DNA from: Citromicrobium bathyomarinum
GTDB taxonomy: Bacteria; Pseudomonadota; Alphaproteobacteria; Sphingomonadales; Sphingomonadaceae
Length of the DNA: 64,000 nucleotides
NCBI RefSeq assembly: GCF_021021475.1
Contig: NZ_JAINWL010000001.1
Coordinates: 1-64,000, forward strand
Direction: 5' to 3'
Shown here: positions 1 to 64,000 of the stretch, one piece after another
Layout of the letters: the number at the start of each line of letters is the position of its first letter
Numbering within the stretch: position 1 is the stretch's first letter
Made by a program: the position numbers and the translations under genes
The notes under the pieces: generated by a model
Databases searched by the model: none
What the model was told of the DNA's origin: nothing
What the model saw: only the letters and a program-made list of their open reading frames with translations

Positions 1-39
1 TCGCGCTTTTGCACCAAATGGATGGCGGAGAGGGAAAAC

Positions 40-116
40 TGGTGCGCCCGACAGGATTCGAACCTGTGGCCCCCAGATTAGGAATCTGATGCTCTATCCG
101 ACTGAGCTACGGGCGC
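40..116 (-). tRNA. tRNA-Arg (anticodon CCT)
   Basis: Read on the minus strand, the sequence folds as a full cloverleaf. The 7-bp acceptor stem is GCGCCCG with CGGGCGC, the anticodon stem TCAGA/TCTGG closes a 7-base loop TTCCTAA with CCT at its centre, and the T arm carries the usual GTTCGAATC. The discriminator base is A and the terminal CCA is encoded (40-42). CCT decodes AGG, a rare codon in GC-rich genomes, so this is the minor arginine tRNA. Such tRNA 3' ends are common integration sites, but I see no attachment-site duplication in the window. Confidence 0.96.
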
Positions 117-162
117 GCCGGTGGGAAGCCTTAACCGCCGCCTCGCGCGCCCGCAATCCCGG

Positions 163-573
163 TCAACCCCGCGAAGGATAGACGCCCTGCAGCGCCACGC
201 AGAAACGCAGGGTCTGCGTGCCGGGAACATCGAGCCTGCCTTCGGCGCGATCGGCCATTGTCGGCCCGCCATCCCGGCGATCTCCCAGCCGGTTGCGATC
301 CCCGACATGGATCGGCGCACGGCCACGCAGATCGGGCAGAGCGAACGTGGTCCGCCCATCTCCGCCATAGGTGGTGCCGTAGAGCGAGAAGAGCGCGGTG
401 TTCTGGCTGATCGACAGCAACTGGCCGTTGGCCTCGGCCCAGCCATACGGGCAGAAGGGGTAGCCGACCATGATGATTTCGCCGAGATAAGGCGACTCTG
501 CCGCCTGAACCGGAGCGCTTGTCGCGACCGTACCGATCGCCGCAGCTAGCGTCGTCAAAATCCTGATTTTCAT
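163..573 (-). CDS. Secreted phage tail collar-domain protein (microcystin-dependent-protein-like)
   Basis: The 136-residue product begins with a clear signal peptide (charged MKIR, hydrophobic core, cleavage near PVQAAES). Residues about 28-90 follow the tail collar pattern: a GEI...GYPFCPYGWAEANGQLL opening, then YGGDGRTTFALPDLRGR. This is the small collar domain found in so-called microcystin-dependent proteins, which are often exported and unrelated to an intact phage. The rest of the protein is short and lacks the usual second collar copy. The ATG at 573 is the only start giving a signal peptide. No phage genes lie nearby. The biological role is unknown. Confidence 0.75.
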   Translation of the reverse strand: MKIRILTTLAAAIGTVATSAPVQAAESPYLGEIIMVGYPFCPYGWAEANGQLLSISQNTALFSLYGTTYGGDGRTTFALPDLRGRAPIHVGDRNRLGDRRDGGPTMADRAEGRLDVPGTQTLRFCVALQGVYPSRG

Positions 574-649
574 GCAATTCCCCCAAAAAGCGACCCGGCG
601 GAAATCCTAGCGCACGGTCCGGTGCTGTCAAAGCGGTTGGGAAGGTCGT

Positions 650-1120
650 CTAATTCGCGTCTTCGGGGGGAGTGAACGGGATCAGCAGCGGGGCGAAGGA
701 TATCCCCTCCTCCAGCAGCTCGCGCGCTTCTTGCGCATCGGCCTTACCGTGGATCAGCGCCGCGTCCTTCTCGCCGTAATGCATCGCGCGGGTTTCCTCG
801 ACGAAACGATCGCCGACATAGGTGCTGTCCTTGATCGTCTCGGCCTGCAGCTTCGCCAGCTTGCGCATCGCTTCCTGCAGCGCGGGAGGCGGTGCGCCGC
901 CCTGCCCGGTCGCGTCCTCGGACGTGCGCGCGACCTCCACCTTGCTGGCATTGCCCTTGGCGGGCACGGCGGGGGCCATCGGCGCCTTGCCGACCTCACC
1001 GCTGCCACAATGCGGGCACGCAATCAGACCCCGCGCGCACTGATCCTCGAACGCGGAAGACGAGCGGAACCACGCTTCGAAGCGGTGGCCACCATCGCAG
1101 GAAAGGTCGAACACGATCAT
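650..1120 (-). CDS. DUF1178 family protein
   Basis: This 156-residue protein starts MIVFDLSCDGGHRFEAWF and continues with a CxxC pair (IACPHCGS, about residues 35-40), the N-terminal layout of the DUF1178 family, which resembles a small zinc-ribbon. The C-terminal half is helical and acidic (LLEEGISFAPLLIPF). The start was chosen at 1120 because it gives the family N-terminus and overlaps the upstream amidase stop in an ATGA (1117-1120), implying translational coupling. The longer upstream frame has no family similarity. Function is unknown; in alphaproteobacteria the family commonly sits next to a nitrilase and a glutaredoxin gene, as here. Confidence 0.85.
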   Translation of the reverse strand: MIVFDLSCDGGHRFEAWFRSSSAFEDQCARGLIACPHCGSGEVGKAPMAPAVPAKGNASKVEVARTSEDATGQGGAPPPALQEAMRKLAKLQAETIKDSTYVGDRFVEETRAMHYGEKDAALIHGKADAQEARELLEEGISFAPLLIPFTPPEDAN

Positions 1121-1941
1121 GACGCGCGGTATTCCGGAATAGCGCGCCGATTGGCAAGGCTGGGCACCTGCGCGCGGGCCGTGGTGATCCGGTCCGCGTC
1201 GATCTCGGCAAAGCCAAGCCCTGCCTCTTCGCCCATATCCAGCAGCACCTCGCCCCACGGGTCGACCACCAGGCTGTGGCCATACGTCCGGCGACCGTCG
1301 GCATGTTCGCCCACCTGCGCCGCGGCGACGACGAAGGCGCTCGCCTCGATCGCCCGCGCGCGCGCCAGCGTATGCCAGTGGGCAGAGCCGGTCGGCACCG
1401 TGAAGGCTGCGGGGATCGCGATCATATCGCAGCCTGCGCGGCCCAGCGCATCGAACAGCGCGGGAAAGCGGATGTCGTAGCAGATCGTCAGGCCGAGCCG
1501 CCCAGTGGGTGTATCGCCCGTCACCGACAGCGCCTCCCCCGGCTGGTAGGCGTTGGATTCGCGCCAGCTCTCCCCGCTATCGAGATCGACGTCGAACATG
1601 TGCAGCTTGTCGTACTGGCCCGCAATCTCGCCCGAGGGCGCGATCAGCAGGGAGCGGTTGGCGAGCATCCTGCTCTCCAGCCTGACCGGCAGGCCGAAGG
1701 TCGCCCAGATCGAATGCTCGCGCGCGGCATTGCGCAACCGGTCGACCAGCGCGGGATAGCCATCCGCCGCCATCGTCTCACCCGCACGCTTGCGATCCCG
1801 GTCGAGCAGCAGCGCCATCTCGGGCGCGAACAGCATATCCGCCCCGCCCTCGCGCGCCTGCGCCATTCCGGCGATCAGCGTATCGGCGTTGGCCTCAGGA
1901 TCGACGCCCGAGGTCATCTGGAGGACGGCGATCTTACTCAC
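1117..1941 (-). CDS. Carbon-nitrogen hydrolase (nitrilase superfamily, Nit2/omega-amidase-like)
   Basis: The 274-residue protein has the complete nitrilase catalytic triad: Glu41 in FAPEMALLLDRD, Lys112 in QYDKLHMFDVD and Cys154 in LTICYDIRFP. The sequence around the triad resembles the Nit1/Nit2 branch, whose members hydrolyse omega-amides or deaminated glutathione in the cytosol. Substrate assignment beyond that branch is inference. The start is GTG at 1939-1941. The gene is 8 bases downstream of the glutaredoxin gene and overlaps DUF1178 by 4 bases, so the three form one operon. A link with glutathione metabolism would fit both the glutaredoxin neighbour and deaminated-glutathione repair. 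Confidence 0.88.
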   Translation of the reverse strand: MSKIAVLQMTSGVDPEANADTLIAGMAQAREGGADMLFAPEMALLLDRDRKRAGETMAADGYPALVDRLRNAAREHSIWATFGLPVRLESRMLANRSLLIAPSGEIAGQYDKLHMFDVDLDSGESWRESNAYQPGEALSVTGDTPTGRLGLTICYDIRFPALFDALGRAGCDMIAIPAAFTVPTGSAHWHTLARARAIEASAFVVAAAQVGEHADGRRTYGHSLVVDPWGEVLLDMGEEAGLGFAEIDADRITTARAQVPSLANRRAIPEYRAS

Positions 1942-1949
1942 TGAAGTGC

Positions 1950-2210
1950 TCAGCCTTCCAGCATCGCGTCGAGCTTGCCCTGCCGCTCCAGCGCGTGCAG
2001 CTCGTCCGATCCGCCCACGTGGGTATCGCCGATGAAGATCTGCGGCACGGTGCTCGCATTGGGCGCGCGTTCGCGCATCTCGTCGCGCTTGGGGCCGCCC
2101 ATGGTGATGTCGTATTCGTTAAACTCGACGCCCTTCTTTTCCAGCAGGGACTTGGCGCGGAAGCAGTATCCGCATCCGAACTTGGTATAGATATCGATCT
2201 TGGCTGCCAC
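1950..2210 (-). CDS. grxC: Glutaredoxin 3-type thiol-disulfide oxidoreductase
   Basis: This 86-residue protein has the glutaredoxin fold order: beta strand KIDIYTKFGC, redox motif Cys13-Gly-Tyr-Cys16, then TVPQIFIGDTHVGGSDEL, which contains the conserved cis-proline (TVP) and the glutathione-binding GG-D. It reduces disulfides using glutathione in the cytosol. The motif is CGYC rather than the classical CPYC. The start was set at the GTG at 2208-2210 because GAGGAA lies about 6 bases upstream and the length matches the family; the longer ATG-started frame adds a basic tail not found in glutaredoxins. Confidence 0.9.
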   Translation of the reverse strand: MAAKIDIYTKFGCGYCFRAKSLLEKKGVEFNEYDITMGGPKRDEMRERAPNASTVPQIFIGDTHVGGSDELHALERQGKLDAMLEG

Positions 2211-2244
2211 TGCTTGTTCCTCGCGCTTTCGGTGTTTGAGGGCT

Positions 2245-2273
2245 CTTGCGCGCCTTCGCACGCTCCCTACATT
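2245..2273 (+). promoter_or_regulatory. Heat-shock (sigma-32/RpoH) promoter candidate for hsp20
   Basis: CTTG at 2245-2248 and CCTACATT at 2266-2273 are separated by 17 bases. This matches the RpoH promoter pattern of alphaproteobacteria (CTTG, 16-18 bases, CYTATNT) with one mismatch in the -10 box. It predicts a transcript beginning near 2281, exactly where the leader hairpins of the hsp20 thermometer begin. It lies inside the longer, rejected upstream frame of grxC on the other strand, so the two genes would be divergent. Confidence 0.6.
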
Positions 2274-2280
2274 CGATCTG

Positions 2281-2350
2281 TCCGGCGATGCCACAACGGG
2301 TCGATCCGGACACCATGTAACTGACAGAATCGCTCAATGGAGGATTTGTT
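2281..2350 (+). promoter_or_regulatory. ROSE-like RNA thermometer in the hsp20 leader
   Basis: Two hairpins can be drawn. The first pairs TCCGG (2281-2285) with CCGGA (2306-2310), extended inward by CGA/TCG. The second covers the ribosome-binding site: AATC (2328-2331) pairs with GATT (2343-2346), G2332 is bulged, and CTC (2333-2335) pairs with GAG (2340-2342) around a 4-base loop. This reproduces the conserved ROSE signature U(U/C)GCU facing the AGGA Shine-Dalgarno with a single bulged G. ROSE hairpins melt on heating and release the start codon. The ATG at 2354 follows directly. Confidence 0.8.
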
Positions 2351-2353
2351 TCA

Positions 2354-2836
2354 ATGGCACGTATCGATTTCACCCCCTATCGCCGCAGCACCGTCGGCTT
2401 CGACCACCTGTTCGACCTGCTCGAAAGCTCGGTCCGCAACAGCGGCGACAACTACCCCCCTTTCAACATCGAGAAGCGTGGCGAGGACGAGTTCCGCATC
2501 ACGCTGGCGCTCGCCGGGTTCAAGCCCGAGGATATCGACATCACCGCGCAGCAGAACCTGCTGACCGTCACCGGTCGCAAGCAGGACGAGGCGCGCGGCG
2601 CGGATAGCGAGATGCTGCATGTCGGCATCGCCAACCGCGGGTTCGAGCGGCGCTTCGAACTGGCCGATCACGTTCGCGTTTCCGGCGCCGATCTGGCCGA
2701 CGGCCTGCTGGTGATCGACCTGCTGCGCGAAGTGCCCGAGGCGATGAAGCCGAAGAAGATCGCGATCAACGGCCAGAAGTCGTCGCTGAGCCTCGTCGAT
2801 GACAGCTCCGACAAGTCGGAAAAAGACGCCGCCTGA
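2354..2836 (+). CDS. Small heat shock protein, Hsp20/IbpA family
   Basis: This 160-residue cytosolic chaperone has a short N-terminal arm (MARIDFTPYRRSTVGFDHLF), the IbpA-type opening. The alpha-crystallin domain (about residues 36-130) includes FRITLALAGF, LTVTGRK and the GLLVIDL strand that normally carries the GxL signature. The tail ends in a charged stretch. Its role is to hold unfolded proteins in oligomers until refolding. The ATG is preceded by GGAGGA at 2339-2344, which is sequestered in the ROSE hairpin, and a sigma-32-like promoter lies upstream, so heat control at two levels is likely. A strong terminator follows. Confidence 0.95.
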   Translation: MARIDFTPYRRSTVGFDHLFDLLESSVRNSGDNYPPFNIEKRGEDEFRITLALAGFKPEDIDITAQQNLLTVTGRKQDEARGADSEMLHVGIANRGFERRFELADHVRVSGADLADGLLVIDLLREVPEAMKPKKIAINGQKSSLSLVDDSSDKSEKDAA

Positions 2837-2877
2837 CGCGGCACGGATAGCCTGACAGGCTATTGCGCAAACCAGTC

Positions 2878-2914
2878 GCCCGCTGCTCCACCCCAATGGA
2901 GCGGCGGGCTTTTT
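2878..2914 (+). terminator. Rho-independent terminator after hsp20
   Basis: GCCCGCTGCTCC (2878-2889) pairs with GGAGCGGCGGGC (2898-2909) around an 8-base loop, with one internal mismatch, and is followed by TTTTT at 2910-2914. It lies 42 bases after the hsp20 stop codon and makes it a single-gene transcript. Confidence 0.88.
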
Positions 2915-2916
2915 CT

Positions 2917-3142
2917 TTATTTCTATAAGTTTGGGCGGGGTTTGGGGCGGCCCAATAAAGGACCGCCCCGCGGCCATGGCCGCCCTGACCGAGTCTGCCC
3001 GTCCGGGTCGCAGAAGACGTTCAAACCCGGGACAAGCTGGATAGATGGGCCCCCCCATAAAATCCTCACGTTGCCCCCACAACGCATTGGAATCCTATGA
3101 CGGATAAATTCTGAAAGATAAAGACTGTTCGATGTTAACTTT
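2917..3142. other. Intergenic stretch between hsp20 terminator and pyrG
   Basis: About 225 bases with no supported gene on either strand. Two palindromes are visible: GGGGCGG (2944-2950) with CCGCCCC (2963-2969), and the 14-base palindrome GCGGCCATGGCCGC (2970-2983). The right part (3090-3142) is AT-richer than its surroundings. The translated frames across it show no codon structure or recognisable domain. I see no tRNA or known small RNA. Confidence 0.5.
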
Positions 3143-3162
3143 AACTTGGAGCGATCCAAGTT
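3143..3162 (-). terminator. Hairpin downstream of pyrG, possible terminator
   Basis: AACTTGGA (3143-3150) and TCCAAGTT (3155-3162) form a perfect 8-bp stem with a 4-base loop, 14 bases beyond the pyrG stop on the minus strand. The following minus-strand sequence is AAAGTTAAC rather than a U run, so it is a weak or atypical terminator, or an mRNA 3'-end stabiliser. Confidence 0.4.
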
Positions 3163-3176
3163 GAGTTGCAGCAGTG

Positions 3177-4811
3177 CTAAACCAGACGCGACTGACGCAG
3201 CGCAGCCGCTACAAAACCGGCAAACAGCGGGTGCGGCGCGAACGGGCGCGACTTGAGTTCCGGGTGCGACTGGACCCCCACGAACCACGGATGGTCGGGC
3301 CGTTCGACGATTTCCGGCAACAGGCCGTCGGGCGACATGCCGGAGAAAATCAGGCCGTCCTTCTCCAACTGCTCACGATAGGCGTTGTTCACCTCGTAGC
3401 GGTGGCGGTGACGCTCCGAAACGACGGTCGCGCCGCCGTATATCTCGCTGATGCGGCTGCCAGGTTGCAGTTCGGCATCATAGGCGCCCAGGCGCATGGT
3501 ACCGCCCAGATCGCCGTCGGCGGCACGGGTTTCCAGCCCTTCCTTGGTCATCCATTCGGTGATGAGGCCAACCACCGGCTGGTCCGTGTCACCGAATTCT
3601 GTGGAGGATGCGCCTTCGACGCCTGCAGCGCGCGCGCTTTCGATGCAGGCCATCTGCATGCCCAGACAGATGCCGAAGAACGGCACCTTGCGCTCCCGCG
3701 CAAAGCGGACGCTGGCAATCTTGCCCTCGCTGCCGCGCTCCCCAAATCCGCCGGGCACCAGGATACCGTGCAGCGGCTCCAGCTGGGCGGCGATGTCGGA
3801 CGGGTCACGCTCGAACACTTCGGCGTCGATCCATTTGAGCTTCACGCGGACCTTGTTCGCCATCCCGCCGTGGACGAGCGCTTCGTTGAGGCTCTTGTAC
3901 GCATCCTTCAGGCCGACATACTTGCCGACCACGCCGATGGTGACTTCGCCTTCGGGGTGGAAATAGCGATCGGTGACCTCGCGCCACGGGTCCAGATCGG
4001 GCTCGGGCGCGTCGGTGATGCCGAAACCGCGCAGAACCTCGGCGTCGAGGCCTTCCTCATGGTATTGCAGGGGCACCGCGTAGATAGATTTCGCATCGAG
4101 CGCGGGGATGACTGCCTGCTGGCGCACGTTGCAGAAATTGGCGATCTTGCGCCGTTCGCTATCCGGGATCGGATGCTCCGCGCGGCACAGCAGCACGTCG
4201 GGCTTTATCCCGAGGCTGGCCAGTTCGCGGACCGAGTGCTGCGTCGGTTTGGTCTTCAGCTCTCCGGCCGCGGCAATGTAGGGCACCAGTGTGACATGGA
4301 CGCTGAGCGTCTGCATCGGCTCCAGCTCGTTCCGCAGCTGGCGAATCGCTTCCATGAAAGGCAGCGATTCGATGTCGCCGACGGTGCCGCCGATTTCGCA
4401 CAGGATGAAATCGTGGTCGCCCTGATCGGCCAGCGCGAACTGCTTGATCGCATCGGTGACGTGCGGAACGACCTGAACCGTCGCGCCCAGATAGTCGCCG
4501 CGGCGCTCCCTGGCGATGATGTCCTGATAGACGCGGCCAGAGGTTATATTGTCGCCCTGGTGCGCCGAAACGCCGGTGAAGCGTTCGTAGTGACCAAGAT
4601 CGAGGTCGGTCTCCGCGCCGTCGTCGGTCACGTAGACCTCGCCGTGCTGGTAGGGGCTCATGGTCCCCGGATCGACATTCAAATAGGGGTCGAACTTGCG
4701 GATGCGGACCTTGTAGCCACGCGCCTGCAGCAACGCGCCGAGCGATGCCGCCATGAGACCTTTGCCGAGCGAGGAAACCACGCCGCCGGTGATGAAAATA
4801 TACCGCGCCAT
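3177..4811 (-). CDS. pyrG: CTP synthase (glutamine-hydrolysing)
   Basis: At 544 residues this is full length. It makes CTP from UTP, ATP and glutamine. The N-terminal synthetase domain begins [18 protein letters not shown] with the P-loop-like SSLGKG, followed by the [15 protein letters not shown] segment diagnostic of the family. The C-terminal glutamine amidotransferase domain has the nucleophile Cys in GICLGMQ (about residue 380) and the His-Pro-Glu of SHPELKS near the end. It is the last gene of a tpiA-secG-pyrG run on the minus strand, 87 bases after secG. Confidence 0.98.
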
Positions 4812-4898
4812 GGGAGGTGGGCCTTACGGGTTAAGGGCGTGCGAAGGCAAGCCGTTGCAACGCGCCGGCCCGTCTCCATCACCGCCTTTTGAGAAAAT

Positions 4899-5297
4899 TT
4901 ATTCGGTTGCGCCTGCGAGCGGGTCGGCCGCGTCGCCCTGATCGGCCGCGTCACCCTGCTGTGCGGGTGCTGCAGCAGGTGCTGCTGCACCGCCCTGCGC
5001 CAGCGGATCGGCCGGCGCGGCGGGAGTGACATTGCGGTCGAGCGTCGATTCGATCGAATCGGTGCCCGTCATGTTCACCGCGAGCGAAGCGAGAACGATC
5101 GACAGGACCACGAAGACGACTGCCAGCCAGCGGGTCGCGCGGGTCAGGAAATCCGCCGCGCCGCGTGCGCTCATCATGCCGCCAGGCGACCCACCGCCGC
5201 CGATCCCGAGGCCGCCGCCTTCGGAACGCTGCATCAGGATCACGCCGACCAGCGCGGCTGCGATGATCGCCTGGAGAACGGTGAGGAAAAGAAACAT
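4899..5297 (-). CDS. secG: Preprotein translocase subunit SecG
   Basis: The 132-residue protein has the SecG arrangement: TM helix 1 (about residues 3-22, FLTVLQAIIAAALVGVILMQ), then the conserved RSEGGGLG and a Gly/Ser/Met-rich loop, then TM helix 2 (about 54-75). SecG assists SecYE in protein export across the inner membrane. The tail after residue 85 is a low-complexity Ala/Pro/Gln/Asp stretch with repeated GDAAD units, longer than in E. coli SecG (110 residues) but common in Sphingomonadales. It sits between tpiA and pyrG, a frequent alphaproteobacterial order. Confidence 0.95.
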   Translation of the reverse strand: MFLFLTVLQAIIAAALVGVILMQRSEGGGLGIGGGGSPGGMMSARGAADFLTRATRWLAVVFVVLSIVLASLAVNMTGTDSIESTLDRNVTPAAPADPLAQGGAAAPAAAPAQQGDAADQGDAADPLAGATE

Positions 5298-5383
5298 GAT
5301 GATGGCTGCTTTCGGCTGATATCTTGGTGCCAGATGGGATCTTGGCGCGCGTTAGGCAAGCAATGCCTGCGCCCGGCCCCGGC

Positions 5384-6154
5384 TCAATCGCGGTTGGTGA
5401 TAACTTCCTGCACCGCGAGCACGATGTTCATGAAGCTTTCGGCAGACAGGCTCGCCCCGCCGACCAGCGCACCGCCAACCTCGTCCCCGGCGATGATCTC
5501 TGCCGCGTTCTCGGCATTGACCGAACCGCCGTAAAGGATGCGGACCGCTGCGCCCTCTTCCTCGCCATAGGTCTTGACCAGGAAGGCGCGGATCGCGCTG
5601 TGCATCTCGACGATTTCGTCGATGCTCGCCGCACGGCCGCTGCCGATCGCCCAGATCGGTTCGTAAGCAATGGTCAGCCGCTCGCCGGGCTCCTCGATCG
5701 TCGCGGGAAGCGACGCCTTGAGCTGGCGGAGGACGAAATCGACCGCCTTGCCCGATTCGCGCTTCTCCATCGGTTCACCGCAGCACAGGATCAGCTTGAG
5801 CCCGGCGGCAAGCGCGGCGGTGCCCTTCTCGCAGATCAGCGAATCTTTCTCGCCATGACCCTGGCGCCGCTCGCTGTGGCCCAGAATCACGAAGCCCGCG
5901 CCCGCATCGGCGACCATCGCGGCGGAAATATCGCCGGTATGCGCGCCGCCATCGGCGGGGTGACAATCCTGCGCGCCGACCCCGATCTGCTCGGCCTCGC
6001 GGCGGACGGGATGGATCAGGGTGTAGGGCGGCGCGAGCGCGATCTCGACCTGCATCAGCCGCTGCGCGGCGCGGTCGATCGCGCGCGCTTCGGACAGCAT
6101 CGCACGCGTGCCGTGCATCTTCCAATTGCCAACGATGAAAGGGCGGATCGCCAT
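5384..6154 (-). CDS. tpiA: Triosephosphate isomerase
   Basis: This 256-residue TIM-barrel enzyme interconverts dihydroxyacetone phosphate and glyceraldehyde 3-phosphate. Catalytic residues are in place: Lys12 in GNWKMHG, His93 in ILGHSERR and Glu165 in AYEPIWAIG; the phosphate-binding loop ILYGGSV is near the end. An AGGAAA ribosome-binding site lies about 10 bases upstream of the ATG. The leader contains a perfect hairpin AACGGG/CCCGTT (6198-6214). It is the first gene of the tpiA-secG-pyrG set and is divergent from the PpiD-like gene, sharing a 225-base intergenic region. Confidence 0.98.
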   Translation of the reverse strand: MAIRPFIVGNWKMHGTRAMLSEARAIDRAAQRLMQVEIALAPPYTLIHPVRREAEQIGVGAQDCHPADGGAHTGDISAAMVADAGAGFVILGHSERRQGHGEKDSLICEKGTAALAAGLKLILCCGEPMEKRESGKAVDFVLRQLKASLPATIEEPGERLTIAYEPIWAIGSGRAASIDEIVEMHSAIRAFLVKTYGEEEGAAVRILYGGSVNAENAAEIIAGDEVGGALVGGASLSAESFMNIVLAVQEVITNRD

Positions 6155-6379
6155 TCCGATAGGTTTCCTGCTATTTTTCTAAGAAATTACGTCGCGCAAC
6201 GGGTTTCTCCCGTTACGCAGACGCGGCTCGGTAGCGAAGGACAGCCCGAAGGTCAAAACCATGCTCGCCTTGCGGCACGCTCTTCGCCGAATTAAGGCTT
6301 GCGCGCGATGCGCCAGCGCAACACAGCGCCGGTGCTTACCAGCAATCTGCCAGCTTCCACCCGTAAGGCCCCCGCACCC

Positions 6380-8320
6380 ATGATCAACTTCTTCCGGTCC
6401 TTCTTCCAGTCCAAGATCGGCCTCGGTCTGACGATCGGCTTCCTGGTCCTGATCGCGATCGCCTTTGCCGCCGGCGATGTCGGCAATTCGGGCTCTTTCG
6501 GTGGCCTTTCGGGGACCAACAGCGTGGCCGTGGTGGGCGATGAAGACGTGACCACCGCCGAACTGCGCCAGTCGGCGGACAATGCCTTCCGCCAGGTGCA
6601 GCAGGATGAACCGACGCTCTCGATGGCCGAGTTCGTCGAAGACGGCGGCCTGATGCAGGTGCTCGACACGCTGCTGGACCGGGTCGCAGTCTCCGAATTC
6701 GGCAAGATGCTGGGCGTGCGCGCGGGCGAGAACCTGATCAACAGCGAGATCCGCATGATCTCCGCGTTCCGCGGCCCCGACGGGAGCTTCAGCACCGAAG
6801 CCTACCGCGCCGCGCTGCAACAGCAGGGACTGACCGACCAGATCGTGCGCGACGACCTGTCCGACGGGCTGATTGCGCAGCAGGTGCTGGTGCCCGCGGT
6901 GTTCGGCGCAAAATTCCCCGACAGCATCGTCGCGCGTTACGCGACCCAGCTGCGCGAGAAGCGCGAGGGCTCCATCGCGCTGGTGCCCGCCGAACTCTTC
7001 GCGCCCAAGGACGACCCGACCGACAAGCAGCTGCAGGCATATTACAACGCAAACCGCACCGACTTCATGCGGCCCGAGCGGCGGCAGGTACGCTATGCTC
7101 TGTTTGGCGCCGATCAGCTGGCCGACTCGGTCGAGCCGACCGCTGCGGAGATCAAGAAGCGCTACGACGACAATGCCGATCTTTACCGCGCGAGCGAGGA
7201 CCGCACCTTCACCCAACTGATCGTGCCCACCAGGCAGGCGGCAGAAAGCTTCCGCGAGCGCGTGGCCGATGGTGCATCGCTGACCCAGATCGCCGAAGAG
7301 GCAGGTCTCGAAACGCAGCAGATCGGCCCGATCAAGCGCGAGGATTACGCCCAGCAGGCCAATGCTGCGGTCGCCGAGGCGGTGTTCTCCGCCGATCGGG
7401 GCGAAATTGCGCCGATCGCACGCAGCCCGCTGGGCTATCACGTTGTGCGGATCGACGATGTGAAAACGATCCCCGCCCGTACCCTCGCGCAGGCCCGCGA
7501 CGAGATCGCCGATGCGCTGCGTGCGGACAAGCAGCGCCGTGCGCTGACCGAGCTGGCCAGCGATATTGATGCCCGCGTGACCAGCGGCGAATCCTTCGCC
7601 GACATCGCCGAGGCACTCGACCTCGACATCCAGACCACCCGGCCGCTGCTCGCCGATGGCCGGGTCTATGGTGGCCAGCAGGGCGAGACGGCACCCGAAG
7701 TGGTCCAGCCGCTGATCCAGACGGTGTTCCAGATGCGCGAAGGCCAGCCGCAAATCGCCGAGGTCGAGACGGGCGAGACTTTCGCGCTCTACGAAGCGTC
7801 TGAAATCTCACCCGCCGCAGTCCCGCCGCTGAAGGAAATTCGCGATGCAGTGACGGCACGCTGGACCATGGCCGAAGGTGCCAAGGCTGCGAAGGCGGCT
7901 TCCGACCGGATCCTCAAGCGGGTGAAGGATGGGAAATCGCTGGCCGAGGCAATCCGCGCCGAAGAGACCCGCCTGCCCCCGCCCCAGCCGCTCAGCCTGA
8001 CGCGTGAGCAGATGATGCAGATGCAGCGTCCCAACCCGCCGATCTCGCTGATGTTCGCAATGTCCGCAGGCACTGCCAAGCGCCTCGAAGCACCGCGCAA
8101 TGCCGGGTTCTTCCTCGTGCAGCTGGACGAGATTACCGCAGGCAAGGTCGCCAAGGACGATCCGCTGATGGGTGAGGCGCGGCGCGGCTATGGGCAGCTG
8201 CTGAGCCGCGAATATGGCGATCAGCTGCGCAATGCGATCCGCACCGAAGTGGGGATCGAGCGCAATGCGGACGCGATCGAAACCGTGCGCCGCCAGCTCA
8301 CCGGCCAGTCCGCCAACTAG
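6380..8320 (+). CDS. PpiD-like periplasmic folding chaperone (SurA_N and parvulin domains)
   Basis: The 646-residue protein starts MINFFRSFFQSKIGLGLTIGF, with one N-terminal TM helix (about residues 14-33) that anchors a periplasmic body. A SurA-N-like domain follows, then a parvulin-type rotamase segment (FTQLIVPTRQ...APIARSPLGYHVVRIDDV, about residues 275-365), then a second helical chaperone-like region. PpiD works at the SecYEG exit to help outer-membrane and periplasmic proteins fold. The ATG at 6380 was chosen over an in-frame TTG at 6299 because it yields the family N-terminus. trpE follows after 10 bases, so the two are probably cotranscribed. Confidence 0.93.
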   Translation: MINFFRSFFQSKIGLGLTIGFLVLIAIAFAAGDVGNSGSFGGLSGTNSVAVVGDEDVTTAELRQSADNAFRQVQQDEPTLSMAEFVEDGGLMQVLDTLLDRVAVSEFGKMLGVRAGENLINSEIRMISAFRGPDGSFSTEAYRAALQQQGLTDQIVRDDLSDGLIAQQVLVPAVFGAKFPDSIVARYATQLREKREGSIALVPAELFAPKDDPTDKQLQAYYNANRTDFMRPERRQVRYALFGADQLADSVEPTAAEIKKRYDDNADLYRASEDRTFTQLIVPTRQAAESFRERVADGASLTQIAEEAGLETQQIGPIKREDYAQQANAAVAEAVFSADRGEIAPIARSPLGYHVVRIDDVKTIPARTLAQARDEIADALRADKQRRALTELASDIDARVTSGESFADIAEALDLDIQTTRPLLADGRVYGGQQGETAPEVVQPLIQTVFQMREGQPQIAEVETGETFALYEASEISPAAVPPLKEIRDAVTARWTMAEGAKAAKAASDRILKRVKDGKSLAEAIRAEETRLPPPQPLSLTREQMMQMQRPNPPISLMFAMSAGTAKRLEAPRNAGFFLVQLDEITAGKVAKDDPLMGEARRGYGQLLSREYGDQLRNAIRTEVGIERNADAIETVRRQLTGQSAN

Positions 8321-8330
8321 TCGGCGCGAG

Positions 8331-9842
8331 ATGCTGCGTAACCGAGATGCCGCACACGACCGGCTGACGCAGGGCCTGCCCGCGCTCGTCTGGCAGCGGC
8401 GCATCGCCGATACGCTGACCCCGGTCGGCGCGGCGTGCGCGCTGATGGAGGACGGGCGCGGAGACTTCCTGCTCGAATCGGTCGAGGGGGGAGAGATTCG
8501 CGGGCGTTACTCGATGCTCGGGCTCGATCCCGATCTGGTGCTGCGCGCCGATGGCGAGAGCGCCGAGGTCAATCGCGACTGGCGGCGGAACCGCGATGCC
8601 TTCGCCCCGGTCCAAGGCGACGGGCTAGCCGCGCTTCGCAGCCTGCTGGGCGAGATCGCGATGCCCACGCCGGAGGATCTGCCGCCTGCACTCGCGTTGC
8701 TGGTGGGCTATTTCGGGTACGAGACCTTCGCGCTGGTCGAGAAGCTGCCGCGCGCCAGCGACGATCCGCTGGGCCTGCCGGACATGGTGTTCACCCGCCC
8801 CGGGCTGGTGCTGGTGTTCGATGCGCTGACCGACGAGGTGTTCGTGATCGCGCCGGTCTGGCCCTCGGATGCTGAGGCAGCTCATGTGCTGGACGCCGCG
8901 GAAGAACGGATCGAGGAGGCGCTGCGGCGCCTGTCCCAGCCTGTTCCGCACGGCGATGCGGCACCGGACACGCTCGACCCGGCGACGATGGACCTGCGCC
9001 CGACCGTCGCAGGGGATGATTACGCCGCGCGGGTCGCTCGCGCGCAGGACTACATCGTTGCAGGAGACATTTTCCAGGTGGTGCTCGCCCAGCGCTTCAC
9101 CACCCCCTTCCCCCATTCCGCAATGGCGCTGTATCGCGCGCTGCGGCGGGTGAACCCCTCGCCCTTCCTCTACCTGCTCGATCTGCCCGAAGTCGGCATG
9201 GTCGGCTCCAGCCCCGAAATCCTCGTGCGGCTGAGAGACGGACAGATCACCATCCGCCCGATCGCCGGCACCCGCCCGCGCGGCAAGACGCCCGAGGCGG
9301 ACCGCGCTGCGGAGCGCGAGCTGCTCGCCGATCCCAAGGAACGCGCCGAGCACCTGATGCTGCTCGACCTCGGGCGCAACGACACTGGTCGTGTTTCCAC
9401 ACCGGGTAGTGTCGAAGTGACGGACAGCTTCATGGTCGAGCGCTATAGTCACGTCATGCATATCGTCAGCAATGTTCAGGGCCGCCTCGACGCAGGCAAG
9501 GATGCGCTCGACGCGCTGTTCGCGGGGTTCCCCGCGGGCACCGTCAGCGGCGCGCCCAAGCTGCGCGCGTGCGAGATCATCGCCGAGCTGGAGAGCGAGA
9601 AGCGCGGACCTTATGCGGGCGGCGTCGGCTATTTCGCGCCCGACGGCAGCTTCGATTCGTGCATCGTGCTGCGCACCGGGCTGGTGAAGGACGGCACGCT
9701 GCACGTCACCGCAGGCGCAGGGATCGTCGCGGACAGCGATCCGGCCTCCGAACAGCGCGAGTGCGAGGCGAAGGCGGGCGCACTGCTCGCCGCCGCGCGC
9801 GAAGCGGTGCGGGTGGCTGGCGAAGCGGGGTTCGGCCAGTGA
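8331..9842 (+). CDS. trpE: Anthranilate synthase component I
   Basis: The 503-residue protein catalyses the chorismate to anthranilate step with TrpG supplying ammonia. The chorismate-binding core is complete: PIAGTRPRGKTP, LLDLGRNDTGRVS, and GTVSGAPKLRACEII. The N-terminal domain has the LLESVEGGEIRGRYSMLG segment, where inhibitory tryptophan binds in this family. It starts at the ATG at 8331, 10 bases after the chaperone gene, and its TGA overlaps the next gene's ATG (TGATG). In this cluster trpE is separated from trpG by about 2.5 kb containing three unrelated genes. No leader peptide with tandem Trp codons is visible upstream. Confidence 0.97.
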   Translation: MLRNRDAAHDRLTQGLPALVWQRRIADTLTPVGAACALMEDGRGDFLLESVEGGEIRGRYSMLGLDPDLVLRADGESAEVNRDWRRNRDAFAPVQGDGLAALRSLLGEIAMPTPEDLPPALALLVGYFGYETFALVEKLPRASDDPLGLPDMVFTRPGLVLVFDALTDEVFVIAPVWPSDAEAAHVLDAAEERIEEALRRLSQPVPHGDAAPDTLDPATMDLRPTVAGDDYAARVARAQDYIVAGDIFQVVLAQRFTTPFPHSAMALYRALRRVNPSPFLYLLDLPEVGMVGSSPEILVRLRDGQITIRPIAGTRPRGKTPEADRAAERELLADPKERAEHLMLLDLGRNDTGRVSTPGSVEVTDSFMVERYSHVMHIVSNVQGRLDAGKDALDALFAGFPAGTVSGAPKLRACEIIAELESEKRGPYAGGVGYFAPDGSFDSCIVLRTGLVKDGTLHVTAGAGIVADSDPASEQRECEAKAGALLAAAREAVRVAGEAGFGQ

Positions 9843-10714
9843 TGCGCCGCAGCCTCCCCCTCATCGCCCTTTCGCTCCTGGCGTTGACCGCCTGCGACCA
9901 GCCTGCCGCGGGCGATCCCGTGATCCGCACCGATATCAGCGGCGAGAAGGGCGTCGAAATCGCGCGCGCCGAGCAGGCCGAGGCGAAGCCTTCGGCCAGC
10001 CCGACGCCCACGCCGACACCCAGCGAGACCACCGCGCCCGAGGATTCGGCGTGCCAGCCGGTCCGCTTCGAGGATGTCGTCTTTACCGAATGCGTCGCCG
10101 ATCCGGCAAAGCATCGCGTGGCAATGGTCCTCGGCAATCCGCCTTATCGCAGCCTCGCCAAATATTCGGTATCGCGGCCCAAGGATGCGCCGCGCGTCGC
10201 CTTCGCGATGAATGCGGGGATGTATGACGGCGAAGGCAAGCCGATCGGCTATTACGTCCAGAACAAGGATCGGCTGCAGGAGCTCAACCGCAATGACGGT
10301 TCGGGCAATTTCCACCTGAAGCCCAACGGCGTGTTTTACGGCACTGGCGGCACGTGGCGGATCAAGACCAGCGACAACTTTTACAGCACCGTGGGCGATC
10401 GCCCCGATTTCGGCACGCAAAGCGGGCCGATGTTGCTGATCGAAGGCAAGGTCCATCCCGAGATTTCGGCGGACGGCCCCTCCAAGCGCATCCGCAACGG
10501 CGTAGGCGTAGACAAGGACGGCAAGGCGCATTTCGTGATTTCGAGCCGCCCGGTGAGCTTCGGCCAGTTCGCGCGTTTCTTCCGCGACGTGGCGAAGACG
10601 CCCAACGCGCTCTATCTCGACGGGACGGTATCGAGCCTGTGGGACCCTGCGCGCGGGCGGATGGACACCCGCGCCGATCTGGGCCCGCTGGTCGTCGTCG
10701 AATTCAAGGAATGA
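9842..10714 (+). CDS. Phosphodiester glycosidase (NAGPA-domain) lipoprotein
   Basis: The 290-residue protein opens with a signal peptide ending in a lipobox (LTACDQ, Cys about 19), so it is probably anchored in the envelope. A Ala/Pro/Thr-rich linker with repeated TPTP follows. The globular domain has FAMNAGMYD, FHLKPNGVFYGTGG, SGPMLLIEGKVHP, IRNGVGVD and ALYLDGTVSSLW, the NAGPA (YigE-like) phosphodiester glycosidase pattern. Family members remove sugars from phosphodiester-linked glycans; the substrate here is unknown. Its ATG overlaps the trpE stop, so it is translationally coupled to trpE despite having no obvious link to tryptophan synthesis. Confidence 0.85.
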   Translation: MRRSLPLIALSLLALTACDQPAAGDPVIRTDISGEKGVEIARAEQAEAKPSASPTPTPTPSETTAPEDSACQPVRFEDVVFTECVADPAKHRVAMVLGNPPYRSLAKYSVSRPKDAPRVAFAMNAGMYDGEGKPIGYYVQNKDRLQELNRNDGSGNFHLKPNGVFYGTGGTWRIKTSDNFYSTVGDRPDFGTQSGPMLLIEGKVHPEISADGPSKRIRNGVGVDKDGKAHFVISSRPVSFGQFARFFRDVAKTPNALYLDGTVSSLWDPARGRMDTRADLGPLVVVEFKE

Positions 10715-10716
10715 TG

Positions 10717-11670
10717 ATGGAATACGAACGCAGCCTCTATCCCGAGATCGAACCTTACGAGACCGGCATGCTCGATGTCGGCGAAGGCCATTCGCTCTAT
10801 TACGAGCGGGTGGGCACGCCCGGCGCGAAGCCTGCCGTGTTCCTCCACGGTGGCCCTGGCGGCGGCATGTCGCCCGCGCACCGCCGCCAGTGGAACCCGG
10901 AGAAGTACGACGTCCTCCTGTTCGACCAGCGCGGCTGCGGCAAGTCGCTGCCCTTCGCGGAGATCGAGAACAACGACACCTGGCGCATCGTCGAGGATAT
11001 CGAGCGTCTACGCCAGATGTGCGGGCATGAGAAATGGCAGGTCTTCGGCGGCAGCTGGGGCGCGACCCTGTCGCTCGCTTACGCGCAGACCTATCCCGAA
11101 CGCACCAGCGAGATCGTGCTACGCGGCGTGTTCCTCGGCCGCCAGAAGGAGAAGGACTGGCTCTACTCCTACGGCGCGAGCGAGATCATGGGCGAACAAT
11201 GGGACAAGTTCACCGGCCTGATCCCCGAGGACGAGCGCGACGACCTCGTCAAAGCCTACCACACCCGCCTGACCAGCGACGACGAGGCCACCCGCCTTGC
11301 CGCGGCTAAGGAATGGTCGATGTGGGAAGGCAATGTCGCGACGCTGCTGCCCAATGACGACCTGCTGAGCAGTTTCGCCGATCCGTCCAAAGCCGTCCCC
11401 TTCGCCCGCATCTGCGCGCGCTTTTTCCTGGAGAATTTCTTCCTCCAAGAAGGCCAGCTGCTGCGCGATGTCGGCAAGCTGAAGGGCATTCCCGGCATCA
11501 TCGTGCAAGGCCGCCACGACATCTGCACCCCGCCCGTCTCCGCATGGGAGCTGAAGAAGGCGTGGCCCGAAGCGGAACTGTGGATCGTCCACGACGCAGG
11601 CCACTCGGCGGGCGAGCCTGGGATCATCGACGGCCTCGTTCGCGCGACGGACAAGCTGGCTGAACTTTAA
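10717..11670 (+). CDS. pip: Proline iminopeptidase (prolyl aminopeptidase, S33 family)
   Basis: This alpha/beta hydrolase has the S33 signatures in order: oxyanion motif HGGPGGG, LLFDQRGCGKS, nucleophile Ser in GGSWGATLSL, acid Asp in GRHDICTP and His in HDAGHSAGEP. It removes N-terminal proline from peptides in the cytosol. Three ATGs run in tandem at 10711, 10714 and 10717. The AAGGA at 10706-10710 sits at proper distance (6 bases) only from the third, which I take as start (317 residues); the first would overlap the upstream stop. It converges on the low-GC orphan with 3 bases between stops. Confidence 0.92.
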   Translation: MEYERSLYPEIEPYETGMLDVGEGHSLYYERVGTPGAKPAVFLHGGPGGGMSPAHRRQWNPEKYDVLLFDQRGCGKSLPFAEIENNDTWRIVEDIERLRQMCGHEKWQVFGGSWGATLSLAYAQTYPERTSEIVLRGVFLGRQKEKDWLYSYGASEIMGEQWDKFTGLIPEDERDDLVKAYHTRLTSDDEATRLAAAKEWSMWEGNVATLLPNDDLLSSFADPSKAVPFARICARFFLENFFLQEGQLLRDVGKLKGIPGIIVQGRHDICTPPVSAWELKKAWPEAELWIVHDAGHSAGEPGIIDGLVRATDKLAEL

Positions 11671-11673
11671 CGT

Positions 11674-12279
11674 CTATCTAAGTTCTTTCCCTAGAATGCG
11701 CTCAGCCACTTTGACCGCGTTTTGAACCTTCATCTCAATTGAGTCTGGGTCATCGCTATCCATATTCCAAATATCGGCTTCTAACCTCCTCCTGAAATTT
11801 TTGTCTTCGTAGCCCTCATATGGAGTGGAATACATCATTTGCGCAGCAGTTCTAATGCGAGCAAAACAGCGCCTCATCGCTTGGCACTCTTCATAAATTT
11901 CTTCACCGAAGTGCGCCTTCAACTGGAGGCCGAGAACATAGAAATCTTCAAATGTTACTTGCTTTGCTTGCAGGCGCTTCCACGTCGCTTGACCCAAATC
12001 ACGACCGTGCCTTTCTGCCGGTGACTCGTGATCTTCGACGTCGCGATCGGCGCTTTCAGACGCGTCACCGAACGGAGACCTAATTGCCTGAAACGCATGC
12101 TCAATCTTGTAGAACTGAGTAAGTCCGTCTTCAGCTAACTCAATTTTCCGGCCCCCAAGACGCTCAGCACGCCACGCATTCAGGCTCTTAACTCCCTGCC
12201 AAGCGGCGAAAAGAGCGGCCAACGCTACCCCGAGATCGCCGAATGCCGAAACGTGATCGGTTGTGAGATATGGGATCAT
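11674..12279 (-). CDS. Low-GC orphan protein with one N-terminal membrane segment
   Basis: I do not recognise this 201-residue protein. A hydrophobic stretch at about residues 14-30 (GDLGVALAALFAAWQGV) may anchor it, and the remainder is highly charged and helical with a Cys and many aromatic residues (EIYEECQAMRRCFARI). The ATG at 12279 is supported by GGAGGT 9 bases upstream. GC content counted over 11701-11880 is 46 percent, against about 80 percent in a sample line of trpG next door. It is on the strand opposite to the trp cluster, wedged between pip and trpG. Composition, strand and position suggest horizontal acquisition. Confidence 0.75.
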   Translation of the reverse strand: MIPYLTTDHVSAFGDLGVALAALFAAWQGVKSLNAWRAERLGGRKIELAEDGLTQFYKIEHAFQAIRSPFGDASESADRDVEDHESPAERHGRDLGQATWKRLQAKQVTFEDFYVLGLQLKAHFGEEIYEECQAMRRCFARIRTAAQMMYSTPYEGYEDKNFRRRLEADIWNMDSDDPDSIEMKVQNAVKVAERILGKELR

Positions 12280-12315
12280 TGCTAAGGGACCTCCGCATTG
12301 CCAAGAGTGCCCTAT

Positions 12316-12921
12316 ATGATCCTCGTCATCGACAATTACGACAGCTTCACTTTCAACCTGGTCCACTACCTGCAGGAACTGGGCGCCGAGGTGCGCGTGG
12401 AGCGCAATGATGCGCTGACCGCTCGCGAGGCGGTGGGCAGCGGGGCGAAGGGCATCCTGCTCTCGCCCGGCCCGCGCACGCCGAACGAGGCGGGGATTAC
12501 GCTCGATACCGTCGCCGCCTGCGCCGATGCCGGGCTGCCGCTGCTGGGCGTGTGCCTCGGCCATCAGGCGATCGGGCAGCATTTCGGCGGGCGCGTGGTT
12601 CAGGGCGGGCTGATGCACGGCAAGACCAGCGCGGTGACGCATGATGGCAGCGGCGTGTTTGCAGGGCTGCCCAGCCCCTTCGACGCGACCCGCTATCACT
12701 CGCTGGTGGTCGAGGACATCCCGGACACACTGGCGGTCAACGCGACCAGCGAGACGCCCGGGCTCGACGGCACCAGCGTGATGGGTTTCCGCCATGCGCA
12801 GCTGCCGATCCACGGCGTCCAGTTCCACCCCGAAAGCATCGCCACCCAGCATGGCCACGCATTGCTCGCCAACTTCATGCGCGTGTGCAGGATCGAAGCG
12901 CGCGAAAGGCAGGCGGCATGA
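12316..12921 (+). CDS. trpG: Anthranilate synthase component II (glutamine amidotransferase)
   Basis: The 201-residue class I amidotransferase supplies ammonia from glutamine to TrpE. It begins MILVIDNYDSFTFNLVHYLQ, has LLSPGPRTP, the nucleophile Cys80 in LGVCLGHQAIG, and the catalytic His-Glu in GVQFHPESIAT. It may also serve folate synthesis (PabA role), since no separate pabA is visible in this window. The ATG at 12316 gives the family N-terminus; a TTG at 12298 is less likely. The stop overlaps trpD in ATGA. Confidence 0.97.
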   Translation: MILVIDNYDSFTFNLVHYLQELGAEVRVERNDALTAREAVGSGAKGILLSPGPRTPNEAGITLDTVAACADAGLPLLGVCLGHQAIGQHFGGRVVQGGLMHGKTSAVTHDGSGVFAGLPSPFDATRYHSLVVEDIPDTLAVNATSETPGLDGTSVMGFRHAQLPIHGVQFHPESIATQHGHALLANFMRVCRIEARERQAA

Positions 12922-13910
12922 AGTCTCTCCCCCTAGCCGTTCCACACATGAACGAGGCCGAGGCCGAGGAGGTCTTCGGCTGGATTCTCGACGGCGAAGC
13001 TTCCGACGCGGAAATTGCGCGCTTCCTGCTCGCGATGACCGAGCGTAGCGAAACCGCCGACGAGATCGCGGGTGCGGCGCGGGCCCTGCGCGCGCGCTAC
13101 ATCCCGGTGAACGGCCCCGACAATGCGATCGACGTGTGCGGCACGGGCGGCGACGGGCACCACACCCTGAATGTCTCGACCGCCGTGGGCCTGGTAGTCG
13201 CGGCCTGCGGCGTGCCCGTGGCGCGGCACGGCAACCGCGCGATCTCCTCGCTTTCGGGCGTGGCGGATACGCTGGAGGTGCTCGGCCTCGACATGGAAGC
13301 CGCCGGGCGCACGGCGGAAAAGACGCTGAACGAGATCGGCATCTGCTTCCTCTTCGCGCCCAACCACCACCCCGCGATGCGCCGGATTCAGCCAATCCGC
13401 AAACAGCTTGGCCGCCGCACGATCTTCAACCTGATGGGCCCGCTGTCCAACCCGGTCGGCGTCAAACGCCAGCTGATCGGCATCGCACGCCCCGGCTATG
13501 TCTCGATCTATGGCGAGGCCGCCGCGCGCCTCGGCACCGAGCGCACGCTGATCGTCTCGGGCGACGAAGGGCTCGACGAACTCAGCCTCGCCGCCGGGAA
13601 CGAAATGGCGGACGTGACCGGCCACGAATTCGCCATGCGCCGCGTCGATGCCAGCATGGCGGGCCTCGAACACGCGCCGGTCGAAGCGATCCGGGGCGGC
13701 GATCCGCAGCACAATGCCAAGGCGCTGAGCGCGCTGCTGCAAGGCACACCCGGCCCCTATCGCGACGCGGTGCTGTTCAACTCCGCCGCCGCGCTGATCG
13801 CGGCGGGCGAGACCGAGGACTGGAAAGAGGGCGTGGCGACCGCAGCCGAGGCGATCGACAGCGGCGGGGCGCAGCACCTGCTTGAGCGGTGGATTGAGAT
13901 GGCGAAGTGA
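12918..13910 (+). CDS. trpD: Anthranilate phosphoribosyltransferase
   Basis: The 330-residue enzyme transfers phosphoribose from PRPP to anthranilate. The glycine-rich PRPP loop CGTGGDGHHTLNVST is at about residues 75-90, followed by the conserved KHGNR-equivalent (VARHGNRAISS) and NLMGPLSNP. Its ATG overlaps the trpG stop by 4 bases, so it is coupled. The start at 12918 rather than 12885 gives the normal N-terminus. It is followed by a repeat-bearing spacer before trpC. Confidence 0.97.
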   Translation: MKSLPLAVPHMNEAEAEEVFGWILDGEASDAEIARFLLAMTERSETADEIAGAARALRARYIPVNGPDNAIDVCGTGGDGHHTLNVSTAVGLVVAACGVPVARHGNRAISSLSGVADTLEVLGLDMEAAGRTAEKTLNEIGICFLFAPNHHPAMRRIQPIRKQLGRRTIFNLMGPLSNPVGVKRQLIGIARPGYVSIYGEAAARLGTERTLIVSGDEGLDELSLAAGNEMADVTGHEFAMRRVDASMAGLEHAPVEAIRGGDPQHNAKALSALLQGTPGPYRDAVLFNSAAALIAAGETEDWKEGVATAAEAIDSGGAQHLLERWIEMAK

Positions 13911-13931
13911 GTTCCATAGAACTCCGTTCGT

Positions 13932-14006
13932 CCTGAGCCTGTCGAAGGACCGCCCTTCTTCTGCGCATCAGCCCAAACACAAGTACGACCCTTCGACAGG
14001 CTCAGG
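13932..14006. repeat. Inverted repeat of the CCTGAGCCTGTCGAAGG type
   Basis: CCTGAGCCTGTCGAAGG (13932-13948) and its exact reverse complement CCTTCGACAGGCTCAGG (13990-14006) flank 41 bases. This 17-base word, usually as inverted pairs in spacers, is widespread in Sphingomonadales genomes and behaves like a REP element. It sits between trpD and trpC and would form a long hairpin in the mRNA, possibly stabilising or terminating part of the transcript. Confidence 0.85.
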
Positions 14007-14031
14007 GTGAGCGGACATTGAGGTTAGACGG

Positions 14032-14820
14032 TTGAACAAACTCCAAGAAATCTGCGCCACCAAGCGCGTCGAAGTGCGCGAACGCCAGTCCGCCACGCAG
14101 GTCAGCGAACTGATCGCCCGTATCACCGCGCAGGCCCCGCCGCGCGGATTCGAGGCTGCGCTGCGCCAGACCCACGCGGATGGCCGCCGCGCGCTGATCG
14201 CAGAAATCAAGAGAGCTTCGCCCTCCAAGGGCCTGATCCGCGAGGATTTCCAGCCCGCCGAGCACGCGAAAGCCTATGCCGCAGCGGGGGCAAGCTGCCT
14301 CTCCGTCCTCACGGATGAGAAGTACTTCCAAGGCCACTCCGACTACCTCGTCGCCGCGCGCGAAGCCTGCGCCCTGCCCGCATTGCGCAAGGATTTCATG
14401 GTCGATCCGTGGCAGTGCGGCGAAGCGCGCGCGATGGGCGCAGACGCGATCCTGATCATCGTCGCCGCGCTCACCGACCAGCAGGCGGCCGAGATCGAAG
14501 CTGCGGCGGACGAACTGGGCATGGACGTTCTGGTCGAGGTCCACGACGCTGCTGAGATGGAGCGTGCGCACAAGCTGAAATCCCGCCTGATCGGGGTCAA
14601 CAACCGCGACCTGCGCAGCTTCACGACCGACATCGCCACCACCGAAGCACTGATCCCGCTCGCTCCGGAAGGCGCGTTTCTCATCTCCGAAAGCGGGATC
14701 GGCAGCGCAGCTGACTGCGCCCGGCTGGAAGCGGCGGGCGCGCACGGCTTCCTCGTCGGCGAGAGCCTGATGCGGCAGGCCGACGTCGAGGCGGCGACGC
14801 GCGATCTGCTGACACGCTGA
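14032..14820 (+). CDS. trpC: Indole-3-glycerol phosphate synthase
   Basis: The 262-residue TIM-barrel enzyme closes the indole ring. Family landmarks are present: [12 protein letters not shown] (catalytic Lys), [42 protein letters not shown] and ISESGIG. It starts with TTG at 14032, supported by GAGGT seven bases upstream; no ATG is available near the conserved N-terminus. It is monofunctional, with no fused PRAI domain, and no trpF, trpB or trpA occurs in the window. Confidence 0.96.
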
Positions 14821-14891
14821 GTCTGTCCTACACGCGTCTTGCATGGCATGATCGGCGCATGGCCCGCTCCCTGCCCTTGCTGCACGCTCTC

Positions 14892-14932
14892 CCATCGCCG
14901 TCCGACGTGATGCGGGCGGGTGGCTTTTTTGC
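14892..14932 (+). terminator. Possible weak terminator after trpC
   Basis: An imperfect GC-rich hairpin (CCATCGCC opposite GGCGGGTGG) is followed by a run of six T at about 14925-14930. It lies 70-110 bases after trpC and before moaC. The stem has mismatches, so read-through is plausible. Confidence 0.35.
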
Positions 14933-14980
14933 CTTTAGACAGTGTGTCAGGTGTGTCAGCCGTTCTGCAGGAGCGACGAG

Positions 14981-15463
14981 ATGAGCGGCCTCACGCATCT
15001 GGACGAGCATGGCTCGGCCCGCATGGTCGATGTCGGCGCCAAGGCTGAAACCGCCCGTTCAGCCACCGCCACCGGTCGGATCGCGATGAACGCTGCCGCG
15101 CTGGCCGCGATCCGCGATGGCACCGTGCCCAAGGGCGATGTGCTCGCCGCCGCGCGCATTGCGGGGATCATGGCCGCCAAGCAGACCGCCAGCCTCATCC
15201 CGCTGTGCCATCCGCTGGCGCTCGACAGCGTCAGCGTGGACTGCGCGGTCGATGATCAGGCCGTGCGCGTGACCGCGACCGCCTCGCTCACCGGCAAGAC
15301 CGGGGTCGAGATGGAAGCGATGGTCGCGTGCAACATCGCGCTGCTGACGATCTACGACATGGCCAAGGCGCTGGATAAGGGCATGGTGATCGAACAGGTC
15401 CGGCTGCTGGCCAAGACCGGCGGCAAGTCCGGCGACTGGCACGCGGATAGGGCACCGGCATGA
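14981..15463 (+). CDS. moaC: Cyclic pyranopterin monophosphate synthase
   Basis: The 160-residue protein converts the MoaA product to cyclic pyranopterin monophosphate in molybdenum-cofactor synthesis. It has the MoaC core: [32 protein letters not shown] (catalytic His and Lys region), [12 protein letters not shown] and [11 protein letters not shown]. The ATG at 14981 has an AGGAGC site nearby, while the longer upstream frame is not conserved. It overlaps moeA by 4 bases. Confidence 0.97.
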
Positions 15464-16647
15464 GCGCACCGCTGGAACTGGAGCAGGCGCAGGCGCGGTT
15501 GCTCGACCTGCTCTCACCAACCCCTGCCGGCCCCTGCCCGGTGGACGAAAGCGCCCGCCTGTTCCTGGCACGGCCCGTCATCGCGCGCCGCACGCAGCCG
15601 CCGACGGACCTCTCCGCGATGGACGGCTATGCCACCTCTGGCGACGGCCCATGGCTGCTCAAGGGCGAGAGCCGCGCGGGCGCCCCGTTCGACATGGTGC
15701 TGGGCAAGGGAGACGCGATCCGCATCTCGACCGGCGCGCAGATGCCGCTGGGGGCGGATGCGGTGCTGGTGCAGGAGGAGGCGCAGGTCGACGGGACGCG
15801 CCTCACCGCGACCGGGCAGCCGACCGCCCGCTTCATCCGCCGCGCCGGACTCGATTTCAAGGCATCCGACACGCTTCTGGCTGCGGGCACTCGCCTGGGC
15901 GCGGCGCAGATCGCACTGGCGCGGGTGGGCGGTTTGGCCGAGGTCGTGGTGCATGATGCACCACGCGTCGCGGTGATCGAGTGCGGCGACGAACTCGCCC
16001 CCGATCCGACCGCCTGCGAGCCGCACCAGACGCCGGCGGTCAACGGTGCGATGCTCGCCGCGATGGCGCGCGAGGCCGGGGCGCAGGTCCGCCAGCTCGG
16101 GCCACTGGCAGACGATGCGGAGGAGATCACGCGCGCGATCCTTGCAGCGAGCGAGGATGCCGCACTGGTAGTGATCAGCGGGGGCGCCTCGGTGGGTCCA
16201 CACGATCTGGTCAAGCCGGCGCTGGAAGCGGCGGGTTTCACGCTCGACTTCTGGCGGATCGCGATAAAGCCGGGCAAGCCGCTGCTGGTCGCACGCCGCG
16301 CCGGTACGGTGGTGCTGGGGCTGCCGGGCAATCCGGTGTCGAGCTTCGTGACCGGTCTGCTGTTCATGGTCCCCGCACTTCTGCGCATGGCCGGTGCGAA
16401 GGACTGCCTGCCGCGCGCGATCCCCATGCCGCTCGCCTGCGATCTGCCCCCCGGCGGCAGCAGGCGTGAGTTTCTGCGGGCCTGGTGGACGCAGGACGGG
16501 CTGGTCGCGGCGGAGCTTCAGGACAGCTCTGCGCTGACCCCGCTCGCACAGGCGCAAGTACTGATAGACCGGCCCGCCGATACCGAAGCATCCGAAGCGG
16601 GGGCGTTTGTTCCGGCGTTCCTGTTGGAAACCCGCACATATGCTTGA
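15460..16647 (+). CDS. moeA: Molybdopterin molybdenumtransferase
   Basis: The 395-residue protein inserts molybdate into adenylylated molybdopterin. It has the MoeA domain order: N-terminal AMDGYA ([10 protein letters not shown]), [19 protein letters not shown], the MPT-binding domain with [14 protein letters not shown] and KPGKPLLVA...[10 protein letters not shown], then a beta-barrel C-terminal domain. It is coupled to moaC through ATGA and ends about 80 bases before lexA. No molybdoenzyme is encoded in the window, so the enzymes served lie elsewhere. Confidence 0.96.
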
Positions 16648-16672
16648 CTTGTTCCGGATGGTTGCCTAGTTG
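16644..16672 (+). promoter_or_regulatory. Candidate lexA promoter
   Basis: TTGACT (16644-16649) is a good -35 box, and 17 bases later comes TAGTTG (16667-16672), a weak -10 box. The two SOS-like repeats overlap it, which is the expected arrangement for LexA autorepression. The -10 match is only about half of the consensus. Confidence 0.45.
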
Positions 16673-16686
16673 TTCCGCATTCGTTC
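16672..16686 (+). promoter_or_regulatory. SOS box (LexA operator) upstream of lexA
   Basis: GTTC-CGCATTC-GTTC is an exact match to the alphaproteobacterial LexA operator GTTC-N7-GTTC. It lies 40 bases before the lexA ATG. A second, imperfect copy (GTTC-CGGATGG-TTGC) is at 16651-16665; the two GTTCCG starts are 21 bases apart, about two helical turns. Confidence 0.85.
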
Positions 16687-16725
16687 GCATGAGCCCGCGA
16701 ACAAGTAATGCGGAGAAGAAGTCCG

Positions 16726-17412
16726 ATGTTGACGGCGAAACAGCATGAATTGCTCCGGTTCATCCATGAACGTCTGGAAGAAACCGGTATCTCGCCCTCT
16801 TTCGAAGAGATGAAGGAGGCGCTCGACCTCAAGAGCAAGTCGGGCGTGCATCGGCTGATTTCCGCGCTCGAGGAACGCGGCTTCATCCGCCGCCTCCCCA
16901 ACCGTGCCCGCGCGCTCGAAGTGCTCAAGATGCCCGAGAGTGCGGTCGCCGGATCGGCGCCCAAAGCGGCGAACGATCTGGGCGCGCAGACGACCAGCGT
17001 GCCTGCGCGGATGCCCGAGGCGGCAAACGACGTGATCGACATTCCGCTTCACGGCCGGATCGCCGCCGGCGCCCCGATCGAGGCGCTGGAAGATCACCAG
17101 AGCCTGCCGGTGCCCGCCGCGCTGCTCGGCCCGGGCGAGCATTTCGCGCTGGAAGTCTCCGGCGACTCGATGATCGAGGCAGGCATCTTCGATGGCGACT
17201 ACGCGCTGATCCGCCGCGCCGACACCGCGCGCGATGGCGACATCGTGGTCGCGCTGGTCGAGAACGAGGAAGCGACTCTCAAGTACCTGTGGCGTGAAGG
17301 CGGCCGGGTCCGGCTCGATCCCGCCAATCCCAGCTACGAACCGCAGGTCTACGACGCGCGTGCCGTGCAGGTTCAGGGCAAGCTGGCGGGGCTGCTGCGC
17401 CGCTATCACTGA
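16726..17412 (+). CDS. lexA: SOS repressor LexA
   Basis: The 228-residue protein has an N-terminal winged helix ([17 protein letters not shown]...[19 protein letters not shown]) and a C-terminal S24 autoprotease domain. The self-cleavage site is Ala114-Gly115 (RIAAGAP), with catalytic Ser148 (SGDSMIEAG) and Lys186 (EATLKYL). Under DNA damage RecA filaments trigger cleavage and induce the SOS genes. The ATG at 16726 matches the family N-terminus. An exact SOS box upstream indicates autoregulation. Confidence 0.98.
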
Positions 17413-19667
17413 TCGGGACGAGTGCGGCGCTCCGCCTCGCGCGGAACGCCGCCCGCCCCATGCCACCAGCCATGCGCGCCCTGCCCCTGCGCGACTGTTT
17501 CGACCTCGCGTGAAGAGAGCCGGATCGCCAGCCCGCCGGTTTTCTCAAGCATCCGCCGGTCGGCCTTGAGCCAGCGCGGACGGCAACTGTAGGGCAGCCA
17601 GCGGTCGGCGACCACGATGTCCACCCGCGCGCAGGCCGCGGCCAGATCGCGCTCGGTCACGTACTCACGCCCGCGCGCCAGCAGCAGGCGGTAACGCCGC
17701 CCCTCGCGCTCGACAGTCGCGACGCAGAACTCCGCGCTGCACCGCGCACCCGGCCATTGCGACAGCGGCAGCGGCGGCCCATCCAGCGCACCCAGCTCGG
17801 CCAGCGTGTCGCTGGGGTAGGAGGACTGGCTCTCACGCAGGCTCATCAGCCGCCCGCCCTCGATGATCGCGACATCGCGGCCATCACGCGCAACCAGCAC
17901 ATCGGGCCGCGAAGTGGAGAGCATCAGGATGGTCGCGATCAGCACCGGCACGAAGCCCCAGAACCGCCCTCGCCCGCTCCACAGCGCGATCCACAGACCT
18001 CCCGCGACGAACAGGCCGAACGCGAGGCCGCCCATATGCGGCGCCAGCTTGACCGCGCCGGGCTGGCTCGCGGTGAGATGCGCAATGCCCAGCAGCAGGT
18101 CGAGCGAGGCCCCCGCCAGCCACCACACAGGAGCACCCGCGCCAACAAGGTCGCACAGCAGCGCCAGCGCGATCAGCGGCATCGACACGAAGGTCACCAG
18201 CGGGATGCCGATCATATTGGCCAGCGCGCCATACATCCCGGTCCGGTGGAAATGGAACAGCACGATCGGCATCAGCGCGATCTCGATCACCAGGCCCGTC
18301 ACCAGCAGCATCGCTCCGCCGCGCAGGGGCCGCATCAACCACGCCTCCTCCCGCGGGGCGAGAAAGGCGCGCACCGGCGCGCTGTTGTGCAACGCCACGA
18401 TCGCGAGCACGGCTGCGAAGCTCATCTGGAAGCTGGGCCCCGCCACACTCTCGGGCCACAGCAGCAGCACGAAGCCCGCCGCCACGGCGAGCAGACGGAA
18501 CGTGAGCGGCTCTCGCCCCAGCGCCAGCGCAATCAGCACCAGCACCGCGGCCGCGCAGCTGCGCACCGTGGGAACCTCCGCGCCGGTCAGCAGCGTGTAC
18601 CCGATCCCCGCCAGCGCGCCGAGAGCTGCGGCAACCACCGGCAGGCGCACGCGCAATGCCAGCCACGGCCACAGCGCGAGCAGCTTGAGCGCGAGGAAAT
18701 ACGCCGCCGCGACCACCGCGCTGACATGCAGCCCGCTGATCGAGAGCAGATGGGTCAGCCCCGCATCGCGCATCGCCACCTCGTCCGCCTCGGCAATCGC
18801 GCCCCGGTCGCCGCTGGCGAACGCGGCCGCGATCGAGCCTGCCGATCCGCCGAGCTGGCTGCGGACATGCGCGGAGAGATCGTGCTGGACCGCAGCGATC
18901 CCGCCCCACCCCTGCGGCGAGGGCGCAATCACCTCTACCGGGCCGACCACCGATCCGGTCGCCGCCAAGCCCTGGAACCACGCGGCGCGCGCGAAGTCGT
19001 ACCCGCCCGGCACCAGCGGAGGCGCGGGCGGCATCAGCCGCGCGGTCAGACCGATGACCGCGCCGCGCTGCATCGCCGGGCTCGCCTGCTCCAGCGGCAC
19101 GTTGACCCGCAGCTTGATCGCCGCGCCCTGCTCATCGCGCGCAGCCAGCACCAGACGCACACGCTCTCGCGCGGGCTGCTCCTCCCGCTCGAGAATGCGC
19201 GCGTGCATGGTCAGCATCTGCGGATGCTCGATCGCCGGCTCGCCCACGCTGATCGAGCGGGCCCAGATCAGCCCGATACCGAACGCCACCGCCAGACCCA
19301 GCGCCAGCAGCGCGAGCGCCAGATCGGGCACGCGGTCCATGCGCAGCAGCAGCACACCGGCGACAGCGACGCCAAGTGCCACCCCGATTGCGGCCATCCA
19401 CGCCACTGGCCCGGGCAGCACGAACCACGCCGCGATCCCCGCGATGACGCCGACGATCACCCATGGCCCGCGCTCCAGCGCTGCGTCGCCGAGGCTGCGA
19501 TCGAGCCCCTGCGCGACCCTCGCGAGCGGGCTGGACATCGCCGCGACCACCTGCCAAAGCCTGCGCTGCGCTGCACCATAGGCCGCACCTGTTCCGCCAT
19601 CGGATCGAAGGTCGCTGCCGCTCGTTGCGTCGTCAGACGGAACGGTGGACGAAGGCTGCGTCGTCAT
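17406..19667 (-). CDS. comEC: ComEC/Rec2 family competence membrane protein
   Basis: The roughly 753-residue protein has a DUF4131-like N-terminal membrane and OB-like region, then the Competence domain with many TM helices and the signature [18 protein letters not shown] (about residue 290) and [14 protein letters not shown]. ComEC forms the inner-membrane pore for single-stranded DNA uptake. The C-terminal region ([16 protein letters not shown]...) aligns in position with the usual metallo-beta-lactamase nuclease domain, but I see no HxHxDH metal motif. Start at 19667 (MTTQPSS) is preferred over 19703, which would overlap gltX. It ends inside the last codons of lexA on the other strand. Confidence 0.9.
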
Positions 19668-19696
19668 GAACCGAAATGGAAAGGAACCGCGCCAGG

Positions 19697-21142
19697 ATGG
19701 CAAGCGAAACCGGTACGATCATTACACGCTTCGCCCCATCTCCGACCGGCTACCTGCATCTCGGCGGCGCGCGCACCGCGTTGTTCAACTGGCTCTACGC
19801 CCGCCACCACGGCGGCAAGGCGCTGCTGCGGATCGAGGATACCGACGCGAAGCGCTCCACGCAGGACGCGATCGACAAGATCATCGAAGGGCTCGACTGG
19901 CTCGGCCTCTCCTTTGACGAGGAGCCGGTGTTCCAGTCTCAGCGGGCCCAGCGGCACGCCGAAGTCGCGAACATTCTTCTCGCCCATGGGCACGCCTACA
20001 AATGCTACGCCACGCCCGAAGAGCTCGAGGCGATGCGCGCAGAGCAGCGCGCCAACAAGCAGCCGATGCGCTATGACGGCCGCTGGCGCGACCGCGAGCC
20101 TGGCCCCGACCAGGAAGGCGCGCCCTTTACCGTCCGCCTGAAGGTGGCCAAGGACGGCGAAACGGCGATCGAGGATCAGGTTCAGGGCCGCGTGACGGTC
20201 AGGAACGAAGAGATCGACGACTACATCCTGCTGCGCGCGGACGGCACGCCGACCTACATGCTCGCGGTGGTGGTGGACGACCACGACATGGGCGTCACCC
20301 ATGTGATCCGCGGCGACGATCACCTCAACAACGCCTTCCGCCAGCTGCCCATCTACCGCGCGATGAACGCGATCGAGGGCGGCTGGGAGGATCCGGTCTA
20401 TGCCCATGTCCCGCTGATCCACGGCAGCGACGGGGCCAAGCTGTCCAAGCGCCACGGCGCGGTCGGCGTGGAAGCCTATCGCGACGAGCTGGGCATCCTG
20501 CCCGAGGCGCTGTTCAACTACCTCCTGCGGCTTGGCTGGGGCCATGGCGACCGCGAGGAAATCACCCAGGCCGAGGCGATCGAGCTGTTCGATCTGGACG
20601 GCGTGGGCCGCAGCCCGGCGCGCTTCGACATCAAGAAACTGCAGAACCTCAACGGCCACTATATTCGCGAGGCCGACGATGCGCGGCTGGCGGGGATCGT
20701 CGCGGGCGAGCTGACGGGCAGCGTCGATGGAGAGATCGACCAGGATCTGCTGACCCGGGCCATGCCCGTGCTCAAGACCCGCGCGAAAGACACCCACGAG
20801 CTGGCCGAGAATGCGCGCTTCCTGTTCGCCAAGCGCCCCCTCACGATGACCGAGAAGGCCGCCGGCCTGCTCGACGACGAGGCACGGGCGCGACTGGCGC
20901 AGGTATCTGCCGAGCTCGCCGGGCAAAGCGACTGGACAATCGAGGCACTGGAAGCCACTACCAAATCGCTTGCGGAGCGGCTGGAAGTGGGCCTCGGAAA
21001 GCTCGCCCAACCTCTTCGTGCCGCCCTTACCGGGACCACGACGAGCCCTGGAATTTTCGATGTTCTCGCCCTCCTCGGCAAGGAGGAGTCGCTTGCGCGG
21101 ATAGACGCGCAGGCTGTTTCGGCGAACCCCACTCAAGACTAA
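19697..21142 (+). CDS. gltX: Glutamate--tRNA ligase
   Basis: The 481-residue class I synthetase charges tRNA-Glu. The HIGH-like motif is [20 protein letters not shown] near the start, and the KMSKS-like motif is AKLSKRHGA at about residue 250. [18 protein letters not shown] and the anticodon-binding helical C-terminal domain are also present. Start at 19697 (MASETG) avoids an upstream extension (19676) that would run into the comEC promoter region. gltA begins 10 bases after the stop, so the two are probably an operon. Confidence 0.97.
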
Positions 21143-21152
21143 GGAGACCCAC

Positions 21153-22439
21153 ATGTCGGATACTACCGCCAAGCTGGAGATTGCCGGCGACACTCAGGAA
21201 TTTCCCGTTCTGCAAGGCACTTGCGGGCCCGAGGTCGTGGACATCCGCAAGTTCTACGGATCGACCAACCGCTTCACCTACGATCCCGGTTTCAAGTCGA
21301 CCGCGAGCTGCGAAAGCGCCCTGACCTTCATCGATGGCGAAGAAGGCGTGCTGCTGCACCGCGGCTATCCGATCGGGCAGCTGGCCGAGAATTCCAGCTT
21401 CATGGAAGTGTCCTACCTGCTGCTGAACGGCGAACTGCCGTCCGCCAACGAGCTGGACGAGTTCTCCTACACTATCACCCGTCACACCATGCTGCACGAG
21501 CAGCTGATGACCTTCTATCGCGGTTTCCGCCGCGACGCGCACCCGATGGCGATCATGTGCGGCGTGGTCGGCGCGCTGTCGGCCTTCTACCACGACAGCA
21601 CCGACATCGCGGACCCGGAACATCGCAAGATTTCCAGCCACCGCCTGATCGCCAAGATGCCGACCATAGCGGCGATGGCGTACAAGTATTCGATCGGCCA
21701 GCCCTTCCTGCAGCCGGACAATTCGCTCAGCTACACGGGCAATTTCCTGCGCATGACCTTCGGCGTGCCGGCAGAGCCTTACGAGGTGATCCCCGAGGTC
21801 GAAAAGGCGATGGACCGGATCTTCATCCTCCACGCCGACCACGAACAGAACGCGTCGACCAGCACCGTGCGTCTGGCCGGTTCGTCTGGTGCGAACCCGT
21901 TCGCGTGCATCTCCGCCGGGATCGCGTGCCTGTGGGGCCCCGCGCATGGCGGTGCCAACGAAGCCGCGCTCAACATGCTGCGTGAAATCGGCCGTCCGGA
22001 GAACATCCCGCACTATATCGAGCGTGCGAAGGACAAGGACGATCCGTTCCGCCTGATGGGCTTCGGCCACCGCGTGTACAAGAACTACGATCCGCGCGCG
22101 ACCGTGATGCAGAAGACCGTGCGCGAAGTGTTCGAAGCGCTCAAGGTCGACGATCCCGTATTCGAAACCGCCCTGCGGCTTGAAGAAATGGCGCTGAACG
22201 ACGACTACTTCATCGAGAAGAAGCTGTTCCCCAACGTCGATTTCTACTCGGGCATCATCCTCTCGGCGATCGGCTTCCCGACCACCATGTTCACCGCGCT
22301 GTTCGCGCTGGCCCGCACGGTCGGCTGGGTCGCGCAGTGGAACGAGATGATCTCCGATCCCGCGCAGGTCATCGGCCGTCCGCGCCAGCTCTACACCGGC
22401 CCGACGCAGCGCGACTACGTGCCCGTCGAACAGCGCTGA
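21153..22439 (+). CDS. gltA: Citrate synthase (type II)
   Basis: The 428-residue enzyme condenses oxaloacetate and acetyl-CoA at TCA entry. Conserved active-site stretches are [20 protein letters not shown] (His), [16 protein letters not shown] (His), [14 protein letters not shown] (His, Arg) and the catalytic Asp region NVDFYSGI. Length and the N-terminal beta region ([16 protein letters not shown]) indicate the hexameric, NADH-sensitive Gram-negative type. GGAGA precedes the ATG. A strong terminator follows. Confidence 0.98.
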
Positions 22440-22456
22440 GGCGTTATTCTGAATGA

Positions 22457-22488
22457 AAAGGCCGCGCGATCTGCGCGGCCTTTTTTTA
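22457..22488 (+). terminator. Rho-independent terminator (bidirectional) after gltA
   Basis: The stem AAGGCCGCGC/GCGCGGCCTT has a short GATCT loop and is followed by seven T (22481-22487). It has A-rich sequence on the left, so it can also end the convergent kinase-like gene whose stop is at 22486. Confidence 0.92.
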
Positions 22489-23868
22489 TTCGCTACGTCC
22501 GGGCACCGACAGGGTGAAGGTGGCCCCCTCGCCCGGAGTGCTCGCAATGGTGAGGTCGCCGCCCATCGCCTGTGCCAGGCGCTTGGAGATGTAGAGACCC
22601 AGCCCCGAGCCGCCGCCGCCACTGCGGCCGAGCCGTTCGAACTTGTCGAACACTATGCGCTGCGCCTGCTGGTCCAGCCCCGGCCCCTGATCGATCACCG
22701 ATACGCGCGCGCGCTTTTCGTCGGCGCCCAACTTCACCGTGATGGTCGAGCCTTCGGGCGAATAGCGGATCGCATTGCCGATCAGATTGAGCAGAACCTG
22801 CAACACACGGCGAAACTCCGCGGTGGCGGGCTGACTCGCATCGGCAGGTGGCGCGCTGATTTTGATCCGCTTCTCCTGCGCGCGAACCGCCAGAATGCCC
22901 GCAGCGCGGCGTGCGACATCGGCGAGATCGATCGGGTCCGGCGCGGCGCGGAAACCGTCCGCCTCGACCACTTCGAGATCGGTCAGATCATCGACCAGCG
23001 ACAGCAGATGCTGCCCCGCGTTGACGATATCGCGCGCATACTCGCTGTATTCGTCGCCCAGCGGCCCCGCGAGCCGCGCGCGGATCGTCTCCGCATTGGC
23101 GACGATGCGGGCAATCGGCTGGCGCAGGATCGGGGTGAGATCGCGCCCGATCGACGCGCCGTCCTCGGTCCGCCGGTCGCGCCGCTGCGCCCGCGTGACC
23201 CACGCGCGATTGGCAATCAGATAAAGCTCGAAGCCTTGCGATCCGGGGGTCGGCTCACCAAGCGGGATCAGCCGCGCGGTCCACTGGCGCGGGCTGCCAT
23301 CGATCGAGACGCGCGACTGATCGAGCAGGCGCCAATGCAGCGGCTGGGCGTGCTGGCTGCCAGCGATATTGACGAAATCGGTCCACGGCTGGCCGAGATT
23401 CTCGCTCATCCGCCGAAGCAGCGGTTGCAGGTCTTCGGCGTCGGTGTGGACGGTCAGGACCTTCTGCGCGGGGTCGAGCCGCGCGTGGAGTTCCGCCAGC
23501 GCATCGTCGATCGCATCGCGCCGCGCGGCAGCCTCGTCGTCACGCTCCACCGGCGGCGGGCTCGCCTGCCAGGTGACGATGCCGATCGAGCAGCCCGATT
23601 CCGACCGATCGTCTCCCTCGAACGGCACGATCTCCATCCACGACTTGATCCGGTCGGTCCCGTCGAAGGCATGAATCGTGCGCCCGAGCCGCAGGTTCGT
23701 GCGGCGCGCCTTGCGCACCTGTTCGCGCAGCTCCGGAATGGCGATCGTGCCGGGGATCTCGCCCCCCGCCCGCCGCTGGAGCGAGGCGAGCGGCTCGTCC
23801 GCCGCAATCAGGCGGTCTTTCGCATCGGTGCGCGCACGCGCGATATAGGTCGTTGTACTCTCGTCCAT
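22486..23868 (-). CDS. Sensor-kinase-like protein lacking the H-box histidine (pseudo-kinase candidate)
   Basis: The 460-residue protein has a PAS-like N-terminal half with no TM segment, a dimerisation/HisKA-like segment, and a complete HATPase_c domain: N box NLIGNAIRYSP (about 361-371), G1 DQGPGL (393-398) and G2 GSGLGLYISKRLA (420-432). In the HisKA-like region the usual HELRTPLN is PILRQPIA (246-253), so proline stands where the phospho-accepting histidine should be. It may bind ATP without autophosphorylating on His, acting as a scaffold or regulator. The start is uncertain: 23868 lies 4 bases after the upstream stop, while 23883 would overlap it. Confidence 0.75.
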   Translation of the reverse strand: MDESTTTYIARARTDAKDRLIAADEPLASLQRRAGGEIPGTIAIPELREQVRKARRTNLRLGRTIHAFDGTDRIKSWMEIVPFEGDDRSESGCSIGIVTWQASPPPVERDDEAAARRDAIDDALAELHARLDPAQKVLTVHTDAEDLQPLLRRMSENLGQPWTDFVNIAGSQHAQPLHWRLLDQSRVSIDGSPRQWTARLIPLGEPTPGSQGFELYLIANRAWVTRAQRRDRRTEDGASIGRDLTPILRQPIARIVANAETIRARLAGPLGDEYSEYARDIVNAGQHLLSLVDDLTDLEVVEADGFRAAPDPIDLADVARRAAGILAVRAQEKRIKISAPPADASQPATAEFRRVLQVLLNLIGNAIRYSPEGSTITVKLGADEKRARVSVIDQGPGLDQQAQRIVFDKFERLGRSGGGGSGLGLYISKRLAQAMGGDLTIASTPGEGATFTLSVPGRSE

Positions 23869-23872
23869 GGGC

Positions 23873-24850
23873 TTACTCGACATGCCCGAAGGGCGAGGAG
23901 GATAGCAGCGCGCGCGCATCATGGGTCGTCAACTGATCGACCGCGGCGGGCAGCGTTGCGTCGGGATGCAGGCAGCGCAATTGCGCCCGCGCTTCTGCCG
24001 GGCTGAGGCCCGCGGCGCGCAGAGACAGCGCAAAGCGGACAAGCTGGCGATCATTGGTAGAGACGACCGCGATATCCCGCTCCTGCCCTGCCCTATGCCC
24101 CAGCGCGGTCAGGAACATCGCCGCGCCCGCATGGGTCAGCGACAGCGCGACGTCGCTGCGCGCGCCGAGCCCGTGGAAAGTGCGGTCGAGCAACGAAAGC
24201 CGCGCCTCGTTCTCGCTGCGCATCTGGCGGATGCGGCTTTCCACCGTGCTCGCCAGACCATCGCTCACATCCTCGCGCTGGCGGCGCCAGACGCCGATCA
24301 GGTGGGCGAACTGATCCTCCGGCAACTCGGCCAGCGGCATCTCCATGCGCTTCTGCTGCTCGATAAAGCGCGCCTGCGCGGCCAGCGTGGCCATCGCCGC
24401 GTCCGGCAGATCGCCATCGCCCGACGCGATCAGCGATTGTAGCAGTGGCGAGAGCACCGGATCGATCCCGTTGCGCCCGCGCAGCCGGTCGGCCAGCTGC
24501 CATTCGATCGACAGCGCATGGCAATGGCTCAGAAACGCGGCGTGCGTGGCAAGGTCTTCGGCCAGCGCGTCGGCGCGGTTTTCGGCATAGGCGAATACGT
24601 CGTTCGCGCCGATCTCCTCCGCCTCGACCCGCAGCAGGCGGTAGGCGGCGCTGCGCATCATGCCGCGCACACGCGCGATGATCGAATCGCTGAACAGCGA
24701 CCGGTCGTGAGTGCTCAGGAAGTGGGTCAGGACCGGCGTGAGGGTGGACAGCGCCATGTCGCCGCGCGCCAGCTCGGCACGTAGGCCCGCGTCGACCGGG
24801 TGGTCGTCCAGAATAGAATCCGGCACGCTGTTCATCGAGCTATCGGTCAC
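23873..24850 (-). CDS. Unknown helical protein, possibly DUF2336-like
   Basis: The 325-residue protein is almost entirely predicted helix with no signal peptide or membrane segment. Repeated short helical units (LRAELARGD, VLTHFLSTHD, MATLAAQARFIEQQ) and many Arg/Glu pairs resemble DUF2336 proteins of alphaproteobacteria, but the assignment is by impression only. It lies between the Hpt-like gene and the kinase-like gene on the same strand, 4 bases before the latter, which suggests a shared signalling task. A CtrA-like box lies 24-38 bases upstream of its start. Confidence 0.65.
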   Translation of the reverse strand: MTDSSMNSVPDSILDDHPVDAGLRAELARGDMALSTLTPVLTHFLSTHDRSLFSDSIIARVRGMMRSAAYRLLRVEAEEIGANDVFAYAENRADALAEDLATHAAFLSHCHALSIEWQLADRLRGRNGIDPVLSPLLQSLIASGDGDLPDAAMATLAAQARFIEQQKRMEMPLAELPEDQFAHLIGVWRRQREDVSDGLASTVESRIRQMRSENEARLSLLDRTFHGLGARSDVALSLTHAGAAMFLTALGHRAGQERDIAVVSTNDRQLVRFALSLRAAGLSPAEARAQLRCLHPDATLPAAVDQLTTHDARALLSSSPFGHVE

Positions 24851-24873
24851 GCTGCCTGCTTAGCCGCCTATCG

Positions 24874-24888
24874 TTAAGGGGCGATTAT
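24874..24888 (-). promoter_or_regulatory. CtrA-like box upstream of the unknown helical gene
   Basis: TTAA-GGGGCGA-TTAT matches the CtrA recognition pattern TTAA-N7-TTAA at 7 of 8 positions with the correct 7-base spacer. It is 24-38 bases upstream of the gene start at 24850. A single near-match can occur by chance, but the pattern is rarer in GC-rich DNA. Confidence 0.35.
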
Positions 24889-25027
24889 CCCTGATCGTTT
24901 GCCACCATGTGCAGCGTCTAGCACAGCGGACACGCGTATGCAGGCCCCGAACGGCTGAAATGCGCAAGATTTGGGGGGAAATGCAGCGGTTTTGCGCAAT
25001 TCGTCCCGTACCCCACAGGGCGCCGGA

Positions 25028-25339
25028 TCAATCGGGCGTAACCCTATCGAATTCCGTGAGAAAACGGTCGAGTCCGCGCAGCGCCACCGGGTCTCCCGGG
25101 GCGGCATCGATCGCGCTTTGGGCCAGCACGATGAGCTCGTCTGCGTGGAAGCTGGCCGCCAGCCCCTTGATCCGCTGCGCCGCGACCAGCCAGTTCCCGT
25201 CGCACCGCGAACGGTGCAACAGGTCGATCTGCTGGGCCAGGCTCTCGCGAAACGCGCCGCGCAGCTCGCTGAGCAGCGCAGGATCGTCACCCGCCGCAGC
25301 GGTGAGCGTGGCGGTAAAGGCAGCATTCTCGAAAGCCAT
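25028..25339 (-). CDS. Hpt-like four-helix protein lacking the phosphorylatable histidine
   Basis: This 103-residue protein follows the histidine phosphotransfer domain plan: LLSELRGAFRESLAQQIDLLHR as the first core helix, then NWLVAAQRIKGLAASFHADELI, where Hpt proteins have AHxLKGxxxxxGxxxL. Gln55 occupies the position of the phospho-accepting His, while the following K-G is kept. It may be a pseudo-Hpt that binds a receiver domain without relaying phosphate. Start at 25339 matches the domain boundary; a longer frame to 25405 is less likely. It is upstream of the unknown helical gene and the pseudo-kinase-like gene on the same strand. Confidence 0.65.
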   Translation of the reverse strand: MAFENAAFTATLTAAAGDDPALLSELRGAFRESLAQQIDLLHRSRCDGNWLVAAQRIKGLAASFHADELIVLAQSAIDAAPGDPVALRGLDRFLTEFDRVTPD

Positions 25340-25364
25340 GTGGATTATTCTAGCGAGCGGTGCG

Positions 25365-25380
25365 TTAACGTGGGGTTTAA
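25365..25380. promoter_or_regulatory. TTAA direct repeat between the Hpt-like and coiled-coil genes
   Basis: GTTAACGTGGGGTTTAACC contains two TTAA words 8 bases apart, one base longer than the CtrA consensus spacing. Read with the strict 7-base spacer it is TTAA-N7-TTTA. It sits in the 71-base divergent promoter region. Weak evidence on its own. Confidence 0.25.
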
Positions 25381-25410
25381 CCGGCCTGGAAACGTGGTAA
25401 GCCACTGATC

Positions 25411-27864
25411 ATGAGTGGGGGTTCTTCGATCAGAGTAGTCGGCAAGGACACGGCGGAGCCAAAGGCGGAGGATGCCGCGCGCCCTCCCCGCGAACCGGTC
25501 ACTTTTCCGGACGAGGAATGGCTGGTGGACGAAGAGGATTCGCCTGCAGAACGCATGCCCCGCATCGCCAGCCCGCTGGTCACTGCCATTGCGCTGATCG
25601 CACTGGCCGGGTGGACCGCGCTGTTCGTGATCGCGCGCGGGCCTGACAGTTTCACCCGGATGGCCCCGGGCATGTGGGCCGATGCAATCATCGCCTGGTC
25701 CGTCCCCGCCCTTCTGATCGCCTTCGTATGGTTCGCCGCGAGCCAGCGCATGGGCCGCCAGAGCGCGCGCTTCCGGGCGACGGCCCGCGCTGCTGCGGTG
25801 GATATTGCGGAGCTAGAAACCCGGCTCACCGCGATCAACCGCGAGCTTAGCCTGGCGCGCGAGTTCCTGACCCAGCAGACCCGTGAGCTGGAATCGCACG
25901 GCCGGGTCGCCGCCTCGCGCCTGTCGCAGAATGCGGACCGGATCGAAGCACTGGTGGCCGAAAACGGCGAAGAGGTCGAACGGATCGCCCGCGTCTCCGA
26001 AACCGCGCTGGCCAACATGGCCCGCCTGCGTGACGATCTGCCGGTGATCGCCAATGCCTCGCGCGATGCCGCCAACGCCGTCGGCTCGGCGGGCGAACGC
26101 GCGCAGGGCGCGCTTGACGGCCTGACAAGCGGCCTCACCAAACTCAACGAATTCGGCGAGGCGGGTGAGCGGCATGTCGAGCATTTCCGCACTCAGGTCG
26201 ATCGCACCCTGACCACTCTGGGCGACCGGGTCGCCGAACTCGAGGCGATGGCGGATGCGCGCTTCACCGCGCTGCGCGAACGCAGCGAGAGCTTCCGCGC
26301 GGATCTGGACGGGCGCGAGGTCGAGGCACTGGCGGCGGCTCAGGGCCGGATCGACAAGCTGCGCGAACGGCTGACCGACGCGATCGACGAAGTTCAGTCG
26401 ATCGACGAGCATGCGATGGAATCCGCGCAGGCACGGCTTGCCTCGCTGCGTGACGAGGCGGTGCGGATCGACGAGTCGATGAAGGAGCGCGATCGCGAAT
26501 TCGTCGAGTGGGTCGACGCCCGGCGGACCCGGCTGGAAGAGATGGAGCGGCTGGCGCTTGCCTCGCTCGAAGACCGGCTCTCCGCGATCGACACCGCGGT
26601 CGAGGAACGGCGCGAAAAGCATGGCGAGATCGCTCGCGAAATTGCCGAAGCGGGCGACAGCACGGCCGAGCGGCTGGCCGAGGCGAGCGAGCGACTGGCC
26701 GAGATCGCAAGCACTACTACATCCTCACGCGACAATCTGCTCGAGGCGACGGACAATCTCGAAACCCGGCTCGGCAGCGGGCGCGAAGGGCTCGCCGCGC
26801 TCGGCACCACGCTGGACGAAGTGACCGAAGCCGGAGTGCGACTGCTGGAACTGATCCAGGCAGGCGCCAAGCACAGCCGCGAAGTCCTGCCCACCGCGAT
26901 GGAAGCCGCCGAGGCACGCCTGCAGGCGCTGCGGGACAATTCCGAAAAGCTGCGCCGGACGATCGACGAAGGCGCCGAGAAGAGCGAGCGCCTCTCCGCC
27001 TACGTGATCGAGACCCGCGAGAAGGGCGAGGAGATTTTCTCCGTCGCCGACCGGATCGACGACCGGCTAGCCGAAACGCGCGAAAACATGGCCGAGGGCA
27101 TCACCGCGCTGCGCACCACGCTCGCGGCGCTCGACGAAGAGACCGGCGTGGTCGCACAGGCCACCAGCGAGCGGCTGGCCGAAGCGGTCTCGCAGCTCGA
27201 AACGACCGCCGACAAAGCGCGCACGTTGCTGGCGGAGTATGCCGAGAGCGAAGGCGAGCAGCTCGGGACCAAGATCGGCGAGGAGGCGGCCCGTGCAGTG
27301 GGCGATGCGGTTCGCACGCAGGCGGACGAGGCGCTCGCCGAACTGCGCGAGGCGACCGGGCGCTCCGCGGATGCAGCACGCGATGCCGCACGCCAGCTGC
27401 GCGATCAGCTGGCGCTGGTGAACGAGCTGGCAGGCAATCTCGAAAACCGCGTCTCGGTCGCGCGCGAGCGGGCCGAGGAGCAGGTCGACAACGACTTCGC
27501 ACGGCGCGTGGCGCTGATTACCGAAAGCCTCAATTCCAACGCGATCGACATCGCCAAGTCGCTATCCGGCGACGTCTCCGACACCGCCTGGGCCAGCTAT
27601 CTGCGCGGCGATCGCGGCGTGTTCACCCGGCGCGCGGTGCGCCTGCTCGACAATCGGCAGGCGCGCGAAATCGCCGAGCTGTATGACGAGGACGCGGATT
27701 TCCGGAACAACGTAAACCGCTACATCCACGATTTCGAGGCCATGCTGCGCACGCTGCTGTCGACCCGCGACGGCAATGCGCTGGCGGTGACGCTGCTCGG
27801 TTCCGAAGTCGGCAAGCTCTATGTCGCGATGGCGCAGGCGCTGGAGCGGCTGCGGACCAGCTGA
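25411..27864 (+). CDS. Two-TM long coiled-coil protein (TipN-like polar scaffold candidate)
   Basis: The 817-residue protein has an acidic, proline-rich N-terminus, two TM helices (about 53-75 and 90-110), roughly 560 residues of continuous heptad-rich coiled coil dense in Glu, Arg, Ala and Leu, and a compact C-terminal region (about 690-817). The last region includes IAKSLSGDVSDTAWASYLRG and NVNRYIHDFEAMLRTLLS and looks like a conserved folded domain. Size, two N-terminal TM helices and the giant C-terminal coiled coil match the architecture of the Caulobacter polarity factor TipN. Homology is inferred from layout only; automated tools may label it an ATPase, for which I see no motif. Confidence 0.6.
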   Translation: MSGGSSIRVVGKDTAEPKAEDAARPPREPVTFPDEEWLVDEEDSPAERMPRIASPLVTAIALIALAGWTALFVIARGPDSFTRMAPGMWADAIIAWSVPALLIAFVWFAASQRMGRQSARFRATARAAAVDIAELETRLTAINRELSLAREFLTQQTRELESHGRVAASRLSQNADRIEALVAENGEEVERIARVSETALANMARLRDDLPVIANASRDAANAVGSAGERAQGALDGLTSGLTKLNEFGEAGERHVEHFRTQVDRTLTTLGDRVAELEAMADARFTALRERSESFRADLDGREVEALAAAQGRIDKLRERLTDAIDEVQSIDEHAMESAQARLASLRDEAVRIDESMKERDREFVEWVDARRTRLEEMERLALASLEDRLSAIDTAVEERREKHGEIAREIAEAGDSTAERLAEASERLAEIASTTTSSRDNLLEATDNLETRLGSGREGLAALGTTLDEVTEAGVRLLELIQAGAKHSREVLPTAMEAAEARLQALRDNSEKLRRTIDEGAEKSERLSAYVIETREKGEEIFSVADRIDDRLAETRENMAEGITALRTTLAALDEETGVVAQATSERLAEAVSQLETTADKARTLLAEYAESEGEQLGTKIGEEAARAVGDAVRTQADEALAELREATGRSADAARDAARQLRDQLALVNELAGNLENRVSVARERAEEQVDNDFARRVALITESLNSNAIDIAKSLSGDVSDTAWASYLRGDRGVFTRRAVRLLDNRQAREIAELYDEDADFRNNVNRYIHDFEAMLRTLLSTRDGNALAVTLLGSEVGKLYVAMAQALERLRTS

Positions 27865-27903
27865 GGCTGCTGGAGCAGTTCGCCCCGCCCCCCATCGATA
27901 GCG

Positions 27904-28185
27904 TTATGCGCCCCGCTGGCTGGGCGGAAGCATGAAGTCGAACATGTCGCGGGTCACCCAGCCATGCTCCCAGTTGAGCACCCATACGGCGGTCAGCACT
28001 GCGGCGATCACCGACGCGCGCAGCGCCAGTCTGCCGGGACGGAAATTGGCTGGCGCGCTCTCCGCCTGACCGGGAACGAGGTCCAGCCCCATCTCCTCGT
28101 GCGTGCGCACGCCAAAGGGCAGCATCGTGAACGCGACGAATATCCACATCAGGAAATAAATCGCGACGATCGACCAGAAACCCAT
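27904..28185 (-). CDS. DUF1467 family membrane protein
   Basis: The 93-residue protein has TM helices at about 3-23 (WSIVAIYFLMWIFVAFTMLPF) and 56-70. Between them are the family hallmarks FGVRTHEEMG and the SAPANFRPG segment. DUF1467 genes are typical of alphaproteobacteria and usually follow the RNase J gene, as here (14 bases). Function unknown; it is the last gene of the nuo-birA-coaX-rnj run. Confidence 0.88.
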   Translation of the reverse strand: MGFWSIVAIYFLMWIFVAFTMLPFGVRTHEEMGLDLVPGQAESAPANFRPGRLALRASVIAAVLTAVWVLNWEHGWVTRDMFDFMLPPSQRGA

Positions 28186-28199
28186 CGTGTTGCCCTCCC

Positions 28200-29849
28200 T
28201 CAGGCCTCCGGAATGACGACCTGAACCTGCGGGCGCTTGCCCGACCAGCGATTGGCGGCGCGGCGCGCGGCGAGGCGCGCAGCTTCTTGCCGGGCACCTG
28301 CATCCTTCGCGTCGCGACCGCGCAGGCGGCGCAAGGCCTCCTTCACGTCGCGGGTCGCCTCGGCCACGAAGTCGGGGAAATCCTCGTCCAGCGGAAGGCC
28401 CAGCGCGCGGATCGTCACATCGTCGCGGCCCGTCACGACCACCACCAGCACGCCATCGCGCGACAGCCTGCGGCGCTCCGTAACCGCACTGCCATCGGCG
28501 GGCACGATCAGATCTCCATCGAGCACGAGACGCCCGGTGGGCACCCTGCCGATCTTGCCCGGCTCGCCCGGCGCGAGGCTGACGATGTCGCCATTCTTCT
28601 GGAACACCGCATGCGGGATGCCTTCGGAAAGGCCAAGCCGCGCCTGTTCCTGCATATGGCGGATCTCACCATGTACCGGCACCAGCACTTCGGGTTGCAG
28701 CCATTCGTACAGCGCCTGCAGTTCGGGCCGCCCGGGGTGGCCGGAGACGTGGATCATGCTCTGCCGGTCGGTGACCATCTCGATCCCGCGTTCGGCCAGC
28801 TGGTTCATGATCTTGCCGATCGCGATCTCGTTGCCGGGGATCTGGCGGCTGGAAAACAGCACCACATCGCCGCGAGCCAGCTCCAGCGGATGGTTCTTGT
28901 CCGCCATGCGGCCCAGCGCGGCGCGAGGCTCGCCCTGCCCGCCGGTCGCCACGATCAGAACCTTGCCGCGCGGCAGGTTCATCGCGGTGTCCCAGTCGAT
29001 CGGCTGGGGAAAATCGGTCAGGTAGCCACAGCCCTGCGACACCTCCAAAATGCGTTCGAGCGAGCGCCCGGCGATCACCAGCTCGCGCCCGGTTTCCTTC
29101 GCGATCTCGCCCAGCGTGTGCAGCCGCGCGACGTTGGAGGCGAAGGTCGTCACCACCACGCGCCGGTCGGGCCAGTTGTGCACTTCCTCCAGCAGGCCTT
29201 TGAAGACCGCCCCTTCGGAGCCGCTCTCGTTCGGATTGAACACGTTGGTGCTGTCGCACACCAGCGCGAGCACGCCATCGTCGCCGATCGCGCGGAGCTC
29301 TTCCTCGGTGGTCGGCTCGCCGATGATCGGGTCCTCGTCCAGCTTCCAGTCGCCGGTGTGGAAGACCTTGCCGTAAGGCGTGTCGATCAGCAGCGCGTTG
29401 CCCTCTGCGATCGAGTGGGCGAGCGGGAGGTAGCGGATGCCGAAAGGCCCGATCTGCATATCCCGGTCGCCTTCGCGCACGATATGCAGCGGCACCTCGT
29501 CGACCAGATCGGCTTCCTTCAGCTTGCGCCGCACCAGTTCGGCCGTGAAAGGCGTCGCGTAGAGCGGCACGCCGAGGTCGGCCGCGAAGTACGGCACGGC
29601 GCCGATATGGTCCTCGTGCGCGTGGGTCAGGACGATGCCGAGCAGGTCCTTCGTCCGTTCCTCGATAAATTCGAGATCCGCGAAAACCAGTTCGATGCCA
29701 GGGTATTCATTGGCGCCGAAGGTCATGCCCAGATCGACCATCAGCCACTTGCCGTCGCAGCCATAGAGGTTGACGTTCATCCCGATTTCGCCCGAGCCAC
29801 CGAGCGCAAGAAACAGGAGTTCGTTCTCCGGCTTGAAGTTCTTTTTCAT
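28200..29849 (-). CDS. rnj: Ribonuclease J
   Basis: The 549-residue metallo-beta-lactamase/beta-CASP ribonuclease performs 5'-3' exonuclease and endonuclease mRNA and rRNA processing. The metal-binding motif HAHEDH is at residues 76-81, with LAHSIAEGNA and FHTGDWKLD completing the lactamase part. The beta-CASP signatures include TTFASNVARLHT, GGQGEPRAAL and IHVSGHPGRPELQ. The C-terminal end is Arg/Ala-rich. It is one base downstream of coaX. Confidence 0.95.
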   Translation of the reverse strand: MKKNFKPENELLFLALGGSGEIGMNVNLYGCDGKWLMVDLGMTFGANEYPGIELVFADLEFIEERTKDLLGIVLTHAHEDHIGAVPYFAADLGVPLYATPFTAELVRRKLKEADLVDEVPLHIVREGDRDMQIGPFGIRYLPLAHSIAEGNALLIDTPYGKVFHTGDWKLDEDPIIGEPTTEEELRAIGDDGVLALVCDSTNVFNPNESGSEGAVFKGLLEEVHNWPDRRVVVTTFASNVARLHTLGEIAKETGRELVIAGRSLERILEVSQGCGYLTDFPQPIDWDTAMNLPRGKVLIVATGGQGEPRAALGRMADKNHPLELARGDVVLFSSRQIPGNEIAIGKIMNQLAERGIEMVTDRQSMIHVSGHPGRPELQALYEWLQPEVLVPVHGEIRHMQEQARLGLSEGIPHAVFQKNGDIVSLAPGEPGKIGRVPTGRLVLDGDLIVPADGSAVTERRRLSRDGVLVVVVTGRDDVTIRALGLPLDEDFPDFVAEATRDVKEALRRLRGRDAKDAGARQEAARLAARRAANRWSGKRPQVQVVIPEA

Positions 29850-29850
29850 G

Positions 29851-30633
29851 CTATCCTTTGTCGACCGTGCGCCGGGCCAGCAGGTGCAGGCCGCGCAGCG
29901 TCAGGTCAGTGTCTACGACATCAAATATGTCGGTATGGTCGTCGAACAAGACCGAGAGGCCGCCAGTAGCGACCACCTTGCTCGGGCGACCGATCTCTTT
30001 CTTCATCCGCGCGATCAGGCCTTCCATCATCGCGACGTAGCCCCAGAACACGCCGATCAGCATCTGATCCTCGGTATTGCGCCCGATAACGCTGTCGGTA
30101 TCGGGGGCGTGGATCGCGATGCGCGGCAGTTTCGCCGTCTTGCCGACCAGCGCGTCGAGCGACAGGTTTATTCCCGGCGCGATGATCCCGCCCTTGTAGG
30201 CCCCGTTGAAATCGACCGCTTCGAACTTGGTCGCGGTGCCGAAATCGACCACGATCAGGTCGCCGCCGACCAGCGAATGGGCCGCGATGCAGTTAAGCGC
30301 ACGGTCTGCACCCAGCGAACTGGGAAGATCGACGTCGATCTCGAAATTCCATGCCGCCTCGCCCTGCCCGGCGATGATCGGGGTAATGCCGAAATATTTC
30401 TCGCACAGCACGGTCAGGTTGTGGTCCGCACGCGGGACGACCGAGCCGAAGATGATGTGCGTGATCTCTTCGCGGGCGACGCCTTCGATGCCGAGCAGCT
30501 GGAACAGCCACACCGCGTATTCGTCGCCCGTGCGCCGCCCATCGGTCGAGATGCGCCAACGCGCGCGCAACTCATCCCCGTCGAACAGTGCGAAGACGAG
30601 GTTGGTGTTTCCGACATCGATCGCGAGAAGCAT
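29851..30633 (-). CDS. coaX: Type III pantothenate kinase
   Basis: The 260-residue ASKHA-fold kinase catalyses the first step of CoA synthesis. It has [14 protein letters not shown] (residues 6-19), the PXGADR motif ([14 protein letters not shown]) and [11 protein letters not shown] with [11 protein letters not shown]. No coaA is seen in the window. It is 3 bases downstream of birA, so it belongs to the nuo transcription unit. Confidence 0.96.
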
Positions 30634-30636
30634 CGG

Positions 30637-31356
30637 CTACCTTTCCGCCAAGATCACATCGCCTGCGTGAATGACACGCAAGGCCCCATCCTCCAAGCGC
30701 AGTCGCATCGAACCATCCGGTTCAAGCCCGTCGAACAGGCCGTGGACGCGCCCGCCATCGGGTTCATGCACGCTCACCTGCGTACTGCGCGGGGTGCCTG
30801 CTGCGATCCAGCTGCGTAACAGCGGTTCGAGGCCGTAAGTCCGCCAGCGCTCCAGTTCAGTCGCGAAGTGCGCGGCGAGGCTGCTGGCGAAGGCATCGCG
30901 ATCGGGTGCGGGGCCGAACGCGGTCAGGGCGATCGTCTCGCGGTCGGGCAGATCGGGCGCGGCGACCAGATTGACGCCGATCCCGATCACCACCGCATCG
31001 CCCTGCGCTTCGAGCAGGATGCCCGAAAGCTTGGCATTTCCGACCAGCACGTCGTTGGGCCACTTGAGGCGCAAGGTGCAGTCGGCGGCGTTGACTACGC
31101 CCTGAACCGCTTCGAACAGGGCAACCCCGGCGAGCAACGACAGCGTGTGTGCAGGCGGCTGTCCGGGCAAAAGGCGCACGATTGTGGAGCCCATGAAGTT
31201 GCCGTGGCCGTCATGCCAGCCACGGCCCTGCCTGCCCCGCCCCGATACCTGCCGGTCGGCGACCAGCCAGTCCCCTTCGCGCACGGCCTCGCCGGCGCGC
31301 AGCGCGCTGAGCAGGTCGGCATTGGTCGAGCCGGTTTCGGGTACGGTCCGTATCAA
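30637..31356 (-). CDS. birA: Biotin--[acetyl-CoA-carboxylase] ligase (no DNA-binding domain)
   Basis: The 239-residue ligase activates biotin and attaches it to carboxylase carrier proteins. It has GSTNADLL, the biotinyl-AMP loop GRGRQGRGW, LKWPNDVLVGNAKLSGILLE and VIGIGVNL, plus a small C-terminal SH3-like domain. The N-terminal helix-turn-helix of E. coli BirA is absent, so it should not act as a repressor. It follows nuoN by 25 bases. Confidence 0.95.
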   Translation of the reverse strand: MIRTVPETGSTNADLLSALRAGEAVREGDWLVADRQVSGRGRQGRGWHDGHGNFMGSTIVRLLPGQPPAHTLSLLAGVALFEAVQGVVNAADCTLRLKWPNDVLVGNAKLSGILLEAQGDAVVIGIGVNLVAAPDLPDRETIALTAFGPAPDRDAFASSLAAHFATELERWRTYGLEPLLRSWIAAGTPRSTQVSVHEPDGGRVHGLFDGLEPDGSMRLRLEDGALRVIHAGDVILAER

Positions 31357-31381
31357 GACGTCGCGCCGGGCATTCGCGGGC

Positions 31382-32845
31382 TCAAACGCCCGGGAACAGG
31401 CCCGCCGCCGCCGTGTCGGTCATCGCCTGCAGTCCGCGGGTCAGCAGGAAGCCGAGCGGCGAGATCAGCAGGGTGCAGATGATCAGGATCGCCCAGTGTG
31501 CTGCGCTGCCACCCTTGGTGGCGCGGCCTACCGGCTCTTCGAAATACATCACCTTGACGAACTTGATGTAATAGAACGCACCGATCACGCTCGCCGCGAT
31601 GCCGATCACAGCCAGCGGGACCAGGCCGGCCTGGATCGCTGCGTTGAACACCTCGACCTTGGCCCAGAAGCCCAGCAGCGGGGGAATTCCTGCGAGGCTG
31701 AACATCAGCGCCAGCAGACACAGCGCGATGCCGGGGCGCGTGCTGGAAAGACCCGCGATATCCTCGAAAGTTTCCAGGTTCTCACCCTCGCCATTACGCA
31801 GCATCAGCACCGCGACGAAGCTGCCGAGTGACATCACCACGTACGTCGTCAGATAGAACAGCATCGCGCTCGCCCCTTCGACCGTCGCCGCAGCGAGGCC
31901 GATCAGGATGAAGCCGACATTGTTGATCGAGGAATAGGCGAGCAGCCGCTTGAGGTTGTTCTGCCCGATCGCACCGAGCGCACCCACGATGATCGAGGCG
32001 AGCGCGGCGAAGATCACGATCTGCCGCCAGGCATCCGCCTGCGAACCGAACGCGTCGAGCGCGACCCGCGCGGTCAGCGCAACCGCCGCCACCTTGGGCG
32101 CGGTGGCGAAGAAGGTCGTCACCGGGGTCGGCGCGCCCTGGTAAACGTCCGGGGTCCACATGTGGAACGGCACGGCGGAAATCTTGAACGCCAGACCGGC
32201 AAGCACGAAAATCAGCCCGAACAGCGCACCGGTCGAAAGCCCCGCTTCCTGCGCCGCGCGGATGCCGGCGAAGCTGGTCGTGCCGGTGAAGCCGTAGGTA
32301 AGGCTCATCCCGTAGAGCAGAATGCCGCTGGCAAGCGCACCGAGGACGAAATACTTGAGCCCCGCCTCCGCCGAACGGCTGTCGTTACGCAGGAAGCTGG
32401 CAAGCACATAGGCCGCGAGGCTGTTAAGCTCGAGCCCGATATAGAGCGTCATCAGATCGGTGGCGGAGACCATGATGCTCATGCCCAGCGTGGCGAACAG
32501 CACCAGCACAGGATATTCGGGCTTCATCGCGCGCCGCTGGATGAAGAAGCCGGGCGCGATCATCAGGCAGCCGATCGCCGCGAGATAGACCAGCAGCTTC
32601 GCGAACGCGGAGAAAGAGTCGGCGCTGATCTGGCCGTAGAAGGCGGTCGCAGCCTCGCCCTCGACACCATTTGCCAGCGTCGGAATGACAAGACAGCCGG
32701 CCGCGCCGATTGCCACTGCGGCGAGGATCGAGACCAGACGGCTCGCCTTCTCACCGCCAAACGCGGCAATCATCAGCAGCACCAGGCTGGAACCGGTCAG
32801 GAGCAGCTCGGGAATGATCCGGCCAAAGGAAGTTGCGTAATCCAT
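31382..32845 (-). CDS. nuoN: NADH-quinone oxidoreductase subunit N
   Basis: The 487-residue antiporter-like proton-channel subunit of complex I has about 14 TM helices. Family features include LYIGLELNSLAAYVLASF (Glu in TM5), TPDVYQGAPTPVTTFFATAPKVA (Lys in TM7) and LKRLLAYSSINNVGFILIG. It starts with an ATG whose last base is shared with the nuoM stop TAA. Confidence 0.98.
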   Translation of the reverse strand: MDYATSFGRIIPELLLTGSSLVLLMIAAFGGEKASRLVSILAAVAIGAAGCLVIPTLANGVEGEAATAFYGQISADSFSAFAKLLVYLAAIGCLMIAPGFFIQRRAMKPEYPVLVLFATLGMSIMVSATDLMTLYIGLELNSLAAYVLASFLRNDSRSAEAGLKYFVLGALASGILLYGMSLTYGFTGTTSFAGIRAAQEAGLSTGALFGLIFVLAGLAFKISAVPFHMWTPDVYQGAPTPVTTFFATAPKVAAVALTARVALDAFGSQADAWRQIVIFAALASIIVGALGAIGQNNLKRLLAYSSINNVGFILIGLAAATVEGASAMLFYLTTYVVMSLGSFVAVLMLRNGEGENLETFEDIAGLSSTRPGIALCLLALMFSLAGIPPLLGFWAKVEVFNAAIQAGLVPLAVIGIAASVIGAFYYIKFVKVMYFEEPVGRATKGGSAAHWAILIICTLLISPLGFLLTRGLQAMTDTAAAGLFPGV

Positions 32846-34443
32846 TAGTGTTCGGCCCCTTCAGAGCCGCCTTCTTCCGCAGCGCCGTGTTCACCTTCGG
32901 CACCATGGCCGCTGCCATGTTCGCCTGCCATGTAGTTGGCCGCATGTTCGTTGGGCGTGCCTGCCACCAGCATCGCATCACCTGCCGGAGTGGCACGCGC
33001 GATCCGGGCTTCGATGGCCGCAATGTCGCTGCGCATCGGAGCAAGGAAGCTCTCGGGATAGACGCCCATCCACAGAACCGCCGCCGCCACCGGTGCCAGC
33101 ATCAGCCATTCGCGTGCGTTCATATCCGGCATCGCGGCGGCATCGGCATTCTTCTGCTCACCGAAGATCACCCGGCGGTACAGATACAGCATGTACCCCG
33201 CGCCAAGGATGATGCCCGTGGTCAGCACGAAGGTCGTCGTGCTGGACATCTGGTAGATACCCGCAAGGCTGATGAACTCGGCGACGAAGCCGCTGGTCCC
33301 CGGCAGGCCGATGCTCGCCATGGTGAACAGCAGGAAAAACAGCGCGTAACGCGGCATGTTGGTGGCGAGGCCGCCGTAGCGGGCGATCTCACGCGTGTGC
33401 AGCCGGTCGTAGATCACGCCCACGCACAGGAACAGCGCGCCCGAGACGAGGCCGTGCGACAGCATCATGACCATCGCGCCTTCGATGCCCTGCGAATTGA
33501 ACGCGAACAGGCCCGCGGTCACGATCGCCATGTGCGCGACCGAGGAATAGGCGATCAGCTTCTTCATGTCGTGCTGGACCAGCGCGATCAGGCTGGTGAC
33601 CACTACCGCGATCATGCTGAGGCCGAAGACCAGCCACACGAACTGCGCGGACGCCTCGGGGAACATCGGCAGGCTGAAGCGGATGAAACCATATCCGCCC
33701 AGCTTCAGCAGCACGCCCGCCAGGATGACCGAACCGGCGGTAGGTGCCTGAACGTGCGCAGCGGGCAGCCAGGTGTGGACCGGCCACATCGGCATCTTCA
33801 CCGCGAAGCTGGCGAAGAAGGCAAGCCAGAGCCACGTCTGCGCTTCCGGCGGGAAGTCGTACTGCAGCAGCACCGGGATCGAGCTGGTGCCCGCTTCCTG
33901 GATCATCCACAGCATCGCGATCAGCATCACGACCGAGCCGAGCAGGGTGTAGAGGAAGAACTTGAAGCTGGCGTAGATCCGGTCGTCGCCGCCCCAGATG
34001 CCGATGATCAGGTACATCGGGATCAGGCCGGCTTCGAAGAAGATGTAGAACAGCAGGATGTCCTGCGCGGCGAACACGCCGATCATCAGCAGTTCCATGA
34101 TCAGGAACGCGGCCATATATTCGCCGACGCGCTTGGTCACGCTGGTCCAGCTGGCGAGAATGCAGATCGGCATCAGGAACACGCTGAGCATGATCAGCAT
34201 CAGGGCGATGCCATCGATGCCGAGCGCATATTCGAACCCTGCAAACAGGTTCGCGCGCTCGGTAAACTGCCATTGCGCGCCGCCGATGTCGAAATTGAGC
34301 CAGAGCATGATGCCCAGCACCAGATCGATCAGCGTGGCGATCAGCGCGACCCAGCGAGCGGTCGACGCGTTGACGAACATGCACAGCACCGCACCGACCA
34401 GCGGCACCAGCAGCATCAGCGAAAGGATTGGGAAGCCCTCCAT
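32845..34443 (-). CDS. nuoM: NADH-quinone oxidoreductase subunit M
   Basis: The 532-residue antiporter-like subunit pumps protons in the membrane arm. Conserved segments are LLFYIFFEAGLIPMYLIIG (essential Glu), TWLPAAHVQAPTAGSVILAG and DMKKLIAYSSVAHMAIVTAG. The final 60 residues (after AGTPNEHAA) are a hydrophilic His/Gly/Glu-rich extension not present in E. coli NuoM. Start and stop each overlap the neighbouring nuo gene by one base. Confidence 0.98.
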   Translation of the reverse strand: MEGFPILSLMLLVPLVGAVLCMFVNASTARWVALIATLIDLVLGIMLWLNFDIGGAQWQFTERANLFAGFEYALGIDGIALMLIMLSVFLMPICILASWTSVTKRVGEYMAAFLIMELLMIGVFAAQDILLFYIFFEAGLIPMYLIIGIWGGDDRIYASFKFFLYTLLGSVVMLIAMLWMIQEAGTSSIPVLLQYDFPPEAQTWLWLAFFASFAVKMPMWPVHTWLPAAHVQAPTAGSVILAGVLLKLGGYGFIRFSLPMFPEASAQFVWLVFGLSMIAVVVTSLIALVQHDMKKLIAYSSVAHMAIVTAGLFAFNSQGIEGAMVMMLSHGLVSGALFLCVGVIYDRLHTREIARYGGLATNMPRYALFFLLFTMASIGLPGTSGFVAEFISLAGIYQMSSTTTFVLTTGIILGAGYMLYLYRRVIFGEQKNADAAAMPDMNAREWLMLAPVAAAVLWMGVYPESFLAPMRSDIAAIEARIARATPAGDAMLVAGTPNEHAANYMAGEHGSGHGAEGEHGAAEEGGSEGAEH

Positions 34444-36503
34444 TACAGCAGCACCCAGGTAATAGCGGCGACAACGCCGAGCAGCATGATCAGGGCGTAG
34501 GTGTTGAGCATGCCGGACTGGAAGCGCTTGGCTCCGACCGATCCCTGCCTGACCACCCAGGCCGCGCCATCAGGCCCGAACCTGTCGATGATTCCGATGT
34601 CGAGCACCTTCCAGAATACGCGGCCCAGCCAGAAGGCAGGCTTCACGAACAGGAAGTTGTACAGCTCGTCGAAGTACCACTTGTTGAGGAAGAAGCGGTA
34701 GATCGGGCCCAGCTGCTCGGCTGCAGCGGCCGGGAGCTTCGGATTGCGGATGTAGGACAGCCAGGCGATCGCGAGACCCAGAAGCATCGCGATGGTCGCG
34801 GTCAGCTTCACCCACAGCGGCACGCCGTGCATCGTGTGGACGAGGTTCTCGTTGAAGAACACGGAGCCCTGCCAGAAGCCTTCGGCATCCACGAAAGGTT
34901 CGTAGAACACGAAGCCTGCGAACACTGCGCCAAGGCTGAGCACGACCAGCGGGATCAGCATGACCCACGGTGCCTCGTGCGGATGATAGCCGGCGGTGCC
35001 GTCCTTCTCCTCGATCGAGGGAACGTGGTGCGCCACGGCCTCGCCCGAATCTTCCTGCGCGGCAGGATTGTGATCCTCCGGCTCGTCATGCCCGTGATGG
35101 ACCGCGTGCTGGATATGCTCGCTATCGGCCCAGCGCGGCTTGCCCCAGAAGGTCAGGAACATCAGGCGCCAGGAATAGAAGCTGGTCAGCATCGCCGCGA
35201 TCGCACCCGCCCAGAAGGCGAAGTTGGCTGCGCCCGTGCCGCGCGCATAGGCCGCTTCGAGGATCGCGTCCTTCGAATAGAAGCCTGCAAAGCCGAACAC
35301 GTCGATGATGCCGACGCCGGTGATCGCCAGCGTACCCGCCATCATCGCCCAGAAGGTGATCGGGATGCGCTTACGCAGCGCGCCGTAGTAACGCATGTCC
35401 TGCTCGTGGTGCATCGCGTGGATCACCGCGCCCGCGCCAAGGAACAGCAGTGCCTTGAAGAAGGCGTGCGTGAACAGGTGGAACATCGCCACGCCGTAGG
35501 CGCCCACGCCAGCGGCGAAGAACATGTAGCCCAGCTGCGAACAGGTCGAGTAGGCGATCACCCGCTTGATGTCCCACTGCGTGGTGCCGATGGTCGCCGC
35601 GAACAGGCAAGTCGCGCCGCCGATCACGGTCACCACGGTCAGCGCCACAGGTGCGGTCTCGAACATCGGCGACAGGCGGCAGACCATGAACACGCCTGCG
35701 GTCACCATGGTGGCGGCGTGGATCAACGCGGAGACGGGGGTCGGGCCTTCCATCGCGTCGGGCAGCCAGGTGTGCAGGCCCAGCTGCGCCGACTTGCCCA
35801 TCGCGCCGACGAACAGCAGCAGACACAGGATGTCCATCGTCATCAGGCGCATGCCCATGAAGGTGATCGAGCTGCCGCTCATCGCCGGAGCCTGTTCGAG
35901 GATCGCGGGGATCGAGACCGTGCCGAACACCAGGAAGGTGCCGAAAATGCCGAGCATGAAGCCGAGGTCGCCCACGCGGTTGACCACGAAGGCCTTGATC
36001 GCGGCGGCGTTGGCGCTGGGCTTCTTATACCAGAAGCCGATCAGCAGGTAGGATGCGAGGCCGACGCCTTCCCAACCGAAGAACATCTGCACCAGATTGT
36101 CCGCCGTCACGAGCATCAGCATCGCGAAGGTGAACAGGCTCAGGTACGCGAAGAAGCGCTGCTGGCTGGGGTCTTCGTCCATGTACCCCCAGGAGTACAG
36201 GTGGACGAGCGCGGAGACACTGGTGATCACCACCAGCATGACCGCGGTCAGCGTGTCGACGCGCAGCGCCCAGTCGAACGAGAGATCGCCCGACTGCACC
36301 CACTGGAGCACCGGCACGACCTGCGCCTGGGCATTGCCGCCGAGGAAGTCGAGGAAGATCGGCCAGCTGAGCGCGCAGGACGCGAACAGCCCGACGGTCG
36401 TGAGCACCTTGGCCGGCGTCTTGCCGATCGTGCCGCCGAAAAGCCCGGCGACAATGGCAGTCGCCAGCGGCAGGAAGACGATGAGGAGGATCGAAGACTG
36501 CAC
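34443..36503 (-). CDS. nuoL: NADH-quinone oxidoreductase subunit L
   Basis: The 686-residue distal proton-pumping subunit has about 16 TM helices and the long lateral helix at the C-terminus. Signature segments are [45 protein letters not shown]-type sequence in the channel, and [21 protein letters not shown] hydrophilic His/Glu/Asp-rich loop sits at about residues 465-510. The start is GTG at 36501-36503, 7 bases after nuoK. Confidence 0.98.
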
Positions 36504-36510
36504 GGGTGGT

Positions 36511-36816
36511 TCAGCCCTTCATCCGGTTCACATCGTCGACCGCGATCGTTCCACGGTCACGGAAGAAGATGACGAGGATCGCGAGCCCGATGGCCGCTTC
36601 GCCCGCCGCCACGGTCAGCACGAACATCGCGAAGATCTGCCCGGTCAGGTCGCCGAGGAAGGCGCTGAACGCGACGAGGTTGATGTTCACCGCCAGCAGG
36701 ATCAGCTCGATCGCCATCAGGATGACGATCACGTTCTTGCGGTTGAGGAAGATGCCAAGCACGCCGAGCACGAACAGGATCGCGCTGACGATGATGTAAT
36801 GCTGGATGCCGATCAT
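36511..36816 (-). CDS. nuoK: NADH-quinone oxidoreductase subunit K
   Basis: The 101-residue, three-TM subunit has the conserved membrane glutamates: [17 protein letters not shown] (TM2) and [16 protein letters not shown] (TM3), which link the quinone site to the antiporter subunits. The ATG at 36816 overlaps the nuoJ stop by 4 bases. Confidence 0.98.
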
Positions 36817-37433
36817 ATCTCGACCCCCTCGCCGACGGTCGGCTGCTTCATCTGGGTTGCTTCCTTCGGGTTGCGACGAACCTGCTTGGTGATGTTCTGG
36901 TGGCCGCGCGTGGTCTTGAGGTCGCGGTGGGTCAGCACGATCGCGCCGATCATCGCCACCAGCAGGATCAGGCCTGCCGCCTCGAACACGAAGATGTACT
37001 TCGAATAGAGCAGCGCGCCGATATTCTCGATGTTGCTGTTGGCCAGATTGGGCGCGTTCGCGCCGCTCGCCGTGCCCAGCTCCAGCGGCCCTGCCCCCAG
37101 CGCGCCGATGCCCAGCACCAGCTCCGCCAGCAGCACCAGCGCAATCGCGATCCCCAGCGGGAAGTTCTTGATGAAGCCGGCGCGCAGCTCCGCCATGTCG
37201 ACGTCGAGCATCATCACCACGAACAGGAAGAGCACCGCGACCGCACCGACGTAAACGACGACCAGCAGCATCGCGATGAACTCCGCGCCCAGCAGCACCA
37301 TCAGGCCCGCCGCGTTGAAGAACGCCAGGATCAGCCACAGCACCGAATGCACCGGATTGCGGCTCATGATGGTGAGCACGCCACTGGCGATCACCATCGT
37401 TGCGAAAAGGTAGAAGGCTATGGCCTGGATCAT
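36813..37433 (-). CDS. nuoJ: NADH-quinone oxidoreductase subunit J
   Basis: The 206-residue, five-TM subunit has [29 protein letters not shown] (pi-bulge TM3 region follows: [18 protein letters not shown]), typical of NuoJ. The C-terminus is basic and soluble ([17 protein letters not shown]). Overlaps nuoK by 4 bases. Confidence 0.97.
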
Positions 37434-37472
37434 GGCTTTGAAAAAGTGCCCCGCGAGTGGTCTGTGGCGCGC

Positions 37473-37958
37473 CTAGCGGTAGGGCGCGTCGGCTTCAAGG
37501 TTGGCTGCGATGGCGCGTTCCCATTTGTCACCATTGGCGAGCAGCTTGGCCTTGTCGTAAAGCAATTCTTCGCGGGTTTCCGTCGAATATTCGAAGTTCG
37601 GACCCTCGACGATCGCGTCCACCGGGCACGCTTCCTGGCAGAAACCGCAATAGATGCACTTGGTCATGTCGATGTCGTAGCGCGTGGTGCGGCGCGAACC
37701 GTCCGCGCGCGGCTCCGACTCGATGGTGATCGCCTGCGCCGGGCACACCGCCTCGCACAGCTTGCACGCGATGCAGCGCTCTTCCCCGTTGGGATAGCGG
37801 CGCAGCGCATGCTCGCCCCGGAACCGCGGGCTGATCGGGTTCTTCTCGTACGGGTAGTTGATCGTGACCTTGGGCTTGAAGAGATACTTCAGGGTCAGCG
37901 CGTGGGCCTTCACGAACTCGTAGAGGGTAAAGGCCTTGATGGTTTGTGCGATGCTCAT
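37473..37958 (-). CDS. nuoI: NADH-quinone oxidoreductase subunit I
   Basis: The 161-residue subunit holds two 4Fe-4S clusters (N6a and N6b) in paired ferredoxin motifs [16 protein letters not shown] and [16 protein letters not shown]. The N-terminal amphipathic helix and [17 protein letters not shown] precede them. Its ATG overlaps the stop of the embedded 128-residue gene by 4 bases, so it is translationally coupled to that gene rather than to nuoH. Confidence 0.98.
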
Positions 37959-38341
37959 GCGTCAGTTTCCTCGCGAGCAATTGTGCCGATCGTGCAGGAG
38001 CCGGGAACGGCCATCACCTCACCCGAAGGCAGCGTGCCGGTAACCGCCGCTCTAGCGGTGGCTGCCGCCATATCGACTTCGGAAATCTCGAATTCGATCG
38101 TCGCTTCGTCGCTCTTCATCTCGATGTAGAGCGAGTTGGGCATATCGTCGAAAACCTGGGAGATACGTGCGGACGACGGCACGATCTCGCCATCGCCGGT
38201 CACGCTGTACAGCGTCAGCACATTTCCCATGACGTTCGCGGTTTGCTCCTCGTCAGGCGCGAATATGGTGAAAGTCGCCGTATCCGCGCTGCACTGGAAA
38301 GTGGTGCCCGCCAGGGCGGCCAGGGCCAAAATCATGCTCAT
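37955..38341 (-). CDS. Secreted unknown protein embedded between nuoH and nuoI
   Basis: I do not recognise this 128-residue protein. It starts [20 protein letters not shown], a short signal-peptide-like stretch, and the rest alternates hydrophobic and polar residues as in a beta-sheet protein ([33 protein letters not shown]). Two cysteines (17 and about 114) could form a disulfide after export. It overlaps nuoH upstream and nuoI downstream in ATGA, so ribosomes must pass through it to couple the two complex I genes. Expected location is the periplasm. A role in complex I assembly is only a hypothesis from context. Confidence 0.8.
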
Positions 38342-39393
38342 GCTGCGCTTCCGAAATGCCCGGTGGCCATCAGGTAGCCGCTGATGACGAAAACGAAGAT
38401 CAGGCTCATCGGCAGGAAGATCTTCCAGCCAAGCCGCATCAGCTGGTCGTAGCGGTAGCGCGGTACGGTCGCCATCACCCAGCTAAACATGAAGAAGAAG
38501 AACAGCGTCTTCAGCAGGAACCAGATGATGCCGGGCACCCAGTACAGCGGCGCCCAGTCGACAGGCGGCAGCCAACCGCCGAAGAACAGCAGCGTGTTGA
38601 GCGCACACATCAGCAGGATGTTGGCATATTCACCCAGCCAGTAGAGCGCGAAAGCCATGCTGGAATATTCGGTCTGATACCCGGCAACCAGCTCGCTTTC
38701 CGCCTCGGTCAGGTCGAACGGAACGCGCTGCGTTTCCGCGAGCGAACTGATGAAGAACACCACCCACATCGGGAACAGCAACAGGTTGAAATAGAACCCG
38801 TTTACGATGCCGAAACCGTGTCCACGCTGCGCCTCGACGATCTCGGTCAGGTTCCACGAACCCGCCCACAGGACGACGCACACGAGGATGAAGCCGATCG
38901 AGACTTCGTACGAAATCATCTGCGCGGCGGCGCGCATGGCGGAGAAGAACGGGTACTTCGAGTTACTCGCCCACCCGGCCATCACCACGCCGTACACCGA
39001 CAGCGAACTGATCGCGAGGATGTACAGCAGGCCGACATTGATGTCCGCCAATACCACCCCATCGGCGAACGGCACCACCGCCCAAGCGGCAAGCGCCACC
39101 GTGAAGGTGACGATCGGCGCGATGATGAAGATGCCCTTGTTCGCCGCGCTCGGAATGATGGTTTCCTGCAGGAACACCTTCAGACCATCGGCAAAGCTCT
39201 GCAGCAGGCCGAACGGGCCGACCACGTTCGGGCCTTTGCGCAGGTTGATCGCTGCCCAGACCTTGCGGTCGATCAGGATGACGTAGGCGACCGCCAGCAT
39301 CAGCGGCAGCGCAATCAGCAGGATGCCCGCGATGGTCGCGACGAACCACGCCCATTCGTAGTTCATGCCGAGGGATTGGAAGAATTCGGTCAT
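38338..39393 (-). CDS. nuoH: NADH-quinone oxidoreductase subunit H
   Basis: The 351-residue, eight-TM subunit forms the quinone-binding site at the arm junction. Landmarks are the [22 protein letters not shown] loop, [28 protein letters not shown] and [21 protein letters not shown] (the acidic E-channel loop). It overlaps nuoG and the embedded 128-residue gene by 4 bases each. Confidence 0.98.
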
Positions 39394-41432
39394 TCCGCAG
39401 CCTCCAGAATCTCGTCACCGTGGACCAGTTCGGCCGAGCAGCGCTGCATCGTCTCGCTCGCGCGGGCGATGGGATTGGTGAGGTAGAAGTCGGCGATCGG
39501 GTACGCGATCGCGCCCTTGGCCTTGGGCGTTTTCTTGCCCGTGGGCAGCTTGCCCAGCGGCGCGATGCCTTCCTCGCCCAGCGCGGGCACGGCTTCGATC
39601 ATTGCCGACTGCAGCTGTGCGAAGCTGTCGAAGCCCACGCTCACGCCGAAGGCATCGGCAAGGGCGCGCAGGATCGTCCAGTCCTCACGCGCATCGCCGG
39701 GGGCGAACACCGCCTTCTCGGCAAATTGCACGCGGCCTTCGGTGTTCACGTAGGTCCCGTCCTTCTCGGCATAGCTGGCCGCGGGCAGGATGATATCCGC
39801 CGCGTGGGCGCCGGCATCGCCGTGGTGGCCGATATAGACCTTTAGGCTCTTCTCGAACGCGCCGTAGTCGAGCGCGTCCGCGCCGAGCGAGAGCAGCACG
39901 GCAGGCGCGGCGTCGACCACATCCTTGATCCCGCCCTTCTGCGCGTAGCCCAGCATCACCGCGCCCATCCGGGCTGCGGCGGTGTGGATGACGTTGAATC
40001 CGTTCCAGGCCGTTCCGTCCACGTCGCGCACAATGTTCCACTCGTCCGCCAGCGCCAGCGCCGGGTGCAGCGCGCCCGCCGCCAGACCGCCGGGGCCGAC
40101 GATGATCGCAGGCCGCGCAGCGTCCTTGAACGCATCGGCCACGTGGCCGGGCAGATCGTGCAGCAGGGCTGCGTCTTCTCCCAGGAATTCGCAGGCAAAG
40201 GTCGTGTCCCACTCGGGCCCGATCAGGAAGATCTTCGCGCCGCGCTTGGCCGCCTTGCGCAGGCGGACATTGATCAGCGGCGCTTCGTGGCGGACCTGGC
40301 TGCCGACGATCAGGATCGCATCGGCGCTCTCGATACCCGCCAGCGTCGAGTTGAACGCGATTCCGGCGAGGCTGGAGCAGTCATAGTCGAGACCGGTCTG
40401 GCGGCCTTCGAGCTTGTCAGAGCCGAGCTCTGCCAGCAGGCGCTTGGCCGCAAACATCGTCTCGCAATCGACCAGATCGCCCGCGACCGCCGCGATGGAG
40501 CCTTCCCCGCCCTGCTTCGCAGCCTTCACGATCGCGTCGAACGCGTCTTCCCAGCTCGCGCGTTGCAGCTTGCCCGCGTTCGCCCCGCCGACCGCGCGCA
40601 TCCACACCTGGTCGAGCCTGCGCCGCGTCAGGCCGTCGACCTGATAGCGCGCCTTGTCCGAAATCCACTCTTCGTTGACGTCGTCGTTGATCCGCGGGAG
40701 CGCGCGCATGACCTCGCGGCCACGGCTGTCGAGGCGGATATTCGCGCCGACCGCGTCGGACACATCGATGCTCAGCGTCTTCTTCAGCTCCCACGGACGC
40801 GCTTCGTACGCGTAGGGGCGGCTGGTGAGCGCGCCGACCGGGCACAGGTCGATCACGTTGGCGCTCATCTCGTGGGCGGCTGCCTGTTCGAGATAGGTCG
40901 TGATCTGCATGTCTTCGCCGCGATAGAGCGCGCCGATCTCGTCCACGCCCGCGATCTCTTCGGAGAAGCGCACGCAGCGGGTGCAGTGGATGCAGCGGGT
41001 CATGATCGTCTTGATCAGCGGGCCCATGTACTTCTCGGTCACCGCACGCTTGTTCTCGTGATAGCGCGATCCACCGCGACCATAGGCGACCGACTGGTCC
41101 TGCAGGTCGCATTCGCCGCCCTGGTCGCAGATCGGGCAATCGAGCGGGTGGTTGATGAGGAGGAACTCCATCACCCCTTCCCGCGCCGCGCGCACCATCG
41201 GCGTATCCGTGCGGATCTCCTGGCCTTCGGTGGCGGGCAGCGCACAGCTTGCCTGCGGCTTGGGCGGCCCGGGCTTCACTTCGACCAGGCACATGCGGCA
41301 ATTGCCCGCGATGCTCAGCCGCTCGTGATAGCAGAAGCGCGGGATTTCCTTGCCCGCAAGCTCGCACGCCTGCAACACGGTGGCACCTTCCGGTGCGTCG
41401 ATTTCCTGTCCGTCTACGGTGACTTTAGGCAT
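39390..41432 (-). CDS. nuoG: NADH-quinone oxidoreductase subunit G
   Basis: The 680-residue subunit carries clusters N1b, N4 and N5. The N-terminal 2Fe-2S domain has [12 protein letters not shown] and GNCRMC (Cys about 23-48), then the His/Cys N5 ligand region [10 protein letters not shown] and the 4Fe-4[14 protein letters not shown], followed by a molybdopterin-oxidoreductase-like domain without cofactor. Length is the shorter alphaproteobacterial and mitochondrial type. The next upstream gene is not nuoF but a four-gene insertion. Confidence 0.98.
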
Positions 41433-41444
41433 TCTGTCTCAGTC

Positions 41445-42116
41445 CTAGTCCGATTGGCCCGGCAAGCGCGCCGCGCCCGGATTGCGGGTTGCGTGGTACA
41501 GCGCTTCGGCAAGTGCCATGCGAATGTTCATCGGCTTGAGCGCGATCTGCGACCCTTGCGGCATGCAGGGGCCGAAGGTCGGTGCCAGCTCGCGCATGCG
41601 GGCCAGTTCGCTCTTGTCGCCAAGCCTGGTCTCTTCGATCAGCCCGCGCGCCGCCGCGAAGTCTTGCGCGACATAGCAGCGTGCGAAGTCATGTATAGAG
41701 GCGATGCTCTCCGGTTCCTCGATCGCAGGCACGGTCCCCTCCGGCCAGTCGCGCATCGCGTCTTTGAACAGCCCTTCGGCAACCACGCCGCGCACCCATG
41801 CACGCACCAGCGTCGCGCTGACGAAGTTCTGCATGCAGCGGTTGGTCGTGTCGCCGAACAGCGCGTCGAACGCGTCGGCCTCTTGCGGCGAATCGATCGG
41901 CGCATCGACGAAGGCGATCGACCGATCCCGCTTGTTGCTCGCCAGGCACGGGCCGAGCTGGCGGAGCATATAGAAATACTCCTCGTCGTTAGCCGACGTG
42001 GGCGCGCTCGAAAAACCCGAGGTACTCGGGCTCAACTGCGCAAGTGCAGGCGCGCTGCCGCACAGGCTCGCAGCAAGCAGAGCAACGGCAGATAGGGCGG
42101 CGCTGCGCAGGGTCAT
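41445..42116 (-). CDS. Secreted Cys-repeat protein 1 (nuo-embedded paralogue family)
   Basis: The 223-residue protein has a signal peptide (cleavage near PALAQ, residue 27) followed by two repeats. Repeat A spans about 47-118 with Cys57 and Cys94; repeat B about 141-210 with Cys147 and Cys184. Both cysteine pairs are exactly 37 apart, and both repeats end in an Ala/Leu-rich helix (VRGVVAEGLF; IRMALAEALYH). Repeat B contains GPCMPQGSQI, a segment shared with the neighbouring paralogues. Predicted periplasmic or envelope protein with one disulfide per repeat. It is the closest to nuoG (12 bases) and overlaps the next paralogue by 4 bases. Function unknown. Confidence 0.82.
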   Translation of the reverse strand: MTLRSAALSAVALLAASLCGSAPALAQLSPSTSGFSSAPTSANDEEYFYMLRQLGPCLASNKRDRSIAFVDAPIDSPQEADAFDALFGDTTNRCMQNFVSATLVRAWVRGVVAEGLFKDAMRDWPEGTVPAIEEPESIASIHDFARCYVAQDFAAARGLIEETRLGDKSELARMRELAPTFGPCMPQGSQIALKPMNIRMALAEALYHATRNPGAARLPGQSD

Positions 42117-42769
42117 TCGGCACCCTGCCCGGTCAGCCGAGCCGCAAGCCGGTAATACATTGTGGCAAGGCCGAACCGCAGCCGGGCCCGGTCGATCTGT
42201 ACCTCCTGCCCCGCAGGCACGCAGCCGCTGATGACAGGAGCAAGCGCACGAATCGCGGCCTTCTCCTTGTCGCTACCCATCCGGGTGGCAAACAGCGTTC
42301 GCGCGCCCGCAGCATCGGCCCGCGCAATGCACTCGCCGATCCGATACATCAGCGTGTGGCCCTGCGCGGCAGGGCCGCCACCCGCGTAAGTCGCGTTAAG
42401 CGCTTCGAGATCCGCGACATTGTCCAGCGCATCGGAAGCGAGCGTCTTTTCGATAAGCCGCTGGGCGAGCGCACCGCGAAAGAGAAAATCCTCCATCTTC
42501 AGCTTGCCGTGGTTGAAGCCCATGCAGCGCGAATCGAACAGCCGCTTTACTCCGTCCACCCGCGCCGCATCGGCACCATCGGTGAGGACGAAGGCCCGCG
42601 TAATTTCTGGCTCGGCGTCGGCCACGCAGGTGCTGTAATCCACCAGCACATTATGCGCCTGTCTGGTCTCTTTCGCGCTCGGCTGCGCAGCCGCAGGCAC
42701 GGCGATGCCAAGGGCAAGCGCACAGGCTGCCCCCGCCATCGATAGCGAAAAATGTCTGATAGCGAACAT
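42113..42769 (-). CDS. Secreted Cys-repeat protein 2 (nuo-embedded paralogue family)
   Basis: The 218-residue protein has a signal peptide (AVPAAAQPS, cleavage about residue 29). Repeat A has Cys48 and Cys82 (34 apart) and ends FRGALAQRLIEK; repeat B has Cys147 and Cys183 (36 apart) with SGCVPAGQEVQI and ends LRFGLATMYYRLA. The repeat pattern matches the other three proteins of the cluster, although overall identity looks low. No enzyme motif is visible, and a structural or binding role is more likely. It overlaps paralogue 1 and is 10 bases downstream of paralogue 3. Confidence 0.82.
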   Translation of the reverse strand: MFAIRHFSLSMAGAACALALGIAVPAAAQPSAKETRQAHNVLVDYSTCVADAEPEITRAFVLTDGADAARVDGVKRLFDSRCMGFNHGKLKMEDFLFRGALAQRLIEKTLASDALDNVADLEALNATYAGGGPAAQGHTLMYRIGECIARADAAGARTLFATRMGSDKEKAAIRALAPVISGCVPAGQEVQIDRARLRFGLATMYYRLAARLTGQGAE

Positions 42770-42779
42770 CCCTGCCCCC

Positions 42780-43469
42780 TTACCCGGCCTGCGCCATGCG
42801 ATGATAAAGCGGCTCGCTCAGCGCCCGGCGCAGCATTGCAGGCGTGAGCTGGATTTCTTCACCACTCGCGATGCACGGGCCGAGGAACGGGACCAGGCCC
42901 TGAATCGCAGTCTGCTCGCCCGCGGTTCCGGGCGTCGCGGAGATGAACGCGACGCTCTGCGAGGGCGCTGCCGATACGACGCAATCGCCGAATTCCATCA
43001 GCACCATGTAGCGCGCGTCGGCCTGAACTTCGCTCTCGCCCTCGGGTATCAGGGCGAGAAACCACGGCTCCCCGCCACCGATCGCCGCCGTATCGACGGG
43101 CGACTTGAGCCGGTTGGCAACCATCTGTTCGACCAGCATCAGGCGGAACGCCAGAGCGCTCGCCGTCATGATGTCACTACCAACCGCAAGATTACGGTCG
43201 TAATCCATGCAATTGCTCAGATCGCCGAGACCGCGCCTGAACTGGCGGCTTTCCTCGTCACTGCCCGGCAACGCGTCGAGCAGCGCAAGGGCATAGGCGG
43301 GCTTGCGGTCAGCAGCGCACTGCGCAACCACCCGCAGGACCGCCTCCGGGTCGGATTTCTTCGCATTGCCGCCCAGCCGCGTACCCGTCCGCTGCGCTTC
43401 GAGCGGCGCAGTAGCGAACACCGCGATGGCGGCGGCGAGCGTTAACAGGGCGACGATGCGAGCGATCAC
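42780..43469 (-). CDS. Secreted Cys-repeat protein 3 (nuo-embedded paralogue family)
   Basis: With the GTG start at 43467-43469, which overlaps the upstream stop as GTGA, the protein has 229 residues and a clear signal peptide (IVALLTLAAAIAVFATAP). Repeat A has Cys51 and Cys87 (36 apart); repeat B has Cys163 and Cys199 (36 apart), LGPCIASGEEIQL and ends LRRALSEPLYHR. Between the repeats is a longer linker (about residues 115-152) than in the others. The longer ATG frame (to 43574) would bury the signal peptide, so it is rejected. Function unknown. Confidence 0.82.
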   Translation of the reverse strand: MIARIVALLTLAAAIAVFATAPLEAQRTGTRLGGNAKKSDPEAVLRVVAQCAADRKPAYALALLDALPGSDEESRQFRRGLGDLSNCMDYDRNLAVGSDIMTASALAFRLMLVEQMVANRLKSPVDTAAIGGGEPWFLALIPEGESEVQADARYMVLMEFGDCVVSAAPSQSVAFISATPGTAGEQTAIQGLVPFLGPCIASGEEIQLTPAMLRRALSEPLYHRMAQAG

Positions 43470-44119
43470 AGGCCCGTTTCCGATTGCTGGACGGAGAGCC
43501 GATGGAGTGGCTCGGCGATTGCCCCACGCAACATCGACCTGCTGAGTTCGAGCGTTCTGCCTGCCGGAATGCACACTGGCAGCATCGGCATCAGTGATTC
43601 GATTGCATCGGTTTCGCCTGTGCTGGCGATTTCCGAGATGACCAGATCATGCGAGGCGGACGCATCAGCTCTGACCAGGCAGTCGCCCACCGCCATCATC
43701 AGCAAATAACTCGCAGCATCGCCGTCCACATTCTGCGTCTCTGGGGTCGCAACAGGATATTCGAGTGGGGCAAGCTGCGAAAAGTCTTCGATCTCGAGAG
43801 CATCGCCGAACTTGTTTCGATACAAACTCTCGAACGCAGCGCCGCGAAGAACCAGGGGCTGCATGCGCAATTCCACATCGCCGGAAGTGTCGCCAAGACA
43901 GCTCGAGGTTGCGAGCTTTGCCAAGGTCGCCGTGAGGGAAGGATCACCCACAGGGATATCGATCGCCTTGCGCAACTTATAGCCCGACCGGTTCAGCAAA
44001 CAGTCGACATAGGCCGACATTGCCTTGCGCGCGTCAGCTTCGGGCTCTTTATCTCGCGCATGGGCCGGTGCTGCCAGCCCCGCAACCAGAGCCAGAAGAA
44101 GAAGCGCGCGAGCGATCAC
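43466..44119 (-). CDS. Secreted Cys-repeat protein 4 (nuo-embedded paralogue family)
   Basis: The GTG start at 44117-44119 overlaps the nuoF stop (GTGA) and gives a 217-residue product with a signal peptide ([19 protein letters not shown]). Repeat A has Cys40 and Cys74 (34 apart) and ends [11 protein letters not shown]; repeat B has Cys147 and Cys183 (36 apart), [12 protein letters not shown] and ends [12 protein letters not shown]. It is the first of the four after nuoF, so its translation is coupled to the catalytic NADH-binding subunit. Third-position GC looks lower than in nuoF. Function unknown. Confidence 0.82.
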
Positions 44120-45411
44120 TCCGCCGCCTCCGCCATCGCCTCGCCACGCTCGGCGATGCGCCGCTCCAGCTCGGGGCGGAAGTGACGGATCAGGCCCTGG
44201 ATCGGCCACGCGGCGGCATCGCCCAGCGCGCAGATCGTGTGGCCTTCCGCCTGCTTGGTGACGGTGTGGAGCATGTCGATCTCATCGATGTCCGCGTCAC
44301 CCGTCTCGAGCCGCTTCATCACGCGCCACATCCAGCCGGTGCCTTCGCGGCACGGCGTGCACTGGCCGCAGCTCTCGTGCTTGTAGAAGTAGGAAATGCG
44401 GCTGATCGCGCGGACGATGTCGGTCGACTTGTCCATCACGATCACGGCGGCGGTGCCGAGGCCGGAGCCCAGTTCCTTCAGCCCGTCGAAATCCATCGGC
44501 GCGTCCATGATCTGTTCGGCCGGGACGAGCGGGACGGACGAGCCGCCCGGGATCACCGCGAGCAGATTGTCCCACCCGCCGCGAACGCCTCCGCAATGCC
44601 GCTCGATCAGTTCGCGGAAGGGAATGCTCATCTCTTCCTCGACCACGCAGGGCTTTTCGACATGCCCGCTGATCTGGAACAGCTTGGTGCCGTCGTTCTT
44701 CTCGCGCCCGAAGCTGGCGAACCACGAGGGGCCGCGCCGCAGGATCGTGGGCACGACCGCGATGGACTCCACATTGTTCACCGTCGTCGGGCAGCCATAG
44801 AGGCCCGCACCCGCCGGGAACGGCGGCTTGAGGCGCGGCTGGCCCTTCTTGCCTTCGAGGCTTTCGATCAGCGCGGTTTCTTCGCCGCAGATATATGCGC
44901 CCGCACCGCGATGCAGGAACACATCGTAATCATAGCCCGAACCGCACGCGTTCTTGCCGATCAGCCCGGCGTCGTACGCCTCGTCGATCGCCTTTTGCAG
45001 CGTCTCCGCCTCGCGGATATATTCGCCACGAATGTAGATGTAGGCGGCCCGCGCGCGCATCGCGAAGCCCGCGACCAGCGCGCCTTCGATCAGCTTGTGC
45101 GGATCGTGCCGCATGATCTCGCGGTCCTTGCACGAACCGGGTTCGGATTCGTCGGCATTGATGACCAGGAAGCTGGGCCGGCCGTCCTTGCTTTCCTTGG
45201 GCATGAAGGACCACTTCATGCCCGTGGGGAAGCCCGCACCGCCGCGACCGCGAAGGCCCGAGGCCTTCATGTCGTCGATGATCGAATCCTGCCCCTTGGC
45301 GAGCAGCGCTTTGGTATCGTCCCAGTCGCCACGCGCCTGCGCGGCCTTCAGGCCCCAGTCCTGAAACCCGTAGAGGTTGGTGAAAATGCGGTCCTTATCG
45401 GCCAGGCTCAT
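44116..45411 (-). CDS. nuoF: NADH-quinone oxidoreductase subunit F
   Basis: The 431-residue subunit binds NADH, FMN and cluster N3. It has [16 protein letters not shown] (NADH site), [17 protein letters not shown] (FMN), and the N3 ligands [15 protein letters not shown] with the fourth Cys in [12 protein letters not shown]. Start MSLADK at 45411 is the family N-terminus; it overlaps the upstream 47-residue gene by 4 bases (ATGA). Confidence 0.98.
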
Positions 45412-45551
45412 GCCATAACTCCAAACACAACATAGGCTGCCACGGCGAGGATCGCGAGCAGCGCGAGCGTCTTGAAAATGCCGCTCAGCACCTTCCACGC
45501 GATAGCAATGGCAATCAGCGCCACGATGATGGTGACGATGTTAGTTTCCAT
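45408..45551 (-). CDS. Small membrane protein (47 residues) between nuoE and nuoF
   Basis: The product [19 protein letters not shown]... is almost entirely hydrophobic, with one or two TM helices (about 5-20 and 26-45) split by [15 protein letters not shown] six bases before the ATG at 45551 is one of the best ribosome-binding sites in the operon, so it is likely translated well. It overlaps both the 61-residue gene and nuoF. No family recognised; it may be an accessory membrane subunit or assembly factor, by location only. Confidence 0.7.
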
Positions 45552-45726
45552 CGATCGCCTCCTCGGCCCCATTGCTTCGGCTGAAAATCCCCAGTCCGCC
45601 AAACACGACGCCCAAGATCAGCCACATGACCCAATCGTCGCCCCGCAGGAACTCGACCAGCGCGAGCACCAGGAACAGCACCCCGACGGCGGGGAAGCCT
45701 TTACGGGCAGTCGCACCCACTACCAT
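45541..45726 (-). CDS. Small two-TM protein (61 residues) after nuoE
   Basis: The product MVVGATARKGFPAVGVLFLVLALVEFL... has two TM helices (about 13-28 and 34-50) joined by RGDDW, and a polar tail [13 protein letters not shown]. The ATG at 45726 overlaps the end of nuoE by 7 bases and the stop overlaps the next small gene. The ribosome site is weak (GGGGCG), consistent with coupling to nuoE. The ATG-to-TAA frame is short but preserves membrane character. No family recognised. Confidence 0.6.
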   Translation of the reverse strand: MVVGATARKGFPAVGVLFLVLALVEFLRGDDWVMWLILGVVFGGLGIFSRSNGAEEAIDGN

Positions 45727-46388
45727 TCGCCCCGGTAATCGTGGTTTTCGGTGACCATGTCCTTGAGCGTGGTCGGCCCACCACTGGGTTCGGACGTGTG
45801 GCGACCGGGCTCCTGCGTACCCGTCTTGGGCTGTTCGCCCTTGGCCAGCGCATCGAGCACGGCGTCGAGCCGCTCGGGCGTCAGGTCTTCGTAATTGTCG
45901 TCGTTGATCTGGACCATCGGCGCGGTCGCGCAATTGCCCATGCATTCGACTTCGGTGAGCGTCCACAGCCCGTCGTCCGAGACGTGGCCCTTCTTCATCC
46001 CCCTCGCCTTGCACGCGGCGATAATGTCGTCGCTGCCGCGCAGCATGCACGGCGTCGTGCCGCACACCTGGACGTGGTACTTACCCACGGGCTTGAGGTT
46101 GTACATGAAGTAGAAGGTCGCGACCTCGAGCACGCGGATGACCGGCATGTCGAGATAGCTCGCGACATACTCGATCACCGGCAGCGGCAGCCAGCCTTGC
46201 GTATCGGTTTCCTCGCCGACCTGCCTCTGGGCAAGATCGAGCAGCGGCATCACTGCCGACTTGCTGCGGCCTTCCGGGTAGCGCGCGATCGCCTTCTTCG
46301 CCTTCGCCTCGTACTCGGGCGAGAACGCAAAATTGCCCCACCGCTCGCGCAGTTCGGGAGTATCGGGTGCGGGTTGACGGTCAGCCAT
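45720..46388 (-). CDS. nuoE: NADH-quinone oxidoreductase subunit E
   Basis: The 222-residue thioredoxin-fold subunit carries cluster N1a with ligands CGTTPCMLRG and CMGNCATAP. The helical N-terminal part (FAFSPEYEAKAKKAIARYPEGR) and the tail after residue 190 (TGTQEPGRHTSEPSGGPTTLKDM) are typical of alphaproteobacterial NuoE. It overlaps the embedded 157-residue gene upstream by 8 bases. Confidence 0.97.
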   Translation of the reverse strand: MADRQPAPDTPELRERWGNFAFSPEYEAKAKKAIARYPEGRSKSAVMPLLDLAQRQVGEETDTQGWLPLPVIEYVASYLDMPVIRVLEVATFYFMYNLKPVGKYHVQVCGTTPCMLRGSDDIIAACKARGMKKGHVSDDGLWTLTEVECMGNCATAPMVQINDDNYEDLTPERLDAVLDALAKGEQPKTGTQEPGRHTSEPSGGPTTLKDMVTENHDYRGEW

Positions 46389-46854
46389 TGGTCACCTCCA
46401 TCAACGAGCCCTCAATCAATTCATGGCTCGCACCGGTCATGTGTACGAGCAATCCATTTCGGTAGGTGAACGTCACAAGATATCCATAAGATCGGTCAGC
46501 CGGAATGAACTCAATCTCCGTTTGTCGCTCGGCACAATAAGCAGTGGCTGGTGATGGCGCTCGGTAAGGTTGGTAGCGCCAAACGTAGCTGTCGGCCTCC
46601 AACCACGACACGAAGGTAATTAAGCCTTCCGGCCCGTCATAGCTCGTACCAATGTGAGCTTGCCTGACGCTCTTTACGTCGGGTGAGACCGCCACCGAGA
46701 CGGATTCCAGATCACCGCGTTTTGCGGCAGCGATTATGGCAACGCTGCGCTCAGCAAAAAACCGATCGACTTCTTCAGTCGGGACAAAATCAGATGATTG
46801 CACCGGACATGGATTGGTCATGCCCGCTGCAAGCAAGAGACCAACGCCAATCAC
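46381..46854 (-). CDS. Secreted unknown protein embedded between nuoD and nuoE
   Basis: The 157-residue protein begins at GTG 46852-46854 (GTGA overlap with the nuoD stop). A short signal peptide ([16 protein letters not shown]) may end in a lipobox-like Cys, though the residues before it are not ideal. The body ([49 protein letters not shown]) resembles an NTF2/SnoaL-like cone fold, a guess from pattern. GC counted over 46441-46620 is 52 percent, lower than nuoD and nuoE. Function unknown. Confidence 0.75.
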
Positions 46855-48068
46855 CGGTCGCACTCCCCGAACACGACGTCGATTGCGCCGAGGATGGCGG
46901 TGGCGTCGGGCAGCATGTGGCCCTTGGTCATCATGTCCATCGCCTGCAGATGCGAGAACGCCGTCGGGCGGATCTTGCAGCGGTACGGCTTGTTGGTGCC
47001 GTCGCTGACCAGGTACACGCCGAACTCGCCCTTGGGGCTTTCGGTCGCGACGTAGACCTCGCCCGCGGGCACGTGGAAGCCCTCGGTGTAGAGCTTGAAG
47101 TGATGGATCAGCGCTTCCATCGACTGCTTCATCTCGCCGCGCTTGGGCGGCACGACCTTGCGGTCGTCCGATGCGATCGGGCCGGTCGGCATTTCCGCCA
47201 GGCACTGCTTGATGATCTTCATGCTCTGGTAGACTTCCTGCACGCGAACCATGAAGCGGTCGTAGCAGTCCGAATTGGTGCCCACCGGCACTTCGAAGTC
47301 CATCCGGTCATAGACGTCGTAGGGCTGCGACTTACGCAGATCCCAAGGCACGCCCGCCGCGCGCAGCATCGGGCCGGAGAAGCCCCACTTGATCGCGTCT
47401 TCGCGGCTGACCACAGCGATATCGACATTGCGCTGCTTGAAGATGCGGTTGTCCATCACGAGGCTCATCGCGTCGCCGAACAGTTCGGGCACGCGGTTGT
47501 CGAGCCATTCGCCGATATCCACCAGCAGCTTCTCGGGCACGTCCTGGTGCACGCCGCCGGGGCGGAACCAGGCGGAGTGCATGCGCGCGCCGCTCGCCCG
47601 CTCGAAGAAGTTCATGCAGTCTTCGCGCAGCTCGAAAATCCACAGGTTCGGCGTCATCGCGCCGACATCCATCACGTGCGCGCCGATGTTGAGGAAGTGG
47701 TTCGACATGCGCGTCAGCTCGGCGAACAGCACCCGCAGATACTGCGCACGGATCGGCACTTCGAGATTCAGCAGCTTCTCGATCGCGAGGACGTAGCTGT
47801 GCTCCATGCACAGCGGCGAACAGTAATCGAGCCGGTCGAAATAGGGCAGCGCCTGCAGGTAGGTCTTGTGCTCGATCAGCTTTTCGGTGCCGCGGTGCAG
47901 GAGGCCGACATGCGGATCGACCCGCTCCACGATTTCGCCGTCGAGCTCCATCACCATGCGCAGCACGCCGTGCGCCGCAGGGTGCTGAGGCCCGAAATTG
48001 ATCGTGTAGTTGGTGATCTGCTCGTCGCCGGTGGTCGGCGATTCTTCGATCGTCAGCCCGTGTGCCAT
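46851..48068 (-). CDS. nuoD: NADH-quinone oxidoreductase subunit D
   Basis: The 405-residue 49-kDa-type subunit helps form the quinone pocket. It has [18 protein letters not shown] (His near quinone), [46 protein letters not shown] and the C-terminal VVFGECDR. Start MAHGLT at 48068. nuoC and nuoD are separate genes, unlike the E. coli fusion. Confidence 0.98.
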
Positions 48069-48078
48069 TATTCCATTC

Positions 48079-48624
48079 CTATCCGCAGGCCCATTGCCCG
48101 CCAGCGAACTTGCGCTGTTTGCCATCGGCCGCGACGTAGAGGTCCGCAGTCCGCATCGCATCATTCCCCGCTGCGGGCACGACCTTCACGGTCACGCCAT
48201 CGGCGGTCATGGTCGGTCCGGCGTAGATCGCGCCCAGCCCGCCATTTTCGGCAGTGAGGTTGATCAGCTCGCCGCCGATCCGGACCACACCCTTGCCCTT
48301 CACCGCCTCGTCATCGGGCGCGCCGGCGAGCAGCAGTTCCTGCGCATTGAGCGAGAAGGTGCAGCCGCCGTCGCGCGGACCGAGATCGACGCGTGCGATA
48401 TTGCCGAGCTTTTCGAGACCCATCGGGTCCGCACCTTCGGGCACGGCGGAGCCGCGCGCCATGGTGCTTTCGGGCGGTGCGACGGTGCCGGTGGGCGCAG
48501 GAGTCGCTTCGCTCTGCCCCGCCCCGACGCGCGCGGCGAAGTCGTCACCGCTCTCGGCGTCGCCATCGCCCTGCGAACAGGCCGCCAGCAGAACGGCGGC
48601 AGAAACCATCAGCACTCGCTTCAT
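48079..48624 (-). CDS. Lipoprotein embedded between nuoC and nuoD
   Basis: The 181-residue protein has a classical lipoprotein signal ([20 protein letters not shown], lipid Cys16) and GGAGAAAG five bases upstream of the ATG. A disordered Ala/Pro/Thr region follows to about residue 60. The folded part ([49 protein letters not shown]) is beta-rich with two further cysteines (88 and 180) that may pair. It is not a recognised family to me. It sits 10 bases upstream of nuoD. Confidence 0.8.
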
Positions 48625-48686
48625 AGTCGCTTTCTCCATCGCTCCATCGACGCGGGCGGCACTCGGAGAGATCCGCCCCGCTTCGC

Positions 48687-49538
48687 TCAATCCTTGTCCT
48701 TCGGCTCGGTCGCCGCGGAGGTATCCTTGGCATCGCCCTTGCGCTCGGCCCGGCCCGGTCGATCCTCGGTCGGTTCGGGCGCAGGCGTGCGATCCTCGAC
48801 GGTTTTCGCTTCCGCCGGAGCATCGGCGCTGACCTTGTCTTCGGCCTTCGCGTCGGTCTTCGCACCGGCGCCGGTGTCTTTCGGGCTGTCGGTGGTCTTG
48901 GCCTCGTCGACCGGCGGGGTATGCGCTTTCTCGTCGCCGGGAAGCACGTAATCCGCGCCTTCCCACGGGCTCATGAAGTCGAACTGGCGAAGATCCTGCG
49001 CCAGCTCGACCGGTTCGTAGACCACGCGCTGTTCTTCCTCGGAATAGCGCAGCTCGACATAGCCGGTCAGCGGGAAGTCCTTGCGGAAAGGATGCCCTTC
49101 GAAACCATAGTCGGTCAGGATGCGGCGCAGGTCCATGTTGCCTGCGAAAACCACGCCATACAGGTCGAACACTTCGCGTTCGAGCCAGCCGGCATTGGGC
49201 CACAGCGTCGTCGCGGTGGGCACCGGCGTCGTTTCGCTGGCGGTCACCTTGACCATGATGCGGCTGTTCTTCGTGAGCGAGAGCAGCATGTAGACCACTT
49301 CGAACCGCTCCGCGCGGCTCGGGTAGTCCACCCCGGCGATCTCCATCAGCTGCTGGTAGCCGTGATCGTCGCGCAGCAGGCGCAGCGCGTCCTCCAGCCG
49401 GTCGCGCTGCACGCTCAGCAGCAGCTCGCCATGCTCTTCCTTCGCTTCGACGAGCATCTCGCCAAGCGCGCCGGACAGCGTGTCCTTCAGCCCGTCGATC
49501 AGGGTGAAGCGGGGTGCGGAATGCAGAACCGTCGCCAT
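48687..49538 (-). CDS. nuoC: NADH-quinone oxidoreductase subunit C with long charged tail
   Basis: Residues 1-202 are an ordinary 30-kDa subunit, including [33 protein letters not shown] and [21 protein letters not shown]. Residues 203-283 are a low-complexity tail rich in Lys, Glu, Asp, Ala, Thr and Pro, with no Cys and almost no hydrophobic residues; NuoC usually ends near residue 200-220. The tail is in frame with no frameshift. It is 2 bases downstream of nuoB. Confidence 0.97.
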
Positions 49539-49540
49539 TC

Positions 49541-50119
49541 TTAGCGCTCCACCGTCCCGCTGCGGCGAATCTTACGCTGCAGCTGCATCACGCCATAGAG
49601 CAGCGCTTCGGCGGTCGGAGGGCACCCGGGCACGTAGATATCCACGGGCACGATCCGGTCGCAGCCGCGCACCACGGAATAGCTGTAGTGATAATAGCCG
49701 CCGCCATTGGCACAACTGCCCATGGAGATGACGTATTTGGGGTTCGACATCTGGTCGTAAACCTTGCGCAGCGCCGGTGCCATCTTGTTGCACAGCGTGC
49801 CCGCCACGATCATCACGTCGCTCTGCCGCGGCGAAGCGCGCGGGGCCACGCCGAAGCGTTCCATGTCGTAACGCGGCATGTTCACATGGATCATCTCGAC
49901 CGCGCAGCACGCAAGGCCGAAGGTCATCCACCAAAGGCTGCCGGTGCGCGCCCACTGGAACAGTTCCTCGGTCGAGGTGACGAGGAAGCCCTTGTCGTTC
50001 ACTTCGGTCTGAAGCGCGTTGAAATAGTCCGAATCCGGCTGGCGCACCTCGCCGGGCTGCGCCGCGGGCTGCATCTGCGGGTTGTGGCCCGCCGGGGTGA
50101 TGGTCTGGTTCTCGCTCAT
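49541..50119 (-). CDS. nuoB: NADH-quinone oxidoreductase subunit B
   Basis: The 192-residue subunit holds cluster N2, the last iron-sulfur cluster before quinone. Ligands are the tandem cysteines in [11 protein letters not shown], Cys in [14 protein letters not shown] and Cys in [16 protein letters not shown] hydrophilic N-terminus of about 35 residues precedes [17 protein letters not shown] at 50119. Confidence 0.98.
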
Positions 50120-50152
50120 CTCAATTCCAATCGCGCGCGCCGCCGGGCAGGA

Positions 50153-50527
50153 TCACTCCCACTCCAGCGCGCCCACTTTCCATGCATAGATCAGGCCGAT
50201 GGCCAGTTCGCCGATGAAGATCATCATCGTGGTCCAGCCCGACCAGCCGGTGAAGTCGAGGCTGACCGCCCAGGGGAACAGGAACGCGGCCTCAAGATCG
50301 AAGATGATGAACAAAATCGCGACGAGGTAGAAGCGCACATCGAACTGGCTGCGCGGCTCCTCGAAGGCGGGGAAGCCGCATTCGTACTCGCTCAGCTTCT
50401 CGGCGGTTGGGTTGTGCGTGCCGGTCAGGCGCGAGACGCCCATCGGCAGGAACACGAAGACGCAGGAAATGGCCAAGGCCACCCCGAGAAACAGGAGGAT
50501 AGGCAGATATTGTCCGAGATCGATCAC
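50153..50527 (-). CDS. nuoA: NADH-quinone oxidoreductase subunit A
   Basis: The 124-residue, three-TM subunit has the conserved loop KLSEYECGFPAFEEPRSQFDVRFY and the membrane acids of FIIFDLEAAFLFPWAV. The start is GTG at 50525-50527 with a weak GGAAA site. It is the first gene of the nuo operon. Confidence 0.98.
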   Translation of the reverse strand: MIDLGQYLPILLFLGVALAISCVFVFLPMGVSRLTGTHNPTAEKLSEYECGFPAFEEPRSQFDVRFYLVAILFIIFDLEAAFLFPWAVSLDFTGWSGWTTMMIFIGELAIGLIYAWKVGALEWE

Positions 50528-50578
50528 GCGCAGTTTCCATCAGTCCGCTTGTCGGTGCCGCCTCTAGGCCGCACGCCG

Positions 50579-50600
50579 CGCGGGCGCAAGGGAGCCCGCG
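50579..50600. promoter_or_regulatory. Hairpin in the nuoA leader region
   Basis: CGCGGGC (50579-50585) and GCCCGCG (50594-50600) form a perfect 7-bp stem 52-73 bases upstream of the nuoA start. No T run follows on the minus strand. It could shape the nuo mRNA leader. I could not identify a convincing -35/-10 pair in 50528-50654. Confidence 0.35.
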
Positions 50601-50654
50601 ACGCAACTCACGTTGGTTTTTCCGCAACAGACAGGCAGCACGCCTGCCCGCCGC

Positions 50655-52085
50655 CTATTTCATCTCGCGCGCGATCGCCTTCTTCGCCGCATCGCCATAG
50701 GGCGGCTTGAGCCCCGCAAGCTTGGCGATGTCGATCTTGGGCTGCTGATAGGTGCTGCGCGCGTGGCTGAATTCGCGGAAGCCTTCCGGCCCGTGATAGC
50801 TGCCGATGCCCGAGGGGCCGACCCCGCCGAACGGCATATCCTCGACCGAAATGTGGAAAATCACGTCGTTGACCGTGACCCCACCCGAAATCGTGCGGTC
50901 GAGCACGTGCTCCTGCTCCTTCGCATTGCTGCCGAAGTAGTAGAGCCCCAGCGGACGGTCGTGATCGTTGATGTAATCGACCGCCTCGTCGATCGCCTTG
51001 TAGGTCTTCACCGGCAGCACGGGGCCGAAGATTTCCTCCTGCATCGCCTTCATGTCGTCGGTGACATTGCGCAGGATCGTCAGCGGCATCTTGCGGGTGT
51101 TGGCGCTGGAGAAGCTCTCGTTCGCGGGGTTCACCTCGATCGCCTCGGCCCCCTTGGCCTTGGCATCCTCGACGATGCCCTTGAGTCGCTCGAAATGCTT
51201 GTCCGAGATGATCGCGGTGTAATCCTCGTTGTCGAGCAGCGTGGGATACATCTGGTGCACGCCCAGCTGGACCGCCGCGACCACGCCTTCCTCCTGATCC
51301 TCGGGCACCAGCAGGTAATCGGGTGCGAGGCAGATTTGCCCCGCATTGAGCATCTTGCCCAGTGCGATCCGCTCGCCCGCGCGGGTCAGGTCGGCACCCT
51401 TGCCGATGATCGTCGGGCTCTTGCCCCCCAGCTCCAGCGTGACGGGGACGAGGTTCTTCGCTGCCGCTTCCATCACCTTGCGGCCCGTCGCGGTCGATCC
51501 GGTGAACACCAGATGGTCGAAGGGGAGCGAGGAGAACGCCTGCGCCACGTCGGGCCCGCCGGTGATCACACTCACCTCGTCCTCGTCGAAAGCATCGGCG
51601 ACCAGTTCGCGCATCCGGTCGCTGGTCGCGGGCGTGAATTCGCTCGGCTTGATCATCGCGCGATTGCCCGCGGCGAGCACCTGCATCAGCGGCCCGAAGC
51701 TCAGGTTCACGGGAAAGTTCCACGGGCTCATGATCCCGATCACGCCCTTGGGTTCGTAGCGGACCTCCGCCTTCGCACCCATCAGGCCGAGAGGAAAGCG
51801 GACCGAGCGCTTATCGGGCGCTGCCCAGTGGTCCATGTTTTTGAGACAGTATTTCCCGAAGCCGATCGTGCTGACGATATCGGTCATCATCGAGCCTTCG
51901 AAGCTGCGGCTGCCGAAGTCCGCATTCATCGCCTCGGCCAGCGATTCGCCGTGCTGCGAGAGAATCGACATCGCCCGCTTGATCCGGTCGCGCCGGATGG
52001 AGAGCGGCTCTGGCCGCGCCGCGGTGAAGGCCCGGCGCTGGGATTCCAGAATGCGCTCAAGGGTCTGGGGTGCGGTCTCGCTCAT
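50655..52085 (-). CDS. Coniferyl-aldehyde-type aldehyde dehydrogenase
   Basis: The 476-residue NAD(P)-dependent dehydrogenase has SPWNFPVNLSFGPLMQVLAAGN, the cofactor loop FTGSTATGRKVM, catalytic Glu218 (LELGGKSP) and Cys252 (GQICLAPDYLLVP), and PFGGVGPSGIGSYHG near the end. The LAPDY context and overall length match the coniferyl aldehyde dehydrogenase group, which oxidises aromatic and long-chain aldehydes. Exact substrate cannot be read from sequence. It stands alone on the minus strand, divergent from the thiolase gene. Confidence 0.9.
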   Translation of the reverse strand: MSETAPQTLERILESQRRAFTAARPEPLSIRRDRIKRAMSILSQHGESLAEAMNADFGSRSFEGSMMTDIVSTIGFGKYCLKNMDHWAAPDKRSVRFPLGLMGAKAEVRYEPKGVIGIMSPWNFPVNLSFGPLMQVLAAGNRAMIKPSEFTPATSDRMRELVADAFDEDEVSVITGGPDVAQAFSSLPFDHLVFTGSTATGRKVMEAAAKNLVPVTLELGGKSPTIIGKGADLTRAGERIALGKMLNAGQICLAPDYLLVPEDQEEGVVAAVQLGVHQMYPTLLDNEDYTAIISDKHFERLKGIVEDAKAKGAEAIEVNPANESFSSANTRKMPLTILRNVTDDMKAMQEEIFGPVLPVKTYKAIDEAVDYINDHDRPLGLYYFGSNAKEQEHVLDRTISGGVTVNDVIFHISVEDMPFGGVGPSGIGSYHGPEGFREFSHARSTYQQPKIDIAKLAGLKPPYGDAAKKAIAREMK

Positions 52086-52180
52086 GTCTCGGCTCTCCGA
52101 TTGTGTTTCTTGGCAGTGCTATTACATCGAACGCGAATTGAGCCAAAGCGTTGCGACAACAGAAAGGCACGTACTTACCA

Positions 52181-53377
52181 ATGCCCCAGTTTTCCGAAGC
52201 AGATCCGATCGTCATCCTCTCCTACGCGCGCACCCCGATGGGCAGCATGCAGGGCGCACTGGCCGATGCCACTGCGACCGACCTCGGCGCGACGGCGGTG
52301 AAGGCGGCGGTGGACCGCTCGGGCGTGCCGGTGGACAAGTTCGACCGGACCTACATGGGCTGCGTCCTGCCCGCCGGGCTCGGCCAGGCCCCTGCCCGTC
52401 AGGCGTCGATCAAGGCAGGCCTGCCCAAGTCGGTGCAGGCAACGACCGTGAACAAGGTGTGCGGTTCCGGCATGCAAACCGTTATCATGGGCTCCGAAGC
52501 GCTCGCCAGCGGCACGGTGAACTACGTGGTTGCGGGCGGCATGGAGAGCATGACCAACGCGCCCTATCTGCTGAAAAAGCACCGCAGCGGTGCACGGCTC
52601 GGCCATGACACCGCCTATGACCACATGTTCCTCGACGGGCTGGAAGATGCCTACGAGGAAGGCCGCGCGATGGGCACCTTCGCGCAGGAAACCGCCAACG
52701 AATACCAGCTGACCCGCGAGGAAATGGACGACTACTCCATCGAATCGCTGCGCCGCGCCAATGCCGCCATCGAAAGCGGTGCCTTCGATGGCGAAGTCGT
52801 CCCCGTGACGATCGTGACTCGCAAGGGGGAAACCACGGTCGAGCATGACGAGGCACCCAGCAAGGGCAAGCCCGACAAGATCCCGCAGCTGCGCCCCGCC
52901 TTCGCCAAGGACGGCACGATCACCGCTGCGACCTCGTCGAGCATCTCCGACGGTGCGGCCGCCGTGGTCCTCAGCCGCGAAAGCGTCGCCAAGGAAAACG
53001 GCCAGACGCCGGTGGCCAAGATCGTCGGGCTCGCCGCGCACGCTCAGGAGCCAAGCAAGTTCACCGTCGCGCCCATCGGCGCGATCGAGAAGCTGCTCGA
53101 ACAGACCGGCTGGAGCGCGGAAGACGTCGACCTGTGGGAAGTCAACGAAGCCTTCGCCTGCGTCGCGATGTTCGCGATGCGCGACATCGGCATCCCGCAC
53201 GACAAGATCAACGTGAACGGCGGCGGCACCGCGCTGGGTCACCCCATCGGCGCGAGCGGCACGCGGATCATCGTGACGCTGCTCAATGCGCTCAAGCAGC
53301 AGGGCAAGAAGCGCGGCATCGCCTCGCTGTGCATCGGCGGCGGCGAAGCCACGGCCGTTGCGGTCGAGATGGTCTGA
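52181..53377 (+). CDS. Acetyl-CoA C-acetyltransferase (thiolase)
   Basis: The 398-residue thiolase has acyl-accepting Cys94 (NKVCGSGMQT), His in GGGTALGHPIGASG (about 350) and the second active Cys in SLCIGGGE near the C-terminus. The N-terminal ILSYARTPMGSMQGAL and dimer segments fit the biosynthetic acetoacetyl-CoA thiolase group. Roles could be polyhydroxyalkanoate precursor supply or ketone and fatty acid breakdown. Start ATG at 52181 is preferred over an upstream frame at 52151. Confidence 0.95.
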   Translation: MPQFSEADPIVILSYARTPMGSMQGALADATATDLGATAVKAAVDRSGVPVDKFDRTYMGCVLPAGLGQAPARQASIKAGLPKSVQATTVNKVCGSGMQTVIMGSEALASGTVNYVVAGGMESMTNAPYLLKKHRSGARLGHDTAYDHMFLDGLEDAYEEGRAMGTFAQETANEYQLTREEMDDYSIESLRRANAAIESGAFDGEVVPVTIVTRKGETTVEHDEAPSKGKPDKIPQLRPAFAKDGTITAATSSSISDGAAAVVLSRESVAKENGQTPVAKIVGLAAHAQEPSKFTVAPIGAIEKLLEQTGWSAEDVDLWEVNEAFACVAMFAMRDIGIPHDKINVNGGGTALGHPIGASGTRIIVTLLNALKQQGKKRGIASLCIGGGEATAVAVEMV

Positions 53378-53386
53378 GGGGGCTTA

Positions 53387-53553
53387 CCCCTCATCCAGCT
53401 TTCGCTAGTTCGCGTCGCTCACAAGCTCCAGCATCCTTCTCCCCATGGGAGAAGGATAAAGGCGCGTCCTTCTCCCTGTGGGAGAAGGATAGCGTAGGTT
53501 GCGAGCACCGCTCGCTACTGCAGCTTGGATGAGGGGATTTGTTGGATGAGGGG
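53387..53553. repeat. Nested palindromic repeat element (non-coding)
   Basis: Two near-identical palindromes of 23 bases, TCCTTCTCCCCATGGGAGAAGGA-type, lie at 53434-53456 and 53467-53489, differing only in the centre (CA/TG). They are enclosed by an outer inverted repeat: CCCCTCATCCAGCT (53387-53400) and AGCTTGGATGAGGGG (53522-53536), with a further copy TTGGATGAGGGG at 53542-53553. The layout resembles a REP/MITE-like insertion. It lies between convergent genes and could terminate both. Confidence 0.8.
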
Positions 53554-53564
53554 ACCGGCGCGCC

Positions 53565-54047
53565 CTAAGGCTCGCCCGCGCCCCACAGGCGATTCGCTTC
53601 GACGAAGCCGGAGCGTTCTCCGACCGAGAATTCGCACCAGTTTTCCTCGCAGTCGCCCAACCGGCCCACCACCCCGGGCTCCAGCTTCCACTTGATCGCG
53701 GAACCGGCGGCATCCGAATCATGCATCTCGGCCAGGCCCTTGCCGACGACGATCGCACCGCGCGTACGGCTGAGCAGCCGCGCCGCGATCCAGCCCTGAT
53801 CGCCGTCCGGGTCCTCGACCAGTCGCCAACCTTCGCGCACGCGCACCACCTTCACCGGCAGACCCTTGCGCTTGTAGACCCACTCGATCCGGTATTCCGC
53901 GCTCGGCCCGACGCGCATGTTCGCCTCGGTCACGTCGATCGTCGCCCAGTAAGGCGTGTCGCGGTTCGCCCCGCCGGCAGGCGTCGCGGTCAGCGTGGCG
54001 ATGGTCAGGGCAAGCCCCGTGGCGAGCAGGAAAGGGCGTCTCGGCAT
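53565..54047 (-). CDS. Secreted SH3-domain protein
   Basis: The 160-residue protein has a signal peptide (PFLLATGLALTIATLTATPAGG) followed by two bacterial SH3-like modules: ATIDVTEANMRVGPSAEYRI...VREGWRLVEDPDGDQGWI (about 35-90) and a second half AIKWKLEPGVVGRLGDCEENWCEFSVGERSGFVE (about 117-150) with two Cys. Such proteins are periplasmic and often bind peptidoglycan. It is divergent from the 2-hydroxyacid dehydrogenase gene. Confidence 0.85.
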   Translation of the reverse strand: MPRRPFLLATGLALTIATLTATPAGGANRDTPYWATIDVTEANMRVGPSAEYRIEWVYKRKGLPVKVVRVREGWRLVEDPDGDQGWIAARLLSRTRGAIVVGKGLAEMHDSDAAGSAIKWKLEPGVVGRLGDCEENWCEFSVGERSGFVEANRLWGAGEP

Positions 54048-54140
54048 GGGGGAACGAGATACCGCAAGCGCCGTGATCCTGGCAAGCTGGATGGTGCCAC
54101 CGCTTGACCGGGTTTGCGCCACACGCCAAGCACGGCGGCG

Positions 54141-55157
54141 ATGGCCAGCAAACCCGCAGATCCCGCCCGCCGCATTCAAGGCACTCCCCGCGTCATCGTG
54201 ACCCGCGCACTGGTCCCTTCGGTGCAGGAGCGCATGGCGCAGCTGTTCGACTGCCGCTTCAACGAAAGCGATACGCCGCTTTCGCGCGAAGAGCTGATCG
54301 AGGCGATGCGCGATTGCGACGTGCTGGTGCCCACGGTGACCGACCGGATCGATGCCGAGATGCTCGAGGCGGGCGGCGAGCGGATGCGGCTGATCGCCAG
54401 CTTCGGCGCAGGAACGGATCATCTCGATCTGGCTGCTGCAGCCAAGCGCAAGATCACCGTCACCAACACGCCGAGCGTGTTTACCGAGGATACCGCCGAC
54501 CTGGCGATGGCGCTGATCATCGGCGTGCCCCGCCGGATGCGCGAAGGGATTGCGCTGGTGCGGCGCGGTGAATGGAGCGGCTGGGCGCCGACCGCGATGC
54601 TGGGCCGCAAGCTGGCGGGCAAGGTGCTGGGCATCGTCGGGATGGGCCGGATCGGCCAGGCCGTCGCCTATCGCGCCAAGGCCTTCGGGCTCGACATCGT
54701 CTATCACAACCGCAAGCGGCAGCCCGAAGCGGTCGAGCGGATGTTTGGCGCGACCTATGTCGAAACGCTGGGCGAACTGCTGGAGGCGGCCGACATCCTC
54801 ACCCTGCACTGCCCTTCCAACCCGCAGAGCCACCACATGATCGACCGGCAGGCGATAGGGCGGATGAAGGATGGTGCCTGCCTGATCAACACCGCGCGCG
54901 GCGATCTGGTCGACCAGGAAGCGCTGATCGAGGCGCTGGAAGCCGGGCGCCTCGCGGGCGCCGGGCTTGACGTGTACCCGGACGAACCCCGGGTCGACGA
55001 GCGGCTGATCCGCCACCCCAACGTGATGACCCTGCCCCATATCGGCTCCGCCACGCTCGAAGGGCGTGAGGATTCGGGTCACAAGGTGATTGCCAATATC
55101 CACATTTGGGCCGACGGGCACCGTCCGCCCGACCAGGTGCTCGACGCGCTGATCTGA
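54141..55157 (+). CDS. D-isomer-specific 2-hydroxyacid dehydrogenase (glyoxylate/hydroxypyruvate reductase-like)
   Basis: The 338-residue NAD(P)-dependent enzyme has the Rossmann motif KVLGIVGMGRIGQAVAYRAKAFG, catalytic Arg in NTARGDLVDQEALIEAL, Glu in GLDVYPDEP and His in LPHIGSAT. The substrate domain segments ASFGAGTDHLDL and FTEDTADLAMALII fit the glyoxylate reductase branch. The start at 54141 is uncertain because an in-frame TTG lies at 54114 and no strong ribosome site is visible. Confidence 0.92.
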   Translation: MASKPADPARRIQGTPRVIVTRALVPSVQERMAQLFDCRFNESDTPLSREELIEAMRDCDVLVPTVTDRIDAEMLEAGGERMRLIASFGAGTDHLDLAAAAKRKITVTNTPSVFTEDTADLAMALIIGVPRRMREGIALVRRGEWSGWAPTAMLGRKLAGKVLGIVGMGRIGQAVAYRAKAFGLDIVYHNRKRQPEAVERMFGATYVETLGELLEAADILTLHCPSNPQSHHMIDRQAIGRMKDGACLINTARGDLVDQEALIEALEAGRLAGAGLDVYPDEPRVDERLIRHPNVMTLPHIGSATLEGREDSGHKVIANIHIWADGHRPPDQVLDALI

Positions 55158-55278
55158 CCGCGCGCGGGAAAAGGTGAACCCCGGTTTACCAGTTATGCGC
55201 AAAAGCCGGGCTATAGGGTTTCGCGCCCGCGGCCGTCTGCCGACATTTGCGGGCTGACTTGCTGGAGACCCCACCCCG

Positions 55279-56580
55279 ATGACCAGATTCGTTTCCGCCA
55301 TGCTGCTGGCCGTGCTGCTCGCCAGCCCGGCCTTCGCACAGGACGCGGGCACTCTGGTGGAAAGCGATACCGGCGACACCGCGTGGATCCTTATCTCCTC
55401 CGCGCTCGTCCTGCTGATGACGCTGCCCGGCCTCGCGCTGTTCTACGGCGGACGGGTGCGGGCCAAGAACGTGCTGTCGGTCGCGCTGCAATGCGGCGCT
55501 GTCGCGGCGGTGATTTCGGTTCTGTGGGTGATGACCGGCTACACGCTCGCCTTCGGCGACATCGGCAATGGCTGGTTCGGCAATGGCCGCGCATGGATGC
55601 TGATCGAGCTGACCAATGTGCGTTACGGCACCACCGTGCCCGAAAGCGCCTTCGTGCTGTTCCAGATGGGCTTCGCGATCTTCGCCACCGCGCTGATGGT
55701 CGGCGCGTGGGCGGAGCGTGCACGCCTTGGCTGGGTCGTGCTGTTCTGCGCCGCTTGGAGCCTGATCGTCTACGCTCCCGTCGCGCACTGGGTGTGGGGC
55801 GGCGGCTGGCTCGTCAGCACTTTCGGCACGATGGATTTTGCAGGCGGACTGGTGGTCCACACCACCGCAGGCGTCTCCGCGCTGGTCGCGGCGGCGCTGA
55901 TCGGCCCGCGAGAAGGTTTTTCGGACAAGCCCATACTGCCCCACGCCCCCGTGCTGACCATGATCGGCGCCGCCCTGCTGTGGGTCGGCTGGTTCGGCCT
56001 CACCGGCGGCTCCGCCCTCTCGGCGACCGACGATGCGTCGAGCGCCATCATCAACACCCATCTCGCAGCCTGTGTTGCGGCGCTGGTGTGGCTGCTGATC
56101 GAGCGGATCGCGCTGGGCAAATGCACCACGATTGGCTGGGCGACCGGTGCGGTCGCGGGCCTCGCCACGATCACGCCCGCGGCGGGCTATATCGCACCGG
56201 GCGCGGCAATCCTGTTCGGCGCGCTCGCCCCGGTCGTTTGCTACGGCGCGCTGGTGCAGGTGCGAAAGTGGGGCATCGACGATACGCTGAGCGTGTTTGC
56301 GGTCCACGGCATGGGCGGAATGCTGGGCACGCTGCTGCTCGGCCTGTTCGTCTCCTACTCGCTCGGCGGCACGGGCTATCCTGCGGGGATGACCCCGGCC
56401 ACGCAGCTCGGCGCGCAGGCGATCGGGGTAGCTGCGGTCGCGGTGTGGAGCGCGGTGATGACCGGCATTCTCGCGCTGGTCATCGGCATCCTCATCCCCA
56501 TGCGGGTCAAGCGCAAGCGCGAGATCGAGGGGCTGGACATGACCAGCCATGGCGAGCGCGGCTGGTACTTCGCCGACTAG
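55279..56580 (+). CDS. amtB: Ammonium transporter
   Basis: The 433-residue Amt/Rh channel has a cleavable signal peptide (ending PAFAQDA, about residue 21) and 11 TM helices. The twin pore histidines are His194 (VVHTTAGVS) and His343 (FAVHGMGGM), and DFAGGLVVH is the Amt signature. The C-terminal tail KREIEGLDMTSHGERGWYF is the conserved regulatory tail that contacts PII proteins, although no glnK gene lies next to it. GGAGA precedes the ATG. Its stop overlaps the convergent hydrolase stop. Confidence 0.97.
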   Translation: MTRFVSAMLLAVLLASPAFAQDAGTLVESDTGDTAWILISSALVLLMTLPGLALFYGGRVRAKNVLSVALQCGAVAAVISVLWVMTGYTLAFGDIGNGWFGNGRAWMLIELTNVRYGTTVPESAFVLFQMGFAIFATALMVGAWAERARLGWVVLFCAAWSLIVYAPVAHWVWGGGWLVSTFGTMDFAGGLVVHTTAGVSALVAAALIGPREGFSDKPILPHAPVLTMIGAALLWVGWFGLTGGSALSATDDASSAIINTHLAACVAALVWLLIERIALGKCTTIGWATGAVAGLATITPAAGYIAPGAAILFGALAPVVCYGALVQVRKWGIDDTLSVFAVHGMGGMLGTLLLGLFVSYSLGGTGYPAGMTPATQLGAQAIGVAAVAVWSAVMTGILALVIGILIPMRVKRKREIEGLDMTSHGERGWYFAD

Positions 56581-57320
56581 CGGCTTCGCGGCAGTTCCTC
56601 GCCGAGGATATCGAGGATCCGCTCGATCGAGGCGCGGCTGGCGGAAAACTCGAAATGCCGCTCGGGCACTTCGATCGCGCGGTCGCACTCGCCCTCTTCC
56701 CCACGTGAACAGGCGGGCGCGATGATCCCGTCGCGCGGCGACCAGATCGCGATCGTGCGCACCGGCGGCTTCTGCCGGGGGTCGTCGGAAATCGGCGGAT
56801 TGTCGACCTTGTGGTCGTTGAGTGCCTCGTACAGCCGCCACGCGTTATTAGCCCGCCGGTCGCCCGAAAAGGGCGTGCCCAGCGTCATCACCAGCGCGAC
56901 CTTGTGCGGATGGCGCTGCGCCAGCACGCGGGCATAGAGGCCGCCCAGACTGATCCCGATCAGCGCCACCGGCTGACCGGTTTCGCGCCATATCTGGTCC
57001 AGCCGCGCCTCGGCCCGGTCGAAGAAGGCCTGGGTGATGCCGGTCATCATCGCGCTGATCCGCGCAGGGTATGCGTCGTAGCCCGCCGCATCGAGCGTGC
57101 GCCGCATCAGCGAAGTCGCGCCGTCGTTCGACATGATCCCGGGGATGACCAGGACGGGAGGACGCGGGCCTTCACGCTCTACCGGTCGCACATGCTCCGG
57201 CAGCCGGACCCGGCGCACCGGGCTCGACCATATCTTGGGCAGGTTCGGCAGTTCGCGCAGCCAATAGCCGAAAGGCGGTGCCAGATGGTCGTCTCGCAGC
57301 GCGTCTTTCGGCTGGGGCAT
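56577..57320 (-). CDS. Alpha/beta hydrolase (esterase/lipase-like)
   Basis: The 247-residue hydrolase has PVLVIPGIMSNDGAT at the oxyanion position, nucleophile Ser in LIGISLGGLYARVLA (GxSxG as GISLGG), Asp in SPRDGIIAP and a His in PERHFEF. IPGIMSN and the GISLGGLYAR context are lipase/PGAP1-like. Substrate unknown. It ends on the CTAG shared with the amtB stop and lies 4 bases after the flavoprotein gene on the same strand. Confidence 0.85.
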   Translation of the reverse strand: MPQPKDALRDDHLAPPFGYWLRELPNLPKIWSSPVRRVRLPEHVRPVEREGPRPPVLVIPGIMSNDGATSLMRRTLDAAGYDAYPARISAMMTGITQAFFDRAEARLDQIWRETGQPVALIGISLGGLYARVLAQRHPHKVALVMTLGTPFSGDRRANNAWRLYEALNDHKVDNPPISDDPRQKPPVRTIAIWSPRDGIIAPACSRGEEGECDRAIEVPERHFEFSASRASIERILDILGEELPRSR

Positions 57321-57324
57321 TGCG

Positions 57325-58734
57325 TCAGTCTCCGGTCAGAATACGCTCCACCAACTGCTTCACCGACGGGGTGAAGTTGTTGGAATAGAACGGGTCCTGC
57401 TTGAAGCGGTACGCGGCGTGACCGGCGAAGGCGAGGTTCTCGTCCGGATCGCCGCCATGCGCGATATCCTGCAGCGTCTTCTGAATGCAGAAGCTGCGCG
57501 GATCGGCGAGACGGCCGGTGGTGTGATCGTCGTGATCCTTCCAGCTCGAAAACTGGCAGTGCGACAGGCAGCCCATGCAGCCCTGCTGGTCGGCACGGAT
57601 CTGCTCGGCGCTTTCGGGGGTCACAAACACCACCGTGTTGTCCGGCGTCTTCAGCGCCTCGGTAAAGCCTTCGTGCATCCACGCCTGCGCCTTGCGCTGG
57701 TCGCCGGGGTGGACGAAGAAATACTTGGCCTTGCCGTGATCGGAGAGCGGGATGGTCCCCTCTTCCTCATCACGCTTGAAGATCGGGATCTGCCGTTCGG
57801 AGCGGTGCATGAGGTCGTAGAGGAACGGCGTCTTGACCGCGCTGGAATAGAATCCGGTCGGGCTGAACTTGTGCAGCAGCACGTCGCCCGGCTCGATCGT
57901 GCGCAGCATGTCTTTCCACACCTGCGGGATCGGGCTTTCTTCGGTCAGCAGCGGGCGCGTGCCGAACTGGAACGCGATCTTGCCCAGCTCGGGATTGTCG
58001 ATCCACTCTTCCCACTCGCGCAGGAACCACACGCCGCCAGCCATCACGATGGCGGTGTCTTCCGACACGCCTTCCTTGCGCATCGTTTCGCGCAGTGCCT
58101 TCACGCGCGGATAGGGATCTTCCGGCTTGGTCGGATCTTCGGCGTTGGACAGGCCGTTGTGCCCGCCCGCCAGCCACGGGTCTTCGTAGACCACCGCCGC
58201 CAGCAGGTCCGGCACCTTGGAATAGCTGCGCTTCCACAGCGCGCGGAAGGCCCGCGCGGAGCTGACGATCGGCAGGTAATGCACGTTGTAGCGTGCGGCG
58301 ATCTCAGCCAGCTTGTAGGGCATGCCCGCACCGCAGGTGACGCCGGTAATCTTGTCGGCGCAATTATCCAGCACGCCTTCCAGCACCTGCTGTGCGCCGC
58401 CCTGTTCCCACAGGACGTTGATGTTGATCGCGCCCTTGCCGTCGGCGATTTCGTAAGCACGATTAACCTGCTCGGTCGCACCATCGATGGCGTAGCGGAC
58501 CAGCTGTTCGAACCGTTCTTTGCGGGTCGCCTGCGGGTAGACCTGCGGGATCGGATTGCCGTCCTCGTCATAGGTATCCGCGTTCACGGCCGACACGGTG
58601 CCGATGCCGCCCGCGGCGGCCCATGCGCCCGAGCTTGCGTGATTGGTCGCCGAAACGCCCTTCCCGCCTTCGATCAGCGGCCACACCTCGCGACCGCCGT
58701 ACTGGATGGGTCGCAGTCCTTTAAATGCCATCAA
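57325..58734 (-). CDS. Nitronate monooxygenase-family flavoprotein with C-terminal cysteine cluster
   Basis: The 469-residue protein has the nitronate monooxygenase/FMN-dependent oxidoreductase barrel: GKGVSATNHASSGAWAAAGGIGTVS at the N-terminus, GVTCGAGMPYKLAEIA, and DTAIVMAGGVWFLREW with AFQFGTRPLLTEESP near the FMN site. After about residue 370 there is an added region with Cys386, Cys389 and Cys393 (CMGCLSHC) and Cys416, which could bind a metal or Fe-S cluster. Ordinary members end near residue 320-370. ATG at 58734 or 58731. Downstream hydrolase is probably cotranscribed. Confidence 0.8.
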   Translation of the reverse strand: MMAFKGLRPIQYGGREVWPLIEGGKGVSATNHASSGAWAAAGGIGTVSAVNADTYDEDGNPIPQVYPQATRKERFEQLVRYAIDGATEQVNRAYEIADGKGAININVLWEQGGAQQVLEGVLDNCADKITGVTCGAGMPYKLAEIAARYNVHYLPIVSSARAFRALWKRSYSKVPDLLAAVVYEDPWLAGGHNGLSNAEDPTKPEDPYPRVKALRETMRKEGVSEDTAIVMAGGVWFLREWEEWIDNPELGKIAFQFGTRPLLTEESPIPQVWKDMLRTIEPGDVLLHKFSPTGFYSSAVKTPFLYDLMHRSERQIPIFKRDEEEGTIPLSDHGKAKYFFVHPGDQRKAQAWMHEGFTEALKTPDNTVVFVTPESAEQIRADQQGCMGCLSHCQFSSWKDHDDHTTGRLADPRSFCIQKTLQDIAHGGDPDENLAFAGHAAYRFKQDPFYSNNFTPSVKQLVERILTGD

Positions 58735-58762
58735 ACTTCCAATTAATCAGCTGGGCGCGCCT

Positions 58763-59524
58763 TTACCCATTGGCTTGGCCATTATCGGCATCGGACGCGC
58801 TTTTCTGCCCGGTACAGGGCACGATGTCCTTTGGGTCGGGCCTTGTAGCGCCGCGAGAGAATTGTGCAAAGTATCCCGCAAGTTCGGGTGCCTGCTCGAT
58901 CCGGTCGAGCCGGTAGCCGACCCGTTCGAATTCGCAGGCGAGCAAGGCGGGGGGAATGCCGTGGCGGTCGGTCGGGCGGTCGATATCGACCACGATCACC
59001 TTGCCGCCGTCTTCGAGCGAGGGCCACAGCCGCCACAGGAAGGCGTAGGGCTCTGCCACCTCGTGATACATGTGGACCATGAAGACGCGGTTGAAGCTGT
59101 CTTCGGGCAGGCGCGGATCGTCCTGCGCGCCAGCCTTGATCGAGACATTGTCGAGCCGTTCGCGCTCGACCCGGCGGCCCAGCCGCTCCAGCGCGCCGCG
59201 ATCGATATCCTGCGCCAGCACGCGGCCATGCTCGCCCACGCGCTCCGCCAGCCGGACCGTGTAATAGCCCTCGCCCGCGCCGATATCGGCCACCGTCATG
59301 CCCGGCTCGATCGAGGCCATGTCCATCACCTTGCGCGCCTCGCCCTGGCTGTCTCGCGTTTCCTCATCGGAGAACGCGTTCGCGCCGAGGTTGGAGACGG
59401 GGCGATCGGGTAACGGAAAAGCCCGCGCGGTTTCAGGCCGCTGCGCCCCTTCGGAAGAAGAGCCGCAGGCCGCAAGCGCGAGCGTGGTGCATGCCAACAG
59501 GGAAAATGCCGTGCGTGCCATCAT
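58763..59524 (-). CDS. Lipoprotein with class I SAM-methyltransferase fold
   Basis: With start at 59524 the product is 253 residues. It has a lipoprotein signal (TAFSLLACTTLALAACGSSS, lipid Cys about 20). The domain then has the SAM-binding motif VADIGAGEGYYTVRLAERVG, motif II DIDRGALERL and VIVVDIDRPTDRHGI, as in methyltransferases. SAM is not known to be available in the periplasm, so the exported location is puzzling. Alternatives are that it is inactive, binds another ligand, or the signal is not used. Such exported methyltransferases are found in Sphingomonadales. Confidence 0.8.
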   Translation of the reverse strand: MMARTAFSLLACTTLALAACGSSSEGAQRPETARAFPLPDRPVSNLGANAFSDEETRDSQGEARKVMDMASIEPGMTVADIGAGEGYYTVRLAERVGEHGRVLAQDIDRGALERLGRRVERERLDNVSIKAGAQDDPRLPEDSFNRVFMVHMYHEVAEPYAFLWRLWPSLEDGGKVIVVDIDRPTDRHGIPPALLACEFERVGYRLDRIEQAPELAGYFAQFSRGATRPDPKDIVPCTGQKSASDADNGQANG

Positions 59525-59573
59525 CGGGCGGCACTTAACCGCGCATGCCAGACTTGGCAAAGCGGCTTTTGCC

Positions 59574-60701
59574 CTATTCGACGTCTTCCACCTCGACCGC
59601 CTCGCCCGTCACCCGCTGCGCGAGCGCGGCAGAGATGAACGGGTCGATCGCGCCGTCGAGCACGTCGCCCGGTGCGGTAGAGGTTTCGCCCGTGCGCAGG
59701 TCCTTGACCAGCTGATAGGGCTGGAGGACATAGCTGCGGATCTGGTGGCCCCAGCCGATCTCGGTCTTCTCGGCATATTCGCCCGAGGCCGCCGCCTCGC
59801 GCTCGGCCATCTCACGCTCGAACAGGCGCGCCTTGAGCATGCTCATCGCGGTCGCCCGGTTCTTGTGCTGGCTGCGGTCGTTCTGGCTGGCCACGACGAT
59901 ACCGGTCGGCTGGTGGGTGATGCGAACCGCGGAATCAGTCGTGTTGACGTGCTGCCCGCCCGCGCCCGACGCGCGGTAGGTATCGATCTTGAGGTCGCTC
60001 TCGTTGATTTCGATCTCGATATCGTCGTCGATCACCGGATAGACCCAGACCGAGCTGAAAGAGGTGTGCCGCCGCGCGCTCGAATCGTAGGGGCTGATCC
60101 GCACAAGCCGGTGCACGCCGCTTTCGGTCTTGGCATAGCCATAGGCGTTCTCGCCCTTGATATGCAGCGTGACCGACTTGATCCCGGCCTGCTCGCCCGA
60201 CTGGTATTCGACAGTCTCGACCTTGAAACCGCGCTTTTCAGCCCAGCGGACATACATCCGCATCAGCATTTCGGCCCAGTCCTGGCTTTCGGTGCCACCG
60301 GCCCCGGCGTGAACTTCGAGATAGGCGTCGTTGGCATCCGCCTCGCCCGAGAGCAGCGCCTGAACCTTGTCGGCATCGGCGCGCGCGGCGAGCTTTTCGA
60401 GACTGGCGAGCCCCTCGTTCGCGATATCGTCGTCGCCCTCCGCCTCCCCGAGTTCGACGAACTCGATCGCGTCGGCCATTTCGGACGAGATGGTGTTGAC
60501 CGTGCCGATCGCGCTTTCGAGCCGCTTCTGCTCGCGCATGATCGCCTGTGCCTGCTTGGGATCGTCCCACAGGGTCGGGTCCTCGACCCGCGCGTTCAGC
60601 TCGTCCAGTTCGCGCAGCGCGCGCTCCCAGTCGAGCGACTGGCGCACCAGCGCCAGCGCGGCTTCGATCCGGTCGATATGGGCCTGCCCTTCGGCACGCA
60701 T
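59574..60701 (-). CDS. prfB: Peptide chain release factor 2
   Basis: The 375-residue factor ends translation at UAA and UGA. It has the catalytic GGQ (residues 248-250, [16 protein letters not shown]) and the stop-recognition tripeptide in [15 protein letters not shown] (203-205, SPY rather than SPF). No programmed +1 frameshift with an in-frame TGA occurs in the N-terminal region; the frame is continuous. The ATG at 60701 is taken as start because GTGGAG lies just upstream; a GTG at 60716 is less likely. Confidence 0.97.
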
Positions 60702-60769
60702 TGCTTTTTTCTCCACAGAAACGGGCAGGCAGCGCTAGGGACGCGCCGCGCCCATGGCAAGGCGCGGGA

Positions 60770-63262
60770 TCAGTAAATCCCGCCCTGTTCCTCGACGAAG
60801 CTCTCTGGCGGCTCCTCGCGCTCGGCCGCCAGCGCGGCTTCGTTCTTCGCCCTGCGGGCGCGGCGGATCAGGTCCAGAAACTCCTGCCGCTGGGCCGCGA
60901 TTTCGGATGCGCGGGTGGACCGTGGCGGTTCGGTATCGGGCTTGAACGCCTCCCAGATAACCGCTGCGTTATCATCGGTGCTGGCGGGTGCATCGAACAC
61001 CCGGCCACCGGTGCGCCGCTCGACCCGGACCATCCGCACGCCTGCCGGGGCGACCGGGGGATTGGCGCTCCACCGCTCGCGCGTTTCCTCGATGAAATCC
61101 TTCACGATCGGCGCTGCGATGGTGCCACCTTGCGCATAGCCGCCCATATTGCGCGGTCGGTCGAAGCCCAGATAGGTGCCGACCATCAGCTGCTGCGTAC
61201 CACCGATGAACCACACGTCCTTGGGCCCGGTGGTCGTCCCCGTCTTGCCAAACAGCGGCAGGCCGGTGCCGCGCAGCACCTTGGCGGTGCCGCGGCTAAC
61301 GACGCCTTCGAGGATGTGGGTGATCTGGAACGCGGTCCGCGCATCCATCACCTGCCGCCCCATCGGGCCGGGCCGGGGCATGGCCGAGCCATCCCACTCG
61401 GGCATGTTGCAGCCCTCGCACTCGCGCTGGTCGGCACGCCAGATCACCTTGCCACGACGATCCTGCACGTAATCGATCACGGTCGGATCGTTGAGCCGAC
61501 CATGATTGGCGAGGGTGGAGAAGGCGTTGGTCATCTTCTCGACCGTCGTCTCGCCCGCGCCCAGCGCGAAAGCGATGTAGGGTTCGTACGATCCAATCCC
61601 GACCCGCTCGTAGGTCTTGATCACATTGGGCATGCCCGCCTCGTTGGCGATATTGGCGGTCATCACGTTCTGCGAATTTTCGAGGCCGTAGCGCAGGGTA
61701 TAGGTCCCCGCGCGCCCACCGCGCACGCATTTCTGGCCGAGCTGTGCGCCCTGATAGGCGCAGAAACTGCTGTTATCGACCTGCGTCGCCGGGGTCATCC
61801 CGTTGTCCAGCCCGGTGGCGTAGACGAAGGGCTTTACCGTCGAGCCCGGCTGGCGGTTGGCCTGCGTGGCCCGGTTGAAGCTTTCCAGGCGGCTGTCCCA
61901 CCCGCCCTGCATCGCCATGATCCGACCGGTCTGCGGGTCTTCGACCACGATCCCGCCCGACGCATCGGGGATAACCGCCACCCGCCAGCCATTGCCCGAG
62001 GGGCGCACCGCGAGCACGTCCCCCTCCTTGAGCGAGCTTGGCGCACCGCTCAGCGTGGCGGTCTGCCCGTCGGAGAATACGATCTGGCCAGACCCGGTGA
62101 AGGCCGCGACCCGCCAGTCCTTGTAATTGATCCCGATATTCGCGCTTGCGAGCTGGCTGCCCAGATCGCCCTTGCTGGGGTCGAGCGTGGCGACCGGGCC
62201 GCTCCATCCGCGGCCGCCGTGATAGCGCAGCATTCCCTTGCGCAGCGCATCGCGCGCGGCCTGCTGGTATTCGAGGTCGAGCGAGGTGCGCACCCACAAG
62301 CCGCCTGCATAAACGCTGTTGGGCCCATCATCCGCCGTCTCGCCGAACCGGTCGAGCAGCTGGCGGCGGACCTCTTCGATGAAATAGCCCGCATCGGCAT
62401 TGCGGATCGAGGCCGCGCCCGAAGTCAGCCCGAGCGGCTTGGCCTTGGCGGCGGCGACATCGGCCTCGCTCGCCCAGCCATTCTCCGCCATCTTGTCGAG
62501 CACGTAGTTGCGGCGCGTGATCGCGAGCTCTTCGTACTTGGAGCGCCCGTAGCGTTCGGGCGCCTTGGGCAGGATCGAGAGGAACGCCATCTCATGCAGG
62601 TCGAGATCGCCGACATCCTTGTCGAAATAGGCGCGCGCCGCCGCCTGCACGCCGAAGCTGCGCCGGCCGAGCGGAATCTCGTTGAGATAGAGGGTGATGA
62701 TTTCCTGCTTGGTCAGCGTCTGTTCGATCCGCCGCGCGACCAGCATTTCCTTCAGCTTGCGGGTGATCGAATACTCATCGCTCAGCAGCACGTTCTTGGC
62801 GACCTGCTGGGTGATGGTCGACCCGCCGACCGCACGTTCGTCCGTCCCGGCCTTGCGCGCATAGTCGAGCACCGCGTTGAGCGTGCCGGTAATATCGACC
62901 CCGTTGTGCCGCCAGAAGGTCTCGTCCTCGGCGGCGAGGAATGCGTTGACCAGCGGACGCGGGAAATCGACGTAATCGAGCTGCACCCGCCGGTCGCGTG
63001 CATAGCTGCCAACGATCTCGCCATCGGCACCGCGTACCACGGTGGGCAGCGGCGTCTCGTAATCCTGCAGCGCGCTCGCATCGGGCAGGTCGCGTCCGAT
63101 CAGGAACCACGCGATCCCGACCAGCGCCAGAAAGGCGATCGTGCCATAGACGATCCAGCGGACCGCCCAGTTGTCCCGCCACGTCTGTTTGAACTCGGCG
63201 AAGGCGTCCTGCGATCCACGCTGGATCCGGTAACGGATATGTTCGACTGATAGCTCGGTCAT
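60770..63262 (-). CDS. mrcA: Penicillin-binding protein 1A (bifunctional transglycosylase/transpeptidase)
   Basis: The 830-residue class A PBP has one TM helix (about 35-55), then the GT51 domain with AAEDETFWRHNGVD (catalytic Glu about 112) and RAVGGSTITQQVAKN, then an OB-like insert. The transpeptidase domain has Ser474 in GSTVKPF, S530-Q-N and Lys673 in FGKTGTTTG. It polymerises and cross-links peptidoglycan in the periplasm. The last 80 residues are an acidic/basic tail outside the catalytic domains. prfB and the amidase gene flank it in a common Sphingomonadales order. Confidence 0.97.
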   Translation of the reverse strand: MTELSVEHIRYRIQRGSQDAFAEFKQTWRDNWAVRWIVYGTIAFLALVGIAWFLIGRDLPDASALQDYETPLPTVVRGADGEIVGSYARDRRVQLDYVDFPRPLVNAFLAAEDETFWRHNGVDITGTLNAVLDYARKAGTDERAVGGSTITQQVAKNVLLSDEYSITRKLKEMLVARRIEQTLTKQEIITLYLNEIPLGRRSFGVQAAARAYFDKDVGDLDLHEMAFLSILPKAPERYGRSKYEELAITRRNYVLDKMAENGWASEADVAAAKAKPLGLTSGAASIRNADAGYFIEEVRRQLLDRFGETADDGPNSVYAGGLWVRTSLDLEYQQAARDALRKGMLRYHGGRGWSGPVATLDPSKGDLGSQLASANIGINYKDWRVAAFTGSGQIVFSDGQTATLSGAPSSLKEGDVLAVRPSGNGWRVAVIPDASGGIVVEDPQTGRIMAMQGGWDSRLESFNRATQANRQPGSTVKPFVYATGLDNGMTPATQVDNSSFCAYQGAQLGQKCVRGGRAGTYTLRYGLENSQNVMTANIANEAGMPNVIKTYERVGIGSYEPYIAFALGAGETTVEKMTNAFSTLANHGRLNDPTVIDYVQDRRGKVIWRADQRECEGCNMPEWDGSAMPRPGPMGRQVMDARTAFQITHILEGVVSRGTAKVLRGTGLPLFGKTGTTTGPKDVWFIGGTQQLMVGTYLGFDRPRNMGGYAQGGTIAAPIVKDFIEETRERWSANPPVAPAGVRMVRVERRTGGRVFDAPASTDDNAAVIWEAFKPDTEPPRSTRASEIAAQRQEFLDLIRRARRAKNEAALAAEREEPPESFVEEQGGIY

Positions 63263-63335
63263 GATGCGGCAGCGCCCTTAGCACGCTCCTCGCGCAGACC
63301 GCCATAACCAATGGTGAACATTCGCACGGGGTCGT

Positions 63336-64000
63336 TTAGCCGACCGACTGGCGGGCGAAGAACACGCGGATCGCGCGGGCAAGAAAACCGGCAAATTCCT
63401 CGCGCCCCTCGTCCGACGATAGCCGCGCGGCATCGTCCGGATTGGTCAGGAAGCCGACTTCGAACAGCACTGCGGGCACATCGGGCGCACGCAGCACCGC
63501 GAGCGCAGCGGAGCGCTGGGTCTGCGAATGGAAGCGATGCCTGCCCTTCCCCTCACGCTCGATCAGCTCGCCGAACTCGCGGCTGGTTTCCTGCACGCGG
63601 CGCTGCGAGAGTTCGACGAGGATGTCGTTCACCGGATCGCTCTGGTTCCTGACCACCACGCCGTTGAGCAGGTCGGCATTGTTCTCGCGATTGGCGAACC
63701 GCGCCGCGGCCTCGCTCGATGCTTCGCGCGACAGGGTGTAGACGCTGGCCCCGAACGCGCTTTCGGAATCGCCCGCGCTGTCTGCGTGGAGCGAGATGAA
63801 CAGGTCGGCATTGAGCCGCCGCGCGATCTCCGGCCGTTCCTGCAGGACAAGGAAAGTATCGTCCTCGCGCGTCAGCGCCACGCGGATGCCGCCTTCCTCG
63901 ATCAGGCGATCCTTCAGCGCCAGCGCCAGTTCCAGCACCACGTCCTTCTCGTACCGGTCTCCCGAGACGGTGCCCGGGTCCTTCCCGCCGTGACCGGCGT
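63336..64000 (-). CDS. N-acetylmuramoyl-L-alanine amidase (Amidase_3), 5' part outside window
   Basis: The frame runs off the right edge; the visible 220 residues contain the zinc-binding AGHGGKDPG at the very edge, SLHADSAG with the second zinc ligand, and FEVGFLTNPDDAARLS with the catalytic Glu. The domain cleaves the stem peptide from peptidoglycan during daughter-cell separation. An ATG at 63941 is only an internal Met. The domain is complete at its C-terminus, and the signal peptide and any AMIN domain would lie beyond 64000. Confidence 0.93.
   Translation of the reverse strand, partial: AGHGGKDPGTVSGDRYEKDVVLELALALKDRLIEEGGIRVALTREDDTFLVLQERPEIARRLNADLFISLHADSAGDSESAFGASVYTLSREASSEAAARFANRENNADLLNGVVVRNQSDPVNDILVELSQRRVQETSREFGELIEREGKGRHRFHSQTQRSAALAVLRAPDVPAVLFEVGFLTNPDDAARLSSDEGREEFAGFLARAIRVFFARQSVG

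Follow-up and report, generated by a model that had tools for sequence, protein, structure and literature searches.

A lineage-restricted family of secreted-looking, two-module cysteine-paired proteins encoded between nuoF and nuoG

Results

Four genes fill the nuoF-nuoG junction

The window, i.e. the whole stretch of 64,000 nucleotides of Citromicrobium bathyomarinum DNA that we analysed, carries on its minus strand four co-oriented open reading frames, X1 to X4, which fill positions 41445 to 44119 and have nuoF on one side and nuoG on the other. Genes were called with a simple ORF/GC-position rule. The original prediction placed four tandem genes here, with given positions and spacings of the cysteines, and the reading frames bear this out. 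The genes and their repeats are the following, the repeats being delimited with a repeat HMM.

44116..45411, minus strand: nuoF, upstream operon neighbour of X1-X4 (ORF; matches in 113 of 119 genomes of the bacterial family, E<=1e-100)
43466..44119, minus strand: X1, 217 aa with GTG start; signal peptide and two repeats with four Cys in all (ORF, family HMM, AlphaFold model)
43802..44041, minus strand: X1 repeat A, aa 27-106, Cys 40/74
43487..43717, minus strand: X1 repeat B, aa 135-211, Cys 147/183
42780..43469, minus strand: X2, 229 aa with GTG start; signal peptide and two repeats with four Cys in all (ORF, family HMM)
43116..43355, minus strand: X2 repeat A, aa 39-118, Cys 51/87
42786..43019, minus strand: X2 repeat B, aa 151-228, Cys 163/199
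42113..42769, minus strand: X3, 218 aa; signal peptide and two repeats with four Cys in all (ORF, family HMM)
42437..42664, minus strand: X3 repeat A, aa 36-111, Cys 48/82
42140..42370, minus strand: X3 repeat B, aa 134-210, Cys 147/183
41445..42116, minus strand: X4, 223 aa with ATG start; signal peptide and two repeats with four Cys in all (ORF, family HMM, AlphaFold model)
41748..41984, minus strand: X4 repeat A, aa 45-123, Cys 57/94
41481..41714, minus strand: X4 repeat B, aa 135-212, Cys 147/184
39390..41432, minus strand: nuoG, downstream operon neighbour of X1-X4 (ORF; matches in 114 of 119 genomes of the bacterial family, E<=1e-100)

The stop codon of nuoF overlaps the start of X1, and that of X1 the start of X2, in GTGA; X3 and X4 overlap in ATGA. 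All four genes are intact in the near-duplicate genomes G001 and G060, the latter from the window's species, which were left out of some of the counts below. The ratio dN/dS ranges from 0.03 to 0.43 for X1-X4 (13 comparisons, with few changes in each) and is 0.04 for nuoF and 0.07 for nuoG, which indicates that X1-X4 are mostly under weaker constraint. The frames of X1-X4 are coding. Their products are distant from each other: X2, X3 and X4 are respectively 27%, 29% and 20% identical to X1.

An internal repeat with an invariant cysteine pair

We collected 76 members of the family and aligned 65 of them, leaving out eight near-duplicates from G001 and G060, two fragments (G124_4 and G092_2) and the weak G139_1. 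The profiles of repeats A and B align cysteine to cysteine with a probability of 98.7% and an hhalign score of 72.3, against 14.9 for the best of 200 column shuffles and 10.7 for the reversed control, and the score is still 57.5 once the cysteines are masked. Repeats A and B are thus a true internal repeat, beyond chance. Both similarity between the repeats and conservation of the frames, on which the original prediction of eight paralogous copies of one cysteine-pair module depended, were found. The prediction was right in seeing a single repeated unit; at about 75 residues the aligned unit is slightly longer than the 65 or so proposed. At i-E<1, 72 of the 76 members have two modules, three have one and one has three.

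The four cysteines are invariant in all 65 aligned members, X1-X4 included, at a mean column identity of 17%, and 71 of the 76 members have exactly four cysteines past residue 25 (the two fragments have two each). Within repeats the spacing is 33-42 residues across the family, and between the third and fourth cysteines it is 36 in 62 of the 65 aligned members and 37 in the other three. The 90-residue, two-cysteine G128_1, which matches the general repeat HMM marginally (i-E 0.034), is 48% identical over 86 residues to the third-module part of the six-cysteine G025_1, which supports one cysteine pair per module. Each pair probably closes as a disulfide within its repeat, as the original prediction proposed.

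Signal peptides had been predicted for the four proteins. By a hydropathy rule, complemented by a search for A-x-A in place of a dedicated signal-peptide predictor, an N-terminal hydrophobic stretch is present in 74 of the 76 members, in line with that claim, and A-x-A in 65. One member has a lipobox-like sequence and three have another membrane-like segment. In a motif control, the motif occurred in 0 of 15 non-family proteins and in 8 of 43 family proteins that passed one signal-peptide rule, a control set too small to carry weight.

Fold and database searches

The AlphaFold models of X1 (pLDDT 89.9, pTM 0.87) and X4 (pLDDT 88.6, pTM 0.84) are all-helical, with the same 4+4 order of helices. 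Foldseek searches of the PDB with these models gave nothing at E<=0.001, the best values being 0.68 for X1 and 1.2 for X4. X1-X4 have no match at E<=10 in Pfam or NCBIfam, including the Sel1/TPR-type repeat models and TonB_C of Pfam, and scans of the 65 aligned members with Pfam, NCBIfam and PADLOC returned no fitting family, in agreement with the original prediction that no known family shows this pattern. The PADLOC anti-phage defence models matched none of the 65 at E<=0.01, and sequence searches of Pfam, NCBIfam and the PDB gave no homologue among known complex I subunits. Isolated matches, each in a single member, were judged due to chance: a TPR-type model in the Pfam scan (E 0.0028) and, in the NCBIfam scan, RlmH models (E 4.6e-5 and 0.00065) and LipL32 (E 0.0035). 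A search of titles and abstract starts, which is no proof of absence, found no publication on these genes. The family is apparently undescribed, having neither name, model nor solved structure in the searches we ran.

Genomic address and spread

The original prediction called for a survey of the nuoF-nuoG regions of relatives, and the 76 members come from it: they occupy 48 of the 73 junctions read, with one to five copies in each occupied junction. Among the 69 junctions of at least 120 bp all were read except that of G102, and among the shorter ones only those of G007 and G004; the member HMM was scored against 104 sequences only. A profile search of 119 genomes of the bacterial family placed 67 of 85 matches within the nuoF-nuoG junction, four elsewhere in nuo and 14 outside nuo. 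Credible members were found only in the window's own bacterial family among the genomes searched, where absences are not absolute since the searches scored at most 24, 14 and 12 first-look candidates per genome. Two weak matches outside this family (G381 and G467) were rejected on inspection; one ORF resembles a class I lysyl-tRNA synthetase, the other a secreted cyclase-like protein. Another weak match, outside nuo in G114 (E 8.8e-5), covers only the first 53 profile positions and may be no member.

The association with nuo takes several forms. Two genomes of genus g89 (G248 and G100) have members between nuoG and nuoH, and in G137 a member is kept behind nuoF though nuoG lies on another contig. 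A 4-nt overlap with the nuoF stop is found in 26 of 47 first-in-junction members (24 of 45 without G001 and G060), and a 4-nt overlap also occurs at 15 of 28 tandem junctions (11 of 22 without them). These overlaps suggest co-translation, short of proof.

The distance between nuoF and nuoG is below 120 bp in 42 of 111 genomes, which indicates that the family is dispensable for complex I; in G007 and G004, which belong to the window's genus, the two matches are 3 bases apart. In other genomes this junction holds aspartyl-protease-like ORFs (PF13650, E 2.3e-5 in G034 and weaker in G089), small membrane-type ORFs and others, and two genomes of other bacterial families have unrelated ORFs there. 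Since unrelated genes share the junction, it may simply be permissive. The 14 matches outside nuo, among them the distant member L042 with its two-repeat region fused to TonB_C (PF03544, E 3e-13), also point away from complex I. No TonB_C was found in the other members scanned (the 65 aligned and four non-nuo ones). Some non-nuo members have DIVVTG-like N-termini, similar to receptor-like proteins encoded by the window's genome.

History of the four copies

In the tree of 65 proteins X4 groups with G005_2 and with G025_2, from another genus, and X3 with G005_1, from the same genus, both with full support. X1 falls in a supported clade of eight rows and X2 in a supported clade of 12 rows from other genera, the nearest fork being weak in both cases. 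A tree constrained to unite X1-X4 is rejected (AU p = 0.000128), and the best BLAST match of each, G001 and G060 set aside, lies in another genome and not in the array. The claim of an amplification inside the complex I operon does not survive these results: judging from the sequences, X1-X4 are old separate lineages, shared with other genomes, at one common address and not recent copies of each other. X4 and its G025 relative are 42% identical, against 77% for NuoG and 88% for NuoF. Copy number in the junction varies and turnover is fast. Within the genus, every genome compared other than G004 keeps NuoG at 93-98% identity, while junction proteins are replaced or lost.

Discussion

We showed that X1-X4 are anciently separated members of a lineage-restricted two-module family with secretion-signal-like N-termini. 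What they do is a matter for interpretation, and we give about even chances to the view that they are periplasmic, disulfide-locked helical binding or adaptor proteins, co-expressed with complex I yet dispensable for it. Each module is a unit of about 75 residues and four predicted helices that carries a single conserved pair of cysteines; it would fold in the periplasm, where the disulfide would tie helix 1 to the helix 3 region and so make a rigid helical binding surface. The proteins would be made in step with complex I, their lineages turning over through gene gain and loss at one permissive junction. They would most likely work in the envelope or at the inner membrane on its periplasmic face. 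If their partners change from one species to the next, this would account for the fast divergence that surrounds the fixed core of cysteines and helices. Yet an old insertion that was simply inherited could also account for the common address, and nothing would then link the family functionally to complex I.

If the nuoF-nuoG junction were a permissive insertion hotspot, X1-X4 would be passengers benefiting from strong constitutive expression, e.g. for envelope defence, immunity or TonB-linked uptake. The unrelated tenants of the junction, inside and outside the bacterial family, the variable copy number and fast turnover, the TonB_C fusion and the DIVVTG-like N-termini all fit such a hotspot. 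But one family dominates the junction, unlike what random insertion would give, 65 members match no PADLOC model, and no toxin or recombinase was recognised beside X1-X4 in the window's junction; hence we regard this possibility as doubtful. The proteins might instead be clade-specific accessory subunits, or assembly or stability factors, on the periplasmic face of complex I, encoded in the operon for proportionate synthesis. Their strong retention in nuo, the members at nuoG-nuoH, the member that stays behind nuoF in G137 and the frequent start-stop overlaps would then make sense. This is at odds with the many genomes where nuoF and nuoG nearly touch, with the replacement or loss of junction proteins beside a nearly constant NuoG, and with the relatives encoded outside nuo, and we think it rather unlikely. 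A bolder version is unlikely in our estimation: here the disulfide-locked family, with a new fold, would supply complex I of one bacterial family with interchangeable periplasmic subunits or regulators that differ by species and are swapped at a fixed junction around an almost constant core enzyme.

The remaining readings concern the origin of the genes. If a single gene had recently multiplied in tandem within the operon, this would account for adjacent paralogues of one architecture, but identities of 20-29% to X1, best matches in other genomes and the rejection of a single clade under the model used make such a history very improbable. That the frames are spurious or their resemblance due to chance could be argued from the lack of library matches for X1-X4, but conserved frames, low dN/dS, four invariant cysteines and a confident fold leave this idea practically no credit.

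Complex I operons are among the best-studied in bacteria, yet a common, fast-changing and secreted-looking family sits inside this one in many genomes. Contact of the proteins with complex I would mean that bacteria have periplasmic accessory parts particular to a clade; without such contact, the nuoF-nuoG junction would still be a ready place to look for envelope genes peculiar to a lineage. As its models are confident and match nothing in the PDB, the family is a candidate for structural work.

Additional proteins associated with bacterial complex I have precedents: PdNUMM, PdNUYM and PdN7BM of Paracoccus are supernumerary subunits of the alphaproteobacterial enzyme (PMC8115037). X1-X4 would share with these a link to complex I, in their case one of operon position, and they differ in matching no Pfam family, having secretion signals, lying in the operon and being absent from many relatives. 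The likeness to proteins with a TonB C-terminal domain is confined to L042, the domain being absent from X1-X4 and the other scanned members. Helicobacter cysteine-rich proteins (Hcp) are secreted and consist of all-helical Sel1-like repeats, each with a disulfide between closely spaced cysteines. The cysteines of the X1-X4 family are further apart, X1-X4 have no Sel1 match in Pfam, and no Hcp structure is among the best 50 of 151 (X1) and 50 of 109 (X4) Foldseek matches. What the two families have in common is a secreted look and all-helical tandem repeats, each with one conserved cysteine pair.

The X1-X4 genes and their family

The interval between nuoF and nuoG in the complex I operon is filled by four tandem genes:

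39390-41432: nuoG
41445-44119 (minus strand): X1 to X4
44116-45411: nuoF

The start of X1 overlaps the stop of nuoF (GTGA), that of X2 the stop of X1 (GTGA), and that of X4 the stop of X3 (ATGA); X2 and X3 are 10 nt apart, and X4 lies 12 nt from nuoG. At E≤10, Pfam and NCBIfam had no model that matched any of the four proteins, and X2 alone had no convincing sequence match among solved chains.

A profile of the four proteins matched 17 of 60 genomes, the window's own included, every one in its bacterial family, and at most of the fetched loci the match lay between nuoF and nuoG. The nuoF-nuoG distance, measured in 111 of 119 genomes of this family, is below 120 bp in 42 and at least 120 bp in 69, with a maximum of 3.9 kb. 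We read 68 of these 69 junctions and those of five further genomes of the window's genus. The 73 junctions yielded 104 ORFs; an iterated HMM (E<1e-3, in a database of the 104 sequences) assigned 76 of them, from 48 genomes, to the family. There is one copy per junction in 29 genomes, two in 14, three in one and four in four; outside this count, the junction of G264 has five profile matches. The members start with a secretion signal in 74 of 76 cases (hydropathy rule), and 71 have exactly four cysteines after residue 25 (five in two, six in one, two in two fragments). The cysteine positions originally predicted for X1-X4 were exact. When eight near-duplicates, two fragments and one weak member are left out, the alignment of the remaining 65 has four invariant cysteines (C1-C4) and a mean column identity of 17%. 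One Glu and one Arg of the second repeat (B) are conserved at 90% or more. C1 and C2 are 33-42 residues apart, and C3-C4 spacing is 36 in 62 members and 37 in three. The profile of the 65 members found nothing convincing among solved chains (best E 0.31). First-in-junction members overlap the nuoF stop by 4 nt in 26 of 47 cases (24/45 without G001 and G060, two close relatives with near-duplicate arrays), and tandem members overlap each other in the same way in 15/28 (11/22 without these genomes).

Other genes are also found in the nuoF-nuoG junctions of relatives (L039:5522-5929, L070:301-711, L161:244-787, L162:313-1236 and others), including aspartyl-protease-like ORFs, a small ORF pair, a secreted-looking 307-aa protein and small membrane-type proteins. 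The window has further ORFs in neighbouring junctions:

45408-45602 and 45541-45726: small membrane-type ORFs between nuoE and nuoF
46381-47205: tail of a secreted-looking ORF between nuoD and nuoE

One ORF from these other junctions (nuoE-nuoF or nuoD-nuoE) was scanned and had no match above the cut-off.

A duplicated module, predicted to be helical

The proteins typically comprise two modules, repeats A and B. Their profiles align over 74 columns (hhalign probability 98.7%, score 72.3), which pairs the cysteines and also the LR-LAEALY helix with its equivalent in the other repeat. The best of 200 column shuffles scored 14.9 and the reversed control 10.7, and with cysteines masked the score was 57.5. 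A repeat HMM (i-E<1) found two modules in 72 of the 76 members, one in three and three in one. The weaker module of two-module members always reached at least 14.5 bits, and 1520 letter-shuffled proteins reached at most 13.8. A junction ORF of 90 residues with two cysteines, G128_1, shares 48% identity across 86 residues with the C-terminal part of G025_1, where that protein has its third module. G128_1 is likely a single-module member, and this assignment is not firm, since the general repeat HMM matches are marginal both in G128_1 (i-E 0.034) and in the G025_1 region (0.099). If it is one, a two-Cys single module would argue for a Cys pair closing within the module.

AlphaFold models of mature X1 (pLDDT 89.9, pTM 0.87) and X4 (88.6, 0.84) are all-helical, with four plus four helices in identical order. 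Placed by sequence position, each module has its first Cys in helix 1; the second is in helix 3 or no more than about 7 residues from the end of that helix. The predicted fold is likely new to the PDB, since Foldseek found no PDB match at E≤0.001 for X1 or X4 (best 0.68 and 1.2). Nor did X1 match BFVD at this threshold (best 0.66).

Distribution, history and turnover

The 65-member profile matched 54 of the 119 family genomes, own included. At the level of the order it matched 56 of 196 genomes, all from this family. At the level of the class it matched 4 of 240; two of these belong to the family, the window's own among them, and the two from outside proved false positives when inspected. Of 24 genomes drawn from seven further families in the order, 23 have their NuoF and NuoG matches on one contig, and in 20 of the 23 the gap is less than 100 bp (by subtraction of match coordinates); the three larger gaps (G046, G040, G043) contain no family member.

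Within the 119 family genomes, 67 of 85 matches lie in the nuoF-nuoG junction, spread over 44 genomes. Four more are in nuo outside this set: G069 has two upstream of nuoG, close to the end of a contig; G100 has one in the nuoG-nuoH junction; and in G137 one directly follows nuoF, with nuoG on another contig. This G137 member is itself followed by what we take to be gyrA (L158). The remaining 14 are elsewhere, outside nuo. G248, from the same genus as G100, has two members between nuoG and nuoH; in this genus (g89) such members (L155:4262-5595, L157:4778-5440) have 4-nt overlaps.

The original prediction had X1-X4 amplified within this operon, which the phylogeny contradicts. X2-X4 are only 20-29% identical to X1, and the best BLAST match of each of the four, leaving out G001 and G060, is in another genome and not an array neighbour. 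In the 65-protein tree, X4 groups with G005_2 and G025_2, and X3 with G005_1 (G005 belongs to the window's genus), both with full support; X1 and X2 fall in supported clades of 8 and 12 rows, with weak nearest forks. Forcing X1-X4 into one clade, a group named beforehand by that prediction, costs 176.8 log units in this tree with long branches and is rejected (p-AU 0.000128). The copies at this address are therefore old lineages.

The address itself is volatile inside the genus. G001 and G060 have all four genes, G005 has two members, G002 two distant ones and G006 one distant one; the junctions of G003 and G008 hold other ORFs, which were not recognised as family proteins, and there is nothing between nuoF and nuoG in G007 or G004. 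NuoG is 93-98% identical to that of the window across the compared genomes, except in G004 (83%). The junction looks like an insertion hotspot within the complex I operon. Since dN/dS of X1-X4 is 0.03-0.43, with few changes (G000, the window's own genome, G001 and G060; for X4 also G005), against 0.04 for nuoF and 0.07 for nuoG, the genes are retained, mostly under weaker constraint than their neighbours.

Possible roles

Coding capacity, a secretion signal by the hydropathy rule, two modules, four conserved cysteines, the operon address and frequent 4-nt overlaps are established here. We favour, at even confidence, exported and oxidatively folded helical binding proteins made with complex I. 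After export and oxidative folding they would present a rigid helical binding surface; their expression would keep pace with that of complex I, and their partners would vary from species to species. A true accessory role in complex I is unlikely in our judgement; complex I does not require this family.

That X1-X4 are passengers at the junction is rather unlikely; several TonB-linked hints speak for such a passenger role. The ORF at L042:814-1773 (G019) joins family modules to a TonB_C domain (PF03544, E 3e-13) and lies downstream of what is presumably an acyl-CoA synthetase. Six ORFs of a non-nuo subfamily, at five loci, have a loose DIVVTG-like pattern close to the N-terminus (DIVVTG, DVVVTG, DIVVTA, DIVVEG, DIIVKG, DILVEG). 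Among junction members, 15 of 68 have [TIV]G[TS][RL] within residues 16-55, far above 200 shuffles (mean 0.38, maximum 3). In the window's own genome, a DNA pattern for a motif resembling these occurs in seven places. In the frames read, the motif directly follows the signal region of three receptor-like proteins and of one lipoprotein-like protein; the other matches are unrelated or in unreadable frames. We take the receptor-like proteins to be TonB-dependent receptors and the motif to be TonB-box-like.

The non-nuo subfamily is found at L046:6179-9751 (four tandem copies), L049:4369-5265, L145:4058-5083, L146:4538-5335 and L150:4588-5451. Its DIVVTG-like ORFs carry a motif as in receptor-like proteins, yet are small and soluble-looking. 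The lipoprotein-like ORF of the own genome (L165, 579 aa) has EIVLTG and MVTGSRI flanking a proline run.

Searches of Pfam, NCBIfam, PADLOC and PDB sequences and with Foldseek, and full-text searches in an open-access library, which is not everything in print, turned up nothing known to which this family belongs; its fold is probably new, and it has a conserved place in a core respiratory operon.
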